Both the position numbers and the translations under genes were made by a program. A stretch of DNA of 41,876 bases, from contig CACMQH010000008.1 of assembly GCA_902615805.1 (NCBI GenBank), positions 1 through 41,876 of the forward strand, in the 5' to 3' direction. This DNA is from Rhodospirillaceae bacterium (lineage in GTDB: Bacteria > Pseudomonadota > Alphaproteobacteria > TMED109). A model generated the notes under the pieces. The model did no database searches and was not told the origin of the DNA. It worked only from the letters and a program-made list of their open reading frames with translations. Below are positions 1-41,876 of this stretch, one piece after another (the first letter of the stretch is position 1; each line of letters begins with the position of its first letter).

Positions 1-1983
1 AATTTAACTGAAGAAGAAATTAAAAAATATTTAGCAATGGCTAATGCTATACGATTTTTGTCTGCTGATGCTGTTGAAAACGCTAAATCAGGTCACCCAG
101 GAATGCCTATGGGTGTTGCTGAAGTAGTTACTGTACTTTTTGCCAAACATTTAAAGTTTAATCCAGAGAATCCTGAGTGGAAAAATAGAGATCGTTTTAT
201 TTTATCTGCAGGGCATGGTTCTATGTTGATGTATTCATTATTGTATCTCTTAGGATATCCTAAAATTTCATTGGATCACATCAAGAGTTTTAGAAAAGTA
301 AACTCTCCAGCCGCTGGACACCCTGAATTTGGTGAGTTGCCAGGAATAGAAACTACTACAGGACCTCTAGGACAAGGTTTAGGAAATGGTCTTGGTATGG
401 CCATATCTGAAAAAATTATGAGACAAAGATATGGAGAAAATGTTTTTAACCATTACACTTATATACTAGCAGGTGATGGATGTCTTATGGAAGGAATAAG
501 CCATGAGTTTGCTTCACTAGCTGGGCATTTAAATTTATCAAATTTAGTATTAATATATGATGACAATAAAATTTCAATTGATGGCCCTATCTCCTTAACT
601 ATGTCTGATAATACTATAGAAAGATTTAATGCACTAGGATGGCACACTACGAGCATTGATGGTTATAATTTAGACGAAGTAGATAGTGCATTAACAAATG
701 CCAAACTTGACCCCAGACCTTCTTTAATTTCTTGTCAAACATTAATTGGATATGGGGCTCCAAATAAACAAAATACCGCTGGTAGCCATGGAGCTCCGCT
801 TGGAGAAGAAGAAATACAAATGGCTAAAAAAAATATGAAATGGAATTACGATAAGTTTGTAATACCAGAACAGGTAAAAAAAGATTGGAAAGAGATAGGA
901 AAAAGAAATATTGAATTATCTAAAGAATGGGAAAAACAAAACTCGTTAACACTAAATAATATAAAAAAAATTAATGATGAATTATTAAACAATATTGAAA
1001 GAGGAAAAAAAGAAAGTATTAATTATTTCTTAAAAAACAAAGAAAATATTGCGACTAGAAAGTCTAGTGAAATCGTTTTAGAGTTTATGAATAAATATAA
1101 CTTGAATTTATTAGGTGGTTCAGCAGATTTAACAGGGTCAAATAACACCTTTGTTAAGAGTATGCATAAAATTACAAAAACTGACTTTAAAGGTAACTAT
1201 ATTCATTGGGGAGTTAGAGAGCATTGTATGGCAGCTGCTATGAACGGAATAGCCTTGCATGGTTTCTTAATCCCCTACGGAGGAACTTTTTTGGTTTTTA
1301 GTGATTATTGTAGGCCTTCTATCAGACTCTCGGCACTTATGAGGAAAAGAGTTATATATGTATTCACACATGACTCTATTGGTTTAGGAGAGGATGGGCC
1401 TACTCATCAGCCTATTGAACATTTATCTTCATTAAGAGATATTCCTAATTTAAAAGTTTTTAGGCCCAGTGATTCAATAGAGACTGCTGAATGCTGGGCT
1501 TTAGCACTTGCTAATAAAGATGGACCTTCAGTACTAGCACTATCAAGGCAAAACCTAAAACTTCTTAGAAATGAAAAGTTTAATAATGAAGAAAATTATT
1601 CTAATTATGGAGCTTATATAATTTTAGATTTTGAAACTCCTGATATAAATATCATAGCTAGTGGGTCAGAAGTTGAAATTGCTGTAGAGGCATCTAAAAA
1701 ATTAAATGAAATAAATGTTAAGGCTAGAGTTATATCTATGCCTTGTATGGAGCTATTTAATGAAAATAATATGGAATATAGAAAAACAATTTTTAATGAT
1801 ACAAAAAATATTTTTATTGAGGCAGGGACTATGCAATCTTGGGCACAGTATATGAATTCTGAGGATGTTTTTATTGGATTAAAAAGTTTTGGTTTATCTG
1901 GGCCTGCAAAAGATGTTTACGAGCATTTTCAAATTACAGTTGAAAGAGTTATAAAAGAAGTAACTAAAGTTTTAAATATTTAA
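1..1983 (+). CDS. tkt: Transketolase (5' end cut by window)
   Basis: Thiamine-diphosphate enzyme of the non-oxidative pentose phosphate pathway. It moves two-carbon units between sugar phosphates and supplies glyceraldehyde-3-phosphate to the glycolytic genes that follow. The frame is open from base 1, and the 12 codons before the ATG at 37 read like a normal transketolase N-terminus (EEEIKKYLAMANAIR). The real start is therefore probably just outside the window; the visible 660 residues are near full family length. Numbered from the ATG at 37, the cofactor motif shows GDG at 146-148 and DDN at 175-177. The activating glutamate is E395 in GVREH, and the C-terminal transketolase domain is complete. 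The gap start follows after 13 bases, so the two are probably co-transcribed. The family call is secure; only the start is uncertain. Confidence 0.96.
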   Translation, partial: NLTEEEIKKYLAMANAIRFLSADAVENAKSGHPGMPMGVAEVVTVLFAKHLKFNPENPEWKNRDRFILSAGHGSMLMYSLLYLLGYPKISLDHIKSFRKVNSPAAGHPEFGELPGIETTTGPLGQGLGNGLGMAISEKIMRQRYGENVFNHYTYILAGDGCLMEGISHEFASLAGHLNLSNLVLIYDDNKISIDGPISLTMSDNTIERFNALGWHTTSIDGYNLDEVDSALTNAKLDPRPSLISCQTLIGYGAPNKQNTAGSHGAPLGEEEIQMAKKNMKWNYDKFVIPEQVKKDWKEIGKRNIELSKEWEKQNSLTLNNIKKINDELLNNIERGKKESINYFLKNKENIATRKSSEIVLEFMNKYNLNLLGGSADLTGSNNTFVKSMHKITKTDFKGNYIHWGVREHCMAAAMNGIALHGFLIPYGGTFLVFSDYCRPSIRLSALMRKRVIYVFTHDSIGLGEDGPTHQPIEHLSSLRDIPNLKVFRPSDSIETAECWALALANKDGPSVLALSRQNLKLLRNEKFNNEENYSNYGAYIILDFETPDINIIASGSEVEIAVEASKKLNEINVKARVISMPCMELFNENNMEYRKTIFNDTKNIFIEAGTMQSWAQYMNSEDVFIGLKSFGLSGPAKDVYEHFQITVERVIKEVTKVLNI

Positions 1984-1996
1984 TAGGAGAAAGAAA

Positions 1997-3001
1997 GTGT
2001 TAAAAATAGGTATTAATGGTTTTGGAAGAATAGGTAGATTAGTTTTAAGAGCACTTTTAGAAAAAAATGAAACTGATTTAAAAGTTTTAGCGATTAATGA
2101 TTTAGGAAGTTTAGAGCAAAATATTCATTTGCTAAAATATGACACTGTACATGGAGTGCTTCCTTTTGAAACTAGTTTTAGAGACAATATTGCAAATATA
2201 GGTGATCAAGAAATAAAATTTTATAATAAAAGGTCTCCGAATGAAATTCCTTGGGAAGAGCATGGCATTGATATTGTTTTGGAATGTACGGGTATTTTTA
2301 CCAATGCTGAAGATGCTAAAAAACACCTTAAAGGCAGTGTCAAAAAGGTTTTGATATCTGCACCTGCAAGCAATGCAGATATTACAGTGGTATATGGTGT
2401 TAATGATAAATTATTAGAAAAGAGGCATCAAACCATATCAAATGCTTCGTGTACTACAAATTGTTTAGCCCCAGTAGCTAAAATTATTAATGATAATTTT
2501 GAGATAGAAGCAGGATTTATGACAACTGTTCATTCTTTTACTTCTGACCAACGCATTTTAGACGGACTACATAGCGATTTAAGAAGAGCAAGAACTGCTA
2601 GTTCTTCTATGATCCCTACTTCTACAGGAGCAGCAAAGGCGGTAGGCTTAGTTTTGCCTGAACTATCAGGAAAGCTTGATGGTACAGCTATTAGAATACC
2701 TACTCCCAATGTATCTATGATTGACTTTACTTTTTATACTAAAAAAAATATTAACGTAGCAAATATTAATGCAAAGATTAAAGAGGCATGTTTAAACTCA
2801 TTTAAAGGTATTGTTCAATTTAATGAATTGCCATTAGTATCAATAGATTTCAATCATAATCCTGCTAGTTCTATTTTTGATTCAACACAGACACAAACAA
2901 CAGGAGAAAATTTTGGTAGAATTTTATCATGGTATGATAATGAATGGGGTTTTTCTAATAGAATGATTGATGTATGTAAAAGCCTTGAGCAATTATTATG
3001 A
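1997..3001 (+). CDS. gap: Glyceraldehyde-3-phosphate dehydrogenase (type I)
   Basis: Catalyses the reversible oxidation and phosphorylation of glyceraldehyde-3-phosphate to 1,3-bisphosphoglycerate in the cytosol. Translation starts at a GTG preceded by AGGAGA (1985-1990) with a 6-base spacer. The product has 334 residues, the normal length. The N-terminus has the Rossmann motif INGFGRIGR, and the acidic residue D35 after the second strand suggests preference for NAD over NADP. The catalytic cysteine is C152 in SNASCTTNC. The C-terminal motif WYDNEWGFSNRM is intact. The TGA stop overlaps the ATG of pgk (ATGA), implying translational coupling. No second gap paralogue is visible, so one enzyme may serve both glycolysis and gluconeogenesis; that is inference. 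Confidence 0.97.
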   Translation: MLKIGINGFGRIGRLVLRALLEKNETDLKVLAINDLGSLEQNIHLLKYDTVHGVLPFETSFRDNIANIGDQEIKFYNKRSPNEIPWEEHGIDIVLECTGIFTNAEDAKKHLKGSVKKVLISAPASNADITVVYGVNDKLLEKRHQTISNASCTTNCLAPVAKIINDNFEIEAGFMTTVHSFTSDQRILDGLHSDLRRARTASSSMIPTSTGAAKAVGLVLPELSGKLDGTAIRIPTPNVSMIDFTFYTKKNINVANINAKIKEACLNSFKGIVQFNELPLVSIDFNHNPASSIFDSTQTQTTGENFGRILSWYDNEWGFSNRMIDVCKSLEQLL

Positions 3002-4194
3002 AGCTTAAAACATTAGATAACTTAGAATTTGATGGAAAAACTGTTATTTTAAGATGTGATCTTAATGTTCCTTTAGACAAAAATGGTAAAGTCACAGATA
3101 TAACTAAAATTAAAAGGCATAAAGCCACTATTGATGAATTAATAAACAAAAAAGCAAAAATTTTAGTTATCTCTCATTTAGGCAGACCAAAAGGTAAAGA
3201 AATTAAGAGACTTTCTTTAAATAATATTTCTGATGAATTTGTTAAAGTTATGAATATCAAAGAAATTACTGTATTACCTTATTGCAGAACAGAAGTAATT
3301 GATAGTGTCTTGAAAGATAAACAAGCAGGTTCAATTACACTTATGGAAAATATTAGATTTTATCCTGAAGAAGAAGAAAACAATCAGAAATTTGCTAGAG
3401 AACTTGCTAATGTAGCAGACTACTATGTAAATGACGCTTTTTCAGTTTCTCATAGAAAACATATTTCAACTTATTCCTTATCAAATTTGTTGCCAAGTTA
3501 TTTAGGAAGGTCACTAGAACTTGAATTAACAATGTTAAGTAAAATTAATGAAAATATTAATAAGCCTGTAATGGCAATTATAGGAGGCTCTAAAATATCC
3601 ACAAAAATTAACCTTTTGTCCAATCTTGTTAAGAAAGTAGATTATCTAGTAATTGGAGGAGCGATGGCTAATACATTTTTATTAGAGAGAGGTCATAATA
3701 TAGGTAGCTCTTTAGTAGAAATAGATAAATTGGATGTAGTTAAAAATGTGTTACAGCAAGCTAAAGAAAATAATTGTACGATAATATTACCTAAAGAAGT
3801 GGTCGTTAGTAAAAGTTTAAATGAAGATGAAGAAGCAGAAAATATTGAGATTGCAAAAATGAGAAATGATTTAGCTATTTTCGATGTAGGAGAAAAAACT
3901 ATCGAAGAGATTTGTAACACTGCTTCAATGTGTAAAACCATTTTTTGGAATGGTCCTCTAGGGGTTTATGAAACTCCTCCTTTTGATAATTCAACTAATA
4001 TAATTGGTCGAACAATTGCTATATTAACAAGAGGAAAGTTAGTTACTTCCGTTGTAGGAGGAGGAGATACAGTGGCAGCTTTAAATAATGCTGAATTAAC
4101 TGGGGGGTTTTCATATGTTTCAATAGCTGGTGGAGCATTAGTAGAATGGTTAGAAGGTAAGAAATTACCAGGTTTATTATTTTTAGAAAATTAA
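2998..4194 (+). CDS. pgk: Phosphoglycerate kinase
   Basis: Transfers the acyl phosphate of 1,3-bisphosphoglycerate to ADP, the substrate-level ATP step of glycolysis. The product has 398 residues, the usual bacterial length. Near the N-terminus it has the substrate-binding stretch VILRCDLNVPL and, further on, SHLGRPKG. The hinge region contains ENIRFYPEEEEN. The nucleotide domain has IGGSKISTKI, and the C-terminal glycine-rich SVVGGGDTVAA is complete. Its ATG overlaps the gap stop by four bases and the aldolase gene follows after 11 bases, so it sits in the middle of a compact carbon-metabolism operon. Nothing unusual is seen in the catalytic residues. Confidence 0.97.
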   Translation: MKLKTLDNLEFDGKTVILRCDLNVPLDKNGKVTDITKIKRHKATIDELINKKAKILVISHLGRPKGKEIKRLSLNNISDEFVKVMNIKEITVLPYCRTEVIDSVLKDKQAGSITLMENIRFYPEEEENNQKFARELANVADYYVNDAFSVSHRKHISTYSLSNLLPSYLGRSLELELTMLSKINENINKPVMAIIGGSKISTKINLLSNLVKKVDYLVIGGAMANTFLLERGHNIGSSLVEIDKLDVVKNVLQQAKENNCTIILPKEVVVSKSLNEDEEAENIEIAKMRNDLAIFDVGEKTIEEICNTASMCKTIFWNGPLGVYETPPFDNSTNIIGRTIAILTRGKLVTSVVGGGDTVAALNNAELTGGFSYVSIAGGALVEWLEGKKLPGLLFLEN

Positions 4195-4205
4195 TAGGAG
4201 TAAAA

Positions 4206-5117
4206 ATGGTCTATACTGATAACATTAAACAATTACTTAGAAATTATGAAAATACAAATGCCGGTATAAAATCTAACTTAGCAAAAATTCTTATGAACGG
4301 CAAGCTTGGGGGAACTGGAAGATTATTAATTCTTCCTGTAGATCAGGGTCATGAACATGGTCCTGACAAGTCTTTTATAAAAAACCCTGATGCTTATGAT
4401 CCATCATATCATTATAATTTAGCAATAGAAGCAGGGTTAAGTGCATATGCTGCTCCATTAGGTTTTCTAGAGGCAGGAGCTGAAACTTTTGCTGGACAAA
4501 TACCTACAATTTTAAAAATTAATAGTTCTAATTCACTAATAGGTGTTAAAAATCAATCTAAAAACGGTACAGTAAAAGAAGCTTTGAGACTTGGGTGTAC
4601 CGCTGTAGGTTTTACTATTTATCCAGGATCAGATCATCAGTATGAAATGATAGAAGAGTTTAAAGAGATATCCTTAGAGGCAGCAGAATATGGATTACCT
4701 TCAGTTTTATGGTCTTATCCTAGAGGGCCTGAGATAAGCAAGGAAGCAGAAACGAGTATTGATACCATAAGTTATGCAGCACATATTGCAGCTTTATTGG
4801 GAGCACATATTATTAAAGTAAAACCGCCTACTTCTTTAATCTCAGAAAGTAGTTTGAGGGAAAACTACAATGCTCTAATTAACCTAAATTCTTTATCTGA
4901 AAGAATAAAACATATTAAAAAGTGTGCTTTCAACTCTAAAAGAATTGTAGTTTTTTCAGGTGGAAATGCTAAGGGCGATGAGGAAATTCTGACAGAAATA
5001 AAACAAATCAAGGATGGAGGAGGTAATGGTTCCATTATAGGAAGAAATTCTTTTCAGCGGTCTAAAAAACAAGCTTTAAGTCTTTTAAATAAAATAATAG
5101 AAATATATAAAAATTAA
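4206..5117 (+). CDS. fbaB: Class I fructose-bisphosphate aldolase (FbaB/DhnA type)
   Basis: Cleaves or forms fructose-1,6-bisphosphate from DHAP and glyceraldehyde-3-phosphate through a Schiff base, without a metal. The 303-residue protein has the DhnA-type signature near the N-terminus (LPVDQGHEHGP) and a TIM-barrel strand HIIKVKPPT, whose K204 or K206 is the expected Schiff-base lysine. The C-terminal phosphate-binding part reads VVFSGGNAKGDEE followed by GGNGSIIGRNSFQR. It lacks the zinc histidine pattern of class II aldolases. AGGAG at 4196-4200 lies 5 bases before the ATG. It completes a tkt-gap-pgk-fba set and would also use DHAP made by the mtnA/aldolase pair near 20 kb. Confidence 0.93.
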   Translation: MVYTDNIKQLLRNYENTNAGIKSNLAKILMNGKLGGTGRLLILPVDQGHEHGPDKSFIKNPDAYDPSYHYNLAIEAGLSAYAAPLGFLEAGAETFAGQIPTILKINSSNSLIGVKNQSKNGTVKEALRLGCTAVGFTIYPGSDHQYEMIEEFKEISLEAAEYGLPSVLWSYPRGPEISKEAETSIDTISYAAHIAALLGAHIIKVKPPTSLISESSLRENYNALINLNSLSERIKHIKKCAFNSKRIVVFSGGNAKGDEEILTEIKQIKDGGGNGSIIGRNSFQRSKKQALSLLNKIIEIYKN

Positions 5118-5120
5118 AAA

Positions 5121-5774
5121 TTGTATAAAGCATTTTACAAAGACAATTCTGGTAAACCTCTAATTTATTTAATTTCACCTTCTAAAATAGATTTCAAAAC
5201 CTTTCCTGGCATTCTTTCAAAGGTTTTAGAAACTCAAGTGGTAAATGTTTTTCAATTAAGGTTAAAAAATTACAAAGATTCGGATTTAATAAGCATAACT
5301 TCTTTATTATATAAAATTTGTATTAAAAAAAATGTTACTTTTATTTTAAATGATAGAGTTGACATAGCAAAGAAACTAAATGTAGATGGTGTTCACCTCG
5401 GTAAAGAAGATGGTAGTATAAAAAATGCAAGAAATATTCTTGGTAATCTTAAAATTATTGGAAGTAGTTGTTATAATAATAAAACTTTATCTATAAAATC
5501 ACAAAATTTAGGTGCAAATTATATTGCTTTTGGAGCATTTTTTAAAACTGAAACTAAGGAAAATACTTCTAAAATAATATTATCAGGCTTTAAAAATATA
5601 AGAAAAAATATTAATATACCAATAGTGGGTATTGGTGGTTTAAATAAATTTAACATAAAGAAACTAATTTATTTCAAACCTGATTTCTTAGCTTTTTGTT
5701 CATCCATTTGGAATACAAAAAGAACACCCCAGATTGAAATAAAAAGCATAAAAAATGTATTAGACAATTTTTAA
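5121..5774 (+). CDS. thiE: Thiamine-phosphate synthase family protein (ThiE-like)
   Basis: A TIM-barrel of the ThiE/TenI family, 217 residues from a TTG start three bases after the aldolase stop. ThiE condenses hydroxymethylpyrimidine pyrophosphate with thiazole phosphate to make thiamine phosphate. Visible family motifs are QLRLKN, LNDRVDIAKKLNVDGVHLG, IGSSCYN (usual: IGxSxH), GANYIAFGAFFKTETK and the closing GIGGLN. The acidic and arginine residues of the pyrimidine site (NDR) and the HLG stretch are kept. Co-transcription with the aldolase and efp is likely, and no TPP-riboswitch-like leader is visible. A role as thiazole tautomerase (TenI) cannot be excluded, since the family separates poorly by motif; I favour ThiE. 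The TTG start lacks a good ribosome site and may rely on coupling. Confidence 0.82.
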   Translation: MYKAFYKDNSGKPLIYLISPSKIDFKTFPGILSKVLETQVVNVFQLRLKNYKDSDLISITSLLYKICIKKNVTFILNDRVDIAKKLNVDGVHLGKEDGSIKNARNILGNLKIIGSSCYNNKTLSIKSQNLGANYIAFGAFFKTETKENTSKIILSGFKNIRKNINIPIVGIGGLNKFNIKKLIYFKPDFLAFCSSIWNTKRTPQIEIKSIKNVLDNF

Positions 5775-5807
5775 CAAAAAACTAATATTACAGAAATAGG
5801 AATAAAA

Positions 5808-6374
5808 ATGAAGGTAAATGGTAACAACTTAAAAGCAGGAATGATTGTAAGTCACAAAGGAGGAATGTGGAAGGTTATATCAACACAATCCGTTAAACCT
5901 GGAAAAGGAGGAGCATTTGCCCAAGTAGAATTAAAAAATTTAAAAGACTCCTCTAAACTTAATGAAAGATTTCGATCTAGTGAAGTAGTAGAAAGGTTAT
6001 ATGTAGAAACTAAAACTTTTCAGTATTCTTACAATGATGGAGACACATACCATTTTATGGATACTAATACATATGAACAAATTAGCTTAGACAAAAATAT
6101 TATTAGCGAATTGAATATTTTTCTACAAGATAATATGTTAGTTTCTATTGAGTTTATAGAAAACAACCCAGTATCTATAAAATTACCAGAGCATATCATT
6201 GAAGAAGTAACTGATACTGAGGCAGTAATTAAAGGGCAAACAGCAGCATCATCTTTTAAACCAGCAATTTTATCTAATGGTTATAAAATAATGGTACCAC
6301 CTCACATTGAAAATGGTACACGAATAGTTATTTCTACTACTAATTTTTCTTATGTAGAAAAAGCTAAAAACTAA
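5808..6374 (+). CDS. efp: Translation elongation factor P
   Basis: Binds stalled ribosomes between the P and E sites and promotes peptide-bond formation at polyproline stretches. The product has 188 residues and three beta-barrel domains. The domain I loop KPGKGGA places the residue that is modified in many bacteria at K33. The remaining signatures are LNERFRSSEVVERLYVE and the C-terminal GTRIVISTTNFSYVEKA. The ATG follows AGGAATAAAA. No EpmA, EpmB or EarP gene is present in this window, so the modification state of K33 is unknown. The stop is followed directly by the ATG of the next gene with no spacer, so the pair is tightly coupled. Confidence 0.97.
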   Translation: MKVNGNNLKAGMIVSHKGGMWKVISTQSVKPGKGGAFAQVELKNLKDSSKLNERFRSSEVVERLYVETKTFQYSYNDGDTYHFMDTNTYEQISLDKNIISELNIFLQDNMLVSIEFIENNPVSIKLPEHIIEEVTDTEAVIKGQTAASSFKPAILSNGYKIMVPPHIENGTRIVISTTNFSYVEKAKN

Positions 6375-7097
6375 ATGATACAATCTTCTAATATTCGTGT
6401 AATGTCGTCTGCATTATTAAAAGTTGCTAAAATATTAAGAAGAGATTTTAGTGAATTAGAAAAAATACAAAATTCTAAGCAAAACATTGATAAATTTGTT
6501 TTAAAGTCTATTGATAATGTAAAAGAGTCTATAAATATTGATCTTATTAAAGCTAGGCCTGAAGCAGAACTATTCTTTGTGGAAGATGGTGCAGAAGTTC
6601 AGCAAAAAGATTTTTTTTTTTTAGTGGATCCAGTTTCAGGATTAAAAAACTATTCACATGGAATTAGTTATTTTGCTTCTTCGATTGTCTTGATAATAGA
6701 TGGTAAAGTAATTGCATCCATAATATATGACCCAATTAGAGATGAAATGTTTTTTGCTGAAAAAGGTAAAGGGGCATATTTAAATAACTCTAGAATAAGA
6801 GTTTCTTCAAATAATAAAAGAAATAGAGCAATATTTGTTTTGGAAAGTATTGATTTAATAAATTTTTTAAATAATCAAGACGAGGTAGTTGAAAGTTTTA
6901 GAGTGTTGGGAAGTAGCTCATTAGACCTAGCAAATACTGCAAATGGAAAAATAGATTTCTACTTTTCTAAAAATCTAAATTTTCAAAATTCAACAGCTGG
7001 GTTATTTTTGGTTAAAGAAGCTGGTGGTGTTTTATATCAAGATAAAAATAATAAATATAGTATGGTAACTAATAACAATATGATTGCTAACTTTTAA
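6375..7097 (+). CDS. Inositol monophosphatase family protein, metal site degenerate (SuhB-like)
   Basis: A 240-residue member of the inositol monophosphatase/SuhB fold, starting on the base after the efp stop. The frame of the family is clear: the phosphatase loop position (DPVSGLKNYSHG), then DPIRDEMFFAEKGKGAYLNNSRI, then the C-terminal STAGLFLVKEAGG. The metal ligands are largely substituted. By alignment to the family, the second aspartate of the DPxDGT motif is S88, the WD aspartate is N205 (QN instead of WD), and the second glutamate of the EE motif is D71. Only D85 is kept. Phosphatase activity is therefore doubtful. E. coli SuhB has a non-enzymatic role in rRNA transcription antitermination, so a structural or regulatory role is a reasonable alternative. 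The run of T at 6611-6622 is in frame on both sides. Confidence 0.85.
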   Translation: MIQSSNIRVMSSALLKVAKILRRDFSELEKIQNSKQNIDKFVLKSIDNVKESINIDLIKARPEAELFFVEDGAEVQQKDFFFLVDPVSGLKNYSHGISYFASSIVLIIDGKVIASIIYDPIRDEMFFAEKGKGAYLNNSRIRVSSNNKRNRAIFVLESIDLINFLNNQDEVVESFRVLGSSSLDLANTANGKIDFYFSKNLNFQNSTAGLFLVKEAGGVLYQDKNNKYSMVTNNNMIANF

Positions 7098-7104
7098 GCA
7101 GATT

Positions 7105-7656
7105 ATGTCTTATATTTTTATAATATTTTTATTTTTTTTACTGTTTATGTCATCAATATTAAAGTCGGATAATGTAAAATTTAAGTATATTAATTTATCA
7201 AAAAATAATTTGCCCGAATCTAGATTATTAATAGACAGGCAAAAAGAAAAAATAGAGAATAAAGTTAAAGAAAAAAAAAAAAATAAAAATAAGTCAGAAA
7301 AAATAAATAAAAAAGAGCTTAAAAGTAAAAAAAAACCAGTTTTACAAAATAATCACAAGTTTAAAATTAATTTCATCCAAGAAGAGGAAAAACCTAGTGC
7401 AGAGGAAATAAAAATTTTTTACGATAACTTAATAAAACTTAACAAAAAAGGCAGTATAACTATAAAAGGTTATGCTCAGAAGAGGGAAAATGATAGTACC
7501 AGTAAGGTAAGAAGGCTTTCTTTAAAGAGAGCTTTATTTTTGAGATCTTTGCTTCTTGAAGAAAACTTTAGCATTACTCAAATTTATGTTAAGGCTCTAG
7601 GGCATGACAATGAATTAGAAGGCAGTAAAGATATAGTGATTATAACTAATAACTAA
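7105..7656 (+). CDS. Membrane-anchored protein with OmpA-like C-terminal domain
   Basis: A 183-residue protein when started at the ATG at 7105; an in-frame TTG at 7084 would overlap the previous gene by 14 bases and add seven residues. I prefer the ATG because the hydrophobic segment then begins at once. Residues about 3-20 form a signal anchor with no lipobox cysteine. Residues about 40-85 are very lysine-rich and probably unstructured. The last 75 residues resemble the OmpA/MotB peptidoglycan-associated domain: ITIKGYAQ, then LSLKRALFLRSLL, then IYVKALGHDNE, with a closing beta strand. The usual peptidoglycan-binding Asp/Arg pair is not obvious. It precedes two further envelope genes and probably works with them; the exact role is unknown. 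Confidence 0.72.
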   Translation: MSYIFIIFLFFLLFMSSILKSDNVKFKYINLSKNNLPESRLLIDRQKEKIENKVKEKKKNKNKSEKINKKELKSKKKPVLQNNHKFKINFIQEEEKPSAEEIKIFYDNLIKLNKKGSITIKGYAQKRENDSTSKVRRLSLKRALFLRSLLLEENFSITQIYVKALGHDNELEGSKDIVIITNN

Positions 7657-7702
7657 ATTAAATAATTATTTTTTTTAGGACATTTCTATAGTATTATAGA
7701 TT

Positions 7703-8737
7703 ATGTTTAATCATAATAGATATATTATAAAAATTTTATTATTTTTACTTATAATATTCTTATTATGTTTCTTTCTTCAAGATGAATTAAAAAAAACTTT
7801 TGTACATAATATAGAGCTAAACAGTACTATTCTATTAATGTTTTTCATAGGGTCTTTCATAGCCTTAAAAAATATTATAATTTTAAATAAAGAACAAAAA
7901 TGGCTGGTTAATTTCCTTAATAATAAAAAATCTAGTATTAATTTTGAACCTAACTTTTTAAATGATTTTAAAGAATTAAGTCATGATGATTTTTTTTTCG
8001 AAGACAAGATTAAAAATAGTATAGATAAGGTTATAGAAAAATTAGATAATGAAAGAGAATTATTGAAGTATATAACATCTTTACTAATCTTTTTAGGTCT
8101 TATAGGAACTTTTTGGGGTTTACTGAAAACTATTGACTCTGTAGGTCTTACAATAAAAAGTTTGAGCATAGATGAAGCTAATATTGTAACTAATTTTATG
8201 AATCTAAAGAATGGCTTAAATGAACCTTTATCGGGTATGGGAACAGCATTTTCTTCATCACTCTTCGGTTTAGCAGGATCATTATGTTTAGGTTTAATTG
8301 ATTTGGTAACTGGTAGAGCACAAAATGATTTTATAACAGCCCTTGAAAAAAAGGTTATGAAAAAGAAGCCTAATCTTAATACTGATAATAATAATAAGGA
8401 AACAGGCAAAGAATATATGCAAGCTCTTCTTTTTCAAACAATTGATTCTTTAAATAACTTAGAAAAATTCATTATGAAAAGCGAACAAAGTAGAAAAAAT
8501 TTTGAAGATTTGATAGTAGAGTCTAGCAAAGTTATGGTAAAAATTAATAATGAAATAAGTATTAGAGTAGGACAATATAATAAAAATGAATTAGCAAATG
8601 TTGACTCATTGAATAAAATAGAGGAGCAACTAAGAGGGCTAAGGGAACAAATTAATAATAAAAATAATAACAACAATGATGATTTAGCAAAAGAGATTCA
8701 AATTCTTGCAAAAACTATTTCTCTAATGAATAAATGA
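7703..8737 (+). CDS. MotA/TolQ/ExbB-family proton channel protein
   Basis: A 344-residue inner-membrane protein of the MotA/TolQ/ExbB family, which forms proton channels that drive periplasmic partners. Four membrane segments are visible: about 8-26, 42-60, 127-150 and 178-205. The last two carry the family signature, with FLGLIGTFWGLLKTI and then GMGTAFSSSLFGLAGS. The cytoplasmic charged loop of true flagellar MotA is not recognisable. Instead there is a long charged C-terminal tail (about 225-344) with an Asn/Lys repeat-like stretch and predicted coiled coil. The MotB/OmpA-like partner begins 9 bases downstream. This pair recurs in alphaproteobacteria and is often auto-annotated as MotA or ExbB. 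Whether it powers a flagellum or an envelope process cannot be told from sequence. Confidence 0.85.
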   Translation: MFNHNRYIIKILLFLLIIFLLCFFLQDELKKTFVHNIELNSTILLMFFIGSFIALKNIIILNKEQKWLVNFLNNKKSSINFEPNFLNDFKELSHDDFFFEDKIKNSIDKVIEKLDNERELLKYITSLLIFLGLIGTFWGLLKTIDSVGLTIKSLSIDEANIVTNFMNLKNGLNEPLSGMGTAFSSSLFGLAGSLCLGLIDLVTGRAQNDFITALEKKVMKKKPNLNTDNNNKETGKEYMQALLFQTIDSLNNLEKFIMKSEQSRKNFEDLIVESSKVMVKINNEISIRVGQYNKNELANVDSLNKIEEQLRGLREQINNKNNNNNDDLAKEIQILAKTISLMNK

Positions 8738-8746
8738 TATAATCTA

Positions 8747-9805
8747 ATGAGTAGAAAAAAAATAGGTTTAATAAATATTTGGCCTGGTTTTGTTGATGCA
8801 ATTTCTACACTTTTGTTAGTTTTTGTTTTTTTATTGGTTGTCTTAATGATATCAGAAAATTTTTTAACACAATCTTTAACTGGAAAAAATACTGCTTTAG
8901 ATAATTTAAGAGAGAAACTTCAATCTCTTGAATTAAACATAAAAGATAGCTCAGAAAAAAATAAAAATTTATCTAACTTATTGTTTGAATTAAATAAAGA
9001 ATTAGAAAAACTAAAATTAGATAAACAAGACGTAGAATCAAGCTTAAAAGAAGAAAATATTAAAAATAAAAATTTAACTTTAAATATTACTGATCTAGAA
9101 AATAAAATTATTAAATTAGTTGATCAATTGGGACTGGAAAAATTAAAAACAACAAAACAAAAAACTATAAATTCAGATTTGAATTTGACTATAAATGATT
9201 TAAATAAGAATATTATTTCATTAAATAATGAATTACAAGGGGTTCAAAGATCACTTGAGCAAACTGATAAAGATAATAAAGAAAAGGATTTAGAGATTAG
9301 TAATTTAGGTAGTAAACTAAATGAAGCTTTAAAGGAAAAAGTGGGAGAACTAGAAGGTTATAGATCAGAGTTTTTTGGAAAATTAAAAAAAATAATCGGA
9401 GAAGAAAAAGAGATTAATATAGTAGGTGATAGATTTGTTTTACAATCTGAGGTCTTTTTTCAATCTGGATCTGCAAAAATAGGAAATGATGGGATTAAAA
9501 AGGTAGAAGATATAACAGAAATTTTAATTTCTATAACTAACAAAATTCCTAAAAATATAAACTGGCTTATTCAAGTGGAGGGACATACTGATAATATTCC
9601 TATATCAACTGAGCAATACCCATCAAATTGGGAACTTTCTACTGCTAGAGCCATTGCAGTAGCTAAAATTATGATGAAAAATGGAGTGCCTTCGGATAAA
9701 ATTAATGTAGCGGGTTACGGAGAACATAAACCTCTTTTAGAAAATAATAATTCTACAAATAGAGAAAAGAATCGTAGAATTGAATTAAAACTAACTCAAC
9801 CCTAA
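8747..9805 (+). CDS. MotB/OmpA-like peptidoglycan-binding channel partner
   Basis: A 352-residue partner of the preceding channel protein. The N-terminus has one membrane segment (about 14-38) starting PGFVDAIST; D17 occupies the place of the proton-binding aspartate of MotB. Residues about 45-200 are a long coiled coil rich in Leu, Lys and Glu heptads, far longer than the MotB linker. The last 130 residues are a complete OmpA-C domain, with the strand FFQSGSAKI, then VEGHTDNIPI, WELSTARAIAV, VAGYGEHKP and NREKNRRIEL. These contain the peptidoglycan-contacting Asp and Arg. The architecture fits an energised inner-membrane to cell-wall link. It could be a flagellar stator, but the coiled-coil length argues for an envelope-maintenance or Tol-like role. 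Confidence 0.87.
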   Translation: MSRKKIGLINIWPGFVDAISTLLLVFVFLLVVLMISENFLTQSLTGKNTALDNLREKLQSLELNIKDSSEKNKNLSNLLFELNKELEKLKLDKQDVESSLKEENIKNKNLTLNITDLENKIIKLVDQLGLEKLKTTKQKTINSDLNLTINDLNKNIISLNNELQGVQRSLEQTDKDNKEKDLEISNLGSKLNEALKEKVGELEGYRSEFFGKLKKIIGEEKEINIVGDRFVLQSEVFFQSGSAKIGNDGIKKVEDITEILISITNKIPKNINWLIQVEGHTDNIPISTEQYPSNWELSTARAIAVAKIMMKNGVPSDKINVAGYGEHKPLLENNNSTNREKNRRIELKLTQP

Positions 9806-9823
9806 AATATAGGTGAAGAATAT

Positions 9824-10033
9824 ATGACTGTTAAAAAAAATGATATAAGCTTTGAAGAAGCTTTAAAAGATTTAGAAAAAATTGTTGAGGATTTAAACAA
9901 TGGAGATATGGAATTAGAAAAGGCAATTACTGCTTATGAAAAAGGCATACAACTTAAAAATATTTGTGAAGAGAGACTTAAGAATGCCCAAGAAAGAATA
10001 GAACTAATCCAAAATAAAAAACAAGAAAATTAG
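9824..10033 (+). CDS. xseB: Exodeoxyribonuclease VII small subunit
   Basis: Small subunit of the single-strand-specific exonuclease VII, which acts with XseA in mismatch repair and DNA-damage tolerance. The product has 69 residues, typical length. The family pattern runs the whole length: SFEEALKDLEKIVEDL, then GDMELEKAITAYEKG, then a C-terminal helix ending RIELIQ. Each is an amphipathic helix that wraps the large subunit. It starts at an ATG 18 bases after the channel-partner gene, with AGGTGA upstream. xseA is not in the window. The order xseB then ispA is classic in alphaproteobacteria and supports both calls. Confidence 0.93.
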   Translation: MTVKKNDISFEEALKDLEKIVEDLNNGDMELEKAITAYEKGIQLKNICEERLKNAQERIELIQNKKQEN

Positions 10034-10047
10034 ATTAATTACTTAAA

Positions 10048-10953
10048 ATGCAATTGTATGAAAAAAAATCTATGATGATAGATTTAAAAAAACATAAAAG
10101 TTTTTTAGATAAGAATATACAAAGATATATAAAAACTCTAGATGCTCCTAAAGAAATAAAAAATATAATGGCTTATGCAGTTTTAGGTGGAGGTAAAAGA
10201 ATTAGACCATTTTTACTTGCAGAAACTGCTAAATTATATGGGATAAATTCTAGCGTTTATAAGTATCCTTGTATGGCAGTTGAATTAGCGCATTGTTTTT
10301 CATTAGTTTATGATGATTTGCCATGTATGGATAATGACGATTTAAGAAGAGGAAAGGCTACAGTACATAAAGCCTTTAATGAAGCTAATGCTTTGCTGGG
10401 TGGAGCATCATTATTAGTTTACTCATTTAAGCTTTTGAGTCTAAATTCCTTTAAAATTAATATTGAAGATAAACTAAAAATAATAAATAATTTTTCTGAT
10501 GTTACTGGCGCTGAAGGGGTATTATCTGGGCAATATTTAGATTTATTAGCTGAAAATAAAAAGTTTAGATTAACTTTAAATAATTTTAAAGAAATTCAAA
10601 AAAAGAAAACTAGCTTATTAATTGCATTTTGTACTCTTACAGGTGCCATTATAGGTAAAGCAACTAAAAAAGAGCAAAAAGATATGTTTGATATAGGACT
10701 ATTGATTGGTACATTATTTCAAATTCAAGATGATATTTTAGATCAAGAAGGTAATGAAGAAGAGATGGGAAAAAAAGTACGTAAGGATAAAGATCTTAAT
10801 AAAGCAACTATTATAAGACTCAAAGATATAAACTATGCAAAAAAAGAAGTTATAAAAGTAGGTTCAAAAATTAAAAAAAAGCTTTTATTAATAAATAAAA
10901 ATACTGAAAAATTAATTAAGCTAACAAATTTTTTGATGTATAGAACCAGCTAA
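10048..10953 (+). CDS. ispA: Short-chain polyprenyl diphosphate synthase (farnesyl/geranyl type)
   Basis: Condenses isopentenyl diphosphate with allylic primers to make geranyl and farnesyl diphosphate for quinones, undecaprenol and other isoprenoids. The product has 301 residues. The substrate-binding GGGKRIRP is at 48-54. The first aspartate-rich motif is DDLPCMD at 89-95, followed by DLRRGKATVH. The second is DDILD with D228, D229 and D232. The residues ahead of the first motif are bulky (SLVYDD), consistent with a C15 product, though chain length is inferred. The start ATG at 10048 is weakly supported; an internal ATG a few residues on is possible. In many alphaproteobacteria dxs lies next; here tlyA follows at once, overlapping by one base. 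Confidence 0.92.
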   Translation: MQLYEKKSMMIDLKKHKSFLDKNIQRYIKTLDAPKEIKNIMAYAVLGGGKRIRPFLLAETAKLYGINSSVYKYPCMAVELAHCFSLVYDDLPCMDNDDLRRGKATVHKAFNEANALLGGASLLVYSFKLLSLNSFKINIEDKLKIINNFSDVTGAEGVLSGQYLDLLAENKKFRLTLNNFKEIQKKKTSLLIAFCTLTGAIIGKATKKEQKDMFDIGLLIGTLFQIQDDILDQEGNEEEMGKKVRKDKDLNKATIIRLKDINYAKKEVIKVGSKIKKKLLLINKNTEKLIKLTNFLMYRTS

Positions 10954-11696
10954 TGAAGGTAAAGGAAAGACTAGATAAAATATTAGTTAATAAAGGTTTT
11001 GTGGAAAGCTCTAGCAAGGCAAAGGCACTTATAATGTCTGGCAAAATTATAGTTAATGGAAAAAAAATTGAAAAGGCAGGAGTTAAGTTTTCAGAAAATA
11101 TTGATATTAGAATTTTAAATAAACAACATGAATGGGTTTCAAGAGGAGGAATCAAACTTTCGGATGCTATTAAAAAGTTTGACATAGAAATTAATGAAAA
11201 AGTCTGCATTGATATTGGAGCGTCTACAGGAGGTTTTACTGAGGTATTATTAAAAAATAATGCAAAACATGTATACTCTATAGACGTTGGTAGAGGGCAA
11301 TTAGATTGGAAATTAACAACTAATAAAAAAGTAACCATATTTGATAGAACCAATGCTAGAAATGTTGACCTTGCAGAAATTGATGAAAATATAGAAGTAA
11401 TTACGTGTGACCTTTCCTTTATAAGTATTAAAAAAGGCCTATCAAAAATAATTGAATTTAATAAAAATAATATAAGTCTTATAGCATTGGTTAAGCCACA
11501 ATTTGAATTATCAAAAGATAAAATTGGTAAAAATGGGATAGTATCTGAACCAAATTATAGAAATGAAGCAGTTAAAGATATAAGTGATTGGTTAATTACC
11601 AAAAATTGGAAAATAAATGGCATTATAGAAAGTTGCATAACAGGAACAAAAGGAAACCAAGAGTATTTTATTTATTGTACAAAAAAAGAAATCTAA
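10953..11696 (+). CDS. tlyA: TlyA-family rRNA methyltransferase / hemolysin-like
   Basis: A 247-residue TlyA-type protein. The N-terminal 60 residues are an S4 RNA-binding domain (RLDKILVNKGFVESSSKAKA...). The rest is an FtsJ-like methyltransferase domain: SRGGIKLSDA, then the SAM-binding CIDIGASTGGFTEVLL, SIDVGRGQLDW and LVKPQFE. In mycobacteria TlyA 2'-O-methylates 16S and 23S rRNA; the hemolysin name is historical. The start overlaps the ispA stop by one base (TAATG), so the genes are coupled. At the 3' end its TAA overlaps the TAG of the convergent AhpD-like gene by four bases (CTAA at 11693-11696). Methyltransferase identity is sound; the rRNA target is inferred from the family. Confidence 0.92.
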   Translation: MKVKERLDKILVNKGFVESSSKAKALIMSGKIIVNGKKIEKAGVKFSENIDIRILNKQHEWVSRGGIKLSDAIKKFDIEINEKVCIDIGASTGGFTEVLLKNNAKHVYSIDVGRGQLDWKLTTNKKVTIFDRTNARNVDLAEIDENIEVITCDLSFISIKKGLSKIIEFNKNNISLIALVKPQFELSKDKIGKNGIVSEPNYRNEAVKDISDWLITKNWKINGIIESCITGTKGNQEYFIYCTKKEI

Positions 11697-12256
11697 AAAT
11701 AATATTCGGCATTAGGTACCATATTTGTCCCAGAGGCAATTCTGTTAGTCATATTAAAAAAAGCAGCAACTTCTATTATTTCTAAAATCTGAAATTCATT
11801 AAATTTCATTTTTCTTAGTTTATTTCTATCATCTTCATTTATTTTGTGAGAGTTTTGGGTAAGTTTATAGACAAAATCTAACATCATTTTATGCTTTTTA
11901 GAAATTTGAGCTACCTCATAATTAATTAATATATTTTTTGCTTTTATTGGATCTTTGAGAAGTTTTCCTAAAGTGTAGCTATGAGAAACACAACAATATA
12001 AACATCTATTAGTAGTAGACACAACTACTGCTATCATTTCTTTTTCAATTTTTGACAAATAATTATCATCTTGCATCAATCTATTATAAAAAATATTAAA
12101 AGCATCAAACTTTTTTTTATCAATAGTATTGGTTTTTAATATATTTGGTATTAAGCCTAACTTTTCTTTACAAATTTTAAAATAATTTTGAACATCCTTG
12201 TCTTTTAAATTACTTTTAATAGGAATTTTTAATGACCATAATTTTTTATTTTTCAT
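11693..12256 (-). CDS. AhpD/carboxymuconolactone-decarboxylase-like peroxidase-related protein
   Basis: A 187-residue all-helical protein of the AhpD-like group often named uncharacterised peroxidase-related enzyme. The diagnostic redox motif is C85-L-Y-C88 followed by H92 (CLYCCVSH), as in AhpD proteins that use a Cys pair and a nearby His for hydroperoxide reduction. An extra C89 follows directly. The N-terminal LGLIPNILK and the later helices around ILEIIEVAAFFNMTNRIA also fit. The ATG has AAAGG about 9 bases upstream. It lies just upstream of aroC on the same strand with a 16-base spacer. Peroxidase activity is inferred only; no electron-donor partner is adjacent. Confidence 0.83.
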   Translation of the reverse strand: MKNKKLWSLKIPIKSNLKDKDVQNYFKICKEKLGLIPNILKTNTIDKKKFDAFNIFYNRLMQDDNYLSKIEKEMIAVVVSTTNRCLYCCVSHSYTLGKLLKDPIKAKNILINYEVAQISKKHKMMLDFVYKLTQNSHKINEDDRNKLRKMKFNEFQILEIIEVAAFFNMTNRIASGTNMVPNAEYYF

Positions 12257-12272
12257 ATAAATACCTTTAATT

Positions 12273-13343
12273 TTAAACTTGCGTCTTTCTTCTTAAAAAA
12301 TGATCAGCTAATACTAATGCCACCATAGCTTCTGCTATTGGTACACATCTTATGCCAACACACGGGTCATGTCTTCCTTTTGTTCTTATTGTAGTATTTT
12401 TATTTTTAGTATTTACGGTTTTTTGAGTTTTCAATATAGAAGAAGTAGGCTTTACAGCAATTGAACATACTATATTTTGCCCAGAAGAAATTCCTCCTAA
12501 AATACCACCTGCATTATTAGATAAAAATTTTACTTTACCTTTTTTATCAATTACCATTTCATCTGAATTTTGTTCTCCTTGCATATTGACCACATCAAAC
12601 CCTGAACCAATTTCTACCCCTTTAACAGCATTGATTCCCATTAGGGCTGAAGCTAGTTCTGCATCTAGTTTACCATATATAGGTTCTCCTAATCCTACTG
12701 GGACCCCTTTTGCTACAACTTTGATTAAAGCTCCACAAGATGAACCAGATTTTCTTATTGATAACAAATAATTTTCCCATTCACTTAATACTGAGGAGTC
12801 AGGACAGAAAAGATGATTTTTTTTTTGAAAATCTTTCTCCCATTTTTGTTTTTTTATTTTTTTATTTCCAATTTGAGTTACTGCTCCCGTAATTGATATT
12901 TTTTTTCCTAAGATTAGTCTTGCTATTGCACCTGCAGCTACTCTCATAGCAGTCTCCCTGGCACTAGATCTTCCACCTCCCCTATAATCTCTTATTCCAT
13001 ATTTTTTAAAGTATGTATAATCTGCATGAGCAGGCCTAAACTTTTCTTTAATATCTGAATAGTCTTTACTTTTGTGATCAGTATTTTTAATTATAAGACT
13101 TATAGGTGTTCCCGTTGAAAATCCATTAAATACCCCTGATACGATATTTATCTTATCCTTTTCTTTTCTTTGGGTAACAAATTTAGAACTTCCAGGTGAA
13201 CGCATATCTAAAAATTTTTGAATATAACTTTCAGATATTTTTATATTTGAAGGGACACCATCAAGTACTGCACCAATTTCCGCTCCGTGACTTTCTCCCC
13301 AAGTAGTTAGCTTTAATATTTTTCCTATACTATTGTAGGACAT
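12273..13343 (-). CDS. aroC: Chorismate synthase
   Basis: Last step of the shikimate pathway: trans-elimination of phosphate from EPSP to chorismate, needing reduced FMN. The product has 356 residues, the usual bacterial size. The N-terminal signature is LKLTTWGESHG. FMN- and substrate-site motifs include RPAHADYTY, YRGGGRSSARETAMRVAAGAIA, NAVKGVEIGSG, NNAGGILGGISSG and the closing GRHDPCVGIRCVPIAEAM. All match the family. The start lies one base after the fabI stop, so fabI and aroC form an operon, an order common in alphaproteobacteria. No irregularity is seen. Confidence 0.97.
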   Translation of the reverse strand: MSYNSIGKILKLTTWGESHGAEIGAVLDGVPSNIKISESYIQKFLDMRSPGSSKFVTQRKEKDKINIVSGVFNGFSTGTPISLIIKNTDHKSKDYSDIKEKFRPAHADYTYFKKYGIRDYRGGGRSSARETAMRVAAGAIARLILGKKISITGAVTQIGNKKIKKQKWEKDFQKKNHLFCPDSSVLSEWENYLLSIRKSGSSCGALIKVVAKGVPVGLGEPIYGKLDAELASALMGINAVKGVEIGSGFDVVNMQGEQNSDEMVIDKKGKVKFLSNNAGGILGGISSGQNIVCSIAVKPTSSILKTQKTVNTKNKNTTIRTKGRHDPCVGIRCVPIAEAMVALVLADHFLRRKTQV

Positions 13344-13344
13344 T

Positions 13345-14160
13345 TTAAACTTTACTTATATCAGGAGCATTAACATTTTTCATTCCTACTACATTATACC
13401 CAGCATCTACGTGCAGTATTTCACCAGTAGTTCCACTACTCAATTCAGATAATAAATAAACTGATGCTCCTCCAACGTCATCTAGGGTAATATTTCTTTC
13501 GAGTGGAGCATTATACTCATTCCATTTTAAAATATACCTGAAGTCCGAAATTCCTGAAGCGGCCAGTGTTCTCACTGGACCAGCAGAAATAGCATTTACT
13601 CTGAATCCTTTTTTTCCTAAGTCAACTGCAAGATACTTTACGCTTGTTTCTAATGCAGATTTAGCTATTCCCATAACATTATAATGAGGAATTACTTTTT
13701 CAGCTCCATAATATGATAGAGTTAAAAAATTTGCTTTTTCATTCATAAATGGAAGGGCTTCTCTAATAAGTGCAGTAAAGGAATAACAAGAAATTTCCAT
13801 AGTATTCAAGAAATTATTTTTAGTTGTATCTACATAATCTCCTTTAAGTTCCTCTTTGTCTGAGAATGCTACCGCATGAACTATAAAATCTAAATTACCA
13901 AAGTCTTGAGATAAATTTTTAAAAAAACTTGGTATTTTTTCATAATTTTGTATATCAAACTCATAAATATTATTTGAGTTTACTTTTGTTGCTAACGGAG
14001 TAATTCTTTTTTTAAGAGCATCATTTTGATATGTCAGTGCGAGTTCTCCACTATGCTGGTGAATATAATTTGCTATTCCCCACGCAAGTGATCTTTCATT
14101 TGCAATACCTACTATTAATCCTTTTTTTCCTTTTAGGATAGAACTTTTTTTTTCTTCCAT
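13345..14160 (-). CDS. fabI: Enoyl-ACP reductase (NADH), FabI type
   Basis: Reduces enoyl-ACP in the last step of each type II fatty-acid elongation cycle. The product has 271 residues. The short-chain-dehydrogenase fold has the FabI-type cofactor loop LIVGIANERSLAWGIA near residues 15-30. The catalytic residues are Y150, Y160 and K167, with the spacing of the E. coli enzyme (Y146, Y156, K163). The substrate loop RVNAISAGPVRTLAASGI is typical. It heads the fabI-aroC-AhpD-like run on the minus strand. The 54-base, very A+T-rich gap to the divergent gene at 14215 probably holds promoters for both directions, though no clear box stands out. Confidence 0.96.
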   Translation of the reverse strand: MEEKKSSILKGKKGLIVGIANERSLAWGIANYIHQHSGELALTYQNDALKKRITPLATKVNSNNIYEFDIQNYEKIPSFFKNLSQDFGNLDFIVHAVAFSDKEELKGDYVDTTKNNFLNTMEISCYSFTALIREALPFMNEKANFLTLSYYGAEKVIPHYNVMGIAKSALETSVKYLAVDLGKKGFRVNAISAGPVRTLAASGISDFRYILKWNEYNAPLERNITLDDVGGASVYLLSELSSGTTGEILHVDAGYNVVGMKNVNAPDISKV

Positions 14161-14214
14161 ACTTTATATTAATATAATTTAATTATATATTACAATAAAT
14201 AATTAGTTTTTGAG

Positions 14215-14922
14215 ATGAAAGCCTTTTTTTTTGATATATTTGGAACACTAGTAGACTGGCGCTCATCTATTATAGAGGGAGCAAAAAATCTCAAGTTTTT
14301 TAATAAAAGAAGATTAGAACTAGAAGAATTTGTAATAAACTGGAGAAAAGAGTATCAGCCTATTTTAAATCAAGTCAATGATAATACTTTGCCTTGGAAA
14401 ACTTTAGATGAGCTCCATGAATACACTTTAGAAAAAGTTCTAAAAAAAATGAATTTTGGTAAAGTTAGTAAAAAAGATAAAAAATATTTAGTTATGCTTT
14501 GGCATAAAATTAAACCCTGGGATGATAGTTGTCTAGCAATTAACCAATTAAATAAAAACTATATAACTGCTAGTCTCTCAAATGGTAATATCTTGCTTCA
14601 AAAAAATCTTTTTAATTACACAAGCTTAAATTTTGATTTTATGTTTTCTGCAGAACATTTTAAAAAATATAAACCAAATAAAATAGTATATTTAAGCGCT
14701 GCTAGTATGCTTAATTTAAATGTAGATGAATGTGTATTAGTAGCATCGCATAAAAATGACTTATACGCAGCAAACAGAATAGGAATGAAAACTATTTATA
14801 TTAATAGAAAAGATGAGTATGGAAGTTTTAAGAATGACTTTAAAGAGAAAAAATTTAGTGCTGATTTAGAAATTTCGAGTTTAAAAAATATAAATAACAG
14901 CATAAAAAAAATAAAATGTTAA
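14215..14922 (+). CDS. Haloacid dehalogenase type II-like HAD hydrolase
   Basis: A 235-residue protein of the HAD superfamily that most resembles type II 2-haloacid dehalogenases. Motif I is FDIFGTLVDW with nucleophile D7. Motif II is SLSNGN. The motif III lysine is in FKKYKPNK, and the motif IV region reads VASHKNDLYAANRIGMKT, the characteristic VASHxxDLxAA stretch of this group. Members act on haloacids or on phosphate esters, and sequence alone does not decide which. Its stop overlaps the stop of the convergent MaoC-like gene by four bases (TTAA, 14919-14922). It is transcribed divergently from fabI. Confidence 0.87.
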   Translation: MKAFFFDIFGTLVDWRSSIIEGAKNLKFFNKRRLELEEFVINWRKEYQPILNQVNDNTLPWKTLDELHEYTLEKVLKKMNFGKVSKKDKKYLVMLWHKIKPWDDSCLAINQLNKNYITASLSNGNILLQKNLFNYTSLNFDFMFSAEHFKKYKPNKIVYLSAASMLNLNVDECVLVASHKNDLYAANRIGMKTIYINRKDEYGSFKNDFKEKKFSADLEISSLKNINNSIKKIKC

Positions 14923-15395
14923 GAAAATAGTAGACTTAGAGTTTCCGCTGATAAAGCAGGCTTCTCAGAGTTTTTAATTTCTATGTTTATCTTACTAGTT
15001 AATAAAACACCTCCTTTATAATCTTTAGCATCTAGGACTGAGATAGCTGCTCTAATTTGATTATTACATATTACTGGCGAAATAAACCTTATTTTGTCAG
15101 TACCGTAATTTAAAACTAATTTTAGACTTTTACATTCCCATACTTCAAAGACAAACTTTGGTATTAAGGATAAAGAATAATAACCATGTGCGATAGTATT
15201 TTTAAAAGGACTCTCTATAGCTGCTTTTTTTTCATTTACGTGTATCCATTGAAAGTCTTCTGTGGCAGAAGCAAAACCATTAATTTCTTTTTGGGTTACC
15301 AATTTCCAATCACTATAACCTAAAAATTCTCCTACCATATTTTTGAACATTTCAGGATTTTCTATTATTTTTTTTTGCATATTTGAAGTTAACAT
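14919..15395 (-). CDS. MaoC-type (R)-specific enoyl-CoA hydratase family protein
   Basis: A 158-residue single hot-dog-domain protein of the MaoC/NodN group. The hydratase signature is present: FASATEDFQWIHVNEKKA, carrying the catalytic Asp and His of the family (D and H in DFQWIH), then IAHGYYSLSLIP. The family hydrates trans-2-enoyl-CoA to (R)-3-hydroxyacyl-CoA. It lies next to fabI and not far from a beta-oxidation set, which fits acyl-CoA metabolism, but the substrate is unknown. Two start codons are plausible, M1 (15395) and M6 (15380); neither has a strong ribosome site. It is divergent from msrB with 28 bases between them. Confidence 0.85.
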   Translation of the reverse strand: MLTSNMQKKIIENPEMFKNMVGEFLGYSDWKLVTQKEINGFASATEDFQWIHVNEKKAAIESPFKNTIAHGYYSLSLIPKFVFEVWECKSLKLVLNYGTDKIRFISPVICNNQIRAAISVLDAKDYKGGVLLTSKINIEIKNSEKPALSAETLSLLFS

Positions 15396-15423
15396 TTTAT
15401 AAAAAAGATGTTAATAGATATTT

Positions 15424-15789
15424 ATGTTAAATAAAAAAGATTTAATATATCAGGTTACCAGAGAGGGAGGCACAGAACCTCCTTTTTCAGGAGAATATAT
15501 TAACAATAAAAAAATTGGTAACTATACTTGTGTCAACTGTGATGCAATAATATTTTCTTCAGAGCATAAATTTGACTCAGGGACAGGATGGCCTTCTTTT
15601 TATGATCTATTAGATAATAGAGCTGTAGATGAAATAGAAGATAATAGTTTTGGTATGAAAAGAATAGAAGTAAAGTGTAGCAGTTGTAATTCTCATTTAG
15701 GTCATGTGTTTCCAGATGGTCCACCTCCTACTGGTTTAAGGTATTGTATTAATTCTATTGCACTAAATTTTAAAGAAAAAAAAAAGTAA
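15424..15789 (+). CDS. msrB: Peptide methionine-(R)-sulfoxide reductase
   Basis: Repairs oxidised methionine by reducing the R-sulfoxide. The product has 121 residues, a minimal single-domain form. The start region has the family TREGGTEPPFSGEY. Zinc-binding cysteine pairs are present: C36-x2-C39 and a second CSSC pair. The substrate motif GTGWPSF and the catalytic C108 in LRYCINS are intact. There is no signal peptide, so it acts in the cytosol. No msrA fusion is present. The gene ends in a poly-A stretch that forms half of an A+T-rich inverted repeat shared with the convergent neighbour. Confidence 0.96.
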   Translation: MLNKKDLIYQVTREGGTEPPFSGEYINNKKIGNYTCVNCDAIIFSSEHKFDSGTGWPSFYDLLDNRAVDEIEDNSFGMKRIEVKCSSCNSHLGHVFPDGPPPTGLRYCINSIALNFKEKKK

Positions 15790-15809
15790 ATTGATTATGT
15801 TACTTTTTT
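15780..15809. terminator. Possible bidirectional A/T-rich terminator
   Basis: AAAAAAGTAA at 15780-15789 is an exact inverted match to TTACTTTTTT at 15800-15809, with a 10-base loop. It spans both stop codons of the convergent msrB and crotonase-like genes and is flanked by poly-A/poly-T, so it could serve both directions. The stem holds only one G-C pair and is weak, so the call is tentative. Confidence 0.4.
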
Positions 15810-16537
15810 ATTAAATTTTTTAATATTAACCATTTTGCCCATCTTTTTTCAATAGACATCCCAACATTATATTCACAGATCGAACTTTCAAAAATTATTG
15901 AAAGTATTGCATTGTAAGCAGGCTTTTTATTTTTATATGTGCTATGTATTTTGGAATTAAAATATATAAAAGTATTAGTAAAGTCTTGATCCCAAAAAGG
16001 TTTTTTTTTATCAATATTTTTATTTATCTCATTATTAATAACTTTTAAATTAGTAGCTTCCTCAAATTTTAGTTTTTCATTTGTTAAAAGAACTTGAAGC
16101 GCTTTTTTATAACCCAATATTTTAATTACTCTTTGTATAGAACCAAAAAAAGGAATTAGATCTTCATTTGTATATGTAAAGTCTAAAGAAGTATCAATTT
16201 CAGCTTTAATACATTTGCATGATAATGCTAATTCCAGTGCAGGCCCTCTCACGACTCCATTTACATGTGATATAAACTTAATAGAACTTTCTTCAATAGT
16301 TCGGGTTATATGCTGTAATAAAGATAGTGATTCATCTATTTCATTTGCTTTGCTAAAAATATTATTTAATTGTAACTCAGTATTAAAGTTTCCGATTATA
16401 TTGATGTCTTTTGTTTTATTATCATAAGTAAGTTTTTGTAATATATCACTAAGACTTTTAAATGAATTGAAATCAAAGGATATCCCCTTAATTTTAATAG
16501 AGCCGCTATTCGTTAATTCAAAGCTTCCTTGAACCAC
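15800..16537 (-). CDS. Crotonase-fold protein resembling a truncated FadJ (hydratase half only)
   Basis: A 245-residue protein starting at GTG one base after the thiolase stop. The N-terminal two thirds resemble the enoyl-CoA hydratase domain of FadJ: HVNGVVRGPALELALSC (E102 at the first catalytic-Glu site), then TNEDLIPFFGSIQRVIKILG (E125 near the second). After it comes FadJ-linker-like sequence (PAYNAILSIIFES... MSIEKRWAKWL), where the protein stops. The 3-hydroxyacyl-CoA dehydrogenase domain that normally follows is absent, and msrB occupies the space. The oxyanion and PGxGG regions are poorly conserved. It lies in an operon with a thiolase and an acyl-CoA dehydrogenase, the usual FadJ context. 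It may be a reduced, weakly active or scaffolding remnant; the frame itself is intact. Confidence 0.72.
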   Translation of the reverse strand: MVQGSFELTNSGSIKIKGISFDFNSFKSLSDILQKLTYDNKTKDINIIGNFNTELQLNNIFSKANEIDESLSLLQHITRTIEESSIKFISHVNGVVRGPALELALSCKCIKAEIDTSLDFTYTNEDLIPFFGSIQRVIKILGYKKALQVLLTNEKLKFEEATNLKVINNEINKNIDKKKPFWDQDFTNTFIYFNSKIHSTYKNKKPAYNAILSIIFESSICEYNVGMSIEKRWAKWLILKNLIKK

Positions 16538-16538
16538 C

Positions 16539-17747
16539 TTAGACTCTTTCTATAATAGTTGCAGTACCCATGCCTGCTCCTACACAAAGAGTAACAAGTC
16601 CTGTATTTAAGTCTCTTCTCTCTAACTCATCTAAAAGTGTTCCTAGTAACATTGATCCGGTTGCTCCAAGAGGATGTCCCATAGCTATTGATCCACCATT
16701 TACATTCACTTTATCTTCACTAATATTAAGAGCTTCTAAATATCTTAATACTACTGCTGCAAAAGCCTCATTAACTTCAAATAAATCAATATCTTTTGAG
16801 TTCATTTTAGCTCTTTTAAAAACTTTTTCTGAAGCATGCTCGGGTCCTGTTAACATTATAGTTGGTTCTGTACCTATAGAAGAAAATGCTTTTATTTTAG
16901 CTCTTGGTTTTAAATTAAGTTTTTTACCCATTTCTTTAGTGCCAATTAAAACCGCAGCTGCCCCATCAACTATACCAGAAGAGTTACCAGCATGATGTAC
17001 GTGATTTATATTATTGTTTTCTGGATATTTCATTAATGCAATTTCATCTAAGCCAGAATGCTTTCCTATTTTTGAAAAAGATGGCTCAAGAGAAGCTAAA
17101 CTTTGCATAGTAGTTTCTTTCCTTATTAGTTCATCATGATTAAGCATCAAATCACCATTTTGATCATATATATTGATTATACTATTTTTGAAATATTTTT
17201 TTTCCCAAGCTTCATTAGCTTTTTTTTGTGAATTAACTGCATATAGGTCAACATCATCTCTACTATAATTATATTTAGAAGCTAAAAGGTCTGCAGAAAT
17301 TCCTTGTGGTACAAAATAAGTTTTAAATGCTACAGAGGGATCTGTCATCCAAGCTCCTCCAGCACTACCCATCGGAACTCTGGACATTGATTCAACTCCT
17401 CCTCCAATGGTTAGATCAGATTGACCACTCATTACTTGAGCAGCAGCAATATTACAAGCCTCTAAACCAGAAGCACAAAATCTATCAATTTGCGTACCAG
17501 GCACGGATTGATCGTAATCTGCATCTAGAACTGCAACTCTTGCTATATCAGAACCTTGTTCATTTACAGGGTGAACGCAACCTAGGACTACATCGTCTAT
17601 AAGTTTTGTATCTAAATTATTTCTTTCCTTTAATTTTTTAAGTGTTTTCGAGGCTAGTTTAATGGGTGTTATTTGATGCAAAGATCCCGTACTTTTTCCT
17701 TTGCCTCTTGGAGTTCTAATTGCATCATAAATGTAAGCTTCAGTCAT
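16539..17747 (-). CDS. Acetyl-CoA C-acyltransferase (thiolase)
   Basis: Thiolase of 402 residues that cleaves 3-ketoacyl-CoA with CoA in beta-oxidation, or condenses acyl-CoAs in reverse. The nucleophile is C91 in IDRFCASGLEA. The substrate histidine is in NVNGGSIAMGHPLGATG, and the second catalytic cysteine is in LCVGAGMG near the C-terminus. The insert GGVESMSRVPMG is typical of the FadA/FadI-like acetyltransferases found beside FadJ in proteobacteria. It lies 8 bases downstream of an acyl-CoA dehydrogenase and one base upstream of the crotonase-like gene. The degradative direction is inferred from this context. Confidence 0.94.
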   Translation of the reverse strand: MTEAYIYDAIRTPRGKGKSTGSLHQITPIKLASKTLKKLKERNNLDTKLIDDVVLGCVHPVNEQGSDIARVAVLDADYDQSVPGTQIDRFCASGLEACNIAAAQVMSGQSDLTIGGGVESMSRVPMGSAGGAWMTDPSVAFKTYFVPQGISADLLASKYNYSRDDVDLYAVNSQKKANEAWEKKYFKNSIINIYDQNGDLMLNHDELIRKETTMQSLASLEPSFSKIGKHSGLDEIALMKYPENNNINHVHHAGNSSGIVDGAAAVLIGTKEMGKKLNLKPRAKIKAFSSIGTEPTIMLTGPEHASEKVFKRAKMNSKDIDLFEVNEAFAAVVLRYLEALNISEDKVNVNGGSIAMGHPLGATGSMLLGTLLDELERRDLNTGLVTLCVGAGMGTATIIERV

Positions 17748-17755
17748 ATATTTTC

Positions 17756-18892
17756 CTATAAGTTTCTACTAATTATTTCTTTCATAATTTCACTTGTTCC
17801 GCCATATATTCTTTGCACTCTTGCATCCATAAATGCTTTAGCTATTGGATATTCTTGCATATAACCATAGCCTCCAAATAATTGTAGACATTCGTCAATA
17901 ACTTTAAACTGTAACTCGGTACACCAAAGCTTTGCGATAGCCCCATCTTCAGCAGAGAAATTATTATTGATGTGCTCGAAAATACATCTGTCTATATATG
18001 CCCTTGCTACTGATAGTTCAGATTTTAATTTAGCTAGAGTAAACTTAGTATTTTGAAAATCAATAATTTTAGTATTAAAGGCAGTTCTCTCTTTGGTATA
18101 CGAAATTGTCCAGTCTAAGGCTGACTCAGCTGCTGCTATAGCTGTTACAGCAATAGATAACCTTTCTTGTGGCAACTCATCCATTAATTGCCCAAAACCT
18201 TGTCCTGATTGTCCTAGAATATTTTCTATGGGTAGTTCCACGTTATGAAAAAATAGCTCAGAAGTATCTTGAGCCTGCATTCCAATTTTTTTCAAATTCT
18301 TTCCTTTTTCAAATCCTTTTCTATAATCTTCACATAAAACTATTGAGATACCTTTAGCTTTTTTTGTACTATCTGTTTTAGCAACTACCAAAACTAAGTT
18401 TGCATTTTGTCCATTTGTTATAAAAGTTTTAGAACCATTTAAAATTATATTATTTTCTTTAACAGTTGCCTTTGTTTTTATATTTTGAAGATCCGAACCA
18501 GTTCCAGGTTCTGTCATAGCTATTGCTGTAATAATTTCTCCCTTTACCATTTTTGGCAAATACTCTTTTTTTTGAGAATCAGAGCTGTAGTTAATCAAGT
18601 AAGGGGCTACAATATCAGAATGTACTGCAAATCCTGGTCCACTAGCACCAATTTTTGCTAGTTCTTCTATAACAATAACGTTGAATCTAAAGTCACCACC
18701 TATACCACCATATTCTTTCGGTATATTGGGACAGAGGATCCCTAAATCACCAGCTTTTAACCATATCTCTTTTGGAACAATTCCTTCTTTTTCCCATAAG
18801 CTATGATGAGGTAATACTTCTTTACTAACAAATTTAGCTACTGTCTCCCTAAAATAATTTTGTTCATTATTGAATACTGTTCGTTGAAACAT
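17756..18892 (-). CDS. Acyl-CoA dehydrogenase
   Basis: FAD enzyme of 378 residues that makes the first double bond of beta-oxidation. It has the flavin-binding motif ITAIAMTEPGTGSDL near residues 121-135, the stretch ITNGQNANLVLVV, and the C-terminal QLFGGYGYMQEYPIAKAFMDAR with IYGGTSEIM. The site that holds the catalytic Glu in medium-chain enzymes is Gly here (YGGT). The likely base is E243 in ELPQERL, the arrangement of long-chain and isovaleryl dehydrogenases. It is the first gene of the acyl-CoA dehydrogenase, thiolase, crotonase-like operon. The electron acceptor ETF is not in the window. Chain length is uncertain. Confidence 0.93.
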   Translation of the reverse strand: MFQRTVFNNEQNYFRETVAKFVSKEVLPHHSLWEKEGIVPKEIWLKAGDLGILCPNIPKEYGGIGGDFRFNVIVIEELAKIGASGPGFAVHSDIVAPYLINYSSDSQKKEYLPKMVKGEIITAIAMTEPGTGSDLQNIKTKATVKENNIILNGSKTFITNGQNANLVLVVAKTDSTKKAKGISIVLCEDYRKGFEKGKNLKKIGMQAQDTSELFFHNVELPIENILGQSGQGFGQLMDELPQERLSIAVTAIAAAESALDWTISYTKERTAFNTKIIDFQNTKFTLAKLKSELSVARAYIDRCIFEHINNNFSAEDGAIAKLWCTELQFKVIDECLQLFGGYGYMQEYPIAKAFMDARVQRIYGGTSEIMKEIISRNL

Positions 18893-18933
18893 ATCTAAAT
18901 TTTATAGTAAAAAAAAAGTTTGTAAATATTATC

Positions 18934-19719
18934 TTAAATTACAAATTTATTATATAACTTTCGCATACCCAATATCCACTTATCAGTGTCTTCAGATTTT
19001 ATTTTAATATATTTCTTTACTATTTCATGAGGAGTAATTAAAAACTTACCTTCAGCCATTTGATCTAGACTAATTTTAGCAACATCTTCAGCTTCTAACA
19101 TTCCATTTATTCCTGCAACCCCACCATCTTTAATTTTTTCTGTCATTGGAGTTTTTACGCCTTGAGGACATAATAAACTAACACCGATATTTTTTTCACC
19201 ATAAGTAATAGATAACCATTCTGCAAAACCAACTGTCGCATGCTTGGTTGTAGAATAAGTAGCAGATCCTACTTGTGACAATAAGCCTGCAGCCGAAGCT
19301 GTTATAAGAAACCATCCACTTTTATTTTCTAACATTTTTGAGATAGAATGCCTTACTATATTAGTATGTTGTAAAACGTTAATTTTCCAAATACTATCCC
19401 AATGTTTTGCAGATGCAAGTCCATCATCATCAACTGCCACTCCTGCATTACTACAAAACAAATCAATTATGCCATGCTTTTTATATATTTCGTTTATAGT
19501 TTTTTCTACTTCAATATCGTTACCAACATCACATTGAAAAAAATCTGTATTTTTTTCATTACCTTGTTTTATATCTATGTTAATTATAGTTCTTGCTTTT
19601 CTGGCTTTTAACTCTTTTATAAGAGCTGCTCCAATTCCGCTAGAGCCACCAGTAACAACACAATTTTTATCTAATGGATTAAAATTAATTTTATTAGCAC
19701 AAGTAATATACTCACTCAT
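18934..19719 (-). CDS. Short-chain dehydrogenase/reductase
   Basis: Classical SDR of 261 residues. The cofactor motif TGGSSGIG is at 23-30, the NAG motif (SNAGVAV) follows, and the catalytic residues are S142, Y155 and K159 (YSTTK). An acidic residue at the end of the second strand (IDI, D49) points to NAD(H). A late insertion, PMTEKIKDGGVAGING, covers the substrate pocket. The operon location, 41 bases upstream of the acyl-CoA dehydrogenase and in the same direction, suggests a hydroxyacyl or alcohol intermediate as substrate. It might partly replace the missing hydroxyacyl-CoA dehydrogenase domain of the crotonase-like protein, but that is speculation. Confidence 0.9.
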   Translation of the reverse strand: MSEYITCANKINFNPLDKNCVVTGGSSGIGAALIKELKARKARTIINIDIKQGNEKNTDFFQCDVGNDIEVEKTINEIYKKHGIIDLFCSNAGVAVDDDGLASAKHWDSIWKINVLQHTNIVRHSISKMLENKSGWFLITASAAGLLSQVGSATYSTTKHATVGFAEWLSITYGEKNIGVSLLCPQGVKTPMTEKIKDGGVAGINGMLEAEDVAKISLDQMAEGKFLITPHEIVKKYIKIKSEDTDKWILGMRKLYNKFVI

Positions 19720-19773
19720 TAAAAAAACCTCTTTAAAATAAACTTATTATGGCACAATATTAAATTAAAAAAA

Positions 19774-20853
19774 ATGCTTATTAATAATGAATCATATAGA
19801 ACAATTTGGTTTGATAAAAAAAAAGAAGAAGTTAAGATAATTGATCAAACCAAACTACCTTTTTATTTAGAAATAGTTTCTTTAAATAATTTAGAAGATG
19901 TAATTAATGCTATTAATCTTATGAAAGTCAGAGGAGCGCCATTAATAGGAGCGACAGCTGCTTATGGCGTTTATCTAGCTTACAGAGATTTAAAAGACAA
20001 AAATAAAATAATTGATCAAGCAAATAAAATTAAAAATACTAGACCTACGGCAATAAATCTTTTTTGGGCAGTTGATAATATGCTTTCATTAATAAAAGAT
20101 AATTTATCGCATTCTGCAATAGAGAAAAGTCTTTTAGATCAGGCTAATAAAATTTGTGAAGATGACATAAATAGATGTAAGAAAATTGGAGAATTTGGTT
20201 TTAAAATTATTGAGTCATTACATAATAAAAAGGGAAAAGTTAATGTTCTTACTCATTGTAATGCAGGATGGCTAGCAACTATTGATTGGGGAACTGCTAC
20301 GGCACCAATTTATTTTGCTAAAAAAAATAATTTAAATATTCATGTTTGGGTTGATGAGACAAGACCTAGAAACCAAGGAGCTTCTTTAACAAGTTATGAA
20401 TTAAATAATGAAAATATAGCAAATACGATTATTACTGATAATGCTGCTGGTATTTTGATGCAAAGAGGAGAAATAGATATATGTATTGTTGGAGCTGATA
20501 GGGTAATAGTTTCTGGAGATGTAATTAATAAAATAGGAACATTTTTAAAAGCTATAGCAGCAAAAGAATTTAATATTCCATTTTATGTAACCATACCTTT
20601 GAATACTATAGATTGGAAAACAAAAAATTTTAGAGATGTAGAAATAGAAGAGAGAAGTAGTAATGAATTAAGAAAAATTAAAGGTCTAGATGAAAGAAAT
20701 AATTTAAGAACAGTTGACGTTTATCCAAAGGATAGTAAGGCGTATAATCCTGCTTTTGATATTACGCCTAAGCAATTTGTAACAAAACTTATAACAAATA
20801 AAGGAATTATAAATGCTAATATTAATGAAATCCTAAACTTAAAAAATGAATAA
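19774..20853 (+). CDS. mtnA: Methylthioribose-1-phosphate isomerase
   Basis: Isomerises 5-methylthioribose-1-phosphate (and, in some bacteria, 5-deoxyribose-1-phosphate) to the ribulose form. The product has 359 residues. Catalytic C162 (THCNAG) and D242 (VGADRV) are both present. Other signatures are MKVRGAPLIGATAAYG, TRPTAINLFWA, the long DETRPRNQGASLTSYEL and GTFLKAIAAK. The ATG lacks a visible ribosome site. It is divergent from the SDR with a 54-base gap. The next gene, a class II aldolase, overlaps it by 8 bases. No other Met-salvage genes (mtnB dehydratase, mtnC, mtnD) are seen in the window, which favours the DHAP-shunt variant over full methionine salvage. Confidence 0.95.
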   Translation: MLINNESYRTIWFDKKKEEVKIIDQTKLPFYLEIVSLNNLEDVINAINLMKVRGAPLIGATAAYGVYLAYRDLKDKNKIIDQANKIKNTRPTAINLFWAVDNMLSLIKDNLSHSAIEKSLLDQANKICEDDINRCKKIGEFGFKIIESLHNKKGKVNVLTHCNAGWLATIDWGTATAPIYFAKKNNLNIHVWVDETRPRNQGASLTSYELNNENIANTIITDNAAGILMQRGEIDICIVGADRVIVSGDVINKIGTFLKAIAAKEFNIPFYVTIPLNTIDWKTKNFRDVEIEERSSNELRKIKGLDERNNLRTVDVYPKDSKAYNPAFDITPKQFVTKLITNKGIINANINEILNLKNE

Positions 20854-21505
20854 TATTAATAAAAAAAGAGAGATAGTAAAATATTCTAAATTATTTTCAA
20901 CTGAAAGTTTTTCACCAATTAGATCTGGTAATATCTCAATAAGAAGTAAGCTTAATAATAAGGAAGGTTTTTTTATTTCACCGTCTGGAAAAATAAATTT
21001 AGAACTAACTATTAAAGATATAGTATTTGTATCTTTAAATGGAGATATAGAAAAACATAAGAAACCTTCTTCAGAGTGGAGGTTCCATTTAGATTTATAT
21101 AATTCTACTGAATGTAATGCAATCGTTCATGCTCACTCAAAATTTGCTGTAATTTGTTCATGCTTATATAAAAAAATACCATCTTTCCATTATATGATTG
21201 CTTTAACTGGAAAAAAAAGTATCAAAGTTGCAAATTACGCTTTATTTGGTAGTAAAAAACTATCTATTAATATATTGAATGCTATGAAAGGATCAAAAAG
21301 CTGTCTGATTTCTAACCATGGTCAAATTTCAATAGGTAATAATTTACCAGATGCATATGAATTAGCTAATGAAGTTGAACTATTATGTGAGTATTATTAT
21401 TATTGTAGATTACAAAAACACCCTAAAATTTTAAGTAATAAAGAGATGCAGAGTGTCCTTAATAAAATAAAAAGTTATAAAAGTAAAAATGGTGCCCTCA
21501 GGTAG
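20846..21505 (+). CDS. Class II aldolase/adducin family protein, candidate DHAP-shunt aldolase
   Basis: A 219-residue zinc aldolase of the fuculose-phosphate type. The phosphate-binding RSGNISIR is at about 26-33. The catalytic glutamate is E77 in SSEWRFH, with zinc ligands H95 and H97 (VHAHS) and H158 (NHGQ). All active-site residues expected of the family are present. Overlap with mtnA makes 5-methylthioribulose- or 5-deoxyribulose-1-phosphate the likely substrate, giving DHAP plus an aldehyde, as described for Ald2/DrdA of the DHAP shunt. MtnB dehydratase is a related fold and the main alternative. The last five codons (GALR and the TAG stop) lie inside the 3' part of an oppositely oriented tRNA gene. 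Confidence 0.85.
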   Translation: MNNINKKREIVKYSKLFSTESFSPIRSGNISIRSKLNNKEGFFISPSGKINLELTIKDIVFVSLNGDIEKHKKPSSEWRFHLDLYNSTECNAIVHAHSKFAVICSCLYKKIPSFHYMIALTGKKSIKVANYALFGSKKLSINILNAMKGSKSCLISNHGQISIGNNLPDAYELANEVELLCEYYYYCRLQKHPKILSNKEMQSVLNKIKSYKSKNGALR

Positions 21506-21564
21506 AATTGAACTACCATCTGACCCTTACCAAGGGTCTGTAATAACCATTATACTATGAGGGC
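21490..21564 (-). tRNA. tRNA-Thr (anticodon GGT)
   Basis: On the minus strand the sequence folds as a full cloverleaf of 72 bases plus an encoded CCA (21490-21492). The acceptor stem pairs GCCCTCA with TGAGGGC and the discriminator is A. A short D-stem (GTA/TAC) surrounds AATGGTTAT. The anticodon stem GACCC/GGGTC encloses the loop TTGGTAA, giving anticodon GGT (threonine ACC/ACT). The T-arm is GGTAG-TTCAATT-CTACC. A T-rich tract follows the CCA directly and may end transcription. The 3' 16 bases overlap, in antisense, the end of the aldolase gene. Confidence 0.96.
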
Positions 21565-21610
21565 TCTATATAATTAATATAACAAGTTTTTATCTTTAAT
21601 AAATGTTAAT

Positions 21611-22486
21611 ATGATAAAAGAAAAGAAAGAATTCAAAGTATCTGTTGTTATTCCAACTTATAACAGAGTAGCTTATTTAAGCAGAGCCATAAATTCAGTA
21701 TTAAAGCAATCTTATCCAGTAAATGAAATTATAGTAATAGATAATGATTCTACTGATCAAACTTTAAGTTTTATTAAAAAAAAATTTAATAGTATAAGAG
21801 TAATTATTGAAAAAAAAAGAGGAGTAAGTTTTGCAAGAAACTTAGGTATAAAAAATTGCAAATATAATTGGATAGCTTTTCTTGACTCTGATGACGAATG
21901 GATAACAGATAAAATAGAGAAACAATTTATATTATTAAAAAAAAGTAATTTTAAATATCAGTTTATTCATACTAATGAAATATGGATTAAAAATGGAATA
22001 TTAAAAAATCAAAAGAAAAAACACTTAAAGAGAGGAGGTTATATTTTTGAGGATTGTTTAGATATTTGTAAGATATCTCCTTCTAGTGTTTTGATTAAGA
22101 AAGAATTATTTGATAAATATGGATTATTTGATTATAAGTTCAAAGTTTGTGAGGATTATGAACTTTGGTTAAGGATTACTAGTAAAATAAAAATTGGTTA
22201 TTTAGATAAACCTTTAATTAAAAAGTATGGGGGACATAAAGGGCAGCTTTCCGCAAAGTATTGGGGTATTGATAGATATAGAATTAAAGCTCTAGAAAAG
22301 ATTTTAATAAATTATAATTTAAAGAAGCAACAAAAATTAAAAGTTTTAGAGTATTTATTAAAGAAAATTAATATTATACTTTTAGGGGCAATTAATAGAA
22401 ATAACAAAAGAATATTTAATATGTATATTAAAAAAAAACTTTTATGGCTGAATTATAATTATTATGTCAAAAACAAAAATAATTAA
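21611..22486 (+). CDS. Glycosyltransferase family 2 protein
   Basis: A 291-residue GT-A-fold glycosyltransferase with no membrane segment. Near the N-terminus is SVVIPTYNRVAYLSRAI, then the nucleotide-binding VIDNDSTDQT, the GVSFARNLGI stretch and the metal-binding DSDD in IAFLDSDDEW. The acceptor-side ED motif is VCEDYELWLRI, as in typical family 2 enzymes. The C-terminal 60 residues are very basic and may bind membrane or nucleic acid. It starts 46 bases past the tRNA and overlaps the nucleosidase-like gene by 23 bases, so it is part of a four-gene unit with the radical SAM and SDR genes. The sugar donor and acceptor are unknown. This conserved-looking coupling is unusual for a cell-surface glycosyltransferase. 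Confidence 0.88.
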   Translation: MIKEKKEFKVSVVIPTYNRVAYLSRAINSVLKQSYPVNEIIVIDNDSTDQTLSFIKKKFNSIRVIIEKKRGVSFARNLGIKNCKYNWIAFLDSDDEWITDKIEKQFILLKKSNFKYQFIHTNEIWIKNGILKNQKKKHLKRGGYIFEDCLDICKISPSSVLIKKELFDKYGLFDYKFKVCEDYELWLRITSKIKIGYLDKPLIKKYGGHKGQLSAKYWGIDRYRIKALEKILINYNLKKQQKLKVLEYLLKKINIILLGAINRNNKRIFNMYIKKKLLWLNYNYYVKNKNN

Positions 22487-23276
22487 TTTTTTAGTAGCTT
22501 TAAAGCATGAAGCACTCCCAATAATAGATTATTTTGAATTAACTCTTAATGACAAAAAATATAGGAATATCTTTAGCAATATGGAAAAGAATATTTTTCT
22601 TATTATTACAGGTATAGGAATACAAAGTGCTAAAAAAGCTGTTACTAAATTAAAACAACTAAATAAAAATAAAAATGATATTTGGGTTAATATAGGTATA
22701 GCCGGTCATAAAACATTTAAGGTAGGATCTATTTATGAGATTAAAAAAGTAATTTCTAGCAATAATAAAAATACTTTTTTCACAAACTCTTTTTATAATA
22801 AAGTTCCAACAAGTACTATATGCTGTGTTAATAAAGAAGAAAAAAAATATAATAATAAATACCTTTATGATATGGAGAGTTATGGTTTTTTAGAGGCTTT
22901 AGATAGTTTAACTATAAAAGAAAATATTTTTATTTTTAAGATAGTTTCAGATAATTTACAATTTAAGCCAAAGAGTTATAAAAATTTTGCTATATCTTTT
23001 ATTGCAAAACACATTAGGAAAATAGATACTATTCTTGATAAATATAGAAATAAACCTCCAGAGAGTTTTTATGATATAACCTTAATGCTAAATATAATAA
23101 AAAATAAATATCATGTAACATTTTATAACAAAAAAAAATTGGAAAAAATCTTAACAAAAATTTTTATAATAAAAAGTCAAAAAGAAATTAAAAATGACGT
23201 CTTAGTTTCAAAATCATTAAATGGCTTAATAAAAAAATATGAAAGCTACCTAACAAAATATATCTTGAAAATCTAA
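22464..23276 (+). CDS. MTA/SAH nucleosidase-like phosphorylase-family protein
   Basis: A 270-residue divergent member of the purine nucleoside phosphorylase/MTA-SAH nucleosidase superfamily. Visible motifs are the N-terminal VALKHEALP, the ribose-site glycine stretch ITGIGIQSA, VNIGIAGH, the nucleoside-binding DMESYGFLEAL (the DMEaa site) and the late KIVSDN, whose Asp is the expected catalytic acid. A lysine-rich C-terminal extension of about 60 residues lies beyond the normal fold. It overlaps the glycosyltransferase and is one base upstream of a radical SAM gene. Plausible substrates are 5'-deoxyadenosine, MTA or a base-modified nucleoside. HpnG of hopanoid synthesis is a relative that works on a radical SAM product. 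The exact reaction cannot be stated. Confidence 0.75.
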   Translation: MSKTKIINFLVALKHEALPIIDYFELTLNDKKYRNIFSNMEKNIFLIITGIGIQSAKKAVTKLKQLNKNKNDIWVNIGIAGHKTFKVGSIYEIKKVISSNNKNTFFTNSFYNKVPTSTICCVNKEEKKYNNKYLYDMESYGFLEALDSLTIKENIFIFKIVSDNLQFKPKSYKNFAISFIAKHIRKIDTILDKYRNKPPESFYDITLMLNIIKNKYHVTFYNKKKLEKILTKIFIIKSQKEIKNDVLVSKSLNGLIKKYESYLTKYILKI

Positions 23277-23277
23277 A

Positions 23278-24255
23278 ATGACTAAAATTATTTATATAGA
23301 ACGTGAAATAAAGGATCATTTTAGAACCAAATTAATATGTAGTAAAGTTAGTAATCCAGAAATTATTATAATTGATAGGTTTAGTGAGATTTTTAATAAA
23401 AGAAATCAAAGTTTTAAACTTCAAAAGAATGATCCAGCATTAATATTAGCAAAAAAATATAAAAACCTGATTCATAAAACACCTGAGAATTACGGAATAG
23501 GAAATAAATATAATTACTATTTTTCTTATATGTATAATTGTCTCTTTGATTGCAAGTATTGTTTTTTACAAGGTATGTATTCTTCTGCAAACTACTTAGT
23601 ATTTGTTAATTATGAAGATTATTATGAAGAAATAAAAAAAATTTCTATTACTAATAAAAAAAAGAATATTACATTATTTTCAGGATATGATTGCGACTCT
23701 CTAGCTTTTGAGTCAATTTCAAATTTTATGTCTTATTTAATAAAAAAAATGCCAAAATATGAAAATATAGAATTAGAAATAAGAACCAAAAGCACATACT
23801 CTAGAATATTTTCAAAAAATATAATTAAAAATGTTATAATTGCTTATAGTTTTACTCCTGAAAAATTCTCAAACAAATATGAAAAAGGTGTTCCTAGTGT
23901 AGATAAAAGATTAAAGGTTATAAAAAGACTTTCAAATTTAGGTTGGAAATTAGGCTTTCGTTTCGACCCTGTTATTATTTATGATGGTTGGCAAGAAGAC
24001 TATAAAGAGTTATTTGTTAAAATTTTTCAAAACATTGATATTAATAATTTGCATTCAATAACATTCGGTAAATTAAGGTTTCCAGAGACTATTTATAAAA
24101 AGTTAATAAAAGAAAATATGTCAGAAAGTCTTTTTTTTAATTTAGAAAAGAAAAGAAATTCCTATGAAAGTAGCAATGAAAATAATATTGAGAGTTTTCT
24201 TATAGAAAACCTAACTAAATTCATTGATGAAAGAAAAATTTTTTTTAATAATTAG
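23278..24255 (+). CDS. Spore-photoproduct-lyase-like radical SAM protein
   Basis: A 325-residue protein of the SPL branch of radical SAM enzymes. The [4Fe-4S] motif is C88-x3-C92-x2-C95 (NCLFDCKYC), in the SPL arrangement. The C-terminal half keeps SPL landmarks: SFTPEKFSNKYEKGVPSVDKR, LGFRFDPVIIYDGW and the ITFGKLRFPE region. In spore photoproduct lyase a hydrogen-donor cysteine (C141 in Bacillus subtilis) sits in a CTSD stretch. By hand alignment that position is Y137 here, with C139 two residues away. Genuine DNA photoproduct repair is therefore uncertain, and spores are not expected in this type of organism. It is tightly packed between the nucleosidase-like gene and an SDR. Confidence 0.85.
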   Translation: MTKIIYIEREIKDHFRTKLICSKVSNPEIIIIDRFSEIFNKRNQSFKLQKNDPALILAKKYKNLIHKTPENYGIGNKYNYYFSYMYNCLFDCKYCFLQGMYSSANYLVFVNYEDYYEEIKKISITNKKKNITLFSGYDCDSLAFESISNFMSYLIKKMPKYENIELEIRTKSTYSRIFSKNIIKNVIIAYSFTPEKFSNKYEKGVPSVDKRLKVIKRLSNLGWKLGFRFDPVIIYDGWQEDYKELFVKIFQNIDINNLHSITFGKLRFPETIYKKLIKENMSESLFFNLEKKRNSYESSNENNIESFLIENLTKFIDERKIFFNN

Positions 24256-24257
24256 TT

Positions 24258-24953
24258 ATGAATAAAATTATTATTACTGGCACATCTAGAGGCATAGGAA
24301 ATGCTATTGCTAAAAATCTTTTGAAGCAAAATATTACCGTTATTGGTATATCAAGAAAACATACCATAAAACATAAAAACTATTTTGCTATATCGTTTGA
24401 CTTAAATGATTTCAAAAACATTAAAAATATTTTAGATGATATTATCTTTAATCATAAAAAAATAGACGGTATTATAAGTAGTGCCGGTTACGGGGTCTTT
24501 GAAAACCTAGAAAACTTAAAGGAAAAAGAAGTTATAGATTTTTTTAATGTGAATTTATTAGCTCATATACTAATTTCAAAGACTTTAGTTTCACATTTTA
24601 AGAAAAAGAAAACAGGACATTTTATATTTATTGGTTCAGAGGCTTCTTTAAAAGGCAACCAAAAGTCTACTCTTTACTCTGCAGCCAAACATGGTTTAAT
24701 GGGTTTTGTTAAATCCTTTAGAGAAGAGTGTAATAAGTCTGAAATTAGAGTTACAATTATAAATCCAGGAATGGTAGATAGCTCTTTTTTTAAAAAATTA
24801 AAATTTTCTCCAGGAAAAAGTATTAAAAACTCAATTAAATTAGCCGATATAGCAGAACTAGTTTTTTTTATCTTAAAAAGCAATCCAAATATCAACTACA
24901 ATGATATTTACTTGAGTCCAATAAAAAAAGTTATAAATTTTAAAAATAATTAA
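24258..24953 (+). CDS. Short-chain dehydrogenase/reductase of the radical SAM cluster
   Basis: SDR of 231 residues with cofactor motif TGTSRGIG starting at residue 7, SSAGYG at the NAG position, and the catalytic Ser (IFIGSEAS) and YSAAK pair. The second-strand end reads GISRKH, with basic residues that favour NADPH. It starts 2 bases after the radical SAM gene and ends the four-gene unit. A reductase here could act on an aldehyde or ketone formed by the neighbouring enzymes, for instance the aldehyde released by the DHAP-shunt aldolase; this is a guess from context. After its stop come 80 bases holding a sigma-54-like promoter for the next gene. Confidence 0.88.
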   Translation: MNKIIITGTSRGIGNAIAKNLLKQNITVIGISRKHTIKHKNYFAISFDLNDFKNIKNILDDIIFNHKKIDGIISSAGYGVFENLENLKEKEVIDFFNVNLLAHILISKTLVSHFKKKKTGHFIFIGSEASLKGNQKSTLYSAAKHGLMGFVKSFREECNKSEIRVTIINPGMVDSSFFKKLKFSPGKSIKNSIKLADIAELVFFILKSNPNINYNDIYLSPIKKVINFKNN

Positions 24954-24958
24954 AAATC

Positions 24959-24973
24959 TGGCATAAAGATTGC
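24959..24973 (+). promoter_or_regulatory. Sigma-54-type -24/-12 promoter upstream of fliG
   Basis: TGGCATAAAGATTGC matches the sigma-54 consensus TGGCAC-N5-TTGC, with GG and GC separated by exactly ten bases. The GG is the -24 element and the GC the -12 element. The expected start site is near 24986, leaving a leader of about 48 bases before the fliG ATG at 25034. Flagellar genes of Caulobacter-like alphaproteobacteria commonly use this promoter class. No enhancer site was identified. Confidence 0.75.
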
Positions 24974-25018
24974 GTTATTTATAAAAGTATTAACTGAATG
25001 TTAATATTTTGACATTTG

Positions 25019-25024
25019 AAAGGA
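25019..25024 (+). promoter_or_regulatory. Ribosome binding site that fixes the fliG start
   Basis: AAAGGA lies 9 bases before the ATG at 25034. It overlaps the alternative in-frame TTG at 25016, which has no such site, so the ATG is preferred. Confidence 0.6.
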
Positions 25025-25033
25025 TGTGCTATA

Positions 25034-26083
25034 ATGGCAAATACTAATATGGCAGAAGAACAAAACACAGAAGCTCAAGAAGTATTTGAGTCACTTAATG
25101 GTACTCAAAAATGTGCTATTTTAATGTTGCTTATAGGTGAGGAAGAGGCTGCTAATATTATGACAAATTTAAACCCTGATGAAGTAAAATCATTGGGAAC
25201 AGCGATGTATCAAGTTCAAGATATAGACCAAGATACTGTGAATATGGTTTTGGATGAGTTTTTGTCTATAATAAAAGCAAATACAGCATTAGGTTTTGGT
25301 GCTACAAGTTATATCTCTACAGTAATGTCAAAAGCATTAGGCCAGGAAAAAGCTCAATCAGTGTTATCTAAAATAACTCCACAAGATGCCCAAAAGCCTA
25401 TAGATATACTTCAATGGATGGATGCTAAATCAATTTCAGAATTAATAAATGACGAACATCCACAAATTATTGCTGTTATATTGTCATATCTTGAATCTGC
25501 AGTAGCATCTGATGTTTTAAGTCAATTAGATCCTAAAATACAGCCTGATATAATTTATAGACTTTCTACATTAGAAAATATTCAGCCAGAAGCTTTAAAA
25601 GAGTTAGAATTAGTGATGGAAAGAAAGTTTAATTCAAATGCTTCCTTAAGAGCTACTCAGGCGGGTGGAATAAGAGCTGCTGCTAATGTTATGAATTACC
25701 TTAAATCAAATGTTGAAGCTAGTGTTATGAAGGAATTGACAAAAAAAGACAAAGATGTGGCAAAGGAAATACAAGAAAATATGTTCGATTTTGAAAATCT
25801 ATCAGGAATTGATGACAAGAGTATGCAGTTCTTGATTAGAAGTTTGGATAATGAATTAATAGTTGTTGCATTGAAAGGCGCTGATGACACACTCTCAGAA
25901 AAATTCTTTAGTAGTATGTCTCAAAGAGCTGCCGCAAATATTAAAGATGAAATGGAAGCTCTAGGCCCTATGAGATTGACGGATGTACAGGAGGCACAAA
26001 AACAAGTAATAGCAGTTGCTAGACAATTAGCTGATGAAGGACAAATAGTACTTTCAGGTAGGGGAGGAGATGAGTACTTATAA
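25034..26083 (+). CDS. fliG: Flagellar motor switch protein FliG
   Basis: Rotor protein that couples stator activity to flagellar rotation. The product has 349 residues from the ATG at 25034; an upstream in-frame TTG at 25016 would add six. All three FliG domains are present: N-terminal LNGTQKCAILMLLIGEEEAA, the middle-domain EHPQ motif at about 141-144 followed by IIAVILSYL, and the C-terminal torque domain. The latter contains MQFLIRSLDNELIVVALKGADD and MSQRAAANIKDEMEALGP. It is full length, with no sign of decay. No other flagellar structural gene lies in the window, so the gene is solitary here, with its own sigma-54-type promoter. The next small gene overlaps its end by 14 bases. Confidence 0.93.
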   Translation: MANTNMAEEQNTEAQEVFESLNGTQKCAILMLLIGEEEAANIMTNLNPDEVKSLGTAMYQVQDIDQDTVNMVLDEFLSIIKANTALGFGATSYISTVMSKALGQEKAQSVLSKITPQDAQKPIDILQWMDAKSISELINDEHPQIIAVILSYLESAVASDVLSQLDPKIQPDIIYRLSTLENIQPEALKELELVMERKFNSNASLRATQAGGIRAAANVMNYLKSNVEASVMKELTKKDKDVAKEIQENMFDFENLSGIDDKSMQFLIRSLDNELIVVALKGADDTLSEKFFSSMSQRAAANIKDEMEALGPMRLTDVQEAQKQVIAVARQLADEGQIVLSGRGGDEYL

Positions 26084-26390
26084 AATCAATAATACTTATG
26101 CAGAAAGAACTTATTTTATAAAATTTATACTTTTATTTTTAATTTATATTGTTGCTAGTAAATCTTGGGCGCCTGCCAGGATGCATAAAAACACAATAAT
26201 TTATCCTACAGGACATAAGTATGAAACTAAACAAAAATATGAAGTGTGCAGACTAAAAAAAGAACTTAGAAAGCCAACTGAAATAAAATGTTTTTATTCT
26301 AGGCAAGATAAATTTGGTTCTGAACTGATTATTACTAATGATCAACCAACTTTCTCTTGTCTTAAAGAAATGAAGTGTAAAAAAGAGTAA
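26070..26390 (+). CDS. Small exported or membrane-anchored protein with four cysteines
   Basis: I do not recognise this 106-residue protein. Residues 16-30 (FIKFILLFLIYIVAS) form a signal peptide or anchor, with a possible cleavage before WAPARM. The mature part is basic and holds four cysteines, C60, C74, C97 and C103, spaced as two possible disulfides, which suits a periplasmic protein. The start overlaps the end of fliG. The GGAGGAG before the ATG is too close to be ideal, so translation may depend on coupling to fliG. Transcription from the fliG promoter suggests a link to flagellar or sigma-54-controlled functions, but nothing in the sequence proves it. Confidence 0.6.
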   Translation: MSTYKINNTYAERTYFIKFILLFLIYIVASKSWAPARMHKNTIIYPTGHKYETKQKYEVCRLKKELRKPTEIKCFYSRQDKFGSELIITNDQPTFSCLKEMKCKKE

Positions 26391-26400
26391 GCTCTTTTTT
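26379..26400 (+). terminator. Possible intrinsic terminator after the fliG unit
   Basis: AAAAAAGAG, a 4-base loop TAAG, then CTCTTTTTT form a 9-pair stem ending in a T run, at the stop codon of the small cysteine protein. The stem holds only two G-C pairs, so it is modest, but position and T-tract fit an end of the fliG transcript. It also argues against starting the next gene at the in-frame TTG at 26399. Confidence 0.45.
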
Positions 26401-26437
26401 GATTGACCTTAAGATTACCAAGTATTATTCTTATTTT

Positions 26438-27085
26438 ATGGCGGGTAGAGGGAAAGAAGAAGAAGGTTATTCAGTAGAAGCCCAAGAAAATATGGGCGTT
26501 GCTTTAGAAGAGTTTAAAGAGTCTCTAATTCCAATTGGCTCAGAGGAGGCAAATAAAAACATCTTCGCAACAATAAAAATAATGGTTAAGGGTGTCAGAA
26601 GAAGACTAGTGGACTTAGGAAATGTTGATGCTCCTGAGGGCCCATTAAAAATCCAACTAATGATTTTTAACAAAGAGCATATACCTCTAATCATAGAACA
26701 ATTAAAAGAAGAGGGGTTCAAACCTCGTACTGATGCCGGATCTCAATATGTTAAAGTTGATGTTCCTCCACCAACAAGATTACAATTAATGGATGTAGCT
26801 TCTGATGTAGATAGAAGAACTAAGTCTTGTATAGGTAAAATTAATAAAATACGAAGCAATACTGCCATAAGAATTACAAAGGCTGTAGAAAATGAATTTA
26901 TAGACCCAAGAACAGCAAGTATTGCAAATAAAAAAATAGAGAAAAACTTCATTAAGTTTGAAACAGATGCAATCAAAGCTGGGATGTTAAAAAAAATTGA
27001 TATCTTGGGGAAATGGTTTTCTCCTGAGAATGAAAGAGAAAAAAATTTGATGGCACAAATTAAGAAAAAAACAAAGCAGGAATAG
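26438..27085 (+). CDS. Divergent ribosome-recycling-factor-like protein
   Basis: A 215-residue protein from the ATG at 26438. An in-frame TTG at 26399 lies inside a hairpin and is less likely. Residues 69-190 align by eye with the ribosome recycling factor: the strand LKIQLMIFNKEHIP, then DAGSQYVKVDVPPPTRLQL (RRF: SDIRVPLPPLTEERR), then a long helix with KINKIRSNTAIRITKA (RRF: VAVRNVRRDANDKVKA). The N-terminal helix NMGVALEEFKESL also fits. The iRTGRA region and hinge domain II are shortened. The true frr normally lies in the pyrH-frr-uppS cluster, so this looks like a paralogue. It may bind ribosomes in a specialised state; the function is unknown. Confidence 0.62.
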   Translation: MAGRGKEEEGYSVEAQENMGVALEEFKESLIPIGSEEANKNIFATIKIMVKGVRRRLVDLGNVDAPEGPLKIQLMIFNKEHIPLIIEQLKEEGFKPRTDAGSQYVKVDVPPPTRLQLMDVASDVDRRTKSCIGKINKIRSNTAIRITKAVENEFIDPRTASIANKKIEKNFIKFETDAIKAGMLKKIDILGKWFSPENEREKNLMAQIKKKTKQE

Positions 27086-27092
27086 TAAAAGA

Positions 27093-27518
27093 TTAATTTT
27101 TTTTAATATCTTTTTTTATAGAGGAAAGAAGATGTAGTTGTCTCCATATTTCCTCAGACTTTTTGTTACTATCATGAAGTCTTAAAGATAATGTTCTTAT
27201 TATCGCCTTTAATATAGGGTCGGCATTTTCTACTTTACTAAAAAAAAGTTCTTTTTCTATTATTAGTAAACGACTATCTTTTGCAGCTTTTGCAGATACA
27301 CTATGGTCTTTATTAAATAAGCTACTAATTTCTCCAAAAAGTTCTCCCTCTTTAACACTTCCTATCACATAATCACTAGCACTGATGATTTCAACTTCTC
27401 CGGTATAAATATAATATGCAAATTTTGGTTTTTCATTTACTTTATAAATGATGGAGTCTTTTTTATAGTTTATTTGCTCTAATCCGGAATTAGTGATATT
27501 TTTTGTTATATTATTCAT
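27093..27518 (-). CDS. Cyclic-nucleotide-binding-domain protein
   Basis: A 141-residue protein made almost entirely of one CRP-type cyclic-nucleotide-binding beta-barrel, with a helical tail and no HTH DNA-binding domain. The phosphate-binding cassette reads EGELFGEISSLFNKDHSVSAKA at 57-78. The glutamate of GE (E63) is present, but the arginine that grips the cyclic phosphate is replaced by H72. Binding of cAMP or cGMP is therefore doubtful. Such stand-alone domains can act as regulatory subunits for partner proteins. It is convergent with the RRF-like gene (7 bases apart) and divergent from the rhomboid gene. Confidence 0.86.
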   Translation of the reverse strand: MNNITKNITNSGLEQINYKKDSIIYKVNEKPKFAYYIYTGEVEIISASDYVIGSVKEGELFGEISSLFNKDHSVSAKAAKDSRLLIIEKELFFSKVENADPILKAIIRTLSLRLHDSNKKSEEIWRQLHLLSSIKKDIKKN

Positions 27519-27559
27519 AATTTAGTGTACCAAATATTTGAATATTTTATTATAAAATT

Positions 27560-28276
27560 ATGTTTCCTTTAAAAGATGATAACCCTACTCAAACTAAACC
27601 TATAGTAACAATAGGTCTGATAGCTTTTTGTGTTTGTATATTTTTATACCAATTCTCTTTATTACATTCAGAGAATACCTTTATTATTAATAGTTTTGGT
27701 ATGAAACCGAAAGAGCTTTTTCTCAATCCAGGTCTTACTAATTATTCTACAATTTTTTCTAGTATGTTTTTGCACGGGGGATTTATGCATTTAATAGGGA
27801 ATATGCTTTTTCTCTGGATATACGGTAATAATATTGAAGATGCTATGGGGCATATTAAATTTTTACTATTTTATTTTGTATGTGGATTAGCAGCAGCTCT
27901 TTCACAAGCTTTAGTAACACCTAATTCAGATATTCCAATGATTGGTGCTTCTGGTGCGGTTTCTGGAGTTTTAAGTGCCTATTTGCTTCTCTATCCTAAA
28001 GCTAGAGTTTCAACTTTAATTTTTATCTTTTTCTTTATTACCGTTATTAGAATACCAGCAGGTATACTAATATTAATTTGGTTTGCTACACAGCTTATAA
28101 ATGCTAATTTGACTGATCCTAACAGCCCTGGAGTAGCATGGTTTGCTCATATAGGAGGTTTTTTTATGGGAATATTATTATTACCATTTTTAAAGAAAAA
28201 AAATGTAAAATATTTTGCCTCAGGTAATAAACATAGTTTTATACAAAAAAAGATAAGATTGCGTTTTAGGAAATGA
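27560..28276 (+). CDS. Rhomboid family intramembrane serine protease
   Basis: A 238-residue membrane protein with at least six hydrophobic segments. Rhomboid hallmarks are all present: FLHGGFMHLIGNM (with H77 and N81 of the HxxxN motif), the catalytic serine S131 in GASGAVSG, and the catalytic histidine H197 in WFAHIGGFFMG. Rhomboids cleave transmembrane segments inside the bilayer. The basic C-terminal tail would face the cytosol. The loop between helices 1 and 2 is long, as in a well-known subgroup of proteobacterial rhomboids. No obvious substrate is next to it. It converges on the Y-family polymerase gene with a two-base gap. Confidence 0.95.
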   Translation: MFPLKDDNPTQTKPIVTIGLIAFCVCIFLYQFSLLHSENTFIINSFGMKPKELFLNPGLTNYSTIFSSMFLHGGFMHLIGNMLFLWIYGNNIEDAMGHIKFLLFYFVCGLAAALSQALVTPNSDIPMIGASGAVSGVLSAYLLLYPKARVSTLIFIFFFITVIRIPAGILILIWFATQLINANLTDPNSPGVAWFAHIGGFFMGILLLPFLKKKNVKYFASGNKHSFIQKKIRLRFRK

Positions 28277-28278
28277 AA

Positions 28279-29538
28279 TTACTCATAAAATTCTTTTATA
28301 TCAGGAATCCTTGTAAAAGCTACTTTAGTACCAGAAAAGTCAGATATATTTTTAGGTAAGCTACCTATTGTTATACTATCTCTACCAAATTTTGAATTTA
28401 TTATATCTATAGTATCAGATAAACTCTTTCTCTTTTTTATAGTGTTTTCAAAGTTATTATTTAGGTATTGAAAAAAGTTAGTTTGAGCTGACTGCAGAGG
28501 CACTAAATCATACAAAACAACACTAACTTGTTTAATTCTTTTTATTTTATTTGATATTAGTATTTCTTTCCATATTAAATCTGATTGTTCCAATAAAGTA
28601 ATACTGTCATTTATTTTATTAAATTTTTTTTTTCCTTCTATGGAGTAACCACTTTTTATTTTGATATATATTTTTATTTTTTTACAAAAGTATCTTTTTC
28701 TTCTTAATCTACTTGCTGCTTTTAGTACAAGCCTATTTAGTATGTGCTTTGCTAAGTCAGGCTTTCTCCAATTTGGATGCAATACATGACTATGACCAAT
28801 AGTACTTGTCTTAGTAGTTATTTCTTCAATGTCATTACCTCTTAACAAATTCCAAAATCTTTCTCCTTGCACACTACCCCATATCGTCCGCATATTTTTA
28901 GGAGATAGTCTATACAGGTCATTAATAGTTTGTACATTAGCTAGTATTAACCTTCTCTCCATTCTTTTTCCTATGCCCGTTAGGTCAGAAAGTTTAAGTT
29001 TTTTTATTTTGTGAGGAAGTGTATCTCTAAAAAGTATTTTTAATCCATTAGGTTTTTTTAAATTACTTGCTGTTTTTGCTAAAAATTTATTAGTTGATAT
29101 GCCTATGGAACAGTTTATATAATCTCCCACATTCTTTTTAATACCTGATTTTATATTAATAGCTAAAGAAACAGCATTTTTAGGTTTGCATTCTTTTCCT
29201 ATTAATTTACAAGCTACTTCATCTATAGAGCAAACATGTTCTATGGGAATGTGCTTATTAATCTCATTGATCAGCTTATGATGATAATCTATGTATTTTT
29301 CATGATTTGCTTGAATACAAACAATATCAGGACAAAGCTTTTTTGCTTCTGCTATCATAGTACCAGTTTTTATACCCTTTTTTTTAGCTTCATAACTTGC
29401 AGCAATAGCACAAGTATAATCTGTAATAGATGGAACTATGGCAATAGGACGATTCCTAAGAGGTGGATTTATTTGTTGTTCAATAGTAGCAAAGTAACTA
29501 TTGAAATCTAAATATAACCATTTCAGATTTTTGTTCAT
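28279..29538 (-). CDS. Y-family DNA polymerase (DinB/ImpB-like)
   Basis: Error-prone translesion polymerase of 419 residues. The palm metal site shows D11 in YLDFNSYFATIEQ and the D106-E107 pair in CSIDEVACK. The first motif reads DFN rather than the more common DMD or DFD; the third position is not an absolute metal ligand. The probable steric-gate residue is Y15. SIGISTNKFLAKTASNLKKPNG and LTGIGKRMERRL (helix-hairpin-helix) are typical. The C-terminal little-finger domain runs from about 240 to 350, and a poorly conserved tail follows without a clear beta-clamp motif. The DFN form and length suit the UmuC/ImpB-like subgroup seen in alphaproteobacteria more than classical DinB. No umuD or lexA site is seen nearby. 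Confidence 0.92.
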   Translation of the reverse strand: MNKNLKWLYLDFNSYFATIEQQINPPLRNRPIAIVPSITDYTCAIAASYEAKKKGIKTGTMIAEAKKLCPDIVCIQANHEKYIDYHHKLINEINKHIPIEHVCSIDEVACKLIGKECKPKNAVSLAINIKSGIKKNVGDYINCSIGISTNKFLAKTASNLKKPNGLKILFRDTLPHKIKKLKLSDLTGIGKRMERRLILANVQTINDLYRLSPKNMRTIWGSVQGERFWNLLRGNDIEEITTKTSTIGHSHVLHPNWRKPDLAKHILNRLVLKAASRLRRKRYFCKKIKIYIKIKSGYSIEGKKKFNKINDSITLLEQSDLIWKEILISNKIKRIKQVSVVLYDLVPLQSAQTNFFQYLNNNFENTIKKRKSLSDTIDIINSKFGRDSITIGSLPKNISDFSGTKVAFTRIPDIKEFYE

Positions 29539-29593
29539 TATTTGTTCACTTTATGTTCTTAAATAAAAATGTCAATAACCTATTGTAATATTC

Positions 29594-30481
29594 TTAAAAA
29601 ATAAAGTCCTTAATAATATAATTTGGAAAAGCTGAATATTTTTTGCAGAGTTTATCAATACTATTTTTATATACTTTATGACTATTACTGTTACTTAGTT
29701 CATATTTATGAATGCCATTAGTAATTAGTAAAGAATTAAGTTTATTGTTATTAGCGCCTAGTATATCTGTTTCAAGAGAGTCACCTATAACTAAAACTTT
29801 ATCTAAAGCTAATTTAGTGTTTAAACTTTTTAAAATATTAAAAGATTTTTGATACATAGCCTGAAAAGGCTTTCCATATCTAAACACTTCTCCCCCATTA
29901 TTTTGATAATAATCTGCTAATATACCAGCACAAGTAATTAATTGTCCATTTTGTCTAATCACTACTTTATCAGGGTTAGCGCATACTAAAGGCAAATTAT
30001 ATTTTAATGCTTCATTAAGTTCTCTTTTATAATTACTAAGAGTATGATCAAAATCTCTAGTTCCACAAACTAACACAAAAGAGCTTTTATCTATAGATGA
30101 GACTTCTTTAATTTCAAGATTTGCTGCTATACCTTTATCAAGTTCTTGACCAATAAAGTAATAATTATCACCTAGTAAAGATAATTTTTTCTTATTAGAA
30201 AGACACTCTTCACGGCATACTTCACCTGATGAGACAATAAAATCATATAAATTGTTATTAATTCCTATAGAACTCAATTTATCAGATACTATTTTAGCTC
30301 TTCTGGGAGCATTAGAAAGAAGAATAATATTTTTATTTTTTTCTTTTAATTTTTTTAAGGTTAACTTTGCGTATTTATAAGCTTCTATGCCATCCCATAA
30401 TACTCCCCAAATATCAATAATAAATGCATTATAGTTATTGATTATTTGATTTATATTTTTTAATGATTTATAGCTGTGCAT
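29594..30481 (-). CDS. HAD superfamily class IIA phosphatase (NagD-like)
   Basis: A 295-residue HAD hydrolase of the IIA type. Motif I is IIDIWGVLWDG (D23, with Trp in place of the usual second Asp, as in the alphaproteobacterial subgroup). Motif II is ILLSNAPRR. The class IIA cap lies between about 90 and 210 and contains CGTRDFDHT and CANPDKV. Motif III is the lysine in FRYGKPFQ, and motif IV is VIGDSLETDILGA. NagD and pyridoxal-phosphate phosphatases are relatives; the substrate here is unknown. It lies 4 bases after pyrD on the same strand, which hints at a nucleotide or sugar phosphate, though only weakly. Confidence 0.88.
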   Translation of the reverse strand: MHSYKSLKNINQIINNYNAFIIDIWGVLWDGIEAYKYAKLTLKKLKEKNKNIILLSNAPRRAKIVSDKLSSIGINNNLYDFIVSSGEVCREECLSNKKKLSLLGDNYYFIGQELDKGIAANLEIKEVSSIDKSSFVLVCGTRDFDHTLSNYKRELNEALKYNLPLVCANPDKVVIRQNGQLITCAGILADYYQNNGGEVFRYGKPFQAMYQKSFNILKSLNTKLALDKVLVIGDSLETDILGANNNKLNSLLITNGIHKYELSNSNSHKVYKNSIDKLCKKYSAFPNYIIKDFIF

Positions 30482-30485
30482 AATA

Positions 30486-31523
30486 TTATTTATTTAGTTT
30501 AGATAATTGAATAAAATCTAAAACAATTTTGTCTATTATGCTTATTCCATTATATATTAAAGAACTATAAACTTGAACAGCATTGGCCCCTAGTTTAAGT
30601 TTTTTAAAAACTTTTTCACCACTATCAACACCTCCAACTCCTATTAAAGTGATTTTTCCTTTAGAAATCTTTTGTAATTTTTTTAAAATATTATTCGAAT
30701 TTTTATATAAAGCGTTTCCTGAAATACCCCCTTGTAATTCAGTATATTTTTTGTTTTGAATGATTTTTTTGTTTATAGAGGTATTAGTGGCTATAATACC
30801 TTCAATTTTATATTTTTTTATAAGTATAACAATATTTTTCAAATCAGATTCTTTTAGATCAGGAGCAATTTTTAAAGCTAGAGGAATTTTTCTTTTACTT
30901 TTTTTAAAATATTCTTCTCTTTTTGTACAAAGCTTTTTTAATAAGGGCGCTAAGTTATTTTGCAGTTGAAGTTTTCGTAAGCCTGGAGTGTTAGGAGATG
31001 AAACGTTTATTGCAATGTAATCAGCAACTGAACAAAAGATTTCAAAGCACTTTTCATAGTCTTTTAGTGGGTTTTTAGTATTTTTATTACAGCCAATGTT
31101 TACTCCTATTAGAGGTTCTAAGCCTAAGGTATGATATTTTCTAACTTTATATAGATTGTCAAATATTTTTGAAGCTCCTAAGTTGGGAAAACCTAATTTA
31201 TTAATTATAGATTTTTCTTCTAGTACTCTAAAAACTCTTGGTTTGCTATTTCCAATTTGTGGATGTGGTGTTACTGTCCCAACTTCTATAAAACTAAAGT
31301 TTTGTTTTAATAAGCCAGGTAATGCTTCTGCATTTTTGTCAAAACCTGCAGCAAGTCCTACAGGATGTGTTAATTTAAAATTAAAAAATTTAATTTTTGT
31401 TAGAGAGCTTGTACTTTTTTTTTTAGGGGGAACTAAACTATATTTTAACAAAAATATTGCAATGCTATGTGATATTTCCTCAGGTAATCTAAGTAAAAGT
31501 GATAAAAAAAATTTTTCTAACAT
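30486..31523 (-). CDS. pyrD: Dihydroorotate dehydrogenase (quinone), class 2
   Basis: Oxidises dihydroorotate to orotate in pyrimidine synthesis and passes electrons to the quinone pool. The product has 345 residues. The N-terminal 40 residues form the two-helix membrane-associated quinone tunnel typical of class 2. FMN and substrate motifs are GLAAGFDKNAE, VGTVTPHPQIGN, INKLGFPN and NVSSPNTPGLR, with the catalytic serine S175. The nucleotide-binding end LIGVGGVDSG is intact. It starts 83 bases from the divergent purE start, so pyrimidine and purine genes face apart from a shared A+T-rich gap. Confidence 0.96.
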   Translation of the reverse strand: MLEKFFLSLLLRLPEEISHSIAIFLLKYSLVPPKKKSTSSLTKIKFFNFKLTHPVGLAAGFDKNAEALPGLLKQNFSFIEVGTVTPHPQIGNSKPRVFRVLEEKSIINKLGFPNLGASKIFDNLYKVRKYHTLGLEPLIGVNIGCNKNTKNPLKDYEKCFEIFCSVADYIAINVSSPNTPGLRKLQLQNNLAPLLKKLCTKREEYFKKSKRKIPLALKIAPDLKESDLKNIVILIKKYKIEGIIATNTSINKKIIQNKKYTELQGGISGNALYKNSNNILKKLQKISKGKITLIGVGGVDSGEKVFKKLKLGANAVQVYSSLIYNGISIIDKIVLDFIQLSKLNK

Positions 31524-31596
31524 AACACATTTATTATCATTTAATTGAATTAAATAAAAGCAAAGTTATAATACTAACTTAATTATATTTCTTTTT

Positions 31597-31600
31597 GGAG
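31597..31600 (+). promoter_or_regulatory. Ribosome binding site that fixes the purE start
   Basis: GGAG lies 6 bases before the ATG at 31607. The upstream in-frame TTG at 31595 overlaps this site and so is unlikely to be used. Confidence 0.65.
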
Positions 31601-31606
31601 TTAAAT

Positions 31607-32095
31607 ATGAAAAAAGACAAGGTAAGTATTATAATGGGAAGTCAGTCTGACTGGAAAACACTACAATCAGCAGAAAATATATTAAATGATTTTAAAATTT
31701 CTAATGAAGTTAAAATAGTTTCAGCTCATAGAACTCCAGAGAGATTGTATAGATATGCTAAAAATGCTCATAAAAACAACATTAAAGTTATAATAGCTGG
31801 AGCTGGAGGAGCAGCTCATCTGCCAGGAATGGTTGCCTCGTTAACTAAAATTCCAGTATTAGGTGTCCCAATAGAAAGTAAACTTATGAACGGACTTGAC
31901 AGTTTATTATCTATAGTACAAATGCCATATGGTATACCTACTGCAACTTTTGCAATTGGGGAAGCAGGAGCTAAAAATGCCGCTTTGTTTGCAATATCTT
32001 TATTTGCAAATAATGATAAAAATATTTCAAAAAAATTAAGTAAGTGGAGAGAAGATTTAACTAAGGCTGTAAGTATAACTCCTAAGAGAAAATGA
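31607..32095 (+). CDS. purE: N5-carboxyaminoimidazole ribonucleotide mutase (PurE class I)
   Basis: Moves the carboxyl group of N5-CAIR to give CAIR in purine synthesis. From the ATG at 31607 it has 162 residues, normal for class I PurE. Conserved motifs are IIMGSQSDW near the start, VSAHRTPE with the catalytic H41, AGAGGAAHLPGMVA and VPIESKLMNGLDSLLSIVQMP. Class I enzymes need PurK to make N5-CAIR, and purK follows immediately, overlapping the stop by four bases (ATGA). The pair is a self-consistent unit. Confidence 0.97.
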   Translation: MKKDKVSIIMGSQSDWKTLQSAENILNDFKISNEVKIVSAHRTPERLYRYAKNAHKNNIKVIIAGAGGAAHLPGMVASLTKIPVLGVPIESKLMNGLDSLLSIVQMPYGIPTATFAIGEAGAKNAALFAISLFANNDKNISKKLSKWREDLTKAVSITPKRK

Positions 32096-33165
32096 AAAAT
32101 AATGTTATTAAAAATATAACTAATAAGACATTAGGCATTTTAGGAGGAGGACAACTTGGTAAAATGATTGCTATTGAAGCTTCTCGGCTTGGAATTAAAA
32201 CTTGTATATTTGATCCTAATAAAAATTCACCTGCTTTTCAAAATGCAAATATAATAATTAATAGTGATTACACTAATAAAAAAGCTCTACGACAATTTGT
32301 TAAGTGCTCAGATAAGATTACGTACGAGTTTGAAAATATTCCTTTAGAAAGCTTGAATTTTTTAGAAAAAAATAGTCAAATTTTTCCTGGCATAAAAGCA
32401 TTAAAATATTCTCAAGATAGATTGCTAGAAAAAGAATTTATTTCTAACTTAGGTATTTCTGTAGCTCCTTTTTATCAAATAAAAAATTACGTTGATGTTA
32501 AAGGTGCTTTAGAAAAGTTAAAAGGTACTGCTATTTTAAAAACAAGAAAGTTTGGTTATGATGGCAAAGGGCAACATACAATAAAAAGATATAGAATTCC
32601 AAATATAAAAAATAATATTGAAAAAAATAAATATATCATTGAAGGGATTATAAAGTTTAAAAAAGAAATTTCAGTAATAGTAGTAATAAAAAAAGATGGA
32701 TCTGCAATATGTTATGAACCATCTGAAAATAAGCATATAAATGGAATACTTAGGGAAACCGCATTTCCTGCAAAAATAAGTATAAAAACTAAAAACAAAG
32801 CAAAAGCTATTGCTGTAAAATTGGCCAGATCTTTAAATATTATTGGTATTATTGCAATAGAAATGTTTGTTGATAAGAGCAATGAAATTATTGTAAATGA
32901 AGTTGCTCCTAGACCACATAATTCTGGTCATTGGACTATGGATGCGTGTAATGTTTCTCAATTTGAAGCTTTAGTCAGAGTTATTTTTGATATGCCAATT
33001 CCAAATATTAAATACTATCATAACTGTAAGATGATAAATATTTTAGGAGAAAATTATAATGTTTTAGAGAAATCCTTATATAAAAAAAATCATAAAGTTT
33101 ATATATATGGGAAAGATAAAATTAAAGAAGATAGAAAACTAGGTCACATTAATATTTTATTTTAA
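32092..33165 (+). CDS. purK: N5-carboxyaminoimidazole ribonucleotide synthase
   Basis: ATP-grasp enzyme that makes N5-CAIR from AIR, bicarbonate and ATP; its product is used by PurE encoded just upstream. The product has 357 residues. The N-terminal preATP-grasp domain has TLGILGGGQLGKMIA. The ATP-grasp part shows ILKTRKFGYDGKGQ, and the late metal-binding segment is VNEVAPRPHNSGHWTMDAC. The C-terminal cap is lysine-rich but complete. It is translationally coupled to purE. Its stop overlaps the stop of the convergent COQ9 gene by four bases (TTAA, 33162-33165). Confidence 0.96.
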   Translation: MKNNVIKNITNKTLGILGGGQLGKMIAIEASRLGIKTCIFDPNKNSPAFQNANIIINSDYTNKKALRQFVKCSDKITYEFENIPLESLNFLEKNSQIFPGIKALKYSQDRLLEKEFISNLGISVAPFYQIKNYVDVKGALEKLKGTAILKTRKFGYDGKGQHTIKRYRIPNIKNNIEKNKYIIEGIIKFKKEISVIVVIKKDGSAICYEPSENKHINGILRETAFPAKISIKTKNKAKAIAVKLARSLNIIGIIAIEMFVDKSNEIIVNEVAPRPHNSGHWTMDACNVSQFEALVRVIFDMPIPNIKYYHNCKMINILGENYNVLEKSLYKKNHKVYIYGKDKIKEDRKLGHINILF

Positions 33166-33785
33166 TGCAAAAAATCAAATTTCGTAAAAAAGTTCTTAGG
33201 TGCTATTTTAGATATAAGCTTTTTAAAATTACTTTTATAATATCCAAACTTTCCAAGTAAAAATATTTGTTTTCCTATAAAAAATTCTGTTTTGTTAAGG
33301 TTATTAGAACCTCTCCAGTACAATATAGTATTAATTAATATCTGTGATAGTATCGCACGTTTTGTGTAATAATTAAAATCAACTGATTTATCTTTTAAAA
33401 GACGCCAAACTCTGTCTGCAAATTTAATAGTTATTTTTTTTAAATATATTGGTTTTCTAGAAATATAATTTAGAAAAAATAAACTAACTGCTTTGTTTTC
33501 ATTCAAAAGCTTAATTAATTCAAATAATATAAAGTTTACTCTCTTACTAATACTTTTTTCATTTTTAATTTTATTTTTAATTTTTTTTTCTAGCTTTAAT
33601 TGTAAATCAATTAAGAAAAAACTACATAAGCTTTTGGTTTTGTAAGGAAAAAAGTAATAAAAATCTTCTTCAGATATTGAATATTTTTTTAAAATAGCCT
33701 TTATATTAATGTCAATAAAAGTCTCATTTTTGAATTCTGAGTTAAGCTTAGTAAAAATCTCTTTTTCTTTTTTTTTGCTTACCAT
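33162..33785 (-). CDS. COQ9-family ubiquinone biosynthesis protein
   Basis: A TetR-fold lipid-binding protein of the COQ9 family, which in eukaryotes and alphaproteobacteria supports Coq7-dependent hydroxylation in ubiquinone synthesis. The C-terminal signature is clear: KFADRVWRLL, then DFNYYTKRAILSQILINT, then WRG and a terminal helix (FIGKQIFLLGKF), matching the family's aDxiWxxxGDxSxDxNyYTKR pattern. The N-terminal half is divergent and very Lys-rich. I chose the ATG at 33785 (207 residues); an in-frame GTG at 33812 would add nine residues, and neither has a strong ribosome site. The divergent position next to rpsU is the classic alphaproteobacterial arrangement. It could be misread as a plain TetR regulator, but the NYYTKR motif argues against that. 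Confidence 0.82.
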   Translation of the reverse strand: MVSKKKEKEIFTKLNSEFKNETFIDINIKAILKKYSISEEDFYYFFPYKTKSLCSFFLIDLQLKLEKKIKNKIKNEKSISKRVNFILFELIKLLNENKAVSLFFLNYISRKPIYLKKITIKFADRVWRLLKDKSVDFNYYTKRAILSQILINTILYWRGSNNLNKTEFFIGKQIFLLGKFGYYKSNFKKLISKIAPKNFFTKFDFLH

Positions 33786-33851
33786 ATTTTTTATTTTAAT
33801 TATTCTCTTCACTTTATCAATAGCTTATGTTATTTAATAGGTTTTTGTATT

Positions 33852-33858
33852 AAAGGAG
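33852..33858 (+). promoter_or_regulatory. Strong ribosome binding site for TTG-started rpsU
   Basis: AAAGGAG lies 7 bases before the TTG at 33866. It is one of the best Shine-Dalgarno matches in the window and supports the unusual start codon. Confidence 0.75.
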
Positions 33859-33865
33859 AATAATA

Positions 33866-34063
33866 TTGGAAGTTATAGTAAGAGATAATAATGTTGATCA
33901 TGCCCTTAGAACATTAAAGAAAAAGATGCAGAGAGAGGGAATGTATAGAGAGATGAAAAAAAGAAGAGCATATGAAAAGCCATCAGAAAAGAAAGCAAGA
34001 GAGAAGGCAGAGTCTGTCAGAAGATGGAGAAAATTGCAAAGAAAAAGTACTAGAGGATATTAA
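33866..34063 (+). CDS. rpsU: Small ribosomal subunit protein bS21
   Basis: Small basic protein of the 30S subunit near the anti-Shine-Dalgarno end of 16S rRNA. The product has 65 residues. The family sequence is clear, with [20 protein letters not shown] followed by [21 protein letters not shown]. The start is TTG, supported by the AAAGGAG site and by family alignment at the N-terminus. bS21 helps initiation, so a weak start codon with a strong Shine-Dalgarno could allow feedback on its own synthesis (inference). It diverges from COQ9. Its stop overlaps the stop of the convergent dehydrogenase by four bases (TTAA, 34060-34063). Confidence 0.96.
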
Positions 34064-35061
34064 TTATTCCTCACTGTGTTAATCAATCCTTTCTTATTAT
34101 AAAGCCTATTTATATTTTCACTAATTACCCTAGATCTTCGTTCTATCATATTTTCTGACCAAGCAGATATATGAGGTGACATAACCACATTTTTCATTTT
34201 ATTGAATGAAAATTTGGAAGGTTTGAAACCATTTTGTTCTTTACTTTGAGGATATTTAAACCAAGTATCTATTATAGCACCACCTATTAATCTTTTTTTA
34301 AGTACGTCATATAAGTCCTTCTCATTAATAATACCACCTCTGGCAATATTAATGATTACTGCATCTTTTTTCATAAGTTTAAATACATTAGAGTTAATTA
34401 TATTTTTTGTGCTTTTAGTTAAAGGACATGCAATTATTAAGTAATCTAAATCTTTAACACTTTTTTTTAGGTCTTTACTTAGATATAAATTACTTAAATA
34501 TTTATCTTTCTTTCTATTAGTTCTAGTGTAGCCAATTAAATGTGTTCCAAATGGTTTAATTCTTTTAGCAATTTCCTTACCTATTTTTCCATAACCCAAT
34601 ATACCAATAGTTTTATCAAATAACTCACTATGGGTAGGCCCATCAAAAATCATACAATCACTCCAGTCTAGATTTTTAAATTTTCTTGTTTTTTCTATTA
34701 AATTCGTTTCCCAATTTAATATATTAGCTAAGCAGTATTCTGCTATAGGTATTTCATGTTCATAAACATTGCAAACCTTACAGTTTTTAGGTAATTGAGA
34801 AAAATTTATAGCATCAGTTCCTGCACCGGGCAAATGTATTAATTTTAGGTTTTGCACTTCTGGTATTTTTAGATTTTCTGTCCCTCCCCACATAGTTTTT
34901 CCCCAGCTCATGGTTATGACTACATCTGCTTTTTTAAGTTTTTTAAAGTAATCTTCGTTTTGTTTAGCAAAATAATATAATTTATAAGGTATTTTTAGGT
35001 AACTTTTTAGGTAAGTAATGATTTTTCTTGTTCCTTGAACTACTATTTTGTATTCTTGCAT
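34060..35061 (-). CDS. D-2-hydroxyacid dehydrogenase family protein, catalytic Glu replaced
   Basis: A 333-residue NAD(P)-dependent dehydrogenase of the D-isomer-specific 2-hydroxyacid family. The Rossmann loop is [13 protein letters not shown] at about 153-165. The catalytic arginine R241 ([10 protein letters not shown]) and histidine H297 (SPHISAW) are present. The position that normally carries the catalytic glutamate (DVFxxEP) reads DTWFKYP, giving Y270. Part of the His-Glu relay is therefore missing, a change also seen in some uncharacterised subgroups of this family. The substrate cannot be assigned. The gene is isolated, convergent with rpsU and divergent from the glyoxalase-like gene by 22 bases. 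Confidence 0.87.
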
Positions 35062-35083
35062 ATGACCTCTTATAAAAATTATT

Positions 35084-35872
35084 ATGATAATAAAACAAAT
35101 TTATACTTATAACAATTATAGAAACTTTAATTATTTAATAGGGTGTGAAAAAACTAGAGAAGCTATAGCAGTAGATCCTCTTGCTTATAAGCTATGTTTA
35201 GAAGAGGCAAAAAAAAATGATCTAAAAATTGTTTCCATAATAAATACACATGAACATTTAGATCATACGGGAGGAAATGATAAGATTATTCAACACACAG
35301 GAGCTAAATTATATGCGCACCAGAATGCTAAAAATGTAATCAAAGGAGTTGATATAGGTTTAAAAGCAGGAGATAAAATAAAAGTTGGTAATACAGTACA
35401 TATAGATATTTTAGATACACCTGGGCATACAATGTCTCATTTATGTTTATTAATTAGAGGTTCAGAAGATGCATTGTTTTGCGGGGATACTCTTTTTAAT
35501 GCAGGTGTTGGAAACTGCCATAATGGAGGAAACCCTTTAAGTCTATACAATACTTTTTATAATCAACTAATAAAACTTGATAAAAAAACAAAAATATATC
35601 CAGGCCATGACTATTTAACTAATAATCTTGAATTTACTTTATCTTTAGAACCAGAAAATAAGAATGCTTATGATTTATTACAAAAATCTAAGATGGAGGG
35701 TTTTAGTACAAAATTTGTTTCTTCTTTTGAAATAGAATTAAAAGTGAATACTTTTTTTAGACTTAAAGAAAAAAGTATTAAAGAGTCATTAAAAAATGAA
35801 AACCTTTTATCTAAAAACGATAGTCCTCAAGAAGTTTTTTTAGCATTAAGAGAATTAAGAAACAAGTGGTAA
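35084..35872 (+). CDS. gloB: Hydroxyacylglutathione hydrolase-like metallo-beta-lactamase protein (glyoxalase II type)
   Basis: A 262-residue binuclear metallohydrolase. The metal motif THEHLDHTGG places H56, H58, D60 and H61. Later ligands are in DTPGHTMSH, FCGDTLFNAGVGNC and YPGHDYL. The CGDTLFNAGVGNC stretch and the C-terminal helical region (ending EVFLALRELRNKW) are features of glyoxalase II, which hydrolyses S-lactoylglutathione to lactate. Other glutathione thioesters are possible. It converges on pntB with a single base between the stops. No gloA is nearby. Confidence 0.88.
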   Translation: MIIKQIYTYNNYRNFNYLIGCEKTREAIAVDPLAYKLCLEEAKKNDLKIVSIINTHEHLDHTGGNDKIIQHTGAKLYAHQNAKNVIKGVDIGLKAGDKIKVGNTVHIDILDTPGHTMSHLCLLIRGSEDALFCGDTLFNAGVGNCHNGGNPLSLYNTFYNQLIKLDKKTKIYPGHDYLTNNLEFTLSLEPENKNAYDLLQKSKMEGFSTKFVSSFEIELKVNTFFRLKEKSIKESLKNENLLSKNDSPQEVFLALRELRNKW

Positions 35873-35873
35873 A

Positions 35874-37265
35874 CTAGTCAAGTTCTTTTACTATTTCTTC
35901 TACTATTTTTTTTGCATCACCAAATAACATTAGAGTGTTTTCATTGTAGAAGACTTTGTTATCTATACCTGCGTAACCAGGCGATAAACTTCTTTTAACA
36001 AATAAAACAGTTTTAGCATTTTCTACATCTAAGATTGGCATTCCTGCTATTGGGCTGCCAGGATCTGTTTTAGCGGCTGGATTGGTAATATCATTAGCTC
36101 CAATAACAAAAGCTACATCACAAGTGCTAAAATCTGAATTAATCTCTTCTAATTCAAAGACTTCATCATATGACACATTAGCTTCTGCTAGTAGTACATT
36201 CATATGACCTGGCATTCTTCCAGCAACTGGATGAATTGCAAAAGAAACCTTCACTCCATTTTTTTTTAATAAATCTGCCATTTCTTTAACTATATGCTGA
36301 GCTTGTGATACTGCCATTCCATATCCAGGTACTATTATTACATGTTCTGAGTTTTTCATTATAAAGGAACCATCTGTTGCCCCTCCTGATTTAACAGTCT
36401 TATCTGTCTGTGTCACAGTTGTTGAAGTGCTATCCTCCCCAAAACCTCCTAAAATAACACTGATAAATGATCTATTCATTGCCTTACACATTATGTAAGA
36501 TAAAATAGCTCCAGAACTCCCAACTAGTGCTCCTACTATAATAAGAGAGATATTTTCCAAAGTAAAACCTATTCCGGCCGCAGCCCAACCAGAATAAGAA
36601 TTTAACATTGACACAACTACTGGCATATCTGCACCACCAATTGGTATGATTATTAGTATCCCAATAATTAATGCCATAATAGTAAGTAAAATAAACAATT
36701 CATTACTTTGTAATTTAACAAATAGATAAATGCCAATCACAATGATTATTCCTAGCATAGCGTTTAATGCATGTTGAAGTTTGAAGATTACAGGATTTCC
36801 GGACATCAATGACTGTAATTTTAAAAAAGCTATAATAGAACCAGAAAAAGTAATAGCTCCAACAACTAAGCCGATTGACATCTCAATGGCACTGACTACT
36901 TTGATTTCACCACCAGAAGAAATACCGAATTTTTCTGGAGCATAAAAGGCTCCTGCGGCTACAAAGACAGCAGCTAATCCAACTAAGCTATGAAACCCTG
37001 CCACTAGTTGTGGCATTGCAGTCATTTTTATTTTTAAGCCTAAAGTTGTACCAATTGCCCCTCCTAAACAGATACAAATTACAACTGGAATAAAATTAGA
37101 AGTATTAGGTTGTAGAATTAAAGTACTTACTGCAGTAAGCATTCCTAATATACCAAAAATATTACCTCTTCGTGCAGTTTCAGGTGACGATAATCCCTTT
37201 AAGGCTAATATAAAAAAAACTGAGGAAATTAAATAAAGTATTGCTGAAAAGTTTTCGTTAATCAT
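35874..37265 (-). CDS. pntB: NAD(P) transhydrogenase subunit beta
   Basis: Membrane and NADP-binding subunit of the proton-translocating transhydrogenase, which uses proton-motive force to reduce NADP+ with NADH. The product has 463 residues. The first 270 residues hold eight or nine hydrophobic helices, with AGFHSLVGLAAVFVA and GGADMPVVVSMLNSYSG typical of the proton channel. The C-terminal NADP domain contains PGYGMAVSQAQH, VAGRMPGHMNVLLAEA, VIGANDITNPAA and KRSLSPGYAGIDN, with MLFGDAKK at the end. The start overlaps the pntAB stop by 8 bases. It completes a three-gene transhydrogenase operon of the alphaproteobacterial split-alpha type. Confidence 0.97.
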   Translation of the reverse strand: MINENFSAILYLISSVFFILALKGLSSPETARRGNIFGILGMLTAVSTLILQPNTSNFIPVVICICLGGAIGTTLGLKIKMTAMPQLVAGFHSLVGLAAVFVAAGAFYAPEKFGISSGGEIKVVSAIEMSIGLVVGAITFSGSIIAFLKLQSLMSGNPVIFKLQHALNAMLGIIIVIGIYLFVKLQSNELFILLTIMALIIGILIIIPIGGADMPVVVSMLNSYSGWAAAGIGFTLENISLIIVGALVGSSGAILSYIMCKAMNRSFISVILGGFGEDSTSTTVTQTDKTVKSGGATDGSFIMKNSEHVIIVPGYGMAVSQAQHIVKEMADLLKKNGVKVSFAIHPVAGRMPGHMNVLLAEANVSYDEVFELEEINSDFSTCDVAFVIGANDITNPAAKTDPGSPIAGMPILDVENAKTVLFVKRSLSPGYAGIDNKVFYNENTLMLFGDAKKIVEEIVKELD

Positions 37266-37581
37266 TTTTATTTTTTTTCTTATACATTGCTAACATTCTT
37301 TGTGTAACTACAAAGCCCCCGAAAACATTTATACTTGCCAAAACAGTAGCTAGATAACCCATTAATGATGATAAATCTAGGGATTTTTGAAAATCATTAT
37401 TTTCAGGACTTAATATAATTAGTGTTAAACTACCAACAATAATTATGCCTGAAATAGCATTAGTAACACTCATTAGAGGTGTATGAAGAGCGGGAGTAAC
37501 AGCCCAAACTACAAAGTAACCAACAAATATAGCTAAAGTAAATACTATAAAATTAATTACAAAAGGATCAATATTTTCCAT
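37258..37581 (-). CDS. pntAB: NAD(P) transhydrogenase subunit alpha, part 2 (membrane)
   Basis: A 107-residue integral membrane subunit with three hydrophobic helices: about 8-28, 39-59 and 72-93. It corresponds to the membrane region that is fused to the C-terminus of PntA in E. coli. Family motifs are VVWAVTPALHTPLMSVTNAISGIIIVG and FGGFVVTQRML, followed by a short lysine-rich tail. It sits 2 bases after the soluble alpha subunit and overlaps pntB, so all three subunits are made from one transcript. Confidence 0.96.
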   Translation of the reverse strand: MENIDPFVINFIVFTLAIFVGYFVVWAVTPALHTPLMSVTNAISGIIIVGSLTLIILSPENNDFQKSLDLSSLMGYLATVLASINVFGGFVVTQRMLAMYKKKNKND

Positions 37582-37583
37582 GT

Positions 37584-38708
37584 TTAGCCATCATAAAAAT
37601 TTTCTGTTTTATTTCCATTTTTTACTAATGTAGTTTTTAATAGTAATTCATCTTTAGCTTCAATATCAAATATTTTATTCTCAGTAATAAAATTTGAAAT
37701 AAAATTATAAATATTTTTAGAAAATAATAGGCTCGCGTCGTAAGCAATGAGACTAGGCAAATTTCTAGGAGCATATACTACACAATCATTGATATTAACC
37801 TTTTCTCCAATTTTTGAACCTTCAATATTTCCTCCTGAACTAGAGGCTAAATCTATTAATATGCTACCACTTTTCATTTGCGATATAGTATTAGATTCAA
37901 TAAGTAAGGGAGCTTTTTTTCCTGGAATTAAGGCAGTAGATATAATAATATCCATATTAACAGCAACATCATGAATAGCTCTTAATTGTTTCTTTTTATA
38001 ATCTTCGCTCATTTCTTTAGCATAGACTGTCTGAGTTTCTTTAGTATTTTCTCCATCTTCCACTTTAACAAATTTTGCTCCTAGACTATTTACTTGTTCT
38101 TCTACTTCTGGCCTTACATCAAACGCTGAAACAACACAACCTAACCTTTTAGCAGTAGCAATAGCTTGCAGTCCTGCTACACCAGCGCCAAGTATCAAAC
38201 ATTTTGCTGGTATAATCGTTCCTGCTGCAGTCATCATCATAGGTAAAGCTTTTTTAAAAATACTACTCGCCTCAATAACTGCTTTGTATCCAGCTAAATT
38301 CGCTTGTGAAGATAGGATGTCCATAGATTGAGCTCTACTTATTCTAGGAAGAAAATCTAAGGATATTAAACTTAAATTTTTCCCTATAATTTTTTTAATT
38401 TTGTCACCATTTTCATATGGATTAAACCCGCCAATAATTACAGCTTTATTTTTTAAAATTTCTAAATCTGAATTTTCAAGAATGGTACTTACACTAACTA
38501 AAATATCAGCTTTTTGTAATACTTGTTCCCTATCTAAAACGTTAGCTCCACTTTCCTTATAAACACTGTCTAAAAAGCTAGCATTATAACCTGCATTTTT
38601 TTCTATAATTACATCTAGGCCGGCTTTGATAAAGCTTTTACAAGTGTCAGGAGTAATAGACACTCTATTTTCAAATTCATTTTTTTCTTTTACAGCAGCT
38701 ACAATCAT
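37584..38708 (-). CDS. pntAA: NAD(P) transhydrogenase subunit alpha, part 1 (NAD-binding)
   Basis: Soluble NAD(H)-binding domain of the transhydrogenase, 374 residues. Domain features are KEKNEFENRVSITPD at the N-terminus, KADILVSVS, the Rossmann motif LILGAGVAGLQAIATAKRLG at about 170-190 and FDVRPEVEEQVNSLGAKFV. These are followed by the ALIPGKKAPLL loop and the DLASSSGGNIEGS segment that carries part of the NAD site. The related alanine dehydrogenase differs in lacking these last stretches. It follows mlaC by 15 bases in the same direction, so the Mla and Pnt genes may share a transcript. Confidence 0.96.
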   Translation of the reverse strand: MIVAAVKEKNEFENRVSITPDTCKSFIKAGLDVIIEKNAGYNASFLDSVYKESGANVLDREQVLQKADILVSVSTILENSDLEILKNKAVIIGGFNPYENGDKIKKIIGKNLSLISLDFLPRISRAQSMDILSSQANLAGYKAVIEASSIFKKALPMMMTAAGTIIPAKCLILGAGVAGLQAIATAKRLGCVVSAFDVRPEVEEQVNSLGAKFVKVEDGENTKETQTVYAKEMSEDYKKKQLRAIHDVAVNMDIIISTALIPGKKAPLLIESNTISQMKSGSILIDLASSSGGNIEGSKIGEKVNINDCVVYAPRNLPSLIAYDASLLFSKNIYNFISNFITENKIFDIEAKDELLLKTTLVKNGNKTENFYDG

Positions 38709-38723
38709 TTTTTTGAAAAGGTT

Positions 38724-39338
38724 TTAGCTATCGCCGGGTATTTTTAAATCAGGTAATTGATTCATGCTTTCTAGAGTCATTATTAAGCCATCTATACCTT
38801 GACTATCTAGTACCATTTTAAAATCATTTCTTTTTGTTCTAAGCAAACTAACGCCCTCTACTTGCATATCTATAACTTTAAGTCCCTTACCAAGGTCTCT
38901 TACTCTCCAAACAATATTTGTAGTAGGGAAGTCTGGTGACTCAATACTAGAGTAAACAAATGCATCTTTCTTTTTTATTTCGGTATTTTTTACAGTAAAT
39001 TTTTGTCCCTTATATGTTCCGAGTTGAGAAGAATAAATTTTGACAATATGAATTTCAAATATATCCGAAAATTTCTTAAATTTTTCTTCGGAAGTGTTTT
39101 TAAAAACTTCTTTACCAAGTATAATTCTTGCTATAAATGGCATATCAAACTTCTCTTGGAGTAAGTTCTGAAGTTCTTTTTTTCTCTTTTCCTTATCATC
39201 AACAGGTATTTTAAGGATTTTTATAGCTTGGTTTCCTATATCTACTACAAATTGATTAGCATCATTCTTAGTAATAGCTAATGTATTATTTATTAAAAGA
39301 CACATTAAAAATGTAAATATTATTCTAATTTTCTTCAT
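38724..39338 (-). CDS. mlaC: Periplasmic phospholipid-binding protein MlaC
   Basis: Shuttles phospholipids across the periplasm between MlaA at the outer membrane and the MlaFEDB transporter at the inner membrane, keeping the outer leaflet free of glycerophospholipid. The product has 204 residues. The N-terminus is a signal peptide (MKKIRIIFTFLMCLLINN) with likely cleavage near residue 21. The family core includes FDMPFIARIILGKEVF, KFSDIFEIHIVKIYSSQLGTY, WRVRDLGKGLKVIDMQVEGVSLLRT and the final GIDGLIMTLE. mlaA is directly upstream. The transporter genes mlaDEF are not in the window. Confidence 0.94.
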   Translation of the reverse strand: MKKIRIIFTFLMCLLINNTLAITKNDANQFVVDIGNQAIKILKIPVDDKEKRKKELQNLLQEKFDMPFIARIILGKEVFKNTSEEKFKKFSDIFEIHIVKIYSSQLGTYKGQKFTVKNTEIKKKDAFVYSSIESPDFPTTNIVWRVRDLGKGLKVIDMQVEGVSLLRTKRNDFKMVLDSQGIDGLIMTLESMNQLPDLKIPGDS

Positions 39339-39347
39339 TGAAAGCCT

Positions 39348-40103
39348 CTATTCTATATCAAATTCTTGAAAAGGATCTTGCTGATCAGTTGATTGATTTC
39401 TTATCATTCTATTTCTTCGTTCCAAATATAAACTCCTAATAGTAGCATAGAAATCTACAGAGGTTGCTTCTAGATTATCAATTTTTTCTAAATTTTGTTC
39501 TCTAAAATCTATACCTTTAACAGCAGTTCCAATCCATAACCAATTTTCTTTTCCATCTTTATTTAAAGCAATTGTTACCGGGTCAGCTACAAATCCAGTT
39601 ACTTTTCCTAAAGCATCTCTAACGGTACTAGGTCCTAATAATGGCAATACTAAATAGGGCCCAGGCTCTACACCATAAACAGCTAGAGTTTGTCCAAAAT
39701 CTTCTTTTTGTTTTTCAAACCCTAGGCTTGTGGCTACATCAAATATTCCTAATAAGCCTATAGTAGTGTTCAAGCCAAATCTTAAAATGGAGGTGCCTGA
39801 GTTTTTAAAGTCGCCTTGTAGAGCTGCATTAATAGAAGTCCATGGCTCTTTTAAATTACTAAAAAAGTTTCTGACTCCTTTTCTTGCTTCAGTAGGTAAA
39901 ATTATACGATAACCTTTTGCTAATGGAGCTAACAAATATTTATCAAAAACCTTATTAAAAGCAAATGTTCCTCTATTAAAACTCTCCCAAGGATCTTGAG
40001 CTTGAGGTGTTTTATCCACGATATTTTGAGAACTACTGTTAGTTGCGCAGTTAGCTAAAAATAAGAAAGCAAAAACCATAAAAAAATTTAAAAAAGTCCT
40101 CAT
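39348..40103 (-). CDS. mlaA: Outer-membrane lipoprotein MlaA (VacJ)
   Basis: Outer-membrane lipoprotein that removes misplaced phospholipids from the outer leaflet and hands them to MlaC. The product has 251 residues. The signal peptide ends in the lipobox FLANC, with the lipidated cysteine at C19. The family core is well conserved: QDPWESFNRGTFAFNKVFDKYL, VRNFFSNLKEPWTSINA, FGLNTTIGLLGIFDVAT, EDFGQTLAVYGVEPGPYLVLPLLGPS and VRDALGKV. It precedes mlaC by 9 bases. The 68-base gap upstream separates it from the oxoprolinase-like gene. Confidence 0.96.
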   Translation of the reverse strand: MRTFLNFFMVFAFLFLANCATNSSSQNIVDKTPQAQDPWESFNRGTFAFNKVFDKYLLAPLAKGYRIILPTEARKGVRNFFSNLKEPWTSINAALQGDFKNSGTSILRFGLNTTIGLLGIFDVATSLGFEKQKEDFGQTLAVYGVEPGPYLVLPLLGPSTVRDALGKVTGFVADPVTIALNKDGKENWLWIGTAVKGIDFREQNLEKIDNLEATSVDFYATIRSLYLERRNRMIRNQSTDQQDPFQEFDIE

Positions 40104-40171
40104 CTATTCTCCCTTAAAAAGTTTATAATAAATAAACATTATTACAACAACTAAAATTTTACTTGTTAACT

Positions 40172-41876
40172 TTATTCATATCCTGCTCCGCCAGGAGTTT
40201 TTAGTATAATTGTATCCCCTTTAGATACTTTTATTTGACATGCATGAGGTAACTTTATGTGATTATTTTTTTTTACAATTATATTCTCTCCAGTTTTAGC
40301 ATTATTTTTATTAACCATTCCAAATGGCTTTATAATCCTTCTATTAGATAAAATTGTTAAATCTAAATTTTTTAAGAATACTATTTTTCTAATTACTCCA
40401 TTCCCTCCAAACCACTTTCCTTTACCACCACTTTTCTTTCTAATAGAAAACTCAGTTAATCTAACAGGATAATACCACTCTAAAATTTCAGCGTCTGTTA
40501 TACTTGTATTTGTCATATGACAATGCACAGCATCAGCTCCATTATTACCAAAAGATGCTCCTTCTCCGCCACAAATAGTCTCATAATAGCCAAAATTTTT
40601 ATCTCCAAAGGTGATATTACTCATAGTTCCATAGCAGGCAGATTGTACTTTTAAAGCAACATTTAAAATATCTATAAGATGTTGGGATGTTTCAACATTG
40701 CCAGCAACAACTGGTGAAGGATAGCTGGGGTTTAGCATAGATTTTTTGGGAACTATGATTACTATATCTTTTAAAAAACCTTCATTTAATGGAATATCTT
40801 TAGTAATTAAAGTTCTCAAAAAATAAATTATTACTGACTTAGTAACAGCTAAAGGAGTATTAAAATTATTGCTTAATTGTTTAGAAGAGCCAGTGAAATC
40901 TATTTTAAGTTTCTTTATTTTTTTATCAAAATTAATTTTTACTTTTACAAGTGCACCATTATCCATTTTTGACGAGAATTCAGAATAAGAAATTTTTTTT
41001 ATTTCTTTAAAAATTATTTCACTACAATTTTCTTTAATAAAATTTACATAATTATTTACTGTTTCTTTGCCATAAGAAGTAATTATTTTTTTTAATTCTA
41101 GAATACCTCTTTGATTCGATGCCAATTGAGCTTTAATATCATATAGATTTTGCTCAGGATCTCTAGATCCGTATTTTTTTTTATTTAACTTTTTTAATAG
41201 TTGTTGTTCTTTGATTTTACCTTTTTCTAAAATTGGAAATCCATCAAAAACTATACCTTCCTCATTTATGCTTTTTGAAAAAGCAGGCATTGAGCCGGGA
41301 GTAATTCCTCCAATATCTGAATGATGAGCTCTATTTGCTAAATAATAAACTACTTTATTATTATATAAAAAAGGAGTTACTACTGTTAAATCTGGCAAAT
41401 GAGTACCTCCTGAAAATGGATTGTTGTGAAGAACACTTATTCCCTTTTTAAAAACATTAAAGTGCTTTCCGATTAAAAACTTTATAGTGTCACTCATGGC
41501 ACCTAAATGAATAGGAATATGTGGTGCATTCGCAATCAACTCTCCATTTTTATTAAACAATGCACAACTAAAATCCATTCTTTCTTTAATATTAATTGAC
41601 TGTGCTGTATTTTTCAAAACTACTCCCATTTGCTCTGCTACTGAAAAAAATAAATTATTAAAAATTTCAAGCATTTCTGGTGAGGGATTCTTGTTTGATG
41701 GAAACAATCTATTTTTAGATTTTATATTTTTTTTGCTTAAAATAAAATCTCCAGATGGCATTTTTTTAATCATCCAATTTTCTTCTATAAAGATTGTAGT
41801 GTTGAAGTCACAAAAGACTGCAGGCCCTGTAATAATTTTATTTTTTAATAAGGAGTAACTATTAAATTTTCGAACT
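40172..41876 (-). CDS. HyuA-HyuB fusion, hydantoinase/5-oxoprolinase family (5' end cut by window)
   Basis: ATP-dependent amidohydrolase family that opens 5-oxoproline, hydantoin or similar rings. The HyuB-type part runs from about base 41700 to 40172: NPSPEMLEIFNNLFFSVAEQMG, NIKERMDFSCALF, APHIPIHLGAMSD and the final TPGGAGYE. The ATG at 41773 is not a credible start. The frame stays open to base 41876, and the 34 codons before that ATG resemble the end of a HyuA domain (ITGPAVF, then a TT pair and ENW, like the family's GPAxxE..TTT...GW). The gene is thus likely one long HyuA-HyuB polypeptide of which only the end lies in the window. Glutathione-cycle 5-oxoprolinase is the best guess; acetone carboxylase or methylhydantoinase relatives are possible. 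Confidence 0.88.
   Translation of the reverse strand, partial: VRKFNSYSLLKNKIITGPAVFCDFNTTIFIEENWMIKKMPSGDFILSKKNIKSKNRLFPSNKNPSPEMLEIFNNLFFSVAEQMGVVLKNTAQSINIKERMDFSCALFNKNGELIANAPHIPIHLGAMSDTIKFLIGKHFNVFKKGISVLHNNPFSGGTHLPDLTVVTPFLYNNKVVYYLANRAHHSDIGGITPGSMPAFSKSINEEGIVFDGFPILEKGKIKEQQLLKKLNKKKYGSRDPEQNLYDIKAQLASNQRGILELKKIITSYGKETVNNYVNFIKENCSEIIFKEIKKISYSEFSSKMDNGALVKVKINFDKKIKKLKIDFTGSSKQLSNNFNTPLAVTKSVIIYFLRTLITKDIPLNEGFLKDIVIIVPKKSMLNPSYPSPVVAGNVETSQHLIDILNVALKVQSACYGTMSNITFGDKNFGYYETICGGEGASFGNNGADAVHCHMTNTSITDAEILEWYYPVRLTEFSIRKKSGGKGKWFGGNGVIRKIVFLKNLDLTILSNRRIIKPFGMVNKNNAKTGENIIVKKNNHIKLPHACQIKVSKGDTIILKTPGGAGYE

Follow-up and report, generated by a model that had tools for sequence, protein, structure and literature searches.

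A conserved pairing of a nucleosidase-like protein with an SPL-like radical SAM protein in Alphaproteobacteria and Fusobacterium

Gene layout at the locus

The stretch of DNA analysed here, which we call the window, comprises positions 1 to 41,876 (forward strand, 41,876 nucleotides) of contig CACMQH010000008.1 in assembly GCA_902615805.1 of a Rhodospirillaceae bacterium (Alphaproteobacteria; TMED109). ORF sets were made of the longest ORFs of at least 60 or at least 70 aa, and the ORF calls bear out the gene positions of an original prediction that had been made for this DNA. The first gene of interest is mtnA (19774–20853, plus strand), encoding a methylthioribose/5-deoxyribose 1-phosphate isomerase (TIGR00512, 401 bits against a cut-off of 279). 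Its ORF overlaps by 8 nt that of a class II aldolase of the FucA/Ald2/DrdA-like type (20846–21505, plus strand; PF00596), whose nearest solved structures are FucA (2e-39) and the 'fuculose phosphate aldolase' 6btd/6btg (2e-31), which we take to be DrdA. The final 16 nt of this aldolase ORF are shared with a tRNA-Thr(GGT) on the opposite strand (21490–21564); variable inserts lie beside this tRNA in relatives.

Downstream, again on the plus strand, lies a unit of four genes to which mtnA and the aldolase are neighbours and not members. It opens with a GT2-family glycosyltransferase (GT; 21611–22486; PF00535, 104 bits), the ORF of which overlaps by 23 nt that of NUC (22464–23276), a divergent MTA/SAH-nucleosidase-like protein, extended at its C-terminus, which was recognised by comparing a profile with solved structures. 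There follow SPL (23278–24255; PF20903, 72 bits against a cut-off of 27), a radical SAM protein of a tyrosine type that resembles spore photoproduct lyase, a DNA-repair enzyme of spores (hence SPL-like), and SDR (24258–24953; PF00106, 139 bits), a short-chain dehydrogenase/reductase whose TGxxxGIG and YxxxK motifs presumably have the roles generally ascribed to them in this family. A scan with promoter and terminator consensus sequences gave no more matches than were obtained in shuffles. The four genes (21611–24953) had been proposed to form a unit, and they do: they are neighbours not in this genome alone, their order is kept in related genera and the NUC–SPL adjacency is kept in other families too, so the arrangement is more than chance.

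Coupling of NUC and SPL across lineages

Within the window's class, three families have the NUC–SPL pair. It also occurs on two human-faecal scaffolds, with NUC degenerate in one of them, and in Fusobacterium (L101) NUC and SPL are fused as one protein, with an SDR adjoining. NUC lies upstream of SPL at a distance of -8 to +2 nt in 32 of the 36 members of the SPL clade, and the overlap is longer in L100. In L099 the degenerate NUC has 160 aa while SPL and SDR are still present; therefore NUC is not always required. SPL was not found in G016 and G017, two genomes of the same genus that are 61% and 57% complete, and the G016 contig ends within the aldolase gene. A NUC match was absent from all 19 control loci (another SPL type in 18 of them), but these are weaker than 19 independent loci because several of the contigs are short (3.5–5 kb) or identical: L121/L122, L124/L125 and L131/L133/L134 form identical or near-identical groups. 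The controls include L069 (Glu type, on a short contig), and L071 (G308), whose SPL ORF is absent from the ORF set, contributes to the NUC-negative count only.

Around the pair, the composition of the unit varies. GT is 53–94% identical to seven relatives in the f1 lineage and adjoins NUC in all three f24 loci, and the mapped loci of f9, Fusobacterium and the gut do not show this adjacency. The SDRs beside SPL in L099, L100 and L101 score 100–136 bits against the profile of the window's SDR, compared with 57–75 bits for other matches there; the f9 and f24 loci showed none of the window's type. Neither protein is thus core everywhere, GT being an accessory of the f1 and f24 lineages, and the core of the unit, as judged from gene content and order, is the NUC–SPL pair. 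Searches of an open-licence PMC library showed no description of such a pair.

Three other contexts were considered. A viral origin was rejected for want of a confirmed relative in IMG/VR: pattern-prefiltered scans with profile A6 or with the SPL part of the Fusobacterium protein gave no tblastn-confirmed viral relative, and the 14 loci retrieved with the broader profile A7 are of other SPL types and lack NUC. A role in anti-phage defence was likewise rejected, GT, NUC, SPL and SDR having no match in PADLOC at an E-value threshold of 0.001. In L065, queC, a radical SAM gene and queD lie near the unit (by Pfam), L064 has the same layout, and the edge of the L063 contig falls where these two carry their queuosine genes; a queuosine link was set aside because such genes were not seen beside the f1 and f9 units.

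Residues kept and lost

NUC in the window is remote from the family models. It gave no match to PNP_UDP_1 (Pfam) at E up to 0.1 and scored 28 bits against the NCBIfam 'nucleosidase' model (cut-off 129), and a profile built from 11 NUC sequences, the window's included, matched solved MTA/SAH nucleosidases at E 3.3e-8. The relative in L065 exceeds the PNP_UDP_1 cut-off (26.7 vs 25.1 bits), and those in L067 and L100 fall below it. Over 35 sequences N76, M137 and D163 are invariant (35/35 each), as are E138 in the 34 that are readable there and E16 in the 33 with an N-terminus, the ORFs of L035 and L036 being without one and left out of that count. Among these residues, invariant where readable, are those that align with the catalytic Glu, Met-Glu and Asp of MTAN, in keeping with membership of the MTA/SAH nucleosidase superfamily. 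As judged from the alignment, NUC is a divergent MTA/SAH-nucleosidase relative with its catalytic residues kept. The predicted models are of low confidence, with a mean pLDDT of 38 for NUC (from a 3-sequence alignment) and 36 for SPL, and the alignments behind them are shallow.

The SPL clade has a tree support of 91/92, under the star threshold of the tool; L041, a Tyr-type SPL truncated at a contig end, was left out of the tree. All 36 members, many of them close relatives, carry the CxxxCxxC cluster motif (C88/C92/C95 in the window) and a tyrosine in the column of Cys141, the hydrogen donor of SplB. The position of SplB Tyr99 is Phe in 29 of them, and the tyrosine is kept in the other seven, which include the Fusobacterium and gut members. 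Against the NCBIfam lyase model TIGR04070 the window's SPL scores 84 bits, the cut-off being 400. Cys139 of the window's SPL was considered as a lyase cysteine and rejected because the position varies, being Ser, Thr or Ala in other members. According to PMC3742179, B. subtilis SPL into which C141A or Y99F has been introduced produces about one 5'-dA in each turnover, that is, SAM is not regenerated; by analogy the present clade, lacking this relay, should use SAM up. Across the sequences compared, the pair is conserved, coupled and in one case fused, nucleosidase and radical SAM residues are kept and the lyase cysteine is lost. The suggestion that a radical SAM protein is here coupled to a nucleosidase-like protein is thus upheld by the Fusobacterium fusion, the kept catalytic residues and the 36-member clade.

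A possible route to a pentose-bearing product

We speculate that SPL uses up SAM and that the 5'-deoxyadenosyl radical most likely ends up attached to an acceptor. The dedicated MTAN-like NUC would then hydrolyse the N-glycosidic bond, releasing adenine and leaving the pentose on the product. The SDR may reduce or oxidise the freed aldose, and a lineage-specific decoration could be added by GT or, in other lineages, by a methyltransferase-like protein. We give this two-enzyme core, in which SPL adenosylates, NUC de-adenylates and SDR and GT finish, a probability of roughly 0.4. It is probable that the substrate of NUC is a nucleoside produced by this SPL-like enzyme; adduct formation specifically is a more tentative proposal, and a dedicated hydrolase of 5'-dA would leave a largely similar pattern. 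We know of no adenosyl transfer by any member of the SPL superfamily.

Known systems offer partial parallels. MqnE and MqnB of the futalosine pathway form an adenosyl adduct and then remove adenine, the order proposed here, and CT263, which we take to be an aminofutalosine hydrolase, is a weak but near-full-length match among solved structures to NUC (E 0.002, 0.04); the family libraries searched, however, did not assign SPL to MqnE. SplB shares with SPL the superfamily, the CxxxCxxC motif and Tyr97, whereas the unit's protein has Tyr at Cys141, usually Phe at Tyr99, and a nucleosidase partner. The MTA/SAH nucleosidase MtnN/Pfs belongs to the same sequence family as NUC and has the same catalytic residues, but NUC lies far under the NCBIfam cut-offs, has a C-terminal extension in most members and is tied to one radical SAM enzyme. 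Hopanoid clusters, as described in PMC12583986, hold the radical SAM enzyme HpnH and HpnG, together with an hpnA epimerase and an hpnB glycosyltransferase of elusive function; the likeness lies in a radical SAM enzyme with an adenine-removing one, beside a sugar epimerase and a glycosyltransferase, and the difference in the SPL superfamily to which the unit's enzyme belongs. A squalene-hopene cyclase was found in 0/9 f1, 2/3 f24 and 17/22 f9 genomes with the unit, so hopene is an unlikely acceptor in f1, and a hopanoid reading of the unit was rejected. In several f9 genomes (e.g. G769, G771, G774 and G792) another PF01048 gene, apart from NUC, adjoins the cyclase and is probably hpnG.

Instead of trimming an adduct, NUC might only remove 5'-deoxyadenosine, a by-product released when SPL epimerises, dehydrogenates or rearranges a sugar or nucleotide by hydrogen-atom chemistry; the conserved tyrosine could then donate the hydrogen. 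SDR and GT2 are compatible with sugar chemistry and the solved relatives of NUC are MTA/SAH nucleosidases; moreover, SPL itself abstracts hydrogen (PMC3742179) and radical SAM enzymes are inhibited by 5'-dA (PMC6079011). General disposal of 5'-dA nevertheless looks provided for, since 28 of the 34 unit genomes carry another PF01048 match of more than 100 bits outside the unit, the two checked being MtnP. A dedicated nucleosidase is, to our knowledge, not usual for radical SAM enzymes; by-product clearance would leave the coupling and fusion with this one to be explained in some other way, and we regard it as rather doubtful.

A proposal that concerns the product, and is compatible with adduct formation, is that NUC and SPL build an unusual sugar which GT attaches to flagellin or to a cell-surface glycan. 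In f1, flagellin is present in 9/9 genomes with SPL and 1/19 without, fliG adjoins the unit, and in one f24 locus NUC and SPL are separated by genes for a carbamoyltransferase and a TPR protein, the latter matching GT9 below the cut-off. The f1 genera are not independent, however, flagellin was found in 0/6 f24 genomes, three of which carry the unit, and in f9 it occurs in 19/22 genomes with SPL and 10/10 without. As GT is not adjacent in most loci and the annotated genes upstream in f9 are not glycan genes, we find this destination improbable.

The original prediction had the four genes feed the adjoining MtnA and aldolase, turning a radical SAM by-product into DHAP. Enzymes of the MtnA/DrdI and Ald2/DrdA types do convert 5-deoxyribose 1-phosphate, according to PMC6079011 and PMC10986504, and mtnA and the aldolase gene lie next to the unit in the f1 genomes that carry it and whose contig spans both. 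Yet among the mapped loci of f9, f24, Fusobacterium and the gut, neither mtnA nor such an aldolase was seen beside NUC–SPL. All three f24 genomes that carry the unit have mtnA next to a strong PF01048 match, on contigs other than the unit's, and in the one f9 genome examined (G035) mtnP, mtnA and the aldolase gene stand together on another contig (L048); the sugar genes thus sit elsewhere in the f24 and f9 relatives checked, though not in f1. Conversely, the mtnA–aldolase pair occurs in f1 genera g2, g3, g6 and g7, in genomes where SPL was not found. Over 66 genomes the distribution of mtnA is independent of the unit (30/34 with it, 27/32 without; Fisher p 0.73). The window's genome encodes its own MtnP (MTA phosphorylase), away from the unit, beside MtnA and an aldolase assigned by class only; the shunt is therefore complete without NUC, and the kinase that the original prediction called for between a hydrolytic NUC and MtnA is not needed. 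An adjoining mtnA–aldolase pair with a distant mtnP is the MtnP form of the DHAP (drd) shunt, of which the four-gene unit is no part: the neighbouring genes for sugar salvage are of an ordinary kind and distinct from it, and a feed into the shunt is very improbable. The 'aldolase at 4206' of the window is a class I fructose-bisphosphate aldolase. Least probable of all is a role for SPL as a photoproduct lyase acting on DNA in surface-ocean bacteria, which its superfamily might suggest, given that the lyase cysteine is replaced in all 36 members, that its score (84 vs 400 bits) is far below the lyase cut-off, and that it is coupled to a nucleosidase and occurs in Fusobacterium, an anaerobe.

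We tentatively favour, at somewhat less than even odds, a previously undescribed Tyr-for-Cys SPL subfamily that would adenosylate an acceptor, its own NUC yielding a ribosylated product which the SDR finishes. If true, this would be a new reaction type for the SPL superfamily and would add to HpnH/HpnG and MqnE/MqnB another natural pathway of the 'adenosylate, then de-adenylate' kind, one common to small-genome marine and human-associated bacteria. Tyrosine at the Cys141 column together with an adjacent NUC would serve as a sequence signature for finding the pathway, and a pentose-bearing metabolite, lipid or glycan would be predicted in small-genome marine bacteria and human-associated Fusobacterium. 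Even if NUC only clears a by-product, the fusion of such a nucleosidase to a single radical SAM enzyme would be unusual, and the NUC–SPL gene set points to an undescribed way to make or trim some modified molecule.

Gene layout and the DHAP shunt

Open reading frame calls and family scans place mtnA, a class II aldolase, a tRNA-Thr on the opposite strand and the four-gene unit (21611–24953, forward strand) where the original prediction had put them. The unit encodes a GT2-family glycosyltransferase (GT), a divergent MTA/SAH-nucleosidase-like protein (NUC), a spore-photoproduct-lyase-like radical SAM protein (SPL) and a short-chain dehydrogenase/reductase (SDR). The contig, C8, is covered entirely by the window and belongs to a 1.18 Mb genome estimated to be 76% complete; its NUC is 90% identical to that of 'Rhodospirillaceae bacterium' AG-422-C09 and 89% to that of AG-919-A04, both of which we take to be marine single-cell genomes. 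The SPL protein occurs in 9/28 genomes of the order, all nine in the window's own family, f1. The adjacency is conserved: locus maps, within contig reach (contig ends limit the view in G004, G007 and G019), show the order GT–NUC–SPL–SDR between mtnA–aldolase and fliG in the genera g1, g4 and g5.

The tRNA-Thr (21490–21564, reverse strand) overlaps the 3' end of the aldolase gene. The aldolase–GT gap beside it is a small insertion hotspot, with differing inserts in several relatives (L035, L037, L038, L040) that include an acyltransferase, a MORN-repeat protein and TetR-like and NERD-like matches, the latter two below cut-off. Near fliG, a divergent ribosome-recycling-factor-like protein (26399–27085, forward strand; PF01765 33.8 bits, TIGR00496 25.6 of 149 bits) is retained at the same place in relatives and is possibly a second paralogue of that factor. 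Elsewhere in the window, a MotA/ExbB-like and OmpA-domain pair (7703–9805, forward strand) resembles ZorA/ZorB models, with best scores of 50 and 83 bits.

The proposal that the unit feeds its radical SAM by-product to the neighbouring mtnA and aldolase, and so to DHAP, had implied co-occurrence with mtnA, which did not hold up: mtnA is equally found with SPL (30/34 genomes) and without it (27/32; p 0.73). Genomes of g2, g3, g6 and g7 have mtnA–aldolase without SPL, and in G035, of family f9, mtnP, mtnA and the aldolase are neighbours on that genome's contig C8, with the unit located on its C9. In the window's genome MtnP is encoded on contig C17 and scores above the TIGR01694 cut-off; MtnP, MtnA and Ald2 together are a known form of the DHAP shunt, according to excerpts of PMC10986504 (compare PMC6079011).

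Active sites and coupling of NUC and SPL

The NUC columns aligned to the catalytic Glu, Met, Glu and Asp of MTA/SAH nucleosidase are invariant in readable sequences (33/33, 35/35, 34/34 and 35/35, respectively). The SPL clade, to which the tree assigns 36 proteins, many of them closely related, at a support of 91/92 that the tool does not star, conserves the radical SAM cluster cysteines. The column of SplB Cys141 is Tyr in all 36, and that of Tyr99 is Phe in 29/36 and Tyr in 7, Fusobacterium and gut members among them. Excerpts of PMC3742179 report that B. subtilis SPL with Cys141 changed to Ala or Tyr99 to Phe yields about one 5'-dA per repair, interpreted as SAM not being regenerated; a clade that lacks this relay would accordingly be expected to consume SAM.

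NUC and SPL are coupled, SPL coming directly after NUC at a spacing of -8 to +2 nt in 32/36 clade members. The overlap is larger in L100 (by the longest-ORF rule), the two are fused in L101, two same-strand genes separate them in L063, and NUC is degenerate in L099. A NUC search at E up to 1 found nothing in 19 control loci, some of them short contigs or mutual duplicates. In 18 of these, viral contigs and true SplB among them, the SPL protein has Cys or Glu at the key column, and from L071 no SPL ORF was recovered. The viral contigs (L121–L134) encode radical SAM proteins of the SPL superfamily that belong to two other types, their residue in the Cys141 column being Cys or Glu.

Distribution beyond the family

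In a class-wide profile search of 385 genomes, 10 had a hit at 1e-10; seven of these, the window's own included, are of the NUC-linked type. A phylum sample of 398 genomes gave three matches including the window's own, with no NUC near the other two. Family f24 has SPL in 3/6 genomes, in the order GT–NUC–SPL; in its locus L063 the genes between NUC and SPL (10509–13551) encode a NodU-like carbamoyltransferase and a TPR protein whose similarity to GT9 stays below the cut-off. In f9, SPL occurs in 22/32 genomes, and a methyltransferase-like gene (below Pfam cut-offs) lies upstream of NUC–SPL in 17/19 loci scanned for it, L112 and L115 having the pair without it.

Searching phage and plasmid collections with tblastn returned two scaffolds from human faeces that lack annotation and are classed as phage, a 2.1 Mb Fusobacterium vincentii record classed as a plasmid and one true Bacillus splB. 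In Fusobacterium, NUC and SPL are fused into a single protein of 623 aa, and an SDR lies downstream of it; L100 has NUC–SPL–SDR, and L099 has an SDR, a degenerate 160-aa NUC remnant and SPL. Against the profile of the unit's SDR, these three SDRs reach 100–136 bits and the remaining matches in scanned loci 57–75. The L099 remnant (7505–7987) has lost the N-terminal part and the Met-Glu motif; its retained C-terminal part, beside SPL and SDR, suggests that this part of NUC has a role of its own.

Proposed reaction and acceptor

The gene classes of the unit correspond to MqnE/MqnB logic. They also correspond to those of hopanoid side-chain clusters, in which excerpts of PMC12583986 describe the radical SAM protein HpnH, HpnG, the sugar epimerase hpnA and the glycosyltransferase hpnB, with the roles of hpnA and hpnB described there as elusive. 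Because of these matches we favour a reading in which an acceptor would be adenosylated, adenine would then be removed, and the SDR would work on the sugar thus freed. Close behind comes the alternative that NUC removes the by-product instead of processing an adduct.

Squalene-hopene cyclase was found in 0/9 of the unit-bearing f1 genomes, of which two are >90% complete, which makes hopene an improbable acceptor in that family; overall the cyclase was found in 19/34 genomes with the unit. Flagellin is present in 9/9 f1 genomes with the unit versus 1/19 without, in related genera that represent few independent events. It is found in 0/6 f24 genomes, three of which carry the unit, and is near-universal in f9 (19/22 with SPL, 10/10 without).

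The window's core proteins and the scanned relatives all fall below NCBIfam cut-offs, and no description of the NUC–SPL pair was found in the open-access literature, as judged from listings. The logic of adenosylation followed by de-adenylation is already known; the enzyme subfamily, the NUC–SPL fusion and the gene set appear to be undescribed.
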